Shown in pieces: positions 1-46,079 of a stretch of 46,079 nucleotides of DNA. Position numbers and translations under genes: made by a program. The notes below the pieces were generated by a model that did not search any database, was not told where the DNA came from, and worked only from the letters and a program-made list of their open reading frames with translations. The DNA comes from Prevotella sp. GTDB lineage: Bacteria > Bacteroidota > Bacteroidia > Bacteroidales > Bacteroidaceae. The first letter of the stretch is position 1; each line of letters begins with the position of its first letter. The stretch covers positions 1 to 46,079 of the forward strand of contig JAFVGS010000001.1 in NCBI GenBank assembly GCA_017474845.1, in the 5' to 3' direction.

Positions 1-13
1 AACAATTACGACA

Positions 14-556
14 ATGAAAGAACTGAAAGGAACCAAGACAGAGAAGAACCTGCAGGAAGCCTTTGCCGGCGAGTCGCAGGCCAGAAACAAGTATTCCTAC
101 TGGGCATCAAAGGCCAAGAAGGACGGTTATGTACAGATTGCCGCCATCTTTGAGGAGACGGCTAACAACGAGAAGGAGCACGCCAAGATGTGGTTCAAGC
201 TCTTGGAGGGCGGCGCCATCAAGTCTACTCCTGAGAACCTGACTGCTGCTGCCAACGGTGAGAACTTCGAGTGGACAGACATGTATGCCCGTATGGCCAA
301 AGAGGCCCGTGAGGAGGGTTTCGATGAGATTGCCGAGAAGTTTGAGGGTGTGGCCAAGATTGAGAAGGAGCACGAGGCCCGCTATCGCAAACTGTTGGAC
401 AACATCGAGAAGGAACGCGTGTTCTCGAAAGACGGCGACGTCATCTGGCAATGCTCCAACTGCGGCCACATCGTCGTAGGCAAGAAAGCCCCCGAGGAGT
501 GTCCCGTCTGTAACCATCCGCAGGCGTACTTCCAAGTGAAAGCAGAGAACTACTAA
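14..556 (+). CDS. rbr: Rubrerythrin
   Basis: Cytoplasmic non-haem iron peroxidase that reduces hydrogen peroxide to water, part of the oxygen-tolerance equipment of anaerobes. The 180-residue protein has the usual two-part design: an N-terminal four-helix ferritin-like diiron domain (about residues 1-140) with ExxH ligands visible in NEKEHAKMW and KEHEARYRK, and a C-terminal rubredoxin-like domain with two CxxC pairs (CSNC and CPVC, about residues 148-166) for a single iron. Full length for the family. The ATG at 14 directly precedes the conserved start of the domain; its promoter lies outside the window. A hairpin follows the stop codon. Confident on family; the physiological electron donor cannot be read from the sequence. 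Confidence 0.96.
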
Positions 557-568
557 AATTACTAATAC

Positions 569-624
569 AATCAGGGGGCAGGTCTGATTTTCCTTAAAGT
601 AATCAAAGACCTGTACCTCTGATT
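569..624 (+). terminator. Hairpin after rubrerythrin, terminator-like
   Basis: Imperfect inverted repeat with arms 569-585 and 607-624 (AATCAG and CAGGTCT blocks paired with AGACCTG and CTGATT), loop of about 21 nt, followed by a T-rich stretch CTCTTTGTTTTT. Placed 12 bp after the rubrerythrin stop, so a transcription end is the simplest reading. Confidence 0.45.
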
Positions 625-719
625 CTCTTTGTTTTTGTATCTGCCTCTACTAAACGATTGGATTTTGCTCATTAAGTTACTGATTTTAAGCGGCTTTAGC
701 AAATTTTCCATAACTATTT

Positions 720-994
720 CCTTCTACTTTGCTCCTACTTTGCCACTACTTTCCTTCTACTTTGCCTCTACTAACCCTCTGTATTACCCCGACAAGCCGA
801 AAGACTTAGGCTCATAGTTTATTCCCAGGGTGGGAATGCTGTATTCCCAGGCTGGGAACATTATGTTCCCAAGGTGGGAACAATTATTCCATCTAATGGA
901 ATTATAAATCACCTTAAGGACAATTACACCTATTTCCTATTTGTAGATGATTGGTAGAAGGAAAGTAGTGACAAAGTAGAAGCAAAGTAGAGGC
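720..994. repeat. Long imperfect inverted repeat enclosing palindrome array
   Basis: The 660-bp spacer between rubrerythrin and the SPFH gene has no credible gene. Its left arm (720-760) is built from repeated CTACTTTGCC/CTACTTTCC blocks. The right arm (954-994) is the reverse complement of the left with about four mismatches over 40 bp. Copies of the same block continue to about 1010. The roughly 190 bp between the arms hold the TTCCCA palindromes listed separately. It looks like a non-coding repeat unit, possibly a non-autonomous element; no transposase is nearby. Confidence 0.6.
822..902. repeat. Array of TTCCCA-n3-TGGGAA palindromes, 22-bp period
   Basis: Three 15-bp palindromes TTCCCA(GGG/GGC/AGG)TGGGAA start at 822, 844 and 866, exactly 22 bp apart. 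A fourth degenerate palindrome ATTCCA-TCTAA-TGGAAT follows at 886-902. The regular two-helical-turn spacing and dyad symmetry would suit dimeric repressor sites, but hairpin repeats are equally possible. They lie about 280 bp upstream of the SPFH promoter. Confidence 0.6.
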
Positions 995-1157
995 AAAATA
1001 GAGGCAAAATATAAGCTAAATCACTTATAAACAGCAATATATGAACATTTTGGTAGAGGCAAATTTCATTTTCTATACTTTGTGCAGTAGAAATCATCTA
1101 CAAGGCAATGATTTGGCATCTTAACGAATCTTAGTACCAAAAATTTCCTCATGTTTC

Positions 1158-1188
1158 TTGGTGGATTGGGGAAAATGTACTATCTTTG
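1158..1188 (+). promoter_or_regulatory. Bacteroidetes-type promoter of SPFH gene
   Basis: TTGG (1158-1161), a 19-bp spacer, then TATCTTTG (1181-1188), matching the -33/-7 pattern of Bacteroidetes sigma factor promoters; the start codon is 29 bp downstream of the -7 element. Confidence 0.6.
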
Positions 1189-1217
1189 CCGACACATAAC
1201 CATTAAAAATAGAAAAG

Positions 1218-2075
1218 ATGAATAAGAATTATCGATTATTAGCCATTGTCGGAGGAAGCATCGCAGCGGTGCTGATCCTTTTCTCCGTCTGCTGCACCGT
1301 GGTTGACTCGGGCGAAGTGGGTATCCGGTTCCACAAGTGGTCGCTCAACGAGCAGGACTACGGCGGCGTGGAAGGCACGTGCAAGGGTTGGGTATTCTAC
1401 AACCCCATCACCACCAACGTCTTCACCTACCCCACCTTCACACAGCGGAAGCAGTACGAGACCTTCTCCGTGAACGCCAAGGACGCCTCGCTTTTTGAGA
1501 TGGACCCCACCATCGCCTATCGCATCAACCCCGACAAGGCCTGCGACATCTTCACGAAATACCGTGTCGGGGTGAAGGAGCTGGAAGAGGGCTACATCCG
1601 CACCTGCATCTACGAGGCTTACCGAACTTGCGCCAACCAATATACTTCGGACTCCCTAATGTCGAACCGCGCGAACTTCGAGCGTGATGTCCGTGCCCGT
1701 CTGGAGAAGTCGCTGATGGCCGAGGGCTTCCTCGTGGAGGAGTTCACCTCGAAGATCACGCCGCCATCGTCGCTCCTCTCGATGATCGACGCCAAGAACA
1801 CAGCCATCCAGAGTGCCTTGAAGGCTGAGAACGAGGTAAAGGAGGCTGAAGCTAATGCGAAGATTGCCGTCGCCAAGGCCGAGGGTAATGCCAAGGCCAT
1901 GAAGATCAAGGCCGACGCAGAAGCATATTATAACCGTACCATCGCCGCATCACTCTCGCCAATGATCGTCCAGGAGGACATGATTGAGAAGTGGGACGGC
2001 AAGATGCCTCAGATCATGAGCGGCAACGGTGGTATGATCATGGATATCTCGAAAGTGATAGGAAGCAGCAAATAA
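1218..2075 (+). CDS. SPFH/band 7 (prohibitin-like) membrane protein
   Basis: Membrane-anchored scaffold protein of the stomatin/prohibitin/flotillin/HflK-C superfamily, which form oligomeric assemblies around membrane proteases or microdomains. The 285-residue protein has one N-terminal transmembrane helix (about residues 8-28), a band 7 domain (about 30-190, with the characteristic TVVDSGEVGI start), then a charged alanine-rich coiled coil (about 195-240, KAENEVKEAEANAKIAVAKA) and a short C-terminal tail. The ATG at 1218 lies 29 bp after a good promoter. It is a single-gene unit ending in a strong hairpin shared with the convergent esterase gene. The partner protein is not visible in the neighbourhood. 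Confidence 0.9.
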   Translation: MNKNYRLLAIVGGSIAAVLILFSVCCTVVDSGEVGIRFHKWSLNEQDYGGVEGTCKGWVFYNPITTNVFTYPTFTQRKQYETFSVNAKDASLFEMDPTIAYRINPDKACDIFTKYRVGVKELEEGYIRTCIYEAYRTCANQYTSDSLMSNRANFERDVRARLEKSLMAEGFLVEEFTSKITPPSSLLSMIDAKNTAIQSALKAENEVKEAEANAKIAVAKAEGNAKAMKIKADAEAYYNRTIAASLSPMIVQEDMIEKWDGKMPQIMSGNGGMIMDISKVIGSSK

Positions 2076-2086
2076 GTTGAAAATTA

Positions 2087-2120
2087 CTATTAATCCCCGC
2101 CAGCCGGCGGGGATTAATAG
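2087..2120. terminator. Bidirectional terminator
   Basis: Perfect 15-bp inverted repeat, arms 2087-2101 and 2106-2120 (CTATTAATCCCCGCC and its complement), with a 4-nt loop. It sits between two convergent stop codons (2075 plus, 2123 minus), with A/T-rich flanks on both sides. Confidence 0.85.
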
Positions 2121-2122
2121 TT

Positions 2123-3286
2123 TTAGAACCACCCCATGAGTCCTCGGAGATAGGCGGTGAGCTCACCGGCCATCTTCTCATCCTGCCAGACGTTAGGATG
2201 CCAGTCGTTGCCATACCATTCGTTACCCTGGATGGGCGACATATCAAAACGATAGACCTCCTTGTCACCAGCCTTCTGAGCCTCAGCGGTCACCTCGTCG
2301 AGCAACAGACGGGCCTCCTTCAGCTCCTGGTTGTAGAGCATGGAACCCGTGAGGAACACGATCTTCGCCTTCGGATTGTGCTGTCGGGCCAGCTTATACA
2401 ACTTCTGATAACCCTCTTTGAGGAGTTTCAGATCATAGTTGTTGGTGGAGAGGTCGTTGGTGCCGAGGTTGATGCAGACGACATCGGGCTGGTAGCGGTT
2501 GAAATCCCATTTCTCCTTTAAAAAGGTTGGCTCATCGCGGAGTTTCAGATCGTAGGCATAACCCGTATATTCATATTGTACAGGCATGCAACTGCGAGGC
2601 GAACCCGTCTTTGCCTCACCATAGTTACGGTAGGCTCCGATGCCACTACGGGCCACCACCCAGTGCTGGGCATCAAGGTTGCGGGCGGTGATGGAGGCGT
2701 AGGAATAATAGTGGTTCTCCGTCTCGTATTCGAAGTGTTCCTCCTTGAGCATGCCCTCATTGCCATAGCCGCAGGTGATGGAATTACCGATGAATTCGAT
2801 CTTTCTGGATGGAAAAGCGGGAGCCTCAACGAGCGACTTGCCCTTATCTAAGATAAAGCCCCAGAACTCCGGATACATCTCATAGCCCTCGATGGCATAC
2901 ATCAGCCGGACGGTGTGACGGCAGTCAGGCAAAGCTGTGGCGAGGGTAACCACGGAGTCGCGCTCTCCACGGAAGGCAACCTTGAAGGGCTCTGCCCCGT
3001 CTATCTGGGCCATAAAGTAGCCGCTGCCAGGCTTGGCCATCATCTTCAGCGATGTTCCCTCGAAGGCGGCCACAATCTGAACGCCAGGATAGTTCCAAGC
3101 CGGACGCTCGGGATTGGTAAAACTGATACGACCTGCGTAAAGGATGTGCTTGTCGGCAGGACTGACGAAGGTTCCCTTGAGGGGGAAGGTCTTGTTGGCT
3201 GCGGTTGCAGACAAAGGTGAAAAGGTGAGAAAGTGAAAAAGTGAAACACCTATCACCAGACCTTTTACCATAGTTGATTTTTTCAT
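2123..3286 (-). CDS. Secreted SGNH/GDSL esterase, CE2-type
   Basis: Probable carbohydrate esterase that removes acetyl groups from plant polysaccharide or oligosaccharide, exported by an N-terminal signal peptide (about residues 1-29, ending ATAA). The 387-residue protein has an N-terminal beta-sandwich (about 35-160) and a C-terminal SGNH hydrolase domain, the order of carbohydrate esterase family 2. Catalytic blocks are visible: the serine in GNSITCGYG (about residue 169), the Gly-Thr-Asn-Asp block in NLGTNDLS, and the Asp/His pair in DWHPN near the C-terminus. It is last in the minus-strand run after the LytS/LytTR pair (40 bp gap), so it may share their transcript. The signal-peptide region is encoded by GTGAAAA-type repeats. 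Substrate is inferred from the family only. Confidence 0.85.
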   Translation of the reverse strand: MKKSTMVKGLVIGVSLFHFLTFSPLSATAANKTFPLKGTFVSPADKHILYAGRISFTNPERPAWNYPGVQIVAAFEGTSLKMMAKPGSGYFMAQIDGAEPFKVAFRGERDSVVTLATALPDCRHTVRLMYAIEGYEMYPEFWGFILDKGKSLVEAPAFPSRKIEFIGNSITCGYGNEGMLKEEHFEYETENHYYSYASITARNLDAQHWVVARSGIGAYRNYGEAKTGSPRSCMPVQYEYTGYAYDLKLRDEPTFLKEKWDFNRYQPDVVCINLGTNDLSTNNYDLKLLKEGYQKLYKLARQHNPKAKIVFLTGSMLYNQELKEARLLLDEVTAEAQKAGDKEVYRFDMSPIQGNEWYGNDWHPNVWQDEKMAGELTAYLRGLMGWF

Positions 3287-3326
3287 ACTTTTGATAATTT
3301 ATTTAGTTTCTAATTATTCACCTTTA

Positions 3327-4088
3327 TTATTTCCCAGGGAACTTGGAATTGAGATATTGTTGGAAAGCTGGGAGGAAGGCCTCGGTGACGTGAATGATCT
3401 CCTCGCCGATGTAAATACAGTCGTTGCGGTCTACCTTCTTGATCTTGTCGAGGCAGACAATAAAAGAACGATGTACGCGCATAAACTGCTGTGGAGGCAG
3501 CATGTCCTCGACAGACTTCATCGTGAGATGGGTGACCAGCGGACGACGCTCGCTTTCGAGGTAGAACATCACATAGTCCTTCATGCCACTGACGTAGATG
3601 ATATCGCTGATGGCGATCTGGCGGTATTCGCCGTCGACTTTGAGGAAGAGGGTGGAAGCAGCAGAGTGATCATCTGTACGCTCGGCTATGCCGCTTGCTA
3701 CCGTAGGGACGCAAGAACTTAAACTGTAAACTGTAAACCATTCGCGGGCCTTATCAACAGCGGCGAGGAACTTATTATAGCGGATGGGCTTCAGGAGGAA
3801 GTCGAGGGCACGCACCTCATAACTCTCGAAGGCGTATTCCTTGAAGGCGGTGGTGAAGATGACACGTGTCTCCGAAGGTATCATGTGGGCGAGTTCCATA
3901 CCGTTGAGATCCGGCATCTGGATGTCGAGGAAGAGCAGATTGGGTTTCTGTTCCTTGACGGCATTGATGGCCTCGACGGAATCGGTGAAAGATGCCAGAA
4001 GCGTCAGGTCTGGCGTCCTGGAAACGAAGGACTCCAGGAGTTTGACAGCCAGCGGCTCGTCGTCGACAATGATACAGGAGAGTGTCAT
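3327..4088 (-). CDS. LytTR-family response regulator
   Basis: Cytoplasmic DNA-binding regulator, output half of a two-component pair with the kinase encoded 14 bp upstream. The 253 residues comprise a receiver domain (about 1-115; phospho-acceptor Asp55 in FLDIQMPDLNG, acidic pair D9/D10, conserved Lys in DFLLKPI) and a C-terminal LytTR domain (about 148-253, with IIYVSGMKDYV and MRVHRSFIV). The roughly 30-residue linker is unusual: residues about 117-137 are encoded by interspersed-repeat DNA that also occurs at the IS1380 ends in this window. Targets are unknown; the neighbouring esterase and outer-membrane protein are candidates. Confidence 0.93.
   Translation of the reverse strand: MTLSCIIVDDEPLAVKLLESFVSRTPDLTLLASFTDSVEAINAVKEQKPNLLFLDIQMPDLNGMELAHMIPSETRVIFTTAFKEYAFESYEVRALDFLLKPIRYNKFLAAVDKAREWFTVYSLSSCVPTVASGIAERTDDHSAASTLFLKVDGEYRQIAISDIIYVSGMKDYVMFYLESERRPLVTHLTMKSVEDMLPPQQFMRVHRSFIVCLDKIKKVDRNDCIYIGEEIIHVTEAFLPAFQQYLNSKFPGK
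3679..3720 (-). repeat. Interspersed repeat inside the LytTR linker
   Basis: On the minus strand this reads AAGTTCTTGC, 12 bp, then GCAAGCGGCATAGCCGAGCG. The same two blocks, 19 of 20 identical in the second, occur at 41263-41282 and 45671-45690 beside IS1380-type ends. A TTCTTGC..GCAAGCGG variant lies next to the tRNA-Leu (24701-24717). Here it is translated in frame as part of the interdomain linker. Confidence 0.65.
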
Positions 4089-4102
4089 ATTTTGTTTACG
4101 GT

Positions 4103-5167
4103 TTACAGATGATTAGTTTTGAGGGTGATGCGGACGTGGTAGATGTCGCCGTTGAGGGACTGTTCCCAGGTGTAGCGGCCTGGATAGATGAGGTCGAGGC
4201 GACGGCGGGTGTTCTCCAGGCCGATGCCAGAGCCACTGCGGTCTGAATCATCCTTGGGATAGTTGGTGTTGTCACAGGTGAAGACCAGATTGTCGTCCTG
4301 CTGCTCCATACGGATATCAATCTTTGAGGGCCGACTGCTGCTCACGCCGTGCTTGAAGGCATTCTCGATAAGCGAGATGAAGAGCAGCGGAGCGAGCTCC
4401 AATTGATAATTGACAATTGATAATTGATAATCAACAGTCGTCTTGTCGTTGCAGCGCAGCTTCATCAGTTCGATATAGTTGCGCATGAACTCCACTTCTC
4501 CCTGAATGGGCACCGTCTCACGGCGCGTCTCGTACATCGCATAGCGCATCAAGTCGCTGAGCTGGGCGATGGCATCCTGTGCCTTGTCGGCATCGATCTG
4601 TACGAGCGAAGAGATATTGTTCAACGTATTAAAGAGGAAATGCGGGTTCAGCTGGTTCTTCAGCCACTCGAGTTCCGCCTCCGTACGCTTCTGCTGTTCC
4701 TCCTTCAACTGTTGTTTGATGACCATCGAACGGCGCACATGGTGCACCAACAGGGCAATCCCGGCAAGGAAAGCACTCATGAGGATGGCGACGAGCGCCG
4801 AGGAGTAGAAGCTGATGAGGGCATACTGACGGTAGCGCTCGTTAGGGATGTGGCTTGCGAACTCTGTTGGGTTGAAGTCGTGAAAAAAGAAATACGCCAG
4901 TCCTGCGAGGATCATGGCATTGCCTCCCCAGAATATCCAGCGGCGGTTGCGATAATAACCCCAGGGCACGAGGATGAGGGCATTGACGAAGTAGATGGCG
5001 GCCGACGTCCAGTGGATTCTGGCATTGACATCGAAAGCCCTCACGGCTCCCGTCCAGCTCTGCGTGGCGATGAATGCAGAGATGGCAGGCACCATCAGGA
5101 ATGCCAGCCACCCTGCAACCTGCAGCCCGTAGAACGTGATGTCCTGTCGCGTGATTCTTACTTTCAT
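4103..5167 (-). CDS. LytS-type sensor histidine kinase
   Basis: Inner-membrane sensor kinase that phosphorylates the LytTR regulator encoded immediately downstream. The 354-residue protein has four predicted N-terminal transmembrane helices (about 12-140), a short coiled coil, and a His_kinase domain of the LytS/YehU group with the phospho-acceptor His in NQLNPHFLFNTLN, an N-box LIENAFKHGV and a G-box GSGIGLENTRRRL. There is no separate periplasmic sensor domain, so the signal is probably sensed within the membrane. About residues 245-256 (YQLSIVNYQLEL) are encoded by tandem ATTGATAATTGACA-like repeats, an odd insertion just before the N-box. The start is fixed by a promoter whose -7 element ends only 4 bp upstream of the ATG. 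Confidence 0.92.
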   Translation of the reverse strand: MKVRITRQDITFYGLQVAGWLAFLMVPAISAFIATQSWTGAVRAFDVNARIHWTSAAIYFVNALILVPWGYYRNRRWIFWGGNAMILAGLAYFFFHDFNPTEFASHIPNERYRQYALISFYSSALVAILMSAFLAGIALLVHHVRRSMVIKQQLKEEQQKRTEAELEWLKNQLNPHFLFNTLNNISSLVQIDADKAQDAIAQLSDLMRYAMYETRRETVPIQGEVEFMRNYIELMKLRCNDKTTVDYQLSIVNYQLELAPLLFISLIENAFKHGVSSSRPSKIDIRMEQQDDNLVFTCDNTNYPKDDSDRSGSGIGLENTRRRLDLIYPGRYTWEQSLNGDIYHVRITLKTNHL

Positions 5168-5171
5168 GCTG

Positions 5172-5203
5172 CAAAGTTATACATTAATTCTGAAACAACC
5201 AAA
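5172..5203 (-). promoter_or_regulatory. Promoter of the LytS gene, possibly leaderless
   Basis: Minus strand: TTTG (5203-5200), 20-bp spacer, TAACTTTG (5179-5172). The ATG begins at 5167, so a transcript starting the usual few bases after the -7 element would have almost no leader. Confidence 0.55.
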
Positions 5204-5224
5204 TTTTTATTAATAAACCACGAA

Positions 5225-7732
5225 TTACTGTGGCATAGTGGTGTTGCCGTTGCCGGAGGTACTGCCGGAGCCAGCGTTGTTGATGATCTCGCCCTGCGAC
5301 TGCTGCTCGATGAAGTCGTTCTGCACACGGTTCACGTGCTGCTTGGCCCTGACCTTACTGTTGCCGAAGGTGTAGCTGACGGTGAAGGTCACGCCGTAGA
5401 TGGGCACCTTGACGTTGTTGTACGAGGTGAAGTTCTGTCCGCGGCTGCTGCTCTCGATGTTCAGGTTACCACCCTTGTTGAGTCCCATGATACCCTGTAC
5501 GCCCAAGGTGAGCTTGTCTTTCAGCAGCGACTTCGAGAGGCTGGCAGTGAGGATATTGAATCCGCCACTCCATCCCTGCAGGGTATAGTTCTTCGTAGAG
5601 GTGATGAGGAAGGCGCTGAGCTTCAAGTCCCAGGGGAGTGTCTGCTGCAGACCTGCCATAATGTTGGCCGTCCATCCGCTGTTGCTCTGGTTCAGTTCGT
5701 CGCTACTCAGGTCGACATAGTTCAGACCACCGTTCATGAAGAGGCGTGTCTTGGGAGTCAGCAGGTAGTTCACATAGGCACTCAGACCCGTCTGGTGACG
5801 CTGTACGACGTTGCCGTAGGTGGTGTTCAGCAGGTTGTCGCTGTCGTAGAAACTGTACTGCGAGATGGCGTTGTCGGTGAAGTTGTGGTGCAGGTTCAAG
5901 TTGACCATCAGCTTTGCGGTGAACATGTTATAGACCAGCGAGATATTATGTGCCTTCTCCACCTCAAGGTCAGGGTTGCCATAGCTGAGGGCGATGGGAT
6001 TGGTCTTGTCGACATAGGGGTTCAGGTAAGAGATACCCGGGCGGCTGATGCGCATGTTGTAAGTAAGACCGAGGTTGCTGCCCTGTGAGATGGTGTACTG
6101 CAGGCTGGCAGTGGGTACGAGGTTGCCGTACTTGGTGTCGAAGTTGTCTCCGTTGCCGAGGCGATACTCCACGTCCTGCCAAGTGTATTCATAACGGACA
6201 CCTGCCTTCACACCCAGTTTGTTGAAGTTGCCGACATACTCGCCATAGCCTGCGAGGATCTTGTTCTTGTACTCATAGTCAGAGCTCGTCGTGGGATCGT
6301 AGACACCCTTCAGGTAGTATCTCGACTCCGAGGTGGCGTCGTGTAACTGCAGCTTGCCGCCAAGGCTCAGGGTCTGGCCAGCGCCGAGAGGCATCGTATA
6401 GTCGAGCTGGAAGGTGTGGTTGGTGGTCTTGTCATCGTTCTCCGAGTAACGGCTCGTCAGGTCAGGCAGTCCTACACCTCTGGTTCCGCCGAAGTTGTTG
6501 GTCATCTCCGTAGAAGAGGGGCTGTAGTTCAGTTGATAGGTAAGGGCGAGCGACTTGGTGTGCTCCTTGTTGAAGAAGCGCTGGTAGTCGAGGCTGCCGC
6601 TGAACGAGGTGCGCGAGTTCTTCATATCCGTTCTGCTGTCATAGCTGAAGTCAGCGACGTCATAGCCATCCATCTCAGTAGTCGTGGTACCTGTGCTCTT
6701 CATTGACATCGAGTTGATCTGTGCCGTCAGGTTCAGGGCGCTCATCTCGTCGAGCTGATAGCCCAGCGACAGGCTTCCCATCGTGAACGGGGTCTTCACG
6801 TCGTTGCTGGAGGTCATCATCTGAGAGACACCGTTGTCCTGAATCTGCTCCAGTTCGGTCTTGGTGTCACCTGGCTTGTTGTACGAGGTCATGGCATTCA
6901 CGCTGTAAGAGAACTTACCCTGCTGGCCGCTGACGAAGGCACTGGCACCCAGCTGCTTGGTGCCTGCCGAGGCACGGACAGTACCGTTGTAGCCGTCCAT
7001 ACTGTAACTCTGTGAAGGCATGCCGCCAGCAGCGGAAGTCTGCTTGTTCATCACGATGTTCAGAATACCAGAGGCACCCTCGGCATCGTACTTCGCACCA
7101 GGATTGGTGATCACCTCGATGCTCTTCACGGCTGTGGCGGGCATGCTCTTGAACACCATCGAGGGGTTCGAGGAGAACATCACGTTGGGCATGCCGTCGA
7201 CATACACCTTGAATGAAGAGGAACCGTTCACGGAGATATTGTCCTGACCGTCGACCGTCACCATAGGCACCTTGCGGAGCATGTCGAGCACGGTGTTCGA
7301 CTTCGAGTCCTCATCCTCGGCCACGTTGTAGCTCATCTTGTCCACGTCCATCTTCACCAGCGGCTTCTGGGCGACGATTTCCACACCTTTCAGCATGGTG
7401 GCGTTCTCCTTAATATATAAGATACCGAGGTCGAGCACACCTTCGTTGTTCAGTTCGATAGTCTGACGGAAATCCTCCTTACCCACGCTACTGAACACGA
7501 TGTCATACTTTCCCTTGCCACTGATCTTCTCAGAGAACTGCCCGTCCTCCTTGGTGAGGAACATGGCCACGGGCTTGTCCGTCTTACCAGCCTTGAACAC
7601 GCGGACGGTGGCGAACGGCTCGCTCTCGTCCAGCGCCTCATCCTTCAACACGCCCTTCACGGTGGTCTGGGCCATTACTACTGCCGACATCGTCAGCATC
7701 ATCATCACTGCGAAAATTCTAATCTGCTTCAT
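5225..7732 (-). CDS. TonB-dependent-receptor-like outer membrane protein
   Basis: Outer-membrane beta-barrel protein of the TonB-dependent receptor superfamily (OMP_b-brl_3 group), presumably importing or binding an oligosaccharide, peptide or metal complex. The 835 residues show a signal peptide (about 1-21, ending VVMAQ), a carboxypeptidase-regulatory-like beta-sandwich (about 23-110), a plug domain (about 125-235, with VDKMSYNVAEDED and the GAKYDAEGASGILNIV block) and a long barrel. The last barrel strand (TFTVSYTFGN) is followed by an unusual roughly 50-residue polar, Asn/Gly/Ser-rich tail. It is not paired with a SusD gene, so it is unlikely to be a SusC in a classical PUL. The LytS/LytTR genes follow 57 bp downstream with their own promoter. 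Confidence 0.9.
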   Translation of the reverse strand: MKQIRIFAVMMMLTMSAVVMAQTTVKGVLKDEALDESEPFATVRVFKAGKTDKPVAMFLTKEDGQFSEKISGKGKYDIVFSSVGKEDFRQTIELNNEGVLDLGILYIKENATMLKGVEIVAQKPLVKMDVDKMSYNVAEDEDSKSNTVLDMLRKVPMVTVDGQDNISVNGSSSFKVYVDGMPNVMFSSNPSMVFKSMPATAVKSIEVITNPGAKYDAEGASGILNIVMNKQTSAAGGMPSQSYSMDGYNGTVRASAGTKQLGASAFVSGQQGKFSYSVNAMTSYNKPGDTKTELEQIQDNGVSQMMTSSNDVKTPFTMGSLSLGYQLDEMSALNLTAQINSMSMKSTGTTTTEMDGYDVADFSYDSRTDMKNSRTSFSGSLDYQRFFNKEHTKSLALTYQLNYSPSSTEMTNNFGGTRGVGLPDLTSRYSENDDKTTNHTFQLDYTMPLGAGQTLSLGGKLQLHDATSESRYYLKGVYDPTTSSDYEYKNKILAGYGEYVGNFNKLGVKAGVRYEYTWQDVEYRLGNGDNFDTKYGNLVPTASLQYTISQGSNLGLTYNMRISRPGISYLNPYVDKTNPIALSYGNPDLEVEKAHNISLVYNMFTAKLMVNLNLHHNFTDNAISQYSFYDSDNLLNTTYGNVVQRHQTGLSAYVNYLLTPKTRLFMNGGLNYVDLSSDELNQSNSGWTANIMAGLQQTLPWDLKLSAFLITSTKNYTLQGWSGGFNILTASLSKSLLKDKLTLGVQGIMGLNKGGNLNIESSSRGQNFTSYNNVKVPIYGVTFTVSYTFGNSKVRAKQHVNRVQNDFIEQQSQGEIINNAGSGSTSGNGNTTMPQ

Positions 7733-7760
7733 AACTTTGCTTTTTTTAATTTTTCTGGTG

Positions 7761-7791
7761 CAAAGTTAGGCTGATTATCTTCCGCCTCCAA
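7761..7791 (-). promoter_or_regulatory. Promoter of the outer membrane protein gene
   Basis: Minus strand: TTGG (7791-7788), 19-bp spacer, TAACTTTG (7768-7761), 29 bp before the ATG at 7732. Confidence 0.6.
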
Positions 7792-7898
7792 CTACCTTTC
7801 GACGACTTCCTGGGATTTTTTCGACGACTTTCGCAAGCTTATAACAAAAAACATTTGTAAACAATGGGCTATGACCATGTGTCGCGATTATCAAGGCC

Positions 7899-8933
7899 TT
7901 AGATATCGGCAGAATTGCTTTCGGCCTGATTGCCATAGATGCCCCAGACACGTGAAGTCCATGTCGCGCTCTTATACTCCATGATCTTTGTCCCCATGAT
8001 TTCTGTTTGCTTCAAGTGTTCCATCTCGCTGGGCCAACCGTTGTAAAAGTAGCTGTATTGCTCCACGTCAGTCACTATGGCTTCCTCAAATTCCTGCTTT
8101 TCAATTTCATCATTGACTTTCCCTGCATACTCATCACTCAATGTCAAATTGATATAATTGCCTATGGCCTCTTTGACGTCTTCTTTAGGGATGGTCGTAA
8201 CAGTCCGCCCGCTTATGAAATAATCATCCTCAAAACCATACTCCTCGCTGCTTTTGCCATAGCTACAGACAATGGTTGTATGCTCAGGCCATCCGTTGGC
8301 ATCCGTATCGTCGCTTTCGTTCTTGCCTATTACGAAGGAGTTACCATGCAAAGAGAAAAGCAACTTAAGATCGTCGCTATTCTCAATGTATGCTTTCTCA
8401 TTGGCGAACTGAAGGTTCATCTGCGACTCGAACCGTGCCCGTGGTATGGCTTCGTTCAACTGAGGCAGGTTACTATACAGCGAGTCAAAGAACGACTTAG
8501 TCATTTTTCGCGAGAAATCCTTGATTTCCTTCCAGTTCTTGATGTGCTCTATTCTTCCGTATTCGTCTGTGGTGATAATCGTGTTGATGTCTCCCATAGC
8601 CTCCATGAGCGACTGCATGATATTCGTCATCAGGGTATCCTTGCCGAAATTGACTTTCGTCTCCAACGGTATACACTCTATCTCGTAACTTGTTGCTGTA
8701 GAGTCTCTCACAATCAGCTGAAACGTACTTAAAATCTGATGCTCCACAATCGTGTCATTGTCCTTGACTTTGGCTTTAAGGTCTTGCAATTGATAGGTCA
8801 TGGTATCGTTCTTGCAGAAGAAGGCAATGACGTTGATGGTGGAATCTTTGTTTTCTTGTTGTGCCGTCGTCAACTGAGCAACTGACGGGAGCGCCAGAGT
8901 TCCTAACAGCAAGGATATGATTTGTTTCTTCAT
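7899..8933 (-). CDS. Exported protein of unknown function
   Basis: I do not recognise this 344-residue protein. It starts with a clear signal peptide (about residues 1-19, MKKQIISLLLGTLALPSVAQ), so it is exported to the periplasm or beyond. The mature part is acidic and mixed alpha/beta, with alternating strand-like segments (TFQLIVRDSTATSYEIECIPL) and long charged helices around DVKEAIGNYINLTL and KVNDEIEKQEFEEA. There is no lipobox, transmembrane segment or catalytic motif I can name. It has its own promoter and is separated by about 160 bp from the next minus-strand gene, another exported protein, so the two may be functionally related but need not be cotranscribed. Codon use is ordinary for the window but its base composition is slightly more AT-rich. 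Confidence 0.8.
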   Translation of the reverse strand: MKKQIISLLLGTLALPSVAQLTTAQQENKDSTINVIAFFCKNDTMTYQLQDLKAKVKDNDTIVEHQILSTFQLIVRDSTATSYEIECIPLETKVNFGKDTLMTNIMQSLMEAMGDINTIITTDEYGRIEHIKNWKEIKDFSRKMTKSFFDSLYSNLPQLNEAIPRARFESQMNLQFANEKAYIENSDDLKLLFSLHGNSFVIGKNESDDTDANGWPEHTTIVCSYGKSSEEYGFEDDYFISGRTVTTIPKEDVKEAIGNYINLTLSDEYAGKVNDEIEKQEFEEAIVTDVEQYSYFYNGWPSEMEHLKQTEIMGTKIMEYKSATWTSRVWGIYGNQAESNSADI

Positions 8934-8962
8934 TATTTATATCTTTATAATTAAAACCGCTG

Positions 8963-8993
8963 CAAACTTACATAAAATAATTGAATAAAACAA
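8963..8993 (-). promoter_or_regulatory. Promoter of the exported protein gene
   Basis: Minus strand: TTGT (8993-8990), 19-bp spacer, TAAGTTTG (8970-8963); 30 bp before the ATG at 8933. Excellent match to the Bacteroidetes consensus. Confidence 0.65.
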
Positions 8994-9056
8994 GTAAATC
9001 GGTATTTTTGTGGCAAATCTATCGGCATCTTGTTCTGATGCCTTCCATGGGACAAA

Positions 9057-9086
9057 GGAATGCCTGCTACCAGTATCAGGCATCCC
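9057..9086 (-). terminator. Hairpin downstream of lipoprotein/barrel gene
   Basis: Inverted repeat, arms 9057-9066 and 9077-9086 (GGAATGCCTG with CAGGCATCCC, one wobble), 10-nt loop, lying 10 bp after the stop codon of the next gene on the minus strand and followed on that strand by TTTG. The T-run is weak. Confidence 0.4.
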
Positions 9087-9096
9087 ATTATCTTTC

Positions 9097-10143
9097 TCAT
9101 AAATACCATATTATTCCAAGTTGCGGGTCAAACCGTCTGATGCCATAGAAATCATAATCGTCACCTTTCCCTTCAGGTTTCTTCAGCGAGACGGAAGTGA
9201 AGTTGAAGTGCAGGCCGATGCCCACATGTTCAGACAACAGATATTCAAAGCCCGTCTGGAGCATAATCCCAACCCCATTCTCTGAATAAGATGCATCATA
9301 GACAGGGTAATGTATCTGATACCCGTCGAGTGACGAGGCTGGGCGATATTTCTGATACCCGTCGCGTATCGTTTCCCTATAGTGTGAGAAACCCACACCA
9401 AGAGAAGTATCCCAACGCCATTTCTGACCAAGCATCACGCTGCCAACGATGCTCGGCCCTATGTAATGCATATGCATGTTGAACCCCTCATCAAACGTAG
9501 CATAGAAGTATTCGTAGTTAAGACCTATACCTAATCCACTGCGCCAGATATGCTGATAGTCTGCGCTGAAAGTGAATCCCATTTTCGACTTGTATGTCCG
9601 ATAAGGCGTCTCTAACGTTGATATAATCCATGATGGCCCTGCATTCACTTTCACGACATTCCTGGGATTGTTCAATCTCCTGTCGCGTATGTCGGTTATC
9701 ATCTGGCTTGCCTTTGCCTGGACCACGTCTTCCTCATACTTCTCCAAATCCGAAAGGGCCGACCTTGTATCTGTCGTTATCAGACTGTCAGGCATTAGGT
9801 ACATCGTACCCCAGATGCGATGACAAGTCGATCCGTGAAAGCTTGGGTACCTATGCTCGTCAATATGGAATCCATTCCCTCCACTCTCCGCCGTCTTCTT
9901 CACAGCCAACGCAAGCATATTGGGAAACAGACAGTCCTTTGTGGGTGTCAGGCCTCCGTCCGTCACCTTCACCGTTCCAATCTTCTTTGCCAAAGCAGGC
10001 ACGGGGTCAGCTGCCTTATACACCATCACGGAATCTGCCGAACGTGCTGGCAGTTTCTCCGTCAAATCTGCAACCACCTTAGGTGCCGTCTGACAACCAG
10101 ATAATAGCGCAGCGAAGATCCAAAATACGTTTTTCTTCTTCAT
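9097..10143 (-). CDS. Lipoprotein with C-terminal beta-barrel-like domain
   Basis: Unrecognised 348-residue exported protein. The N-terminus is a lipoprotein signal (MKKKNVFWIFAALLSGCQT, lipobox LLSG|C at residue 17). A mixed region with two extra cysteines follows to about residue 165. The C-terminal half then alternates hydrophobic and polar residues in strand-like stretches rich in Tyr, Gly and Trp (GLGIGLNYEYFYA, WRWDTSLGVGFSHY, VGIMLQTGFEYLL, VGIGLHFNFTSVSL) and ends in the aromatic IIWYL. This pattern is typical of small outer-membrane barrels of about eight strands. I infer an outer-membrane location; no function can be assigned. It has its own promoter and a following hairpin, so it is probably monocistronic. 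Confidence 0.8.
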   Translation of the reverse strand: MKKKNVFWIFAALLSGCQTAPKVVADLTEKLPARSADSVMVYKAADPVPALAKKIGTVKVTDGGLTPTKDCLFPNMLALAVKKTAESGGNGFHIDEHRYPSFHGSTCHRIWGTMYLMPDSLITTDTRSALSDLEKYEEDVVQAKASQMITDIRDRRLNNPRNVVKVNAGPSWIISTLETPYRTYKSKMGFTFSADYQHIWRSGLGIGLNYEYFYATFDEGFNMHMHYIGPSIVGSVMLGQKWRWDTSLGVGFSHYRETIRDGYQKYRPASSLDGYQIHYPVYDASYSENGVGIMLQTGFEYLLSEHVGIGLHFNFTSVSLKKPEGKGDDYDFYGIRRFDPQLGIIWYL

Positions 10144-10162
10144 ACACTTTTTGTTTTAAATG

Positions 10163-10193
10163 CAAATTTACACCTTATCTACATATATAACAA
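10163..10193 (-). promoter_or_regulatory. Promoter of the lipoprotein gene
   Basis: Minus strand: TTGT (10193-10190), 19-bp spacer, TAAATTTG (10170-10163), 20 bp before the ATG at 10143. Strong match. Confidence 0.65.
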
Positions 10194-10246
10194 CGAAGAA
10201 GCCAAAAGACTGCATGGAATCCGAAATATTTATTTCTATTTAACCG

Positions 10247-11932
10247 TTATTGTCTTTTGTTTGCTTTCTGCTTGGCCTGAAACCTATACGACCTGAGAGA
10301 GTCTTTCGCGACGCCCATGATGACACTTGCCTCGTCCTCAGTCTTATTCATATCGAGCAGCATAAGATAGAGGCTTTGCCTGGTTGACAGGTTCTGATGA
10401 TCTTTGTATATCGTCTTGGCAAAGTCAGTATGAACGGCACAATAATAGTTGATTAAAGACTTCAACTCGTCGTCGGACCAGTTCTTGACACACTTTCCTT
10501 CCTCCACTTCAGCCATCAACAGTATCCCCTGTCTTAACTTCTCCACCTCGGCTCCAGTCCATTCCTGCATTTTCCGGCTGAGCAGCAGGAAGTCGTTTTG
10601 AGCCTCTTCCTTCTGTTTTGTCTGCTCTTCAATCTGGGCTTTCAGTTCCTCCTTCGTCTCGTTATCTTTCAGTTGCTCAGACTGGAGTTGTGCAATCCGG
10701 CTCTCATATCTGACCACCTCGTTCTTCTTATTGTCCACCTGAAGAATCAGACTTTGTATCTCTATCTGGCGTTTGGCCAGCATTGTCTTCAGACGATGGC
10801 GCTTCCACAGCCAAAGTCCAATCAGCAGAAGACCTATGATGACAATCGCGCCCGAATACCACTGCCAACGGATCAGTCGCTCGTTGGCGGCATTGACGGC
10901 CGCTTCCTGGTCAAAGCGCAGCTGCAGGTCTTTGATGGTGTCGTTCCTCAGTCTGTCGATGATACTATCCTTAATGCTAATGACCTCATCCACGTTCTTA
11001 CTCACTTCATCAACATTTCCTCGTTCGAGGTCGTAGGATATGATAGTATGTATGAGATTGTCTTTTTCATAGCCTACCCCTCCGTCAGTCGTTAGAGCTT
11101 TCTTCCATAGTTTGTACGCTTCTTCTTTTTCACCTTTGGCATAATAGACATCTGCCAGATGCTCAAGTATCGACGGTAACTCCTCATAAGTCAATGCTTT
11201 CTCAAAATAGGTTTTTGCTTTTTCCAGGTTATTCTGTTTGTAGAATAACCCGATATTTGATAGGAACTCGGCTTTGTCAGAGTTATCAACATATTCAATA
11301 AAGGGTATGCTCTTCTCTATATAGAAGCATGCGCTGTCAAACTGATTAAGATTTGCAAGAGCAACACTCATCATATTATAGGAATAAGCCATCCAATTCT
11401 TGTTTTGAACTTTTTGAGCTATTGCTGACGCTTTCCTCGCATATTGCAGTTGAAGGTGGCAGTTTCCACACAACCCATTAAGAAAAGCCAAAGACTCTGC
11501 TATCTTATATTGAAGGCGGATGTCATTTGCATTCATAGCCAGGCGCTCAGCCTCTTTGCCATACAAAATAGCCTGTGGATAATTATGGTTGATTCTTTCG
11601 GCTCTTGCAGACTTATAGTAATAGGCATCAGCAAGTTTCTGGTTATTTCCCACCTCTTTATAATACGTAAGTGCCATATCGAGTAAAGAGTCTGACGGTA
11701 ACGGATGTTTAGTGATATAGCCCAGCTGAGTCGCTAACAAATAATAGTGGGCCTTGTCTTCTTCCGACATCGCTTTTTCACTAAAACTGTGCAGAATAGC
11801 ACGGGCAGAATCGTAACACTCTTTGATGATGAGGGAGTCTATATCGGTCAGTTTCTTTGTCATCGGCTGATGACCACAGCCGATGAGTGACAAAAGAAGA
11901 GCGGCACTGATGAAATAACAAATCCTTTTCAT
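10247..11932 (-). CDS. TPR lipoprotein with membrane helix and HTH-like C-terminus
   Basis: Probable membrane-tethered regulator. Seen: a lipoprotein-type signal (MKRICYFISAALLLSLIGCG), about 300 residues of TPR-like helix pairs (for example KLADAYYYKSARAERINHNY and ILEHLADVYYAKGEKEEAYK), a single transmembrane helix at about residues 355-376, a Gln/Glu/Lys-rich coiled coil (about 385-450), and a final helical segment with LSTRQSLYLMLLDMN and MGVAKDSLRSYRFQAKQK. That last segment resembles the recognition part of LuxR-like HTH domains seen in Bacteroidetes TPR regulators. The start is set at 11932 because the -7 promoter element (11945-11952) overlaps the only upstream in-frame ATG. Inference: periplasmic TPR sensor, cytoplasmic DNA-binding tail. 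The function of the exported neighbours may be linked. Confidence 0.8.
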   Translation of the reverse strand: MKRICYFISAALLLSLIGCGHQPMTKKLTDIDSLIIKECYDSARAILHSFSEKAMSEEDKAHYYLLATQLGYITKHPLPSDSLLDMALTYYKEVGNNQKLADAYYYKSARAERINHNYPQAILYGKEAERLAMNANDIRLQYKIAESLAFLNGLCGNCHLQLQYARKASAIAQKVQNKNWMAYSYNMMSVALANLNQFDSACFYIEKSIPFIEYVDNSDKAEFLSNIGLFYKQNNLEKAKTYFEKALTYEELPSILEHLADVYYAKGEKEEAYKLWKKALTTDGGVGYEKDNLIHTIISYDLERGNVDEVSKNVDEVISIKDSIIDRLRNDTIKDLQLRFDQEAAVNAANERLIRWQWYSGAIVIIGLLLIGLWLWKRHRLKTMLAKRQIEIQSLILQVDNKKNEVVRYESRIAQLQSEQLKDNETKEELKAQIEEQTKQKEEAQNDFLLLSRKMQEWTGAEVEKLRQGILLMAEVEEGKCVKNWSDDELKSLINYYCAVHTDFAKTIYKDHQNLSTRQSLYLMLLDMNKTEDEASVIMGVAKDSLRSYRFQAKQKANKRQ

Positions 11933-11944
11933 TTGTTTTATGTG

Positions 11945-11952
11945 CAAAGGTA
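11945..11952 (-). promoter_or_regulatory. -7 element upstream of TPR regulator
   Basis: Minus strand TACCTTTG at 11952-11945, 12 bp before the ATG at 11932; no convincing -33 element. It decides the gene start, because a start at 11947 would lie inside the promoter. Confidence 0.5.
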
Positions 11953-12119
11953 AGGAAAGAATGTAAGAATATCACGCTTCTGCCGTTGCAAATTTGGACC
12001 ATTTTTACCGCCGTTCTTTATCCATCACCCTGATTATTAGTTAATTAACCTTCTGCATTTAACCAACGCAAAGAATTGTTAAGCCACCTCTGTCGTATCT
12101 CTCTAATCCCTAATAATAT

Positions 12120-12127
12120 TACCTTTG
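12120..12127 (+). promoter_or_regulatory. -7 element upstream of methyltransferase
   Basis: TACCTTTG at 12120-12127 on the plus strand, about 105 bp before the ATG at 12233; -33 element not clear. The 300-bp divergent region otherwise holds only a GTTAATTAAC palindrome near 12040. Confidence 0.4.
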
Positions 12128-12232
12128 CAGCCAAGAATGATTTTGATAACTTTAAAAAAATTAATAACCCAACGCAGTCATTTCATCATTTTCTTATCTA
12201 TATAGATGTAATTCATCTTATTGTAACATTGT

Positions 12233-12958
12233 ATGGACTATACGCAAGAGTTAAAACGGGATGTCATTGAATGGGACATCGTTAATTGGTGGAAGTTTAT
12301 TGAGTTCATCGACCAGTCGGGTATAGGATTCGAAGGGAAAAAGATACTTGACATAGGCGGCCGGAATGGCGGATTGTCATTGTATTGTGCCTTAAGAGGC
12401 GGGACAGTCATCTGTTCAGACTACAACGGACCAACTCCCCAGGCACTCTCCCTTCACCGTAAATATCATGTTGAAAAACAGATCCAATATGAAGAGATTG
12501 ACGCCACAAACATTCCAGAAAGATACAATGACTATTTTGACATTGTCGTTTTCAAGTCGGTGATAGGATCTGTTGAAGCCCATAACGGCAAAGACAGCGG
12601 GGCTGTTATGGCAGAGAATATCCGCAGGGTATTGAAGCCCGGCGGTGTCCTCTTTTTCGCAGAAAACATGAAATCGACATGGTTTCACAGGCTGTTCCGC
12701 CTAACCAACCAATTACCGGTGTTTCACAGATGGCTTCGCAAAAGTGAGAGTTTCTCATGGGTGTATCAGGATAAGCGGAGCATCGCTTCAAAGTACAGAA
12801 TGATGAGGTTGGAAAAGGAGAACTATTTCGGCTTTTTGGCTTGCTTTGGCATCGGAATGAAGATGAGATGCATTCTAGGAAATATAGATACAATCCTAGA
12901 TCGTCTGCTACCTTCTTCCTGGAAATATATTGGCGTCTTCCTCTATCGAAAGCAATAA
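12233..12958 (+). CDS. Class I SAM-dependent methyltransferase
   Basis: Cytoplasmic methyltransferase of the Methyltransf_11/25 type. The 241 residues show motif I as KILDIGGRNGGLSLYCAL (about residues 38-55; binds S-adenosylmethionine), the acidic motif II end at VICSDY, motif III around YFDIVVFKSVIG, and the post-motif RRVLKPGGVLFFAENM. The C-terminal half, with many aromatic and basic residues (TWFHRLFRLTNQLPVFHRWL), is not one I recognise and probably binds the acceptor. The substrate is unknown: a small molecule, lipid or glycan is more likely than DNA because no NPPY/DPPY motif is present. Single gene with a roughly 100-bp leader, more AT-rich than its neighbours, convergent with nrdG (17 bp between stops). 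Confidence 0.85.
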   Translation: MDYTQELKRDVIEWDIVNWWKFIEFIDQSGIGFEGKKILDIGGRNGGLSLYCALRGGTVICSDYNGPTPQALSLHRKYHVEKQIQYEEIDATNIPERYNDYFDIVVFKSVIGSVEAHNGKDSGAVMAENIRRVLKPGGVLFFAENMKSTWFHRLFRLTNQLPVFHRWLRKSESFSWVYQDKRSIASKYRMMRLEKENYFGFLACFGIGMKMRCILGNIDTILDRLLPSSWKYIGVFLYRKQ

Positions 12959-12975
12959 GGCATCTCGAGCGTTTC

Positions 12976-13446
12976 CTACGAATGGGGCCAGAAGCGGGAG
13001 GTGATGTCCTCGAACTCACCGTCGCCGTTGTTACGGTAGAGGCGCTGGTTGGTGGTGGGCTTCTTCAGGGGGCCGAGGTGCTTGATGAAAGGGCCAATCT
13101 TGATATAGTCGAAGTCCTCCTTATTGATGGCGGCGGAGATGACGGTACGGCCGCTGTACCAGGCTACACGCAATTGAGGATACTCCTCGTGGACATACTG
13201 TGCCAACTGGTTTACACCCCTTGGGTCGCTGTCGCCACCCATGAAGGCTATGCAAGTGAGGTTCTTGCCGTATTCCTCGACGAAATCGTCGATAGCATTG
13301 GTGTTCAGCGGCAGGCCGACATCCTCCCAGAGATAATGACTGTGACACCCCGGACAGTGACACGGGCAATTAGAGATGTTAATTGCCAGTGTCACCTCGT
13401 CGGGTATCTCCTGGAAAACAATATCAGAGTTTACATACTTCAGCAT
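12976..13446 (-). CDS. nrdG: Anaerobic ribonucleotide reductase activating protein
   Basis: Radical SAM activase that uses a [4Fe-4S] cluster and S-adenosylmethionine to generate the glycyl radical on NrdD. The 156-residue length is normal. The CX3CX2C cluster motif is seen as CPCHCPGC (about residues 28-35), with the downstream GGDSDP motif that binds SAM. It lies directly after nrdD on the same strand, 105 bp away, and is presumably cotranscribed. The gap contains a long hairpin that could tune the relative amounts of the two proteins. The C-terminus (GEFEDITSRFW) is typical of the family. Confidence 0.95.
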   Translation of the reverse strand: MLKYVNSDIVFQEIPDEVTLAINISNCPCHCPGCHSHYLWEDVGLPLNTNAIDDFVEEYGKNLTCIAFMGGDSDPRGVNQLAQYVHEEYPQLRVAWYSGRTVISAAINKEDFDYIKIGPFIKHLGPLKKPTTNQRLYRNNGDGEFEDITSRFWPHS

Positions 13447-13462
13447 ATACAGAATAACTTAA

Positions 13463-13536
13463 AAAGACATACTAACAGACTAACATATTTATAATATCTC
13501 GTTATTAATAATTTGTTAATGTGTTAGTATGTCTTT
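13463..13536 (-). repeat. Intercistronic hairpin between nrdD and nrdG
   Basis: Perfect 15-bp arms at 13463-13477 and 13522-13536 (AAAGACATACTAACA and its complement). Pairing continues with mismatches through a TAACA/TGTTA block, enclosing a roughly 30-nt AT-rich loop. It could act as an mRNA stabiliser, a partial terminator or a processing site between the two cistrons. Confidence 0.6.
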
Positions 13537-13551
13537 AAAATGTTACTTTGT

Positions 13552-15648
13552 CTAATCCGCCATAGCGTAGTAACGACGGGCGGCTTCCTCCTGACGGGCC
13601 TGAGAGAAGTTGGAAACGCGCTTCAGGTAGCCGATGATACGGGTCATATAGTCCACGTTCTTCGAATGGCAGTGCGGACACTCCTTCAGATAACGCTTGT
13701 CAATATATCCACAGTCGTTGCAGACAGTATTGGGGATATTGAAGGTGAAGTAGTTGCAACCTTCCTGGGCAGCGACCTTCAACAGGTGCAGATACTGCTC
13801 CTTGGAGAGGTGCTCCTCGAGGTTCATGTGGAGGGCAGAACCACCCGTGAGGTGCTCGATATAGGGTGCACCATGCAGCTTGAACTTGTCGAGGATGGTC
13901 AGCGAGTTGTCCTCAACGACATAGAAGTACGAGTTGTAGCAGTCGCGGGGCACGAAATAGCCGTCCTCACGGTCCCACTTGGCGTGCTTCACGCCGACGT
14001 TCTCGGCAGGAATCATCTCGCAGTTGAACATCACGTCTTTCGTGCGATACTTCTTATTATATTGTTCGATGAGTCCAAGGATGCCCTGTACGAAGTGCAG
14101 ATAGTCGTCGTTGGGGGTAATCTTCAGTCCCATGAACTCGGCAGCCTCCACAAGTCCGTTGATACCGATGGTGAGATACTGACGGCCGATGTTGATATAG
14201 CCAGCATCGAAGAGGGGCAGCATGCCGTGAGACTGCAGTTCCTTCAGGTTCTCATTGTAGGCCAGCTGCACCTTGTGGCAGAGGTCGATGACAGAGCCGA
14301 GATAGTCGAGATAGTTCAGCTCGTGGTTCACGGCGAACTGGATGCAGCGGTTCAGATTGATGGTGAGCACGCTCTTCGAACCTGTCGAGACGCCACCGGC
14401 TCCGAGGGTGTAGCTGAAGCCGTTGTCTGTGATCTCGTTGCGCAGACGGCAGCAGGAGCTCAGCGAGTCGGCATTATTGCTCATATAAGTGAAGAACGAG
14501 TGTCCCTCTGAGTACATCTCAGCCGTGAACTCTCCCCACTCAGGATCCTTGCAGTCGCCGTTCTCGTCGGTGAGCAGGGCCATCGTCTCTACGGGGAAGG
14601 TCAGCAGCGTCTTCGTGCGCTCCTTGTTGAACCACTTCATGAAACGTTTCTGCAGCCAGGAGAGGCTCTCCCAATCGGGCTTTGAGCCGTCGGGGAAGTA
14701 GAAATCGCCGAAGATCGACTCGAAGTAGTACTTGTCGTAGTAGGCGATGTTCCAGAACACGGCCTGATAGTTACGAGCACCCGTAGGCTGGTTCAGCGTG
14801 TAGACGATCTGCTCGAAGTAGTCGGTGATCACCTTGTCGATGGTGCGCTTCTTCAGCGAGAGGTCAGCCTGCTGCTCAGGATGCTTCCAGTAGTCGGGAC
14901 CGTACTCCTTGCCGATGAAGTGGTTCATGTACATCAGGAACTCAGGTGTGGCACAGGCACCGCTCAGCATCGAGGAGACCATGAACACCATGTTGACGAA
15001 TCCGCCTGCGAACGACTTCAGGTTCGTGGGAGCAGTCGAGTTGCCGCCGATGGCCACCGTACCGCCGATGAGCCAGGGGTACATCGTGATCGAGGCACAG
15101 TAGTTGGCCAGCGAGGTCTCGTCATTCTTATATATAAAATGATGTGTCAGCTTGTCGATATATTCATCGGCCAACTCCTTGCCGTACATCTTTTTAATAC
15201 GGTCTGTCAGCAGACGACGGTTCAGACGGATAAAGTTCGACTTGGGCAGTTCGCCGATGAGCGTGGCAATGTTCTTGTGCTCTACGTTGGCATTGGCATC
15301 GTACTTCGAGCCCGTAGCGGCATTCACCGACTCGGTGTACTCAGTGAGGAACATCATCTTCTCCAGCGTGTCACGATCCTCGGAGTGCGTCTGACGATAA
15401 AGGATGAACGACTTGGCGACATGATAGAAACCTTCGCGCATCAAGGCTTCCTCCACCTGGTTCTGGATATTCTCCACGGTGATATCGTCGTGGATGTCCA
15501 AGTGGCTGATGATCTTGGAAATGGTTCCCAGATCAGCCGGTTCGTTCACACTGTCGAATGCCTTGACGATGGCATTCATGATTTTGTCCAAAGAGAACTG
15601 GGCCTGCGACCCGTCTCGCTTCGTAATGGTAAAGTTTTTAATTTCCAT
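13552..15648 (-). CDS. nrdD: Anaerobic ribonucleoside-triphosphate reductase
   Basis: Class III ribonucleotide reductase, which makes deoxyribonucleotides without oxygen. The 698 residues begin with an ATP-cone allosteric domain (about 3-95, ITKRDGSQAQFSLDKI), followed by the ten-stranded barrel. The C-terminal zinc site has two Cys pairs (CNDC and CPHC), and the glycyl radical loop RIIGYL places the radical at Gly673. Length is typical for Bacteroidales NrdD. It heads the nrdD-nrdG operon. A textbook promoter lies about 115 bp upstream, and the leader carries a 19-20 bp motif twice, suggesting specific regulation. The motif does not resemble an NrdR box. Identification is secure. Confidence 0.97.
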   Translation of the reverse strand: MEIKNFTITKRDGSQAQFSLDKIMNAIVKAFDSVNEPADLGTISKIISHLDIHDDITVENIQNQVEEALMREGFYHVAKSFILYRQTHSEDRDTLEKMMFLTEYTESVNAATGSKYDANANVEHKNIATLIGELPKSNFIRLNRRLLTDRIKKMYGKELADEYIDKLTHHFIYKNDETSLANYCASITMYPWLIGGTVAIGGNSTAPTNLKSFAGGFVNMVFMVSSMLSGACATPEFLMYMNHFIGKEYGPDYWKHPEQQADLSLKKRTIDKVITDYFEQIVYTLNQPTGARNYQAVFWNIAYYDKYYFESIFGDFYFPDGSKPDWESLSWLQKRFMKWFNKERTKTLLTFPVETMALLTDENGDCKDPEWGEFTAEMYSEGHSFFTYMSNNADSLSSCCRLRNEITDNGFSYTLGAGGVSTGSKSVLTINLNRCIQFAVNHELNYLDYLGSVIDLCHKVQLAYNENLKELQSHGMLPLFDAGYINIGRQYLTIGINGLVEAAEFMGLKITPNDDYLHFVQGILGLIEQYNKKYRTKDVMFNCEMIPAENVGVKHAKWDREDGYFVPRDCYNSYFYVVEDNSLTILDKFKLHGAPYIEHLTGGSALHMNLEEHLSKEQYLHLLKVAAQEGCNYFTFNIPNTVCNDCGYIDKRYLKECPHCHSKNVDYMTRIIGYLKRVSNFSQARQEEAARRYYAMAD

Positions 15649-15687
15649 TGTATTGCTTGTTAATGTTTATGCCACTTTAGCAGACGG

Positions 15688-15749
15688 AAGTTGTCCGTTT
15701 TGGGAAACTTTTTCTTCCCGGGTCTTTGAAAAGTTGTCCGTTTTGGAAA
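15688..15749 (-). promoter_or_regulatory. Twice-repeated motif in the nrdD leader
   Basis: AAGTTGTCCGTTTTG-G(G)AAA occurs at 15688-15707 and again at 15731-15749 (plus-strand reading), 43 bp apart start to start, both between the nrdD promoter and its ATG. The position downstream of the transcription start suits repressor operators or an RNA element. Function inferred only. Confidence 0.5.
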
Positions 15750-15763
15750 ACCGTAATCGGCTG

Positions 15764-15794
15764 CAAAGGTACAAAAATTCCCCCAACCAACAAA
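15764..15794 (-). promoter_or_regulatory. Promoter of nrdD-nrdG
   Basis: Minus strand: TTTG (15794-15791), exactly 19 bp, TACCTTTG (15771-15764). Full consensus match of the Bacteroidetes housekeeping promoter. Predicted leader about 110 nt. Confidence 0.75.
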
Positions 15795-15837
15795 CAATTG
15801 GAATCTAAAAAAACTATAAAATGTATAAAATGGTGAC

Positions 15838-16446
15838 TTAGCGCTTGCCGAGGAAGATAACCTGGGACTGGGTCAGATAGCTTGTCATCTTCTCGTCTAC
15901 ATAGAGATAGGCAGGGATAATCTTTACCATCATTTCATTCGCCCCGGCATCATAAGAGCCGAAAGAATAGGTGTTCTCTCCGTAAAAGACGATATGCACT
16001 TTGTGAGTGCTTCCGTCATAGAAGAGATCATATTCAAGTGTGCGGGGACTGACCAGAAACTGCACAGGTGATACATTCACATACCTGGTCAGGCACTTGA
16101 CATCCTGGTTGGGAGCTTCGGCCAGCGCCTTCTTCAGTCCTGTATGCGACACTAACTCGGCGAGCACTTTGGCAGGGAAATCGGAAATGATCAGTGTACT
16201 GTCCGTAGGGATAGACCATTTCCCCAATAATGTATCTACTTCCTCGGTCAGACCATCCTCCGACTTCGCCAGATAAAGCAAGTCACCGGTATAGGTACCC
16301 TCGACGGTCATAAAGCATTGTGCAATCTGGGATTTCGACAGAGTGTTTGAAGAATTGTTGTTGTCATCATCATTATTCAGGCAGGACGTGACACACAGGG
16401 CTGCCAGGCAGCCGAACATCATTGAAATAAGTTGTTTTGTCTTCAT
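15838..16446 (-). CDS. Small lipoprotein, DUF4840-like
   Basis: Exported lipoprotein of 202 residues: signal peptide with lipobox CVTSC (lipidated Cys at about residue 22), then an Asp/Asn-rich linker (NNDDDNNNSS) typical of Bacteroidetes surface or periplasmic lipoproteins, and a single compact domain. That domain (FMTVEGTYTGDLLYLAKSEDG, then strands such as TLIISDFPAKVLAEL and HKVHIVFYGENTYSF) looks like the Bacteroidetes DUF4840 family; I give this from memory and with moderate certainty. No catalytic residues are evident. It has a -7 element TAATTTTG at 16485-16478, with a CACAA-TAA-TTGTG palindrome just upstream, and is divergent from ruvB. Confidence 0.75.
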   Translation of the reverse strand: MKTKQLISMMFGCLAALCVTSCLNNDDDNNNSSNTLSKSQIAQCFMTVEGTYTGDLLYLAKSEDGLTEEVDTLLGKWSIPTDSTLIISDFPAKVLAELVSHTGLKKALAEAPNQDVKCLTRYVNVSPVQFLVSPRTLEYDLFYDGSTHKVHIVFYGENTYSFGSYDAGANEMMVKIIPAYLYVDEKMTSYLTQSQVIFLGKR

Positions 16447-16578
16447 ATTAATCTATGTATTAATTCGTTTCAGCCCGCAAAATTACACAATAATTGTGAA
16501 ATAAGAATGAAGAAGCAGATTTTTATGCCTTTTGGATGCCAAGATTTATAATTTATTTCGTAATTTTGCACGCAGATT

Positions 16579-17616
16579 ATGATGGACGAGGATTTTGACA
16601 TACGTGAAGAACGGTTCTCACAGGGTGAAAAAGACTTTGAGAACGCCTTGCGACCATTGGCCTTTTCCGACTTCAGCGGTCAGAAAAAGGTGGTGGAAAA
16701 CCTGCAAGTGTTCGTAGAGGCTGCCAAGTATCGCGGCGAGCCCCTTGATCATACTTTGCTGCACGGTCCTCCAGGACTGGGTAAGACAACGCTATCGAAT
16801 ATCATTGCCAATGAGTTGGGTGTGGGATTCAAGATCACCTCGGGTCCTGTGCTCGACAAACCTGGTGACCTCGCAGGCATCCTCACCTCATTGGAGAAGA
16901 ACGACGTGCTTTTCATCGATGAGATCCATCGTCTGTCGCCTGTCGTGGAGGAGTATCTCTATTCAGCGATGGAGGACTACCGCATCGACATCATGATTGA
17001 CAAGGGTCCTTCGGCCCGAAGCATCCAGATTGACCTGAATCCGTTTACGCTGGTGGGTGCCACTACCCGCAGCGGACTGCTGACGGCTCCGTTGAGAGCC
17101 CGTTTCGGCATCAATATGCACTTGGAGTACTATGAACCCGAGACGCTGCAGAAAATTGTCGAGCGCTCTGCCGGCATCCTGGCCGTACCCATCACTGAGG
17201 ATGCTGCCTTGGAGATTGCCGGCCGTTCCAGAGGAACGCCCCGTATCGCCAACGCCCTACTGCGACGGGTACGTGACTTTGCCCAGGTGAAGGGTAACGG
17301 CAAGATCGACACAAAGATCACAAAGATCGCCCTGACGGCCCTGAACATTGATAAATACGGCCTGGATGAGATCGACAACAAGATCCTGCTGACCATCATC
17401 GACAAGTTCAAGGGCGGCCCTGTTGGCATCACCACCATCGCCACAGCCATCGGCGAGGATGCCGGTACCGTCGAGGAGGTCTACGAACCCTTCCTCATCA
17501 TGGAGGGTTTCATCAAGCGGACTCCCCGTGGACGTATGGTCACAGAGTTGGCGTACAAGCACTTCGGACGGAATCCTTATGGTGGCAATATCATGGAGCC
17601 GAACCTGTTTGATTAA
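16579..17616 (+). CDS. ruvB: Holliday junction branch migration helicase RuvB
   Basis: AAA+ motor that, with RuvA, drives branch migration of Holliday junctions during recombinational repair. The 345-residue protein is full length: Walker [14 protein letters not shown] (about residues 61-73), Walker [11 protein letters not shown], sensor 1 GATTRSGLL, arginine-finger region PLRARFG, and the C-terminal winged helix ending in [17 protein letters not shown]. The start at the first ATG of an ATGATG pair is chosen by distance from the -7 element TAATTTTG at 16561-16568; either is possible. It is followed by coaD and ybeY on the same strand at short spacing, so they probably form one transcript. Confidence 0.97.
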
Positions 17617-17655
17617 GGTAAATGAATAGTGAAAAGTGAAAAATTTGCTACTGTA

Positions 17656-18111
17656 ATGATAAAGACTGGAATATTCGTCGGGAGTTTCAATCCCTTTACC
17701 ATCGGACACGACTCGATCGTGCAGCGCGCCCTGCCATTGTTCGACAGGCTGGTCATCGGCGTCGTGGGCGACAATGTCCACAAGCCAGACATGCCGTCGG
17801 CAGAAGAGCGTATCAAGGTCATCAGCGACCTGTATGCCGGCGAGCAGCGTATCGAGGTGAAAGCCTATCACGGACTGGCGATGGACTTCGCCAAGGCCGA
17901 AGGGGCACAGTTCATTGTCAAGGGTGTCCGTACAGTGAGTGATTTTGAATATGAGCAGTGGCAGGCAGACTTCAATCGCCGTCTGGGCGGCATCGAGACC
18001 ATCCTGCTCTATACAGAGCCAGAACTGGCCAGTGTATCGTCGAGTGCCCTGCGGGAACTATCCCATTTCGGCGTCGACGTCACGCCCTTTCTACCAAAGG
18101 TAAAAAGGTAA
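17656..18111 (+). CDS. coaD: Phosphopantetheine adenylyltransferase
   Basis: Catalyses the fourth step of coenzyme A synthesis, transferring AMP from ATP to 4'-phosphopantetheine. Seen: nucleotidyltransferase motif GSFNPFTIGH near the N-terminus with the TxGH signature, a central KGVRTVSDFEYE that binds phosphopantetheine, and the C-terminal SVSSSALREL (ISSTxxR-type) motif. I place the start at 17656 (151 residues), which puts the first strand two residues after the Met as in other CoaD proteins. The alternative ATG at 17629 would add nine residues from repeat-like GTGAAAA sequence. The last residues (FLPKVKR) and the following spacer come from AGGTAAAAA repeats. It lies 39 bp after ruvB. Confidence 0.95.
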   Translation: MIKTGIFVGSFNPFTIGHDSIVQRALPLFDRLVIGVVGDNVHKPDMPSAEERIKVISDLYAGEQRIEVKAYHGLAMDFAKAEGAQFIVKGVRTVSDFEYEQWQADFNRRLGGIETILLYTEPELASVSSSALRELSHFGVDVTPFLPKVKR

Positions 18112-18159
18112 AAAAGTGAAAAAGTAAAAAGGTTAAAAGTAAATCGTAAAATACCAAAT

Positions 18160-18585
18160 ATGATTACATACGAAGCAGAAGGGGTAAAATTCCCCAACAT
18201 CAAGAAGCGTGAGACCTCTAACTGGATTCGTCAGGTGGCTGAATCCTATGGCAAACGAATTGGCGACATCGGTTATATGTTCGTCAATGATGACAAGATT
18301 CTGGAGGTGAACAATGAATTCCTCGGCCATGATTATTACACCGACATCATCACTTTTGACTATTCGGAGGGGAAGACCATCAGCGGCGACCTGTATATCT
18401 CGCTGGACACCATCTTCACCAATGCCGACAAGTTCGGACGTCCCTACAACGAAGAGTTGCACCGTGTGATTATCCACGGCATCCTTCATCTCTGCGGCCT
18501 CAACGATAAAGCCCCCGGCGAGCGTCAGATGATGGAAGCTGCCGAAGACAAGGCGTTAGCCATGATTATACACAAAGGCAGATAA
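18160..18585 (+). CDS. ybeY: Endoribonuclease YbeY
   Basis: Zinc-dependent single-strand endoribonuclease needed for 16S rRNA 3' end maturation and ribosome quality control. The 141-residue protein has the family metal motif as HGILHLCGLNDK (about residues 109-120). The first two His ligands are present, but the usual third His (HxxxHxxGxxH) is replaced by Asp-Lys here; such variation is known to me in Bacteroidetes homologues. An upstream FLGHDYYTDIITFDY block matches the conserved TDVLSFP region. It is the last gene of the ruvB-coaD-ybeY run, with a 48-bp purine-rich repeat spacer before it, and ends 4 bp from the convergent thioesterase gene. Confidence 0.93.
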   Translation: MITYEAEGVKFPNIKKRETSNWIRQVAESYGKRIGDIGYMFVNDDKILEVNNEFLGHDYYTDIITFDYSEGKTISGDLYISLDTIFTNADKFGRPYNEELHRVIIHGILHLCGLNDKAPGERQMMEAAEDKALAMIIHKGR

Positions 18586-18589
18586 TTCC

Positions 18590-18988
18590 TTAAATATAGT
18601 CCTTGAAAGCCTCGTCGTATTCTGGACTGGGGGCAAGCTGACCGTTAACGAGACAGACAAGTTCGACGGTGGCACGGAAACAGAGTTTCTCGTCGCTGGC
18701 TCGGTAGATGTCTTGATAGAACCAATAACGGAAACCGTCTTTCTTCAGGTTGAGACGGGAGATGAATTCATCGTCGCAACGCAAGGGAACCTTATACTGC
18801 AATTTCATGCTGTGGACGACGGCGTCGATGCCTTGTTCGTGGAATTTGGCGAAGCTCACACCAAGACTACGAAGGAAGAGGTGGCGGGTATGCTCGGCGT
18901 AGTGCAGATAGTTGGCATTGTTCACGATGCCTTCGATATCGCACTCATAGTCGCGTACCGCCATGCGGGTTTCAAAAACGTATTTCAT
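18590..18988 (-). CDS. Acyl-CoA thioesterase, 4HBT hot-dog family
   Basis: Small cytoplasmic thioesterase of the YbgC/FadM-like hot-dog fold, hydrolysing acyl-CoA or acyl-ACP thioesters. The 132 residues carry the family active-site block RDYECDIEGIVNNANYLHY near the N-terminus (catalytic Asp, then G-V-N-N-x-x-Y), followed by an aromatic-rich central helix and antiparallel strands (LRCDDEFISRLNLKKDGFRYWF). The substrate chain length cannot be read. Its start overlaps the end of the upstream HAD gene by 17 bp, so translation is probably coupled. It is the last gene of a long minus-strand series. Confidence 0.88.
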   Translation of the reverse strand: MKYVFETRMAVRDYECDIEGIVNNANYLHYAEHTRHLFLRSLGVSFAKFHEQGIDAVVHSMKLQYKVPLRCDDEFISRLNLKKDGFRYWFYQDIYRASDEKLCFRATVELVCLVNGQLAPSPEYDEAFKDYI

Positions 18989-19691
18989 TTTGAGATTTGC
19001 TATTTAATATATTAAGTATTTCGTTGAAATGGGAGATTTTTACAAGTCGCTCATGCTCAATGTCTTCAAAGTGCTCCAACTGCCAGGTGACGTGGAAGGG
19101 GATGTGGATGGCCGAGGCCCCGATGTTAAGGGCAGGGGCAATGTCACTCTTCAGGGAGTTACCCACCATCAGCAGATTCTCAGGGAGGATATCCAGATGC
19201 TCACAGAGCTGCTGGAACTCCACTTCAGTTTTGTCCGACGTAATCTCCACATGGGAGAAGTACTTGCCTAAACCACTGCGCTTCAGCTTGTTCTCCTGGT
19301 CTTGCAATTCCCCCTTGGTAAAGACAACGAGCCGATAGGGATAGGCCTGCATGCGCTGCAAGGTCTGTTCGACTTCCGGCAGCGGCGTGGCAGGCAGATG
19401 GAGCAGTGACTTGCTATGGCTGAGGAGGTCGGACAGCTGTTCTGCCGAGAGATGGTCGCCACCCACGCGGAGAGCCGTCTCGATGATAGAGATGGTGAAG
19501 GCCTTACAGCCATAGCCGAGGTCGGCCATATTTCCAGATTCCGTCTTATAGAGTTCTTGGGCAGGGACATCACAATAAGGCGCAATCAACCGATAGAGAT
19601 GGTTCTCTACTTCTTCAAAATGCGACTGGCAGTCCCATAGCGTGTCGTCGGCATCAAAAGCAATTACGCGGAGCGATGGCAGTGTGGGCAT
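18972..19691 (-). CDS. HAD-superfamily hydrolase
   Basis: Cytoplasmic phosphatase of the haloacid dehalogenase superfamily, subfamily I (cap inserted after motif I). In the 239 residues: motif I AFDADDTLWD (nucleophile Asp and acid/base Asp, about residues 12-16), motif II around VVFTKG, motif III Lys in the TSDKTEVEF block, and motif IV MVGNSLKSDIAPALNIG. Substrate unknown; likely a small phosphorylated metabolite. Overlaps the Fur-family gene upstream by 28 bp and the thioesterase gene downstream by 17 bp, an arrangement implying one transcript and coupled translation. Confidence 0.9.
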   Translation of the reverse strand: MPTLPSLRVIAFDADDTLWDCQSHFEEVENHLYRLIAPYCDVPAQELYKTESGNMADLGYGCKAFTISIIETALRVGGDHLSAEQLSDLLSHSKSLLHLPATPLPEVEQTLQRMQAYPYRLVVFTKGELQDQENKLKRSGLGKYFSHVEITSDKTEVEFQQLCEHLDILPENLLMVGNSLKSDIAPALNIGASAIHIPFHVTWQLEHFEDIEHERLVKISHFNEILNILNSKSQNEIRF

Positions 19692-20086
19692 ATTCCTTTT
19701 ATTAGATAATTAACGGAGCGAAGCTCAAAGCCTGGCGGCAGGGTGACCTCAGGCATATCCATATAGTCCAGGCAGTACGTCTGCTGACACACTTCACAGA
19801 AGAAATGAGGATGCTGGTCCTCGTCATGGTCGTGGTCGTGACTATGACAGAGTTCGTATCGTGTGCCGTCGCCGCTACCCTCGATGGCGTGCACGAGATG
19901 GTGCTCACGGAACAGCGACAGGGCACGAAACACGTTCGACTTGTCTATCGTCATGATCCTGCGCTCCAACTCTGCCAGTGAGAGCGGCTGCATCGAGGAT
20001 GCCAGCGCCTTAACCACCAGGATACGGTTAGCCGTCGGCTTGATGTCATGCTCCTCTAACAATTGTATGTATTGGGCTTCATCCAT
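19664..20086 (-). CDS. Fur-family metal/peroxide-responsive repressor
   Basis: DNA-binding repressor of the Fur/Zur/PerR group, 140 residues. It has an N-terminal winged helix (LLEEHDIKPTANRILVVKAL, then MTIDKSNVFRALSLFREHHLV as recognition region) and a C-terminal metal and dimerisation domain. The latter has a His/Asp-rich stretch CHSHDHDHDEDQHPHFFC and structural-zinc Cys pairs CEVC and CPHC. Which metal it senses is not decidable; the His-rich loop favours zinc or iron. The start at 20086 (MDEAQ) is chosen because sequence further upstream belongs to the end of the ComM-like gene. A -7 element TACCTTTG at 20114-20107 gives it its own promoter. The downstream HAD gene overlaps it by 28 bp. 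Confidence 0.93.
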   Translation of the reverse strand: MDEAQYIQLLEEHDIKPTANRILVVKALASSMQPLSLAELERRIMTIDKSNVFRALSLFREHHLVHAIEGSGDGTRYELCHSHDHDHDEDQHPHFFCEVCQQTYCLDYMDMPEVTLPPGFELRSVNYLIKGICPHCHRSA

Positions 20087-20162
20087 CGGTTTTAAACAAT
20101 TTGCTGCAAAGGTACGAAAAAAACTGCAGATTTCGCAGAAAACATTTAAAAAACCACAGATT

Positions 20163-21704
20163 TTATCTCTCAGCCCAGTCACCGCGGTCCAGACTGCGAT
20201 AGCCGATGGCTTCGGCGATATGCTGGCTTTGGATGTTCTCAGAGCCTTCGAGGTCGGCAATGGTACGGGCCACCTTGAGGATGCGGCTGTAGGCACGGGC
20301 AGAAAGTGAGAGGCGTTCCATCGCCAGGCGCAGCATATCGAGGCTGGCCACATCGGGCTCGGCATACTGATGAAGCATGCGTTCCGTCATCTGGGCGTTG
20401 CAGTATATACCCTTATCGTTGGCGAACCGCTTTTCTTGCATCTGCCGTGCCTTTATGACCCGTTCACGGATCTTGGCACTGCTCTCGCCAGGCTTCATCT
20501 GGGACAGTTGCGCAAAGGGCACCACAGGCACCTCTACATGGAGGTCAATCCTGTCGAGCAAAGGACCACTTATCTTGGAGAGATAACGGCCTATCTGGCC
20601 TGGTGTACAGACGCAATGGTGCGTCGGATCTCCGTAATAGCCGCAGGGACAGGGGTTCATTGAGGCCACAAACATGAACGAACACGGATATTCCACTGTA
20701 TATCGGGCTCGGCTGATGGTAATCTTCCTGTCTTCCAACGGCTGGCGCAATACCTCAAGAGTCGATTTGTTGAACTCTGGCAACTCGTCGCAGAAGAGCA
20801 CCCCATTATGGGCTAAAGACACTTCCCCTGGCAAGGCCCTGTTGCCGCCGCCCGTCATTGCCACCTGCGACACCGTATGATGGGGACTGCGGAAAGGACG
20901 TTGTGAGATCAGCGACGTACCGCTGGAGAGTTTGCCTGCCACAGAGTGGATCTGCGTGGTCTCCAGACTCTCCGCCAATGTAAGGGGCGGCAGGATGCCA
21001 GGCAGACGCTTGGCCATCATCGACTTTCCGGACCCAGGCGAACCAATCATAATAATATTGTGCCCGCCGGCTGCGGCAATCTCCAAGGCACGCTTCACCC
21101 CCTCCTGCCCTTTCACGTCGGCAAAGTCGAGATCGAAGGAGCATTGGTGTTCGTAGAACTCCTTGCGGGTGTCGACGAAAGTGGGTTCATATAGGGTGCT
21201 GCCATTGAAGAAACTGATGACGTCAGCCAGACCGTCCATGCCATACACGTCCAGTTGATTCACGACCGCCGCCTCGCGCACATTCTCCTGAGGCACGATC
21301 AGCCCTTTGAACTTCTCCTTACGGGCACGGATGGCGACGGAGAGTACACCGCTGACAGGCTTCAACTTGCCGTCGAGTCCCAACTCGCCGATCATCATGT
21401 ATTCACCCAGCATCGACTCGCTGATCTTGCCGTGGGCGGCCAAGATGCCGATGGCCAGCGGCAGGTCGTAACCGCTACCCTCTTTCCGGATGTCGGCAGG
21501 CGAGAGGTTGATGGTGAGATCGGCAGTGGGGGGCTTGAAGCCGTTGTTGGCGATGGCAGCACGGATACGGTCGTAACTTTCCTTGACTGCCGTATCGGCC
21601 AGGCCTGACAGATGGAACTGTACGCCTCTTGTCATGTTCACCTCGATGGTGATCGTTGTGGCCTCCAGGCCCATGACTTCTGCACAATAGGTTTTGACTA
21701 ACAT
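20163..21704 (-). CDS. YifB/ComM-family Mg-chelatase-like AAA+ ATPase
   Basis: AAA+ ATPase of the YifB/ComM family; ComM is a bidirectional helicase that promotes branch migration in natural transformation. The 513 residues include an N-terminal ChlI-like S5 fold (about 20-140, LSPADIRKEGSGYDLPLA), Walker A GSPGSGKSMMAKRLP, Walker B GVLFCDELPEF, sensor ASMNPCPCGYYGD with the Cys-rich zinc-like patch, and a C-terminal Mg-chelatase domain (RLSLSARAYSRILKVARTIADL). Full length. It lies 55 bp downstream of the TlpA-like gene, with short tandem repeats in that gap. A role in DNA uptake here is inferred from the family. Confidence 0.94.
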   Translation of the reverse strand: MLVKTYCAEVMGLEATTITIEVNMTRGVQFHLSGLADTAVKESYDRIRAAIANNGFKPPTADLTINLSPADIRKEGSGYDLPLAIGILAAHGKISESMLGEYMMIGELGLDGKLKPVSGVLSVAIRARKEKFKGLIVPQENVREAAVVNQLDVYGMDGLADVISFFNGSTLYEPTFVDTRKEFYEHQCSFDLDFADVKGQEGVKRALEIAAAGGHNIIMIGSPGSGKSMMAKRLPGILPPLTLAESLETTQIHSVAGKLSSGTSLISQRPFRSPHHTVSQVAMTGGGNRALPGEVSLAHNGVLFCDELPEFNKSTLEVLRQPLEDRKITISRARYTVEYPCSFMFVASMNPCPCGYYGDPTHHCVCTPGQIGRYLSKISGPLLDRIDLHVEVPVVPFAQLSQMKPGESSAKIRERVIKARQMQEKRFANDKGIYCNAQMTERMLHQYAEPDVASLDMLRLAMERLSLSARAYSRILKVARTIADLEGSENIQSQHIAEAIGYRSLDRGDWAER

Positions 21705-21719
21705 AGTATTTCATTTAAA

Positions 21720-21757
21720 ATTGACAATGGATAATGGACAGTGGATAATGGATAATC
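21720..21757. repeat. Tandem GGATAATGG repeats
   Basis: Short direct repeats of GGATAATGG/GGACAGTGG fill the gap between the TlpA-like and ComM-like genes. Related ATTGATAATTGACA repeats occur in frame inside the LytS gene (4400-4434). Confidence 0.5.
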
Positions 21758-21759
21758 CG

Positions 21760-22908
21760 TCAGGGGGACGTGTCTTTGTCTTTTAGCAGTTCCCTGAGCT
21801 TGTCCTGCAGCTCAAAGCCTTTCAGCGTGTGGGTAATGATCTTTCCCTTGCTGTCCGTGACGATGTTGTCAGGGATATACGACAGTCCGAGCTGCTGTAC
21901 CAGCGGACCCTCCCACATCTTCCCGTCATAGACGGTGCTCCACTTCACGGAGTCCTTCTCGATGGTCTGCCTGCAACCTTTTGAGTCGACGTCCACACAA
22001 ATACCCAGGGCCTTTAACTTGTCCTTATGCTGTTGCATGAAGTATGTCAGCTGTCGCTGCATGCTCACACTCTCATAGTTCCATTTGGCCCAGGTATAGA
22101 TGACGTTCACAGGGGCATTCAGGTCTGACGACTTGACAGTCTTGCCGTTGATGTCCTTCGCGGTAAAGTTAGGGAGGGTGGCACCATCTTTCAGGCTCTC
22201 CAGACCTTTCATCTTCTCAGCCAGGCCCTTCAGCGAGGGTTCATCGGGCTGTGCCTTGCGCAGTTCGGTGATCAAGGCGACGGCTTTCTTGTAGTCGGGC
22301 TTTGGTGTCTGGGTGAAATATTTATTTAATAGGTATAGCGAGATAGGCGACGCGGGGTTCTCCTTGATAAACGACTCGGCAGCCTGAGCAGCCTCCGGCG
22401 GTGTCATACTGCTGACCTTCAGCCGGAAACTGGTCATCGTCTCATTCAAGTCTGTGCCGCTGATTTTTGTCTCCTTCAGATGCGAGGCATCGCCCTCTAT
22501 CTCCACCTCGGCCTGAGGCTCACCAAAGACCGGAAGTTCTGAGAAGTTTGGGAAGACCAGCGCGAAGGTGACAGGTTCTTCCAGCGTCACCTCATAACGG
22601 AACACTCCTTTCGCCACACCGATGGTGTCAAGCTTATGGGTGCCGTCCACGCCATAGATATAGAGTTCTCCCTGATTGAAGCCCTTGAACGTTCCCTCCA
22701 GGAGGAAGGTCTTGCGGTCACTTCTACAGGAGATAAAGAAGAAGATAGAGGAAGAAAGAAGAAGACAGAGGGAGATAGAAGACAATGGTGAGTACCATTT
22801 ATCCAATAGTCCTGCTGCAGAACTTCCGCGGACAGAGTAATGTCCTCTATCTTCCGCCGCTGACAAGCGGCTATCTCCTTTTCTCTTCCTATATCTTCTA
22901 TTAAACAT
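21760..22908 (-). CDS. TlpA-like lipoprotein lacking the CxxC motif
   Basis: Exported protein with a thioredoxin-like fold. Beyond an N-terminal region it shows a DUF4369-type beta domain (about residues 68-165, KTFLLEGTFKGFNQGELYIYG) and a C-terminal AhpC/TSA-thioredoxin-like domain (about 245-378, LPNFTAKDINGKTVKSSDL). Where TlpA-type thioredoxins carry WCxxC, this one reads TWAKWNYESVSM, so no redox disulfide is possible; a binding or structural role is inferred. The hydrophobic signal with lipobox FFISC sits unusually far in (Cys at about residue 61), after a 45-residue basic extension encoded by repeat-like DNA. The ATG at 22908 is 4 bp after the upstream stop, supporting coupled translation, but a non-ATG start nearer the signal is possible. 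Confidence 0.8.
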   Translation of the reverse strand: MFNRRYRKRKGDSRLSAAEDRGHYSVRGSSAAGLLDKWYSPLSSISLCLLLSSSIFFFISCRSDRKTFLLEGTFKGFNQGELYIYGVDGTHKLDTIGVAKGVFRYEVTLEEPVTFALVFPNFSELPVFGEPQAEVEIEGDASHLKETKISGTDLNETMTSFRLKVSSMTPPEAAQAAESFIKENPASPISLYLLNKYFTQTPKPDYKKAVALITELRKAQPDEPSLKGLAEKMKGLESLKDGATLPNFTAKDINGKTVKSSDLNAPVNVIYTWAKWNYESVSMQRQLTYFMQQHKDKLKALGICVDVDSKGCRQTIEKDSVKWSTVYDGKMWEGPLVQQLGLSYIPDNIVTDSKGKIITHTLKGFELQDKLRELLKDKDTSP

Positions 22909-22911
22909 ACT

Positions 22912-24573
22912 TTACTTCAGCTCCAGGTCATTGTCAGCATAGCTGGCATACGACGGATCCTTGGCAATGGCGCTATTCATTGCAGCGGCAGCATCAGCCT
23001 TGTTACCCAGACGGGAGGCGAGGATAGCCTTCAGGTAGTCTGTGGTGGCATCGGGGTTCTTGATGTTCTTCAGCGTATTCTCTGCCGTAGCATAGTTCTT
23101 GTTCAGGATCTGGGCCAGAGCGGCACTGTTAGAGCAGATCTGCCCGAAGTCCCTCTCTGCCTGGGCGTAGTTACCCTTGGCGAGGTTCAGGTTGCCGAGC
23201 ACCTCCTGCAGGCCATTGGCGTCGGTAGCGCTGGCAATCATATTCTCAGCCGAGGCGACGTCACCATTGTTAAGCGCCAGCAGACCGAGGTTGGCGTTAG
23301 CCTCTGGCAGCGCACCGTTCACGGCCTGAGCCTTCTTGATATACTCCTGGGCAATTTCGTAGTTACCCTTGGCATACTCGATGGTGGCAATGTTGTTATA
23401 GGCACGGGCATCGTTGGGATATACCTTCGTAGCAGTCTGGTAGACAGCCTCAGCCTCGTTGGGATCGCTCTTCTGGGCTGCACCATAGAGCAGCTCCTCG
23501 ATGTTCAGCTGGGTGGGGTCGCTCACGATCTGCTCTGCAATCTGCTCGTCGCTGCGGCCGATGGTCTCATAGTTGATGGTCAGGCGCGAACGGCGCAGCT
23601 GAGGCAGGATGCCGTCGGTCAGTTCGCGGAAGGCCTGAGAGATATTGCGGATCTGCTGCTCACGCTCCTGGGGATCCTGATACATGGAGAGCACACGCAG
23701 GATGACATCCTTGTCCTGGATGTCGCTGGCCTGCACCAGCTGCTGGAAGCCGTCCCAGTCCTCAGCCGTATAGTTGGCGTCGACATTGGCGTCCATCTTC
23801 AGTTTCTTCAGTTCCTGGTTCACGTACTGCTCTGTCACCTTCTGACGCTGTCCGGCGAGCTTGTCGTTCAGGTCCAGACCGCCATCGGGAGAGGCAAAGG
23901 CACTCACCTCGACATTCTCCAGAGCGAGCTTCTCGTGGTCACTGTTGATTTCGCTCAGCAGTCTGACGAACTCCTGCACGGAGTTATTCTTCAGCTCACT
24001 CTTACGGAGTGTGGCCTGCTGAATGAGGAACTTGATGTTGGCCTCCTGCTTCTTCTTGTTGATGCGCTGGTAACCGTCAGTTGCCAGGGCGGGAGTAGCC
24101 GTAGCAAGGGTCTTCTTGTAGAGTTCCGATGTGGCAATGATGCCCTCGGCCACCTTCACGGCAGGCACGTCAAACTTCTTCTTGCCGATGCTGGCGTTGA
24201 AAGTCAGGTACATGTCGGCCTTGTTGCAGTCGGCATAGGCGAAGTTGGTCTTCATCGTGTAGTTGCCGCCTACCTTGTACGTGATGGTCTGACCGTTGCC
24301 GGCGACGTTCTCACCCTGGAAGGTGGCACTGCTGCCCTGGACGGTCACGCCGTTGGCATAGCGCAATTCGGGGACGACGGTCACCACGGCCTTCTTTTTC
24401 ATGTACTTCTCTGGGAAGTGGCCGTTGATGGTTGCGGGTACTGTACCTGCTTGAGTCTCAAGCGGATTGGGGGTCACGGTAAAGTTGTCAGCTGTAAGGG
24501 CTCCCAGTTTAGAGCAGGAAGCAAAGAGCATCATGGATGCTGCCGACAGGAGAAAAATACTTTTCTTGTTCAT
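22912..24573 (-). CDS. TPR lipoprotein with OmpA-like segment
   Basis: Large envelope lipoprotein, 553 residues from the Met at 24573, which places a good signal directly at the N-terminus (MNKKSIFLLSAASMMLFASC, lipobox FASC). Two early Ig/beta-sandwich-like segments (FTVTPNPLETQAGTVPATING and following strands) lead to a segment resembling OmpA-like domains (VEVSAFASPDGGLDLNDKLA, then QRQKVTEQYV). The C-terminal 200 residues are TPR-like (RAYNNIATIEYAKGNYEIAQ, EANANLGLLALNNGDVASAE). It probably links outer membrane or peptidoglycan with protein partners; this is a conserved Bacteroidales type without a function known to me. The TlpA-like gene follows 3 bp later, indicating an operon. Confidence 0.85.
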   Translation of the reverse strand: MNKKSIFLLSAASMMLFASCSKLGALTADNFTVTPNPLETQAGTVPATINGHFPEKYMKKKAVVTVVPELRYANGVTVQGSSATFQGENVAGNGQTITYKVGGNYTMKTNFAYADCNKADMYLTFNASIGKKKFDVPAVKVAEGIIATSELYKKTLATATPALATDGYQRINKKKQEANIKFLIQQATLRKSELKNNSVQEFVRLLSEINSDHEKLALENVEVSAFASPDGGLDLNDKLAGQRQKVTEQYVNQELKKLKMDANVDANYTAEDWDGFQQLVQASDIQDKDVILRVLSMYQDPQEREQQIRNISQAFRELTDGILPQLRRSRLTINYETIGRSDEQIAEQIVSDPTQLNIEELLYGAAQKSDPNEAEAVYQTATKVYPNDARAYNNIATIEYAKGNYEIAQEYIKKAQAVNGALPEANANLGLLALNNGDVASAENMIASATDANGLQEVLGNLNLAKGNYAQAERDFGQICSNSAALAQILNKNYATAENTLKNIKNPDATTDYLKAILASRLGNKADAAAAMNSAIAKDPSYASYADNDLELK

Positions 24574-24637
24574 GTTGGGTTTTATGTTTGTTTTGAATTC
24601 TATCATCTGTGGTTCATAGTAAGGGAGTGAAGGTACC

Positions 24638-24725
24638 GCGGACTCAACGTCCGCTTTGATGCAAGCGGTGCCGCGGACTCAACGTCCGCTTTGCAACATT
24701 TCTTGCTGATGCAAGCGGTGCCGCG
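24638..24725. repeat. Hairpin and direct repeats beside tRNA-Leu
   Basis: Two copies of the hairpin GCGGAC-TCAAC-GTCCGC at 24638-24654 and 24673-24689 (35-bp period). In addition the 19-mer TGATGCAAGCGGTGCCGCG occurs at 24657-24675 and again at 24707-24725, where its last 7 bp are the 3' end of the tRNA gene. The block lies just downstream of the tRNA and may supply transcription stops, but it also looks like duplication of a tRNA end. Confidence 0.65.
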
Positions 24726-24804
24726 AGCGGGACTCGAACCCGCACGACCGTTTCGGGTCAAGGGATTTTAAGTCCCTCGTGTCTACCAATTCCACCATTG
24801 CGGC
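24719..24804 (-). tRNA. tRNA-Leu (anticodon UAA)
   Basis: 86-nt class II tRNA on the minus strand. 5' end GCCGCAATGGTGGAATTGG with the usual D-arm; anticodon stem AGGGA/TCCCT with loop CTTAAAA, giving anticodon TAA (reads UUA/UUG); a long variable arm (TGACCCGAAACGGTCG); T-arm GGGTTCGAGTCCC. The acceptor stem closes with one A-C mismatch at the sixth pair. The discriminator is A, and CCA is not encoded (ACCGC follows). It has its own promoter upstream. Confidence 0.95.
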
Positions 24805-24822
24805 CCATTTACTTTGCGGCTG

Positions 24823-24854
24823 CAAAGGTACGCCTATTTCCCCAAACCACCAAA
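24823..24854 (-). promoter_or_regulatory. Promoter of tRNA-Leu
   Basis: Minus strand: TTTG (24854-24851), 20-bp spacer, TACCTTTG (24830-24823), 18 bp before the mature 5' end of the tRNA. Confidence 0.65.
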
Positions 24855-24890
24855 TAATTTATCAATTATTTAGAAATAGTATGTTAATAA

Positions 24891-24922
24891 TTTGCAAGAA
24901 CGAAAGAAAGTTTGTACTTTTG
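24891..24922 (+). promoter_or_regulatory. Promoter of OYE-type oxidoreductase operon
   Basis: TTTG (24891-24894), 20-bp spacer, TACTTTTG (24915-24922), 24 bp before the ATG at 24947. It overlaps nothing else and points opposite to the tRNA promoter. Confidence 0.65.
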
Positions 24923-24946
24923 TACCGCTAAAAACAACAATACATT

Positions 24947-26896
24947 ATGAATAATAACAAATACCCGCATCTCACAAGCCCCATCCAGCTGGGCAAGGTG
25001 ACCTTCCGTAACCGTATCTTCTCGGCACCTATGGGTGCTACTGACATTACCGCTGACTGCTGTCCAGGCCCTCGTACGCAAGGCTTCTATGAACTTCGCG
25101 CCAAGGGTGGTGCTGCTGCCGTGACCGTCAGCGAACTCGTAGTCCATCCTGAAACCGACGGCAGCCACATGCTGCACCTCGATCTTGAGACGGTGGGCTG
25201 TCTGGCTGCCCATACCTTCGTGGCCGATGCCATCCGTCGTCACGGGGCTGTGCCAAGCATCGAACTGTCGCACTCTGGCCAGTATGCCGGAACCTATATG
25301 TCTGACAAGAACAAGAAGGCGAGCCTGAACCAATGGGGACCCAGCGACGGCACTCGTCCTGACGGCCGTCCTGTGAAGGCGCTCTCCAAGGAACAGATTG
25401 CCGACATCGTGAAGGCATACGGCGAGAAAGCTGCGCTCTGTAAACGTGCCGGCTACGAGATGATCATGGTGCATGCGGGTCACGGCTGGCTGTTGCACCA
25501 GTTCCTCTCGCCTTATCTGAATCATCGTACCGACGAGTACGGAGGCTCACTGGAGAACCGCATCCGTATCGTCCGTGAGGTACTTGCCTCGGTACGCAAT
25601 GCCGTAGGACCTGGCTTCCCTGTGGAGGTGCGTCTCAGCGGTAGCGAATTGTTCGATGGCGGCTATGGCATCGAGGACGGTATCAAGATTGCGCAGGCTG
25701 TCGAAGAGTATGTGGACCTGATCCACGTCTCAGCAGGTTCCTATCAGTTCGGCTTCTTCAACACCACACCTCCGATGTTCGATGAGCACGGTGTGAACGT
25801 ATGGTTGGCTGCAGAGATCAAGAAGCACGTCAAGAAGCCCGTCGCTACGATCGGTGCGCTCAGCGATCCTGAGCAGATGGAGCGTATCATCGCCGAGGGA
25901 AAGGCCGATGTGGTGTATATGGCCCGCCAGCTGCTGGCCGATCCGTTCCATCCGCAGAAGGTGATGGCAGGTCAGGAAGACCGTATCGTGAAGTGCTTGC
26001 GTTGCTACACCTGTATGGCAGAGCGTCCTGTCACCTTCACCCGCCGTTGTGCCGTCAATCCGTTGATTGGTCGTGAGATAGAGGGCATGGAGGTACTGCC
26101 TGCCCGTCAGAGCAAGAAGGTGATGGTGGTTGGTGCCGGTGTTGCCGGACTCAAGGCCGCCATTACGGCTGCCCAGCGCGGTCACAAGGTGATTCTCTGC
26201 GAGAAGGCGGACAAGGTGGGCGGTATCCTGAAGTCGGAACAGGCCCTCCCGTTCAAGTATGAGATGTATGAGTTGGGGGTTGTCCTGGAGCGTCAGGCCA
26301 AGGATGAGGGTGTGGAGATTCGTCTGAACACTACCGTCACGCCTGAGTATGTGGAGCAGGAGGGTGTCGATGCGCTCATCCTGGCTGTCGGTTCTACGCC
26401 GCTCGTGCCGCCCATCCCAGGCATCGACTCTGACAACGTGATCATCGTCAACGAGTATTATCTTAATAAGGATAAGGTTGCCGATAGCGTCGTCGTGCTG
26501 GGTGGTGGTCTTGCTGGTTGCGAGTGTGCCATCCATCTGGGTATGGAAGGCAAGAAAGTGGAACTGGTTGAGATGCGCGACACCCTTGCTGCTGACTGCA
26601 ACATCCGCCAGCGTCCCATCCTCATGCGTAAGGTGGCGGAGTTCTCAACGGCTCATACAGAATATACGGGCCAGAAGATTACGGCTGATGGTGTCATCTG
26701 CAAGGATAAGGACGGCAACGAGGTGCTCGTTCCCGGCAAGACGGTCATCTGCGCCCTTGGCCAGCGTGCCAACCGTGCCGATGTCGATGCCCTCCGCCGC
26801 TGCGCCCCGTTCGTCCGTGAGGTAGGTGACTGTGTCCGTCCTGCGAACATCACCAAAGCCATCTACGAGGCCTATCACGCAGCTTTGGATATCTAA
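24947..26896 (+). CDS. OYE-family NADH:flavin / dienoyl-CoA-type reductase
   Basis: Multi-cofactor oxidoreductase with the architecture of 2,4-dienoyl-CoA reductase, trimethylamine dehydrogenase and the BaiCD/BaiH bile-acid enzymes. 649 residues: N-terminal FMN-binding TIM barrel (about 1-345), a [4Fe-4S] ligand set C350, C353, C356 and C368 (CX2CX2CX11C), then an FAD/NAD(P) module with two dinucleotide folds (VVGAGVAGLKAA, about residue 390, and VVLGGGLAGCECA, about 515). Electrons would pass from NAD(P)H through FAD and Fe-S to FMN and on to an unsaturated acceptor. The acceptor cannot be told; alternatives are enoate, dienoyl-CoA or steroid-like compounds. First gene of an operon with the GH105 gene, 7 bp downstream. 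Confidence 0.9.
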   Translation: MNNNKYPHLTSPIQLGKVTFRNRIFSAPMGATDITADCCPGPRTQGFYELRAKGGAAAVTVSELVVHPETDGSHMLHLDLETVGCLAAHTFVADAIRRHGAVPSIELSHSGQYAGTYMSDKNKKASLNQWGPSDGTRPDGRPVKALSKEQIADIVKAYGEKAALCKRAGYEMIMVHAGHGWLLHQFLSPYLNHRTDEYGGSLENRIRIVREVLASVRNAVGPGFPVEVRLSGSELFDGGYGIEDGIKIAQAVEEYVDLIHVSAGSYQFGFFNTTPPMFDEHGVNVWLAAEIKKHVKKPVATIGALSDPEQMERIIAEGKADVVYMARQLLADPFHPQKVMAGQEDRIVKCLRCYTCMAERPVTFTRRCAVNPLIGREIEGMEVLPARQSKKVMVVGAGVAGLKAAITAAQRGHKVILCEKADKVGGILKSEQALPFKYEMYELGVVLERQAKDEGVEIRLNTTVTPEYVEQEGVDALILAVGSTPLVPPIPGIDSDNVIIVNEYYLNKDKVADSVVVLGGGLAGCECAIHLGMEGKKVELVEMRDTLAADCNIRQRPILMRKVAEFSTAHTEYTGQKITADGVICKDKDGNEVLVPGKTVICALGQRANRADVDALRRCAPFVREVGDCVRPANITKAIYEAYHAALDI

Positions 26897-26903
26897 CAAC
26901 AAC

Positions 26904-28256
26904 ATGAAAAGAAACTACCTACTACTACTGCTGCTCGTCGCCATTGGCGTCAGAGCAGCAGATTATACCCATTACAGCGAGTGGATCACCGCTTCGGAAA
27001 TGAAGCGGACTCCACATTCTTACAATCTCAATTTCTCTGCCTGGATGCCTAACTGGTCGTACCAGACGGGGGTGGAACTCGACGGGATGCTCGACGTCTA
27101 TACCACCTATGGCGACGAGAAACTGGGCAACTATCTCAAGGAGTACCCTGCCAAGATGATCGACGCGAAGGGCAATATCACGGGCTACAAATACGATGAC
27201 TTCAACCTCGACAACGTCCGTCCTGGCCACTTCCTGATGCGATACTATCAGCTGTTCCCTGCCAAGAAGGACTCGCTGGCACTCGACTTGTTGATGAGCC
27301 AGCTTGAGAACCAACCCCGTACTGACGAGGGCGTCTGGTGGCACAAGGCCATCTATGCCCGTCAAGTGTGGCTCGACGGCATCTTCATGGGACTGCCTTT
27401 CTATACGCTGGCAGCACCCACCCTCGCTCCTGGCTATGAGACGGATTATTATGATGACGCCGTGGACCAGATTACGAAGACTGACCAACGTACCTACGAC
27501 GCTGCCACCAGACTGTGGAAGCATGCCTGGGACGAGACCCACGAGATGTTCTGGGCCAATCCCACGACGGGTCTCAGCCAGCACACTTGGGCAAGGGCCT
27601 TGGGATGGTTCACGATGGCGATGGTTGAGATCCTCGATGCCCTGCCAGAGACCTACGAACCTCGCCAGCAGGTGATCGACTTGTTCCAACGGGCGATGAC
27701 GAGCGTCGTTGAATATCAGGATGCAGCCAGTGGCGTATGGTTTGATGTGCTCGACGTCGACGACCCGCGTAACTACCTCGAAGCCACAGCCTCATCGATG
27801 TTCGCCTACTGTCTGCTGAAAGGTCATCGGATGGGTTACCTCGATGACAAATTCCTTGAAGCAGGCATTAAGGCGTATAAAGGTATCATCAAGGAGTTTG
27901 TGAAACAGAATGCCAATGGCACTATCTCGCTGACGAAGTGCTGTGAGGTGTCGGGCCTGGGGCCAGAGAACAAGCCTCATCGCGACGGCTCGTTCGAATA
28001 TTATATGAGCGAGAACGTTCGCGACAACGATCCCAAAGGCATCGGCCCCTTCATTTGGGCTTCGCTGGAAATGGAAGGTCTTGGCTTCACCATTCAGAAT
28101 CTGGACACGCATACGGCCATCTCTGCTCCCAAGGCCAGCCACCCAGCAAACGGAATCCGCTATGACCTGCAGGGTCGCAAGATCAGCAGCTCCACCAGAG
28201 GCATCATCATCCAAGACGGCAGGAAATACCTGTTGAGTAATCGTAGAGATAAGTAG
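26904..28256 (+). CDS. GH105 unsaturated glucuronyl/rhamnogalacturonyl hydrolase
   Basis: Glycoside hydrolase family 105 (YteR/RhiN type), which removes the unsaturated uronic acid left by pectate or other polysaccharide lyases. 450 residues with a signal peptide (MKRNYLLLLLLVAIGVRAAD) and an (alpha/alpha)6-barrel. The catalytic Asp is probably D158 in RQVWLDGIFMGLPFY; other conserved blocks are HTWARALGWFTMAMVEIL and NYLEATASSMFAYCLLKG. After the barrel, about 45 residues form a tail with YDLQGRK and GIIIQDGRKYLL, resembling short type IX secretion/sorting tails. The start at 26904 is chosen because it gives the signal peptide; it is 7 bp after the oxidoreductase stop. No lyase gene is in the window. 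Confidence 0.9.
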   Translation: MKRNYLLLLLLVAIGVRAADYTHYSEWITASEMKRTPHSYNLNFSAWMPNWSYQTGVELDGMLDVYTTYGDEKLGNYLKEYPAKMIDAKGNITGYKYDDFNLDNVRPGHFLMRYYQLFPAKKDSLALDLLMSQLENQPRTDEGVWWHKAIYARQVWLDGIFMGLPFYTLAAPTLAPGYETDYYDDAVDQITKTDQRTYDAATRLWKHAWDETHEMFWANPTTGLSQHTWARALGWFTMAMVEILDALPETYEPRQQVIDLFQRAMTSVVEYQDAASGVWFDVLDVDDPRNYLEATASSMFAYCLLKGHRMGYLDDKFLEAGIKAYKGIIKEFVKQNANGTISLTKCCEVSGLGPENKPHRDGSFEYYMSENVRDNDPKGIGPFIWASLEMEGLGFTIQNLDTHTAISAPKASHPANGIRYDLQGRKISSSTRGIIIQDGRKYLLSNRRDK

Positions 28257-28304
28257 TTTGGCCTCATCCCTCACCGCCACTCTCAGGCAAGAATTTGAAA
28301 AGGA

Positions 28305-28324
28305 GACCGACACATCTGTCAGTC
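28305..28324 (-). terminator. Hairpin between convergent GH105 and HU-HIG genes
   Basis: Arms 28305-28312 and 28317-28324 (GACCGACA with TGTCAGTC; one G-U wobble when read on the minus strand), 4-nt loop. It lies in the 100-bp gap between convergent stops; no T-run, so termination is only likely. Confidence 0.35.
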
Positions 28325-28357
28325 CCCTCGTCGTGATTTCCGGATGGTCCGTCGGCT

Positions 28358-29167
28358 TTAGTTCACGTCGTTGCCGCCGCCGTTGCTGCCACCGCCGCCG
28401 CTGCCCTTGGTGAAGCTCTTGGTGCTCACCTGGCTCGACACACCGTCCTTGATGGCGATAGCCTTCACGGTTGCCGTGTCGCTCAGGGTGAAGGGCTCAC
28501 TGTAGAGCGTGCTCTCAGCCGTAGGCGTGCTGCCGTCGGTGGTGTAGCGGATCTCTGCACTGGCAGGACCGCTGATGCTCACCTGCGTGGTGTCAGTGAA
28601 CTGGGTCTCACCACTGATGGTGGGCGCCGTCACGGATGGAGTCATAGATCCACTGCCGCTGTTGTTCTGATCGCCGGTGTTGCCACCGTCGTTCTCGCCA
28701 GTTTCGGTAGTGTTGTCGGACTCCTCGATGGTGCCGTCATCGGTGCTGGTTACGCGCTTCACCTCGTTGCCATTACGGTCGTAGCAGGTGATGACGACGC
28801 TGGTGTCCCTCAACTCCTGCTTCAGCTCAACGGCTGGAGTAAAGATGATGCGACGCGTGGTGATCAAGTCTGCCTTCACCTTGTTCACATCAGCCACCGA
28901 CTTGGCGCTCAGACCGAAGCGGGCACTGCCAAGACCAGGAATAGGAATACTGTGTCCTTCCGGCAGCCAAGCCTTGATTACCTCTCCGGCGGCGTCCCAA
29001 CAAGCTTTCATAACTCCCTCAGAAACCCCGCTTCTGAGTGCGGCCTCACGGATCACCTTGTCTTGTGAGAGTGCCGAGTACAACTCGGGCATCATCACGT
29101 AACGATACTCGCCGGCATACTTGCCGACTTTGAACTCGCGTTCCTTTGCTTTAACTTTTAATGACAT
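28358..29167 (-). CDS. HU-HIG DNA-binding protein with chitobiase-type C-terminal domain
   Basis: Histone-like protein of the Bacteroidetes HU-HIG group. In 269 residues, the first about 125 form the HU-like domain (SLKVKAKEREFKVGKYAGEYRYV at the very N-terminus, and a long alpha hairpin followed by IPGLGSARFGLSAK). A strand-rich segment and a Thr/Asn/Gly linker come next, then an Ig-like chitobiase/hexosaminidase C-terminal-type domain (about 190-252, EIRYTTDGSTPTAESTLYSE), ending in a glycine-rich tail (KGSGGGGSNGGGNDVN). The mixture of a DNA-binding and an extracellular-type domain is odd but fits the family's HU plus Ig plus Gly definition. It is downstream of the primase/helicase genes on the same strand, which is common in Bacteroidales. 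Function unknown. Confidence 0.85.
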   Translation of the reverse strand: MSLKVKAKEREFKVGKYAGEYRYVMMPELYSALSQDKVIREAALRSGVSEGVMKACWDAAGEVIKAWLPEGHSIPIPGLGSARFGLSAKSVADVNKVKADLITTRRIIFTPAVELKQELRDTSVVITCYDRNGNEVKRVTSTDDGTIEESDNTTETGENDGGNTGDQNNSGSGSMTPSVTAPTISGETQFTDTTQVSISGPASAEIRYTTDGSTPTAESTLYSEPFTLSDTATVKAIAIKDGVSSQVSTKSFTKGSGGGGSNGGGNDVN

Positions 29168-29198
29168 CGTCTTAAAGTTTTAAGCGTTAATACTAAAG

Positions 29199-29336
29199 TT
29201 AACTAACACATGGTTCAGGATTTCCTTCCGCTTTAAGTGCGCTTGCTGGTCGACCAGTTCCTTTCGGAGCTGTTTTTCTACTCTTCGGTGCAGTAAAAAT
29301 TGCTCTTCGGAGCAGATTTTCCTCGACCGCACTCAT
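29199..29336 (-). CDS. Possible 45-residue basic small protein
   Basis: ATG at 29336, stop at 29199, in the 360-bp leader between the helicase and HU-HIG genes. The product is basic and Ala/Pro/Lys-rich (RAIFTAPKSRKTAPKGTGRP in its middle), with no signal peptide. The DNA contains three roughly 22-bp units with CTCCGAAGAG/CACCGAAGAG cores (29255-29316) and a CTGGTCGACCAG palindrome (29246-29257). These could be RNA hairpins rather than code. No homologue recognised, so this is a weak call; Bacteroidales loci of this type do often carry a tiny gene in this position. Confidence 0.25.
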   Translation of the reverse strand: MSAVEENLLRRAIFTAPKSRKTAPKGTGRPASALKAEGNPEPCVS

Positions 29337-29412
29337 GCAAGTTTTCTATCCTTATCCATAATACGGGCAAAAACGTGTCTGGGGTTTACCGAGTGAAATG
29401 GAGATGAGGATG

Positions 29413-29524
29413 AGTGACGAGTGACATCAACGACATTGACTTTCTAACTGGATAATCATAAATACCATCTTGTATTTTTCTTTTTTCTCTTGGAAAGTTA
29501 TAATCTCGATTGTCACTCGTCACT
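29413..29524. repeat. 14-bp inverted repeat flanking end of helicase gene
   Basis: AGTGACGAGTGACA at 29413-29426 and its exact reverse complement at 29511-29524, 84 bp apart. The outer arm ends 2 bp before the helicase stop codon. Purpose unknown; it could form a long-range hairpin that ends the transcript. Confidence 0.5.
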
Positions 29525-29526
29525 TT

Positions 29527-31128
29527 TTAGAATGGCAGCTCTGGCTCTGTTTCTTTTTTATCTATCTGATTCGCAAGCTGTTCACCCTCTTGCTTAAGAT
29601 CTTCGGCCATGATACGCTTAACCACATATACATTCCCTTTATTAGACTTCTTTGTCGGATATATCTTCAATTTCTTCAAGGCCGCATTCACTTTGTGTGG
29701 AGTATATTCTTTATTATAACCTGTGCGTGATGACATCCAGCTTATAATTTCGCCAACAATGACAGCTTGAGCTTGTTCATTAGGCTCAGGCTTGCGCAAT
29801 ACTGTTGGTATAACGGCTTCACAGATGCCCTCGGTAACGTATCTGATGTTGATTTCCTTCAGTCGGGCTATCATTTCTGGAGTAATTGTAGTCGAAAAAC
29901 TTCGTGGGTGTGTTGCCAGGTAGTAGGCTTGAGCGAAAGCTTTGTCAATAGGCATACTATCGTAGTTCTTACTGCCGACGACAGGGAGCACCAGGAAACG
30001 GCGATTGCCAAGATCTTCAGGCAGGAAATCCAAGTGATTGGTAGTGGCAGCAAGTGAGGCGTGTACCTTACGCGTCTTTTCGTTGTGGGCAAATGGCGCA
30101 CGTTCGGTCACAGTATTAGCACCTGCACCTCCCACCATGTTCTTTAACTTGTTGAAGGTCTGGCTGTTCAGCTTAATTTCATCGAGGAAGAAGATGATGC
30201 TGTGAGCCATAGCCAGTTGTTCATCCTTGTCCTTAAATGTTGAGAGTTGTACCGAACTGTGGAGGTAGCGGCGCAAAGGTGTTGGAAGCAGTCGCAGCAC
30301 AAACTCCGTCTTTCCGGTTCCCTCCTTCTCACCCTCCAGCACCAGCATCAACTGGTTTGTTACATCAAGTCCGGCAGACGAAGCTACAAGGCATACAAAC
30401 CAAAGCTTGAAGCACTCAAACAAGAACTCCGCATCTGTTCCCTCCTCCAACTGCAGATACTGGAATATCTGACGAATGTAGTCAACGCGATGTTTCCAAG
30501 GTTTCAGCGACTTAACATATTCCTCTACGGGATTATAGGGCGTTGAGAATACACCTGAGTTGATATACGTGTTGAGGTTGTCCTTTGATACCTTAACGTT
30601 TCTGCTGTGCATACGTGTAAGGACATCGTTAAGTTCACGGTCATCGAACTCGCGCCAATCTTCTTCCCTTGGCTTCAACTCCACTTTCTCGCTGAGCGTG
30701 TTGTAGCGGAATATGTAGTCGCTACTGAGAAATTCATATACCTGTTTGAACAGGTTCTTTCGATCCTCCTCGCGTTCTTCGTCTGTCTTAGGGGGACGTC
30801 CTCTTTTGGGCTTGGCCTCCTTTGGCACAGTGATGTCTATGCCATGCTGCTCTGCCATGTGTACGAGCGTGCCCAAGGTGATTTCGTGGCGAGAAGTCTT
30901 CTGGCAGTTGTTGAACTGAGCGTCGCACTTTGTCTCGTCATACTTTGAATCGAAGGCGCAGATTTTGTGAAACCACTGCCTTCCTACTTCTCCAAAGATG
31001 GAACACACAAAAGCAAACCGCAGGTACTCATCGTAAGTATGGGCGATGTTAACACTTGCATCATAGATGCGTTGGCACAGGAGTTCGAAAAACTCCTTTT
31101 CGGTCATGGTGGAATTATTCTTTTTCAT
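29527..31128 (-). CDS. VirE/VapE-type P-loop helicase
   Basis: Probable replicative helicase of the virulence-associated E / superfamily-3-like group found in Bacteroidetes mobile elements. From the Met at 31128 it has 533 residues. An N-terminal region with a basic segment (KEAKPKRGRPPKTDEEREED, like an AT-hook linker) precedes a P-loop ATPase domain with Walker A EGEKEGTGKTEF (about residues 262-273), Walker B SIIFFLDEI, a sensor in HASLAATTNHLDFLP, and an arginine-rich DLGNRRFLVLPV block. The C-terminal 100 residues resemble a winged helix. The start is chosen so that it overlaps the primase-like gene by only 14 bp, which implies translational coupling. Inferred role: unwinding DNA for a resident island or phage remnant. 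Confidence 0.85.
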   Translation of the reverse strand: MKKNNSTMTEKEFFELLCQRIYDASVNIAHTYDEYLRFAFVCSIFGEVGRQWFHKICAFDSKYDETKCDAQFNNCQKTSRHEITLGTLVHMAEQHGIDITVPKEAKPKRGRPPKTDEEREEDRKNLFKQVYEFLSSDYIFRYNTLSEKVELKPREEDWREFDDRELNDVLTRMHSRNVKVSKDNLNTYINSGVFSTPYNPVEEYVKSLKPWKHRVDYIRQIFQYLQLEEGTDAEFLFECFKLWFVCLVASSAGLDVTNQLMLVLEGEKEGTGKTEFVLRLLPTPLRRYLHSSVQLSTFKDKDEQLAMAHSIIFFLDEIKLNSQTFNKLKNMVGGAGANTVTERAPFAHNEKTRKVHASLAATTNHLDFLPEDLGNRRFLVLPVVGSKNYDSMPIDKAFAQAYYLATHPRSFSTTITPEMIARLKEINIRYVTEGICEAVIPTVLRKPEPNEQAQAVIVGEIISWMSSRTGYNKEYTPHKVNAALKKLKIYPTKKSNKGNVYVVKRIMAEDLKQEGEQLANQIDKKETEPELPF

Positions 31129-31720
31129 TCTGACAGTATTTTGGATTGATATAACATTGGTCATCGTGTCCGAGGAAGCATGCCCTGCACACATCAGAAC
31201 ATCCCCAGTCTGGCTCATAGCCGTATTGTAATACCAAGTGACGGCAGAGTCCGAGATACTGCTCCTTATAGTCGCAGTCTACCAGCCATTCGGGTATCTC
31301 CACCACCCATTTTACCCAAAGCCCTCCAGGAGAGACAAAACTGAGTGCGGTGCTAATGTTCTGGTCTTCAGATAGTTGTAGTGCTAATTGATGGGTTTCT
31401 TCTGTAGAAGTGAGTCCATCAATGTCAATGACGATAAATGGCGATAGGCTTGTTAAAGCCTTTGCCTTTCGAGAAGAGAAGATACCACGGAAAGTAACGA
31501 AGCGGAAGTTTAGCTTTTTGTAGTCGCTGCACTCCGACTTTGTTGCTGATCCGAGCATGGAGCGTAGCGTGTCGGTGGCCTGCTTCGACTGTTCTGACTT
31601 GATGTAGTCGTACACTTGCTTGATGCTCCAAGCTCCAAACGGGCGGGTAGCCATTACGGCTACCCCCTCGTGATTGCGGTATCCCTGTGGGAATACTGAG
31701 AAATGTTTGTTGTCTGTCAT
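31115..31720 (-). CDS. VirE N-terminal / AEP primase-like protein (BT4734-like)
   Basis: 201-residue protein matching the Bacteroidetes BT4734/VirE_N type, which resembles the catalytic core of archaeo-eukaryotic primases. Seen: the hhDhDG metal motif as SPFIVIDIDGL (about residues 92-102), the following STALSFVSPGGLWVKWVV strand pair, and the C-terminal SDVCRACFLGHDDQCY block, which corresponds to the conserved S...R..F...D motif. It directly precedes the helicase gene with a 14-bp overlap, so the pair likely forms a split primase-helicase. In many relatives these are one polypeptide. Expected to act with the AT-rich palindromic tract upstream. Confidence 0.85.
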   Translation of the reverse strand: MTDNKHFSVFPQGYRNHEGVAVMATRPFGAWSIKQVYDYIKSEQSKQATDTLRSMLGSATKSECSDYKKLNFRFVTFRGIFSSRKAKALTSLSPFIVIDIDGLTSTEETHQLALQLSEDQNISTALSFVSPGGLWVKWVVEIPEWLVDCDYKEQYLGLCRHLVLQYGYEPDWGCSDVCRACFLGHDDQCYINPKYCQNEKE

Positions 31721-31743
31721 TGTCGTTACTTTTTAATGTTCAA

Positions 31744-32097
31744 CTACAATCGGTCAAAAAACCCGTACAGGTTTACCAACAGATCATCGACGTGTTCAAT
31801 GCAGGTGATGGTGAACGCTTCGCCAGTGTAGAACAGGGCTAAAGCCTCCACAATCACATTCTGCATGTGAGGGTCGAAACCACGCAGGCTGTTGCATACC
31901 TCGTAGAATAGGTGTGCATTCTTGTGCGGGTTCGCCATCACCATCAGCGTGCTTAAAGCATCCTTGTTGATGCCGTAAGCTGAATGCAGATCCAACACTC
32001 GGACTTCCCTCGAAATCCCTTTCACTCGCTTACTGCCTCGACGGGCAGCGCTGAAAACTTTCTTTTTCTTCATTTTATGAAAGTTTTTAAGTTGCAT
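31744..32097 (-). CDS. Small basic hypothetical protein of the primase cassette
   Basis: 117 residues from the Met at 32097 (MQLKNFHKMKKKKVFS); a start at 32073 (MKKKK) is equally plausible. An upstream in-frame ATG at 32211 would add residues from a low-complexity GC/AT tract and is rejected. The N-terminus is strongly basic (KMKKKKVFSAARRGSKRVKG), followed by a helical C-terminal part (ALSTLMVMANPHKNAHLFYE, EALALFYTGEAFTITCI). It is probably DNA- or RNA-binding by charge only; I do not recognise the family. First gene of the minus-strand primase cassette, 23 bp before the primase-like gene, behind a roughly 335-nt leader. Confidence 0.65.
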   Translation of the reverse strand: MQLKNFHKMKKKKVFSAARRGSKRVKGISREVRVLDLHSAYGINKDALSTLMVMANPHKNAHLFYEVCNSLRGFDPHMQNVIVEALALFYTGEAFTITCIEHVDDLLVNLYGFFDRL

Positions 32098-32215
32098 AGG
32101 GAGACTATTCACCCTTGCGGCTTGAACATTTTGGATATTCAAGTTGCAATACGTGCAATTTGTTGTTCTGGGTTTACTGAGAGAAAAAACAGAGAGGCTT
32201 CGCGTACGCACACGA

Positions 32216-32340
32216 CGCCGGAGCGTGTATGCATGCGCGCGAAAATTTATATTCTAAGAATATAATATATAGAGAATAATATAATTTACTCTATATACCC
32301 TATATATAAGCTATACCTGTAAAACCAATACGCGCGCGCA
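32216..32340. other. AT-rich palindromic tract, origin-like
   Basis: Between alternating GC blocks (GCATGCGCGCGA at 32231-32242 and CGCGCGCG near 32331-32338) lies an almost pure A/T segment. It holds two exact inverted repeats: TTATATTCT-A-AGAATATAA (32247-32265) and TATATAGAG...CTCTATATA (about 32266-32298). It sits directly upstream of a primase/helicase cassette, as island origins often do. Origin function is inference; the tract is also the leader of the cassette. Confidence 0.4.
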
Positions 32341-32382
32341 TAAAACCCCTCCAGAAAAAAGAAGATCGTTAGGAAATAAAAA

Positions 32383-32411
32383 ATGGGGGGGTAGCCATCA
32401 GGCCCCTCCCC
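32383..32411 (-). terminator. Possible attenuator in the primase cassette leader
   Basis: On the minus strand GGGGAGGGGCC-TGAT-GGCTACCCCCCC forms an imperfect GC-rich hairpin followed at once by ATTTTTTATTT, the layout of an intrinsic terminator. It lies about 30 nt after the predicted transcription start and about 290 nt before the first start codon, so most transcripts may stop early. Confidence 0.5.
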
Positions 32412-32438
32412 GGTTTAACTTGCACCCCTTTCCAGTCG

Positions 32439-32470
32439 CAAAGGTACAGGTTTTCTGTGACATTTCCAAA
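32439..32470 (-). promoter_or_regulatory. Promoter of primase cassette
   Basis: Minus strand: TTTG (32470-32467), 20-bp spacer, TACCTTTG (32446-32439). This predicts a roughly 335-nt leader before the small basic protein gene. The stretch 32471-32716 up to the opposite promoter holds nothing I can name. Confidence 0.6.
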
Positions 32471-32716
32471 TGTTTTCAGATAAAAATCATCTTACTTGAT
32501 TCAAATCAATGTATTTGCATAAGACTTAGATTTGTTGTGGTTGGGGTGTTTACCTTTATGTTTTTGGAGGAATTATTGATAACACATTGGTTGTCAGATA
32601 TTTGTAAAGTACGAATGATTTGACTTGTTTAGGTCGCTTTTCAATTCTGATGGCATAATATTCCATAAAAAAATCACTTTTTTTTCATTACAGCACATAT
32701 TTACAAATAAAATTTG

Positions 32717-33031
32717 TATCTTTGCAGTCAGTTCGGGGAGAAATCCGGACTGACAAATAGCACTCGCTATTATTTCGCGCATAGCCAAGAGCGTCGGAAA
32801 CTCTGATTGGTATAAGAAGCACGGAAATAATAGGTGACAGGCGAGCCGTATAACGGTTCTTCTGTTCTCGTTTGGGATAGCGATGCATACGCTTAGGCGT
32901 GATGCATCCAGCAAACGGGACAGAGGCACCATCCGACGCCGCCTCTTGCTATGCGCAAAGGAGCATCACGCTCTTTTTGTGCCATGGCGTGATTGATAGT
33001 TGAGCGCATCGACTAAAACTATCAATTGAGT
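32717..33031 (+). ncRNA. Highly structured leader RNA or ncRNA upstream of the modification/nuclease operon
   Basis: Begins with a -7 element TATCTTTG (32717-32724; -33 unclear). About 300 nt follow with helices at 32727-32736/32745-32754 (10 bp, one wobble); 32756-32761/32766-32771 (AATAGC/GCTATT); 32767-32776/32824-32833 (CTATTATTTC/GAAATAATAG, exact, competing with the previous one); 32843-32849/32853-32859; 32863-32874/32912-32922 enclosing 32882-32908 (GATGCAT..ATGCATC); 32923-32927/32941-32945; 32953-32964/32970-32982 with an internal TTTTT; and 32993-33001/33017-33025 (TTGATAGTT/AACTATCAA) ending 6 nt before the methylase ATG. Not tmRNA, RNase P, a tRNA, or any riboswitch class I recognise. 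The reading as a regulatory leader or a free ncRNA is inference. Confidence 0.6.
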
Positions 33032-34150
33032 ATGGCAAATACAAATTTAGCAAATGCGAAGACTGCAAAGAACGACGAATTCTACACGCAGTACAACGAT
33101 ATACAGAAGGAAATCAATGCCTATCTGGAGTTTGACCCAGATGTCTTTCGCGGAAAGACAGTGCTACTGCCTTGTGACGATCCAGAATGGAGCAACTTTA
33201 CCAAGTTCTTTGCACAGAACTTTGAGGCTTATGGATTGAAGAAGTTGATAAGTACAAGCTATGCCGTTGAATCCAAGAAAATAAAGGAATGGGAACCGAC
33301 GCTCTTTGAGACAGAAAGCCCCTACTACGATGCAGACAAGAGTCGCACACATGGAAAAATATTCGTGTTGGACGAGGACATTAACGGTGATGGACGTTTC
33401 AATATCAACGATTTGCAATGGTCATATCTTGAAGGCGATGGTGACTTCCGTAGTGATGAAGTTAAGGCTTTGCGCGACGAAGCAGACATAATTATCACCA
33501 ATCCTCCGTTCTCACTCTTCCGCGAATTCTTTTTGTGGATAATGGAATCTAAGAAGAAATTTGTTATTATAGGGAATGTGAATGCGGTTTCATATAAGGA
33601 AATATTTCCCTATATTAAGGAAGAGAAAGTTTGGTTGGGGAACGGCTTTAGCAATGGTAATGCTTATTTTCGTATAGTTGGCGAAGCGAATTATGTTGAT
33701 GGAGTTTATGATGAACAAACAGGGTTGGTTAAATTTAGAAATTGCTGTTGGTACACTAACATTGATCATGGTCGACGTCACGAACCCCTCCCGTTGATGA
33801 CAATGGAAGACAATATTCTTTACTCAAAACACAAAGAAATAAAGGGCAAGGGATATGTCAAATATGAAAACTACGACGCAATAGATGTTCCTTATACTGA
33901 TGCCATCCCATCAGACTATGAGGGAAACATGGGGGTACCTCGAACATTTCTGGATAAATACTGTCCAGAGCAGTTTGAAATAATAGGTAGTGCTGAGGGG
34001 GATGCGGGGAAAGAACTTGGCTTTAAACCATACCCTCGTGAATTAAGGAAACTCAATAAAAGCTTACGAGACGGGCAACCATACTATTTTGATGAGAATG
34101 GATTCCCTCAGAAGCCATTTGGAAGAATTATAATCCGCAAAAAACAATAA
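33032..34150 (+). CDS. EcoRI-family adenine-specific DNA methyltransferase
   Basis: N6-adenine DNA methylase of the M.EcoRI (EcoRI_methylase) type. 372 residues from ATG 33032 ([20 protein letters not shown]); a TTG two codons upstream is less likely. Typical blocks: [16 protein letters not shown], the [20 protein letters not shown] segment, catalytic motif [19 protein letters not shown] (about residues 149-165), and [15 protein letters not shown]. The expected site would be GAATTC-like; one such site lies inside its own 5' end (33077-33082). First gene of a four-gene operon (5-bp gap to the next). Family assignment is firm; target sequence and pairing with a nuclease are inferred. Noticeably more AT-rich than the core genes, consistent with acquisition. 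Confidence 0.9.
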
Positions 34151-34155
34151 GAGCT

Positions 34156-35331
34156 ATGCAAACGACATTGATGACAGACCTGACGGTTAAGGAAATATGC
34201 GAGGGCTTTGTTTACAACCAATTGGAAGGCAAAGGTCTGAACGGCTGGGCTGGAAAGCTGACTATACAGCCAGAGTATCAGCGTAACTATCTCTATCTTG
34301 AGAATGACGGCAAAAAGGAAATGGCTGTCATCGACAGCATGCTAAAGGATTATCCTATTGGACTTATCTATTTCAATGAACCGGAGCAAGGCAAATATGA
34401 GATTCTCGACGGTCAGCAACGTATAACAAGCATTGGTCGCTTCGTCACGGGTAAGTTTGCCATCAAGGACAAGTTCGGCATGGAGCAATACTTTACTGGG
34501 CTGACCAAGGAGGAGCAAGAGAAAATCCTCAATTATCGACTGCTGATATACATCTGTAACGGAACTGAGAAGGAAATTAAAGAATGGTTTGAAACCATCA
34601 ATATAGCAGGTGTTCCGTTGAATAGACAGGAACTACTCAATGCAACCTATAGTGGTCCGTTTGTCACGGAGGCAAAAAGAATATTCAGTAACTCGCGTAG
34701 TCCACAACTACAGAAATGGAGTTCTTATGTAAAAGGAAATGCAAATCGCCAGGATATTTTGCACACCGCTCTTGGGTGGGTAGCGAAAGGAGAGGATAAT
34801 ATTGGTGGCTACATGAGCCAGCACCGTTACGAGAATAGCATTGAGGAATTGAAGACTTATTTCGATACGGTGATTGAATGGGCAAAGATGTTATTTGGCT
34901 CACCCAAGGACGAAATGCGAGGGTTGGAATGGGGCGAATTCTATGAAAAGTATCATTCCAATTCCTATAACCCAGCCTTGCTACAGCAACGGGTGAACGA
35001 ACTATATGCTGATGAAGCCGTAACCAACAAGCGGGGAGTCTTTGAATTTCTACTTGGTGGAGAAACTGACCAGCATTTGCTGAACATCCGCATCTTTGAA
35101 GAGAGTGTGAAGAAGACGGTGTATGCCCGTCAGACAAATGAGGCACGAGAGCAGGGCATCAGCAATTGCCCTGAATGTGCAAAAGGACATGATAATGTTC
35201 GCACCAAGATTTATAAGTTCAACGAAATGGATGCAGACCACGTATCTGCCTGGAGCAAGGGTGGTGCCACCGATATCAGCAATTGCCAGATGTTGTGCAA
35301 GACTCATAACAGAATGAAAGGAAATAGATAA
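34156..35331 (+). CDS. DUF262 (GmrSD-like) protein with C-terminal HNH nuclease
   Basis: 391-residue candidate restriction enzyme. The N-terminal DUF262/GmrS-like domain (ParB-type nucleotide-binding fold) shows [11 protein letters not shown], then [15 protein letters not shown] and the signature [15 protein letters not shown] (about residues 86-100). The C-terminus is an HNH endonuclease: CPEC zinc-type pair, then [20 protein letters not shown] with the catalytic His and [13 protein letters not shown]. The two domains together are as in GmrSD/BrxU-like enzymes, which use nucleotide-dependent control of DNA cleavage. The HNH part is intact. It lies 5 bp after the methylase gene, so host DNA methylation may protect from, or direct, its cutting. 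Whether it cuts unmodified or modified DNA cannot be told. Confidence 0.88.
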
Positions 35332-35356
35332 ACATATTCATTGAAAGGGTATCAGT

Positions 35357-35794
35357 ATGGATAGAAGTTTTTTAGAATCGTTAATGTCAAAGGTTAAGAA
35401 CCCAGCAAGGGTTTGCGTGAAGTTCTACGACCGCAAGTATTACTACATTGAATCGGTAGAAAGAACAAACGACACCTTAGGGTGGTATACTATAAATAGC
35501 AATGTGGTAGAAGAAGAACTGGAGAAAGAAGGTTACTCATGGTGCTATGTTTTTGAAACAGCCCCCGAACAAAGTCCAATCATATATATGTGGTTTGCGA
35601 AGGGACTTACAAAGAATGATTTGGAAAGAGAATTTGATGACGTAAATGAGTCGCTGCCTGAAGGACGACAGATATTCTTCGAGGATGGCCCTTTCTCTGC
35701 TATTGATGTTGACCAATATGATAACAGCATGACAGTCTTAGAACAAGAACTGTTTAGAAAAGCAAGTGAAGTATTCAGAGTTTACGAAGCATAA
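35357..35794 (+). CDS. Unrecognised 145-residue protein of the defence operon
   Basis: Not recognised. A small acidic soluble protein without signal or membrane segment. The N-terminal half has strand-like aromatic stretches (RVCVKFYDRKYYYIESVE, GWYTINSNVVEEELEKEG, YSWCYVFETAP); the C-terminal half is helical and acidic (DLEREFDDVNESLPEG, VLEQELFRKASEVFRVYEA). It is enclosed by the DUF262-HNH and Mrr-like genes at 25 and 18 bp, so it is almost certainly cotranscribed. Its position suggests a regulatory, inhibitor or specificity subunit, but this is only inference from context. Confidence 0.75.
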   Translation: MDRSFLESLMSKVKNPARVCVKFYDRKYYYIESVERTNDTLGWYTINSNVVEEELEKEGYSWCYVFETAPEQSPIIYMWFAKGLTKNDLEREFDDVNESLPEGRQIFFEDGPFSAIDVDQYDNSMTVLEQELFRKASEVFRVYEA

Positions 35795-35812
35795 TTTAAC
35801 AAGATCATCAAC

Positions 35813-36712
35813 ATGGCAAAAGATAAATTCAGCAGAACGAAAGCCTGCGCTACTAAGACGCTTTACGCAGTGATGAAAGAAATGAGCCGCCGAGGTGGCA
35901 GTATGCCAGCGAAGGAACTATATCCTTTTGTGAATGAGAACGTAGGATTGACGGACTGGGAGAAGGAACCAGCAGGAAAGATGAAATATATACGCTGGAC
36001 GAACAGCTTCCAGTTCTATTCCATAGACTATCAGAAGGCAGGATTTATTGTGAAGAAGAGTGGCAATTGGTACTTGACACCCGAAGGTGAGGCTGTGCTG
36101 AAAAAGACTCCCGAAGAGGTGATGACGATAGCCAATGATGCCTATCATGAATGGCGGCGACTGAACCCTAAGGTGGAAACTCCTGATGAAGAACCAAACG
36201 ATGAGACCGCCGAGAAAGACAACGGTGTGAATCTTGACATGCTGGAGTCGGATGCCCGCGAAGGTATCAGAAAGTTCATTGTCTCAAAGAGTCCGTATGA
36301 ATTTCAGGACATGGTGGCAGCACTGCTGAGGGCTATGGGCTATCACACGCCTTTCATTGCACCCAAGGGCAAGGACGGTGGCATTGATATCACAGCTTAC
36401 TTAGATCCACTTGGCGCTCAGACTCCACGTATTAAAGTACAGGTGAAGCATAAACCAGAAACGGCCATCGGTGCCTCAGACATTCGCGCCTTGCTGGGTG
36501 TGCTCCGTGCTGGCGATATTGCCCTGTTCGTAACCAGCGGCACATTCTCGCCTGATGCCAAGACTACAGGAACCAGTTCGCGTGAGTTCATCCGATTGAT
36601 AGACGGTGATGAGTTTATCGACATGTGGCTGGAGTTTTACGACAAGATGACTGATGATGACAAGAACATGCTACCGCTGAAGCGGATATCGTTCTTAGGG
36701 AGTAACGAGTAA
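35813..36712 (+). CDS. Mrr-type restriction endonuclease
   Basis: 299 residues in two parts: an Mrr_N-like winged helix (about 10-105, GGSMPAKELYPFVNENVGLTD ending in KKSGNWYLTPEGEAVLKK) and a PD-(D/E)xK catalytic domain (about 155-265). The nuclease core is seen as the PYEFQDMVAALLRAMGYHT helix, the Asp of KGKDGGIDITAYLDP, and the QxK of RIKVQVKHKP; a GDIALFVTSGTFSPDAK block closes the fold. Mrr enzymes usually cut methylated DNA, so pairing with a resident adenine methylase is notable. It would either have to ignore the host mark or not be independent of the other products. Last gene of the operon; long hairpins follow 45 bp downstream. Confidence 0.9.
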   Translation: MAKDKFSRTKACATKTLYAVMKEMSRRGGSMPAKELYPFVNENVGLTDWEKEPAGKMKYIRWTNSFQFYSIDYQKAGFIVKKSGNWYLTPEGEAVLKKTPEEVMTIANDAYHEWRRLNPKVETPDEEPNDETAEKDNGVNLDMLESDAREGIRKFIVSKSPYEFQDMVAALLRAMGYHTPFIAPKGKDGGIDITAYLDPLGAQTPRIKVQVKHKPETAIGASDIRALLGVLRAGDIALFVTSGTFSPDAKTTGTSSREFIRLIDGDEFIDMWLEFYDKMTDDDKNMLPLKRISFLGSNE

Positions 36713-36748
36713 TATTGCATTATTGCATTGCATTGATTTTTTTTACAA

Positions 36749-36954
36749 TATCACAGAGGGACGGTTCTTTTGTTACATCAGGTGGCGATGTGATATAACA
36801 AAAGAACCGTCCCTTTTATGTTTCCCTCGCTCTTTTAGAAAATATCCTCTTCTTTGGTAACCTTTTCGCCGCTGCCTCGTATCACAGAGGGACGGTTCTT
36901 TTGTTACATTAGGTGGCGATGTGATGTAACAAAAGAACCGTCCCTTCTATGTTT
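36749..36954. repeat. Pair of long GGGACGGTTCTTTTGTTA hairpins
   Basis: Two near-identical units. Unit 1 has perfect 19-bp arms at 36757-36775 and 36796-36814; unit 2 at 36888-36906 and 36927-36945, with pairing extended to 22 bp. Both share the flanks TATCACAG...TATGTTT and the inner GGTGGCGATGTGAT, separated by 73 bp of unrelated sequence. From memory, palindromes of this GGGACGGTTCTTTTG type occur in many genomes near IS200-like REP-associated transposases; none is present here. They also separate the defence operon from the convergent gene and may stop transcription. Confidence 0.75.
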
Positions 36955-36959
36955 TGGTC

Positions 36960-37127
36960 TTATCTTATTTCACCTTCATATCCTGCGTCGCTCTCAACGC
37001 CTTCCTCGAATACGTTTCCTTGCACTTTATTGACGTACTTGGCGCCACCACCACTGACTAACAGAAACTGGCACCTGTGCCTGAGCTCCACCACCCGCAT
37101 CGCGGGCTTCATATATTCCTTCTTCAT
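36960..37127 (-). CDS. 55-residue MKKxYxxPxxRVVxL small protein
   Basis: Short gene 20 bp downstream of the 1333-residue surface protein on the same strand. It begins MKKEYMKPAMRVVELRHRCQ, continues with a hydrophobic FLLVSGGG stretch and ends in an acidic tail (VFEEGVESDAGYEGEIR). No signal peptide. A homologous start (MKKSYQTPTLRIVLL) follows the second surface-protein gene in the same relative position (41699), so it belongs to a small paralogous family tied to these genes. From memory, such 50-70-residue proteins are common in Prevotella. Function unknown. Normal codon use and conservation of the start support translation. Confidence 0.65.
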   Translation of the reverse strand: MKKEYMKPAMRVVELRHRCQFLLVSGGGAKYVNKVQGNVFEEGVESDAGYEGEIR

Positions 37128-37147
37128 AACTATCTTATTTTATCTTC

Positions 37148-40100
37148 TTATTTAATCACTTGTTTTTTGCCTTGATGGATATAGACGCCCTTTGCCGTCG
37201 GCTTGCCCGGGAGCTTGCGGCCGCTGAGGTCGTACCATCCGGCGCCAGCCGAATTAGTGTAATTAGTGAAATTAGTGGTCGAGATAATCCCCGTCGTTTC
37301 CTCGTCGTCGAGGTTCAGCATGAAGGCGCGGGCTTGGGCCGTAGAGTTGATATGGAAGTATCCACGGAAAGCGTTGATGGTCTTGGCGCTGCTGGGCCAG
37401 TAGAGCGTACTCACATTCTTATTCTGGTCGTTCTTGCCTACGCCGAGGTAGAGGTTGCTCGCATCGCCGCCCGTAAGCTCCACAGGACTGAACGTGCCGC
37501 GGAACTCAACCTTTGTGTCCTCGCTTGTCAGGGTATGGGGCGGTAAGATGACCTTCACGCCCTCGAAGGTGAGGTCGCTGGTGATGTCGGTGCCGCTGGG
37601 CCACTTAATCAGGTAGGGCGTGCCTGCCTTGAGGAGGTTGTCGTCGCTGTCGGCCGTAGCGTCCTTGAAGTAGAGGTAGAGCGTGCCGTTCTCCGCGTCG
37701 AAGCCGGTGCGCCTGAGGTTCGGGGCTGCATAGGAGTAGTACGCGCCATCTTCGCTGTAGTAGCCGAAGAGGTCGAGTTCCTTGACGGTGGCTCCGTCGA
37801 GGAGGTCGTTGTACTGGGAGACGTTGAACGGCAGGCAGATGGTGTTCCAGTTGCCGTCCTTATAGAGTGTGCGGCCCTTGATGGTCACTTCAGCAGTAGC
37901 GGCGTTGGCCATCAGGCTGAGCATATTGCTATTGTCGCCGTTGTTGCTGAGCGTGCCGACGATGCAGCCCACCTGGTTGAATGCATTATCGCCGATTGTG
38001 ACGCCTTGGGCTATCAGGTTGTCGGCGTTAAAGGTCGCGCCCGTGCAGTAGGCAAAGGCGTTCTCGCCGATAGTGGTCAGCGTCGAGGGCAGGGTGATGC
38101 TCATGACATTGCCGTAGTCGTTCACATCTTGCGTGCCGCCGAAGGCGTTGGCGGCCACGGAGGTGATGCCCGCGCCGATGGTGATGGTCCTGATGCCGTT
38201 GGCCTTCGAGTACCAGGGGTAGTTGCCCTGGGTAGTCTCCTTCATGGCTCCCGTGCCGGTGATGCTGAAGTCGCCGTCGCTATTGATACTCCACGCGAGG
38301 GTGCCCCAAGTGCCTTCGGCCTCCGGGCTGACGATGTAGAAGTCGGCTGTGGTTATGCCGGCGTAGTCACCGATGCCCTTAATCTCAACGGTAAAATGGT
38401 CGCCGATTTTATTTGTCTCATCTGTGCAATATTTTGTCGTACCGTAGAAGTACACTTGGCCGAAGGTGTAATCAGTGCCCACCACCAGCACTTTGTCACC
38501 GTCCTTGACTTCTGTGCCAGTCGCTGCATTACCCCAGTTGGCATTCTCGAACTTATAATAGATGTAGCTGCCGTCCAGCGTCTGGTCGGGCACCTCCGCC
38601 GTACACAGGGCGAGGTCCTTGCCCCACTGCGCATAGAGCGTGACGACGGCATCCTGCTCGGTGGCCAGATTCCAAAATCTGTCACCTTCGGCCTCGTAAT
38701 CCGTGCCGCTACCGTCGGCCTCAGTGTTCCATCCGTATTCTTTCATGGCATAGCCCGTGGGGGCGGTGAAAGTGCAGTTGGGGATGCTGGTCCACTGGTC
38801 GTAGGTGGCCACGACGGCGTCCATCGTGCCCGTGGCATCGTTGTTGTTCTTGTCGAACTGGACGGTGTAGGTGATGGGTGTCCACTCAGCGGTGAGGTAG
38901 AGGTTGGTAGTCACGGCAGCGCTGAAGTCATAGTCAGCATCTCCGTTCTTCCATCCGCCGAAGATGTAGCCCGTGCGGGCATCGACCGTGGGCTCGGTGG
39001 CCTTCTGGCCGAGGAGCACGATCTGCGTCTTGGGGTCGGTGCCCTCGTCATAGTTGATGTCGAAGGTCACGGTGCAGGCAGGGCGCAGCGTCGCGCTCGT
39101 CAGTGCCTCCAGCGTGGCCGATGGCGTCTGGTAATTGTAGCTATTCGTGCCGTCGGTCATGGTCTGGCCGTCCTTTATTTTCACATTCTTACCTGAGGCA
39201 ACGCTGTAGCTGCTGGCCTGGATGAAGTCGTCGGCGTTGGTGTAGCCGAGTGTGATGTCTTTATACTGGCTTTTGATGCCTTGGGAGCCGTTCGTAACTG
39301 TGGCAGTTACCTGTCCGCCGTTGATGGTGATGTCGTCCTGACAGAATATGGCAGCATGTTGGCTTTCTATGCTAGTGTTTGTGGCATTCAGCACTCCGCC
39401 TTTGATGGTGACGAGGTAGCTGGCGAAGATGCCATCGCCGGAATTGCCAGAAACGGTGAGTTTACCGCCGTCGAGCGTGAAATACCTAACAAGGATGCCC
39501 GCGCCTTGGGCGACACATTTGACGTTGCCGCTGTGCTGGGTATAGGAATTGATGCCGAGGATGCCGGAGCTGTGCCAGGAATTGATCTCCATGCTGCCGG
39601 CGGCATCGTTGTCGGTGGTTTGGCCGTAGATATGTAAGGCGGTGTTTTCATTTCCTACTTCTTCATGAGACCTAATGCCGGTGTCTAATGTGCCGATGCT
39701 CATCGTCTTGCCGTCGGCCAGGATGATGTTCACCGTGCCGTTGCCTAACTTCAGCGTGTGGTCGTAGGTGATGTCGCTGTTCACCAAGTATGTGCCGGCC
39801 GCCAGTGTCGTCTCGCCGCCCGTCAGCACGGAGGCGGTGACGTTGTCGTGCCGCGTGCCGTTCTCGTCGACGTAGTAGGTCTCGGTGTTCCACTTGGCCC
39901 AGAACTCCTTGTCGCCCGTGGAGCCTGTGGCAATGGTGGTCACGGCGGTGCCCGTCAGATTGCTGTTGGTGTACCAGCCAGCGAAGATGAAGCCCGTGCG
40001 GGTGGGTGTGGGCAGGGTGATGTTTGGGCTCTCGATGGTGTAGGATGTGGCGTAACTGTCGGGCATGGTGCCACCGTTCTCGTTGTAGGTGATGGTATAG

Positions 40101-41149
40101 ACGATGGCTCTGAACTCAGCCTCGGTGGCGGGCGTCAACGTCTTGCCGCTAATGGCCGAAATTTTGCTGTCAGTGAGCGTGCAGGAGTAGATGTTGCCGT
40201 TGCCGTCCTTCATGCCCTTGCCGTCGGCCACCTTCACGGTGCGGGTCTCTCCCGATGATATATTGTTGCTGAACGACTGGATATAGTAGCTGTCGGTAGT
40301 GCTGGCGAAGTCGTAGGTCACGGTGTATCCCCGTGCAGAGTTATATATCTCGCCGTTGACGGTGACGTTGCCGCCGTTCAGGTTGATGTTCTGACAGTTG
40401 TAGATGTATCCGTTAATCTCCGCCGTGCCGCCGTTGAAGTTGATGGTGTTTCTGGCATTTCCATGGATGGCCTTATCGCTGCTTCCCTTGCTGTTGGTCA
40501 CGGTCAACTTGCCGCCGTTCAGGGTGAAAAAGCCCGAGCCGTAGAAATAGAAAGCACCAAAATATGTATCGTTGTTCAGGATGGTGACGTCGCCGCCGTT
40601 GACGGTCAACCCAGAGTCGGAGCCGCTGTAGATATAGAGGCCGTAGCTGTCACCACCGGCATCGAGCGTCACCGTGCCGCCGGCGATGTTCAGATGGCTG
40701 CATGAAGTATGACGGTTGGCTTTGATCGCGCCCATGCCCGTGCCGTTGCTCTGGGCGTAGATGTTGAGCGTGTTGCCACTGAAGGCACCGTCGCTGTTGC
40801 TGTTGCCGTTGACGGTGAGCGTCTTGCCGTCGCAGACGATGAGGTCGATGACATTACTTGTAAAACTGATGCTGCCGCTGAGGGTGACGCTGGTCTTGAC
40901 GACATACGTGCCGGAGGTCCAATTGATGTTACCGTTTGCATCTGCCGTCATGGCGCTGGTCACTTCGGTGTAGTCGGTCACGGTCTGCGTCACGCCGTTC
41001 ATGTCGATGTACGTCACGGCGTCGTTTGCCCACGCCGTCGTGGCCGTGAGCACACACAGGAGCAGCGTCATGGCTGCCCGCCTCACTGCGCCGCCCTGTT
41101 CCCAGGCTCTCGGCGCGAATGAATCTTTTATGGTCATGGTTCTTTTCAT
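37148..41149 (-). CDS. Large surface protein with beta-helix, InlB and BspA-type repeats
   Basis: Cell-surface, probably adhesive protein, 1333 residues from the Met at 41149. An export signal is preceded by a long basic n-region (hydrophobic core AAMTLLLCVLTATTAWA). Residues up to about 680 look like right-handed beta-helix with many GG(K/T/D)xTV turns. InlB/Listeria-Bacteroides repeats are interspersed (RTGFIFAGWYTNSNLTG, GYIFGGWKNGDADYDF, and a third ending VTLYAQWGKDL). A BspA-type leucine-rich repeat pair follows (SITLPSTLTTIGENAFAYC), and the end is a tail with WYDLSGRKLPG and KGVYIHQGKKQVIK, resembling a sorting signal. The gene ends 20 bp before the 55-residue gene. An IS1380-type end lies 43 bp upstream of its ATG, so its native promoter may have been replaced. 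Confidence 0.85.
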   Translation of the reverse strand: MKRTMTIKDSFAPRAWEQGGAVRRAAMTLLLCVLTATTAWANDAVTYIDMNGVTQTVTDYTEVTSAMTADANGNINWTSGTYVVKTSVTLSGSISFTSNVIDLIVCDGKTLTVNGNSNSDGAFSGNTLNIYAQSNGTGMGAIKANRHTSCSHLNIAGGTVTLDAGGDSYGLYIYSGSDSGLTVNGGDVTILNNDTYFGAFYFYGSGFFTLNGGKLTVTNSKGSSDKAIHGNARNTINFNGGTAEINGYIYNCQNINLNGGNVTVNGEIYNSARGYTVTYDFASTTDSYYIQSFSNNISSGETRTVKVADGKGMKDGNGNIYSCTLTDSKISAISGKTLTPATEAEFRAIVYTITYNENGGTMPDSYATSYTIESPNITLPTPTRTGFIFAGWYTNSNLTGTAVTTIATGSTGDKEFWAKWNTETYYVDENGTRHDNVTASVLTGGETTLAAGTYLVNSDITYDHTLKLGNGTVNIILADGKTMSIGTLDTGIRSHEEVGNENTALHIYGQTTDNDAAGSMEINSWHSSGILGINSYTQHSGNVKCVAQGAGILVRYFTLDGGKLTVSGNSGDGIFASYLVTIKGGVLNATNTSIESQHAAIFCQDDITINGGQVTATVTNGSQGIKSQYKDITLGYTNADDFIQASSYSVASGKNVKIKDGQTMTDGTNSYNYQTPSATLEALTSATLRPACTVTFDINYDEGTDPKTQIVLLGQKATEPTVDARTGYIFGGWKNGDADYDFSAAVTTNLYLTAEWTPITYTVQFDKNNNDATGTMDAVVATYDQWTSIPNCTFTAPTGYAMKEYGWNTEADGSGTDYEAEGDRFWNLATEQDAVVTLYAQWGKDLALCTAEVPDQTLDGSYIYYKFENANWGNAATGTEVKDGDKVLVVGTDYTFGQVYFYGTTKYCTDETNKIGDHFTVEIKGIGDYAGITTADFYIVSPEAEGTWGTLAWSINSDGDFSITGTGAMKETTQGNYPWYSKANGIRTITIGAGITSVAANAFGGTQDVNDYGNVMSITLPSTLTTIGENAFAYCTGATFNADNLIAQGVTIGDNAFNQVGCIVGTLSNNGDNSNMLSLMANAATAEVTIKGRTLYKDGNWNTICLPFNVSQYNDLLDGATVKELDLFGYYSEDGAYYSYAAPNLRRTGFDAENGTLYLYFKDATADSDDNLLKAGTPYLIKWPSGTDITSDLTFEGVKVILPPHTLTSEDTKVEFRGTFSPVELTGGDASNLYLGVGKNDQNKNVSTLYWPSSAKTINAFRGYFHINSTAQARAFMLNLDDEETTGIISTTNFTNYTNSAGAGWYDLSGRKLPGKPTAKGVYIHQGKKQVIK

Positions 41150-41192
41150 ATACCTTAATTTATGATTATTTTTCACTCATTTCTTTCTTTTA

Positions 41193-41636
41193 CCTAAATT
41201 CCGCAGCACTTTAATTTAACTTTCTTTATAAGTACCTGAGCAACAAAAAGTTCTTGCTGGGGGCAAGCGGCAAAGCCGAGCGGCTCAGGATTTGGTCATG
41301 TCAGAAATTTCACTTACCTTAGTGCTGCAAATCAAGACAAGCAAAATCATCAATGACATGGCAAAGATACAACAAAAATCTGAGAAAATCAGCGCTTTTG
41401 GCGGAATATTTTTCGTTTTGGACAAATTTGACCGTATTCTGTCCTCTGTTATAGACTCACACTTAGGACTTCGTAGCACACAGACAGGCTATCAGTACAG
41501 CGAGATAACACGGGCCGTCTTCTCCGTTTTCTGCTGTGGCGGCACCTGCATGGAAGACCTCAACCTGTACCTGAAGAACACTCTTACGGAGCGTCCGCAA
41601 ACCCGTGTCCCAAGCGCGGACACTGTGCTGCGTGGC
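41193..41636 (+). mobile_element. Truncated IS1380-type element (left end)
   Basis: 444-bp segment nearly identical to 45602 onwards: shared outer border CCTAAATTCCGCAGCACTTT, a structured end with CCTGAGC...GCTCAGG and CTTGC-TGGG-GCAAG stems, and the 5' part of a transposase gene. The match stops at 41636, where it runs into the remains of a small gene. The right half of the element is missing, so it is not able to move by itself. Confidence 0.8.
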
Positions 41637-41690
41637 TACAAGGGCCTGGTGTTACAGGAGGACGATGCGCAGGGTAGGGGTCTGATATGA
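41358..41690 (+). pseudogene. IS1380-family transposase fragment
   Basis: About 93 N-terminal codons of a transposase (MAKIQQKSEKISAFGGIFFV, then SSVIDSHLGLRS, GYQYSEITRAVFSVFCCGG, VPSADTVLRG), matching the copy at 45766. After codon 93 the frame continues into foreign sequence and stops at 41690. DDE catalytic residues are absent, so the product is dead. IS1380-type identification is by recollection of the GYQYSEIIRA and SADTILRAIEEL blocks in Bacteroides elements. Confidence 0.8.
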
Positions 41691-41699
41691 TTTCTTCAT
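41652..41699 (-). pseudogene. Remnant of a second MKKxYxxPxxRVVxL small gene
   Basis: ATG at 41699, 32 bp after the stop of the 1284-residue protein. It reads MKKSYQTPTLRIVLL and then TAA, where the intact relative at 37127 continues RHRCQFLL. The codons after the stop still read HQALV before the IS fragment border at 41636, so the gene seems to have suffered both a nonsense change and truncation. A functional 15-residue peptide cannot be excluded. Confidence 0.55.
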
Positions 41700-41731
41700 T
41701 GCTTTATCTGTTTATTAGTTAAATGAATCTG

Positions 41732-44700
41732 TTATTTGCGTACGACCTTGCGACCGTTTCTGATGACGATGCCCTTCACGTTTCCGTTGATGGGGCGACC
41801 GCTGAGGTCGAAGACACGCTGGGTGCCGTCGGCGTCGATGGTGCGGACGACGGGCCCGATGGCGTTAGGACCACTGCCTTCACCGGGGTTGTAGCTGCCG
41901 CTGAACATCATGGCGAGGCTGCGGGCACTGTTGGGCATAGTGGCCTGGAAGTAGGCACGGAAGGGACCGACGTAGGCACGCGGCTCGGCGCTGGGCACCT
42001 TGTACCAGATGCCGTCGCTCTGCAGGATGTAGGCGGGCTTCTGTGCGTCATAGAGCGTGGCATTGGGAATGGTGGCGGTGCTGCCCTTGAACTGGTAGGA
42101 GGCGCCGTCGATGACGGTGGTGCCTGCCGTCTGGTGCTGCTCCACGCTGCCTGCCTGAGCATTGACGTAGGCTCCGCCTTTGCTCACTACTATATAATAA
42201 GGTGTAAAGGCTGCCATCTGTCCGCCTTGCACCTCGCTGAAGGTGACGGTGGTCACGCCCTCGACGTCTTCAATCACCGACGGGGCATAGACCTTGGCTT
42301 GGCTGTTATCTTCGACGTTGAGTGTCCAGGCGAAGGGCAGACATACGGTGTAGCCCTTGTCTTCGTAGCCCTCGGTCGTGATGCGGGCCCTAAAGTCGCG
42401 GTCGTAGCTGCCGCAGGGGAACGTGAACGCCACCTTCGGGTCAAAGTCCCAACCATCGGTCAGCATGAGCTCTGTGCCCACGTTGCCGATGACCACGTTC
42501 TTCTCGCCGTTGGCATCATGACTCTTGTCGGCAGGCAGGTAGATGATGGTCTGTTCGGAAAGACCAGCGAAGGGGAGCTTAGTATAAATCACACGCTCAA
42601 CAGCAGTCGGATTACGTCTTACTGTCACGCCGGCGGAACTGAGCCAGCCTCCCTGCTCCCAGTCATTGCACTGGCTGAAATCGACGTAGCGCAGGTTGTC
42701 GCAGCCGATGAACATGTCGTTGGAGGAACTGACCATGGTGGAGGGGAAGGTGATGCTTGTCAGCTGGGTGCAGTAGGCGAAAGCATTGTCATAGACATAA
42801 TTTACGCCTGAAGGCACGGTGTAGTCGCCGCTTTTTGCACCCTTCGCGGCACAGACATAGAGAGAGGTGCCGCTTTTGGAGAAGAGCACACCATCTTCAG
42901 CCTTCAGCGCCGTGTTGCCAGCCGCTACGGTGATGGTGGCCAGATTGGGGCAGTTGATGAAAGCATTACTACTCACTTCTGAGACTCCAGTACCAATGTT
43001 GATGCTGGCGAGCGCGGGACACGAAGCGAGAGCCATGTCGCCCAGTCCTGTGATGCTGTTAGGCAGCGAGAGGGAGGTGATTCCTGTACCGTAGAAGGCC
43101 TTGTTGCCGATGTATTGCAGACCCTCTGGCAGCGTGATGCTGGCGACGTCGCTGCGCTCACAGAACACTTCGGTGTAAATCTTCGTCACGGGCTTGCTGA
43201 TGTCGCTGACGTTGATGGTGGCAGGAATGGTCACGTTGCCGCCCGCGCCAATATACTCTTTTACATAGTATGATGTTGCATCGTCGTTGTTCGGATAGAA
43301 TACGAAGTCACCCTCTATCACCGTGGGGTCATCAGTGGTGTATTTACCCAAGCTGGCAGGAATGGGCAGATCGTTCTTTACAGTGAAATAGAACCAGTTG
43401 TCGCCCAGGTCCGACTGCATGCCGTCTTGGGGGGCGATGGTTTTGGGGCAGTTGGTCTCCGTCACGCTGGCAGCGCTGCCACGGCCGGCGACCAAGGGGA
43501 GCCATGTGTCGTTCAGATCAGTGGCATAGCAACGGGTGACGGTCATTGTGCCATTGCTGCCGCCGATGAGTCCTGCCTTCAGCTCGCCCTGGGTGGAGCG
43601 GGTGATGGTGGCGACGCAGCCGCAGTCGGTGATAGCGCCGCGCAGCACGTTGCCGCAGATGCCGCCTGCCCATGCCGCATCGTTAGTGTTGGCGTAGGCA
43701 GTGGTGACGGAGCCTTTGAAGTAGCAGCGCTCGATGGTGGCGTAGGCTATGTTCTTGTCGTCGGCCACGCGTCCGCCGATGCCGCCCACGCTGCCCAAGC
43801 CTGAGACGGAGCTGTTCTCTACCAGCACGTCGCTGATGTAGCAGGGGCTGTAGACGGTGGTGCCGAAGAGCACACCCACGTGGTTCTCTCCGAGGATGCT
43901 GGCACGGTCGATACGGACGTTGTGGACGTAGGCGTTCATAAGAGCACCGAAGAGGCCCACGTTGTCATTCGCAGAAGTGATGCTCAGGTTGCTGATGGTG
44001 TGGCTCTGGCCGTTGAACTCGCCCATGAAAGGATGATCGGTTATGCCGATGGTAGGCATGAGGACACCCGTCATGTCGATGTCGGCACCCAGTCGCACCA
44101 CGCGGCCCTCATAGGTGCAAATGCCGTTGTTGACCTCTTCGGCCAGCGCCACGAGTTCGGCGGCTGTGGTGATGACCTTGTCGCCGGCGTAGTTCGACTG
44201 AAGCTGCGGCCATAGATTCTCCATCTTCTTGAACCTGGAGTCCGACCCCATATCGAAAGAGCGCATGTCCGCAGCGGTCTTGCCTTCAGCTATCGTTTTG
44301 CCTGCAGCAGTATGCTCTAATAGTTTTACGGGAGCAAGTGTACACAATTCAGTGTTGTAGTAGTTGTTTGACACGGGAAACTCTTCTACGGTAGAGATGC
44401 CATAAACGACAGCAGCCTTCTTTTCGGTGTTGCCGTCAACAGTGGCATGAATCATATTGTTCTTTATCGTATAAAACCGATACCCGGACGAAGAGTAATC
44501 GGTACCCAAGGTTCCGATGGCACCGCCCACTATATCATCACCGCTGACGGAGCAGTTCAAGACAAGATTGTCTTTGACATTGATCTGAGCCTGTTTGGAA
44601 TAAAAGTCATTACTGAATTTTACTGACCAATCTGTCCCAAGCAAGGCGCCAGCATATTCATCCTCACCACGGACGGTGGTGTTGATGACGCGGTTCCTTT

Positions 44701-45586
44701 CAATGTTTGCAAGCGTTGCCTTGCCAATAATGCCGCCTGCTATATCATCGGTTGTGGATATAGTGCAATTCATGATCAGACAATCAATGCATTGTACTCT
44801 TTGCTCATTGTCAACACGGATAGCATTACCATTCTTATAGTATTTTCCGTCAACGTCGGGATCTTCAGTTGCAAATCCAATGATGCCGCCAACGCCGGTC
44901 GCATCGCCAGTTACAGAACAGTCGATGACGCGTATGCCTTCAAATTTACAGCCTGTATAGACTCGCGTATTTGTATTCTCATCTGTGTACCAGTCCGGGG
45001 AAGCTTTCCCACAGATGATACCGGCATAGGTATTTTCACCCAAAAGGCCGGAACCATCGCCTATGACATGATAGTTACGCACGACCAGGTCTTTGATATA
45101 GCCGCCTTTAAGAACCTTAAAAAGGCCTTGGAAATAACCTTGGAAATAGGATGATTGCAAGGCATAGCCGTGGCGGATGGTGTGGCCATGGCCGTCGAAC
45201 GTAGCCTGAATACCATAGATATTACTACGCGTGATGGAGAAATAATAGCCGCCAAGGTCTATGTCGCACAGCAGGTGTACGTTCGTACTACGGAGTTTCT
45301 TATCGGAATCTTTATCGTGAATTTCCCGAGCATACCGCGCCAGCTGCGCAGCGTTGCGGATTTCGATTTCGCCGGCGCTGTTGACAGTGTATTCCTGCAT
45401 CGACTGTCCGTCCCACTGGCTGTAGCCGTCAATGGTGAGGTTGGCGCCGTTCTGCCCGAACGAGGTGTTGAGGGTCCAGTCGTCGATGTCACTCGGTTCT
45501 CGCTGTGCTGCTGCCGGCAGCGCTGTCAGAAGGCTTGCGACCACCATCAGGGCCACCAGCCATTGTTTGGTAATGTTTCTTTTCAT
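41732..45586 (-). CDS. Large surface protein with GLUG-like and BspA-type repeats
   Basis: 1284-residue exported protein. Signal peptide MKRNITKQWLVALMVVASLL ending ALPAAAQ. Residues about 60-740 are a beta-helix region with GLUG-like repeats (ADIDMTGVLMPTIGITDHP, FMGEFNGQSHTISNLSI, NDNVGLFGALMNAYVHNV). A BspA-type leucine-rich repeat domain follows at about 790-960 (LPEGLQYIGNKAFYGTGIT, LPNSITGLGDMALASCPAL, VNYVYDNAFAYCTQLTSITF). It ends in the tail RVFDLSGRPINGNVKG and IVIRNGRKVVRK, akin to that of the 1333-residue protein. Probable adhesin or matrix protein. An IS1380-type end starts 15 bp upstream of the ATG, which leaves no room for an independent promoter except within the IS. Base composition is typical of the genome. 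Confidence 0.87.
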   Translation of the reverse strand: MKRNITKQWLVALMVVASLLTALPAAAQREPSDIDDWTLNTSFGQNGANLTIDGYSQWDGQSMQEYTVNSAGEIEIRNAAQLARYAREIHDKDSDKKLRSTNVHLLCDIDLGGYYFSITRSNIYGIQATFDGHGHTIRHGYALQSSYFQGYFQGLFKVLKGGYIKDLVVRNYHVIGDGSGLLGENTYAGIICGKASPDWYTDENTNTRVYTGCKFEGIRVIDCSVTGDATGVGGIIGFATEDPDVDGKYYKNGNAIRVDNEQRVQCIDCLIMNCTISTTDDIAGGIIGKATLANIERNRVINTTVRGEDEYAGALLGTDWSVKFSNDFYSKQAQINVKDNLVLNCSVSGDDIVGGAIGTLGTDYSSSGYRFYTIKNNMIHATVDGNTEKKAAVVYGISTVEEFPVSNNYYNTELCTLAPVKLLEHTAAGKTIAEGKTAADMRSFDMGSDSRFKKMENLWPQLQSNYAGDKVITTAAELVALAEEVNNGICTYEGRVVRLGADIDMTGVLMPTIGITDHPFMGEFNGQSHTISNLSITSANDNVGLFGALMNAYVHNVRIDRASILGENHVGVLFGTTVYSPCYISDVLVENSSVSGLGSVGGIGGRVADDKNIAYATIERCYFKGSVTTAYANTNDAAWAGGICGNVLRGAITDCGCVATITRSTQGELKAGLIGGSNGTMTVTRCYATDLNDTWLPLVAGRGSAASVTETNCPKTIAPQDGMQSDLGDNWFYFTVKNDLPIPASLGKYTTDDPTVIEGDFVFYPNNDDATSYYVKEYIGAGGNVTIPATINVSDISKPVTKIYTEVFCERSDVASITLPEGLQYIGNKAFYGTGITSLSLPNSITGLGDMALASCPALASINIGTGVSEVSSNAFINCPNLATITVAAGNTALKAEDGVLFSKSGTSLYVCAAKGAKSGDYTVPSGVNYVYDNAFAYCTQLTSITFPSTMVSSSNDMFIGCDNLRYVDFSQCNDWEQGGWLSSAGVTVRRNPTAVERVIYTKLPFAGLSEQTIIYLPADKSHDANGEKNVVIGNVGTELMLTDGWDFDPKVAFTFPCGSYDRDFRARITTEGYEDKGYTVCLPFAWTLNVEDNSQAKVYAPSVIEDVEGVTTVTFSEVQGGQMAAFTPYYIVVSKGGAYVNAQAGSVEQHQTAGTTVIDGASYQFKGSTATIPNATLYDAQKPAYILQSDGIWYKVPSAEPRAYVGPFRAYFQATMPNSARSLAMMFSGSYNPGEGSGPNAIGPVVRTIDADGTQRVFDLSGRPINGNVKGIVIRNGRKVVRK

Positions 45587-45601
45587 AACAGTTTAGTTAA
45601 T

Positions 45602-46079
45602 CCTAAATTCCGCAGCACTTTAGTTTAAATTTCTTTATAAGTTCCTGAGCAACAAAAAGTTCTTGCTGGGGCAAGCGGCAAAGCCGAGCGGCTCAGGATT
45701 TGGCCATGTCAGATTTTTCACTTACCTTAGTGCTGCAAATCAAGACAAGCAAAATCATCAATGACATGGCAAAGGTACAACAAAAATCTGAGAAAATCAC
45801 CGCTTTTGGCGGAATATTTTTCGTCTTGGACAAATTTGACCGTATTCTGTCCTCTGTAATCGACTCCCACCTGGGACTTCGCAGTAAGTTGATAGGCTAT
45901 CAGTACAGCGAGATAATACGGGCCGTCTTCTCCGTTTTCTGCTGTGGCGGCGACTGCATGGAAGACCTCAACCTGTATCTGAAGGATGTGCTTACCGAGC
46001 GTCCACATACGCGTGTTCCAAGTGCAGACACGGTGCTGCGCGGCATAGAAGAACTGGCAACGGAGAACATATCATACAC
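45602..46079 (+). mobile_element. IS1380-type insertion sequence, left part (runs off window)
   Basis: Same left border and structured end as the copy at 41193, followed by the 5' part of the transposase gene up to the window end. The first 164 bp are non-coding. On the minus strand a TACCTTTG element at 45777-45770 points outward to the 1284-residue surface protein gene. Confidence 0.85.
45766..46079 (+). CDS. IS1380-family transposase, N-terminal part
   Basis: Partial gene, open at the window end; 104 codons present. Begins MAKVQQKSEKITAFGGIFFV and includes LDKFDRILSSVIDSHLGLRS, IGYQYSEIIRAVFSVFCCGG, VPSADTVLRGIEELATENIS. It belongs to the DDE transposases of the IS1380 family by its N-terminal block; the catalytic DDE part lies beyond the window. 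The start at 45766 is supported by the equal spacing from the left border in both copies (164 and 165 bp). Confidence 0.85.
   Translation, partial: MAKVQQKSEKITAFGGIFFVLDKFDRILSSVIDSHLGLRSKLIGYQYSEIIRAVFSVFCCGGDCMEDLNLYLKDVLTERPHTRVPSADTVLRGIEELATENISY

Follow-up and report, generated by a model that had tools for sequence, protein, structure and literature searches.

A candidate riboswitch-like leader RNA family of Bacteroidales upstream of restriction-modification and other operons

We analysed a stretch of 46,079 nucleotides from a Prevotella genome (hereafter the window) and focused on the RNA stretch 32727-33026, which lies between a -7 promoter box and the start codon of an EcoRI-type methylase gene at 33032. 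Comparison with its relatives indicates that this stretch is probably a member of a large Bacteroidales family of cis-acting leader RNAs and would function as a riboswitch-like transcription attenuator. The family is absent from Rfam 15. A sequence-only reading of the same DNA had described a dense structured leader in front of a methylase-nuclease operon and had interpreted it as a switch; its observation was confirmed, and its interpretation was partly supported. The predicted folding energy of 32727-33040 was -135.2 kcal/mol, compared with -90.7 ± 5.2 kcal/mol for 100 dinucleotide shuffles (z = -8.5; 0/100 as stable). Together with covariation among homologues, this bears out the dense leader, relatives of which occur well beyond the window.

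The coordinates of the leader elements and of the operon genes are collected in Table 1. The 5' end of the RNA is probably at about 32727, since TATCTTTG, which from the consensus we take to be a Bacteroidetes-type -7 box, lies at 32717-32724. The pattern TAnnTTTG was found within 120 nt 5' of the core in 154/177 copies, compared with 7.3% after mononucleotide shuffling of the upstream regions. Copies differ in the first part of the leader, of which there are at least two kinds: the GGGGAGAAATCC hairpin found in the window, and a variable hairpin plus a motif such as GACATTGTGGGTAAA. Both kinds lead into the same core (loci L083, L091, L097, L100 and L102). At the other end, the hairpin before the start codon, previously given as 9 bp at 32993-33025, is present as an exact 10-bp pair (32992-33001 with 33017-33026). 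Each of seven of its pairs was kept in 41-43 of the 43 sequences of the structure-free alignment; because there is almost no variation, this is conservation and not covariation. Beside the operon, three long ORFs on the reverse strand (29527-32211) resemble, by eye, the replication module of a mobile element.

Table 1. Elements of the leader RNA and genes of the downstream operon, with positions in the window
Feature	Position	Strand	Basis or remark
Bacteroidetes-type -7 promoter box TATCTTTG (presumed)	32717-32724	+	sequence; directly 5' of RNA
5' hairpin, loop GGGGAGAAATCC	32727-32754	+	loop motif in 94/180 copies; the rest have another 5' end
Helix a, 5' strand	32768-32776	+	partner 32824-32832; part of pseudoknot
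Helix b, 5' strand	32777-32785	+	partner 32948-32956
Helix c, 5' strand	32791-32798	+	partner 32932-32939
Helix h, 5' strand	32809-32811	+	partner 32928-32930
Helix a, 3' strand	32824-32832	+	exact complement; permutation test
Internal hairpin P, 3' arm with two possible partners	32884-32906	+	its two helices 86.3% and 96.1% paired
3' arm of P, one side of pairing X	32897-32905	+	pairs with 32963-32971
Helix h, 3' strand	32928-32930	+	model-aligned copies
Helix c, 3' strand	32932-32939	+	both alignments
Helix b, 3' strand (b'), also 5' part of U-tract hairpin	32948-32956	+	two partners
U-tract hairpin T/T*, terminator-like, overlaps b'	32948-32988	+	fold; 129/177 copies
Other side of X, within U-tract hairpin	32963-32971	+	
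Pre-start hairpin ATTGATAGTT...AACTATCAAT	32992-33026	+	exact 10-bp pair; adjoins start codon
EcoRI-type adenine methylase, operon gene 1	33032-34150	+	PF13651, Pfam E 1e-122
GmrSD_N/DUF262 + HNH protein, operon gene 2	34156-35331	+	Pfam; PADLOC REase_II
145-aa protein between both nuclease genes	35357-35794	+	no Pfam or PADLOC match
Mrr-like nuclease (Mrr_cat, PDC-S02)	35813-36712	+	Pfam, PADLOC

A search of the whole window with Rfam 15 returned a tRNA at 24719-24804 only, and 32600-33100 searched at E up to 10 gave two matches far below the gathering cut-off. Among 20 related loci of several sub-groups, the same models returned two tRNAs only, and in two further stretches all matches were far below the cut-off; the SAM riboswitch family models matched neither the window nor these loci. 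The leader thus matches no Rfam 15 family, in line with the sequence-only reading, which had matched it to no known RNA class. By blastn, it was detected in 36/199 related genomes, the window's own included. Many of these copies precede the same kind of operon, though the methylases are just 35-50% identical; at L083, the leader is 89% identical to that of the window over 285 nt, and the methylase 42% identical. Other blastn copies precede type I, PLD/helicase or unclassified methylase-like operons. Four loci (L041, L045, L052 and L053) gave no blastn match to the leader.

A covariance search with the nested helices (model R1) found copies in 92/399 genomes of the family, and across 296 genomes of the phylum it matched the window's own genome only (0/295 others). 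The wider model R2 gave a match at E ≤ 0.01 in 26/295 genomes drawn from the order. Below 1e-12 these comprised, besides the window's own, 14 genomes in eight other families, so that restriction of the leader to one family proved wrong; the other 11 genomes had E between 1e-5 and 0.008, and these weaker matches may be short forms or chance. In 50,697 phage and 72,556 plasmid records, no match to the leader was found by blastn at E 1e-5. Three exact patterns had 0 matches in viral contigs, where the methylase protein had no relative either.

Covariation was assessed in two alignments. In a structure-free MAFFT alignment of 43 leaders (A1; omitted were L054, for which no end was located, and 15 copies that were truncated, divergent or duplicates), the RNAalifold consensus contained 48 pairs. 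One or more double compensatory changes were present at 24 of these, and helices b, c and h as well as hairpin P covaried. In 100 model-aligned copies (A3; 99 distinct), double changes occurred at 37/37 pairs, a score reached by 0/500 shuffles, and 93.7% of cells were paired, compared with 73.6% in shuffled columns and 27-50% with slid partners; the model already held the nested helices, so these pair counts favour them, a bias from which A1 is free. The check proposed by the sequence-only reading, covariation in aligned homologues, therefore came out positive in both alignments. Double changes were seen at 9/9 pairs of helix b (99.4% of cells paired in the 99 distinct copies; recovered in the structure-free alignment too) and, in the model-aligned copies, at 8/8 pairs of helix c (99.0% paired) and 3/3 pairs of helix h (96.1% paired). 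Helix a is absent from model R1 and was tested by partner permutation instead. Its mean own-partner score over 172 copies was 18.8, compared with 17.5 in the permutations (maximum 18.1). Over 167-172 distinct copies, 0/5000 permutations scored as high for a, b, c, T* or X, in tests that ignore the relatedness of the copies.

Because the order of the strands alternates (a, b, c, a', c', b'), the core right after the promoter is, as predicted from these comparisons, a pseudoknot of helices a, b, c and h. The exact 10-bp stem 32767-32776/32824-32833, pointed out before, is present and conserved in relatives; it belongs to this pseudoknot and not to a switch, since it crosses two covarying helices. 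In contrast, the local hairpin at 32756-32771 that had been set against this stem was poorly conserved (6/6 pairs in 3/147 copies, at least 5/6 in 58/147) and was rejected as a switch partner. The switch layout itself fared better: mutually exclusive pairings and a terminator-like hairpin are supported, and it was the alternative pair originally named that was not.

The better-supported competing pairings are two that had been overlooked, pairing X (32897-32905/32963-32971) and the double use of b' (32948-32956), and both competitions are conserved in the sequence comparisons. For X, 98.2% of 387 cells were paired in 43 sequences, compared with 95.6% in shuffled columns and 14-58% in slid controls. 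Changes from C-G to U-A occur, and eight doubly changed cells were counted, compared with 2.4 in shuffles, a number reached by 0/500; the double changes fall on three pairs in the 43 sequences, which 38/500 shuffles also reach. In divergent copies the two sides change together, to AGGCACGGGC/GCCCGTGCCT in L201 and to GGGCATGGAC/GTTCATGCCC in L205. X had a mean own score of 20.7 across 167 distinct copies, compared with 17.5 when permuted (0/5000 as high), with hairpin P located automatically and its position wrong in some copies. The own partner was the best one in only 11/167 rows, because close relatives score alike. Since X crosses the core, it may represent a tertiary contact and not an antiterminator.

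The second competition concerns b', whose two alternative partners are the 5' strand of helix b and the strand 3' of the U-tract. The second of these pairings gives one long hairpin in the window (32948-32988; -21.2 kcal/mol in a 60-nt piece), in which the U-tract hairpin previously placed at 32953-32982 is present as a nested part. When the 5' part of b' was tested against this second partner, 0/5000 permutations were as high, compared with 2984/5000 for a neighbouring control stretch. A further pairing, Y, between hairpin T and GGCGTGAT 3' of T, was 85.6% paired, but its covariation was at the level of shuffles and 428/5000 permutations were as high, and it was rejected. A leader peptide or peptide-coding attenuator was also discarded for the ATG in hairpin P, the one start considered, since the ORF from it has no conserved length.

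A hairpin with a U-tract was found within 60 nt after the core in 129/177 copies, compared with 130/1770 shuffles, and 48/177 copies failed this search; in the window, the U-tract is inside the longer stem and not at its end. Furthermore, a short-form leader with the same motifs stands before some EcoRI-type methylases that lack a strong model match; it was present in 12/18 upstream regions inspected (L231, L235, L237, L238, L240, L247, L249, L257, L258, L052, L053 and L041). Of the remaining six, L232, L243 and L254 are without such an RNA by eye, and L234, L246 and L253 lie inside a gene. In 12/12 short forms, the only regions taken into this hairpin test, which had no shuffle control, b' leads into a hairpin of 11-13 bp whose tail is U-rich. 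The best partner of the hairpin-P region included the 3' arm of this terminator-like hairpin in 11/12 of them, and in L053 its 5' side. We prefer the attenuator reading mainly because these short forms have an ordinary attenuator layout.

We propose that a folded core, with T captured by the 3' arm of P through X, would keep T from forming and let the polymerase read on into the operon. Release of b' into T would end transcription before the methylase gene. The core would sense a cellular signal through a small molecule or a protein. This signal may be tied to DNA invasion or to the physiological state, because many unrelated restriction and defence operons share the RNA. In many restriction-associated members, the pre-start hairpin may add translational control.

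The genes downstream of the copies were classified at 124 loci from the R1 family search (L104-L228 minus L112, the window's own copy), by blastp to labelled representatives and for the first one or two ORFs only. EcoRI-type methylase operons followed 57/124 copies, and other restriction or defence-like first genes followed 17/124. These 17 comprised three type III-like Mod proteins, two C5 methylases, two HsdR_N and two PDC-S11 proteins, and one each of PLD/NgoFVII-like, N4/N6 methylase, DEDDh exonuclease, PDC-S31, putAbiC, HKD+Snf2, type IIG and MmeI. Other genes followed 26/124 copies (acyltransferases, LRR, secreted proteins, C10 peptidase, sulfatase-fold proteins and others), and two of the 124 lay at a contig edge. 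Non-methylase first genes encode acyltransferases, a C10 peptidase, BspA-like proteins, a CsgG-like protein and surface proteins. Viewed from the genes, 57/130 EcoRI-type methylases among the matches listed for the family had the long RNA 0-400 nt upstream; fragmentary rows were excluded from this count, and the second gene of L151 was scored as without the RNA, which yet precedes its operon.

Proteins like the 769-aa one of L067 followed 5/124 copies. This protein (L067 2613-4919, reverse strand; also at L117, L126, L129, L148 and L160) is 769-776 aa long and carries an NPPF motif, and its L067 copy had no Pfam, PADLOC or NCBIfam match. In L067 it is followed by a 366-aa protein that is nuclease-like by eye, and the two are perhaps an undescribed methylase-nuclease pair. 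A separate sub-group of leaders is without the pre-start TGATAG hairpin (L074, L077, L161, L166, L168, L169 and L199) and precedes CsgG-like, LRR, VWA, lipoprotein-like and C10 peptidase genes, not restriction genes.

We tentatively consider a broader reading, a Bacteroidales RNA sensor class that would switch many types of restriction-modification and defence operon, together with surface-modifying genes, on one shared invasion or stress signal. The operon types that it might cover are types I, II, IIG/IIL and III-like, as well as nuclease and helicase systems. The versions within one genome, being so diverged, may be independently tuned. It is likewise possible, rather than probable, that the core is recognised not by a small molecule but by an RNA-binding protein or a NusG-related antitermination factor, which would be a special case overlapping the attenuator reading. 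NusG-like factors are known to act on leaders in Bacteroides, and the near-invariant stretches GGAAAC and GCATT and the pre-start hairpin could be protein sites. However, by Pfam and PADLOC no regulator gene was seen among the four operon genes of the window, and the genes downstream of the copies differ widely.

We give a small chance to a trans-acting or free structured RNA, for which T would be the end, the gene would be expressed by read-through and the RNA itself would be selected. The promoter box and the terminator-like end are consistent with it, as are truncated copies that stand alone, for example L059 and L066. At L049, a second full-length copy (7385-7592) lies after the Mrr-like gene of the same operon, which thus has a copy on either side, both with the same orientation. 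Some copies may indeed be free RNAs or remnants, because 17/124 had no ORF within 130 nt. Against this reading, the first ORF (90 aa or longer, or cut off by the contig end) began 20-125 nt after the core in 147/173 copies, with a median of 75 nt, and two conserved strand competitions would be unusual for a constitutive RNA. The short distance to the ORF also suits less well the free component of the defence system that the sequence-only reading had suggested. In addition, 50 pairs of copies within a genome were hardly more alike than random pairs between genomes (0.70 vs 0.67), values that also led us to reject concerted evolution within a genome.

Leaders and operons seem, from these comparisons, to have been exchanged, because leader and methylase identities hardly correlate (Spearman 0.087; 1017 pairs, roughly one in three of those among the 75 loci used, which come first in a set of 92). 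Among these, 33 pairs had more than 85% leader identity but less than 50% protein identity, and 12 pairs had less than 75% leader identity and more than 80% protein identity. The case of L042 and L141, taken at first as a leader swap before almost identical methylases, is weaker than it appeared, since the genes differ at roughly one base in seven (ungapped bins). The lack of correlation would also fit a recombination anchor, in which conserved DNA before the start codon allows exchange of restriction cassettes and folding is secondary. We consider this very improbable, because compensatory changes occur in every model helix, which requires selection for RNA pairing, and because the fold persists in very divergent copies that are no longer closely identical as DNA. 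Least probable of all is a SAM/SAH riboswitch or autoregulation by the methylase, which the EcoRI-type methylases downstream of nearly half of the copies would suit, but which copies before other first genes and the lack of any Rfam match, SAM riboswitches included, speak against. The methylase product or SAM, offered earlier as the signal, is thus unlikely to be the common one, because a considerable proportion of the first genes encode something other than a methylase.

It has long been asked how the timing of restriction systems ensures that methylation of a new host comes before cutting, and the answers so far have mainly been protein regulators. If the attenuator reading is true, unrelated defence operons would share an RNA switch, and this timing would gain a layer of control at the RNA level. 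The leader would furthermore be a handle for discovering further defence genes, and an orphan riboswitch candidate with more than 100 copies would be ready for testing. If the sensor-class reading were true as well, it would provide a common RNA-level regulator of bacterial immunity.

Among the titles and abstracts listed in the open literature on restriction-modification together with leader RNAs, riboswitches or attenuation, and on candidate structured RNAs, none describes this leader; an entry in a supplementary table is possible. A related case is a comparative prediction of candidate structured RNAs from human microbiomes, in which two candidates were reported as exclusive to Prevotella (PMC8040213). 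In the main text, to which our comparison refers, both of these are near uvrC, unlike the leader described here, and the words 'restriction' and 'methyl' do not occur (PMC8040213). Like riboswitches and leader attenuators with an intrinsic terminator, our leader stands at the start of transcription, has a conserved folded core and precedes varied genes; it also has a strand common to the core and the terminator-like hairpin and an alternative partner that would break this hairpin. Unlike them, it is an orphan candidate: its core, about 200 nt long and pseudoknotted, has no match among the Rfam families, and restriction-modification and defence-like operons account for many of its targets. The HEARO or IscB-associated RNA is likewise a large structured RNA before genes for nuclease proteins. 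In contrast, the window leader had no Rfam match to the HEARO model and its family precedes unrelated operons, and no IscB-type nuclease gene is present downstream in the window, where gene 1 encodes PF13651 and gene 2 GmrSD_N plus HNH. A further parallel lies with the C proteins of restriction-modification systems and the BrxR/CapW defence regulators, in which one kind of regulator stands before unrelated defence operons, as the leader does here; in our case, this regulator would be an RNA and not a protein.
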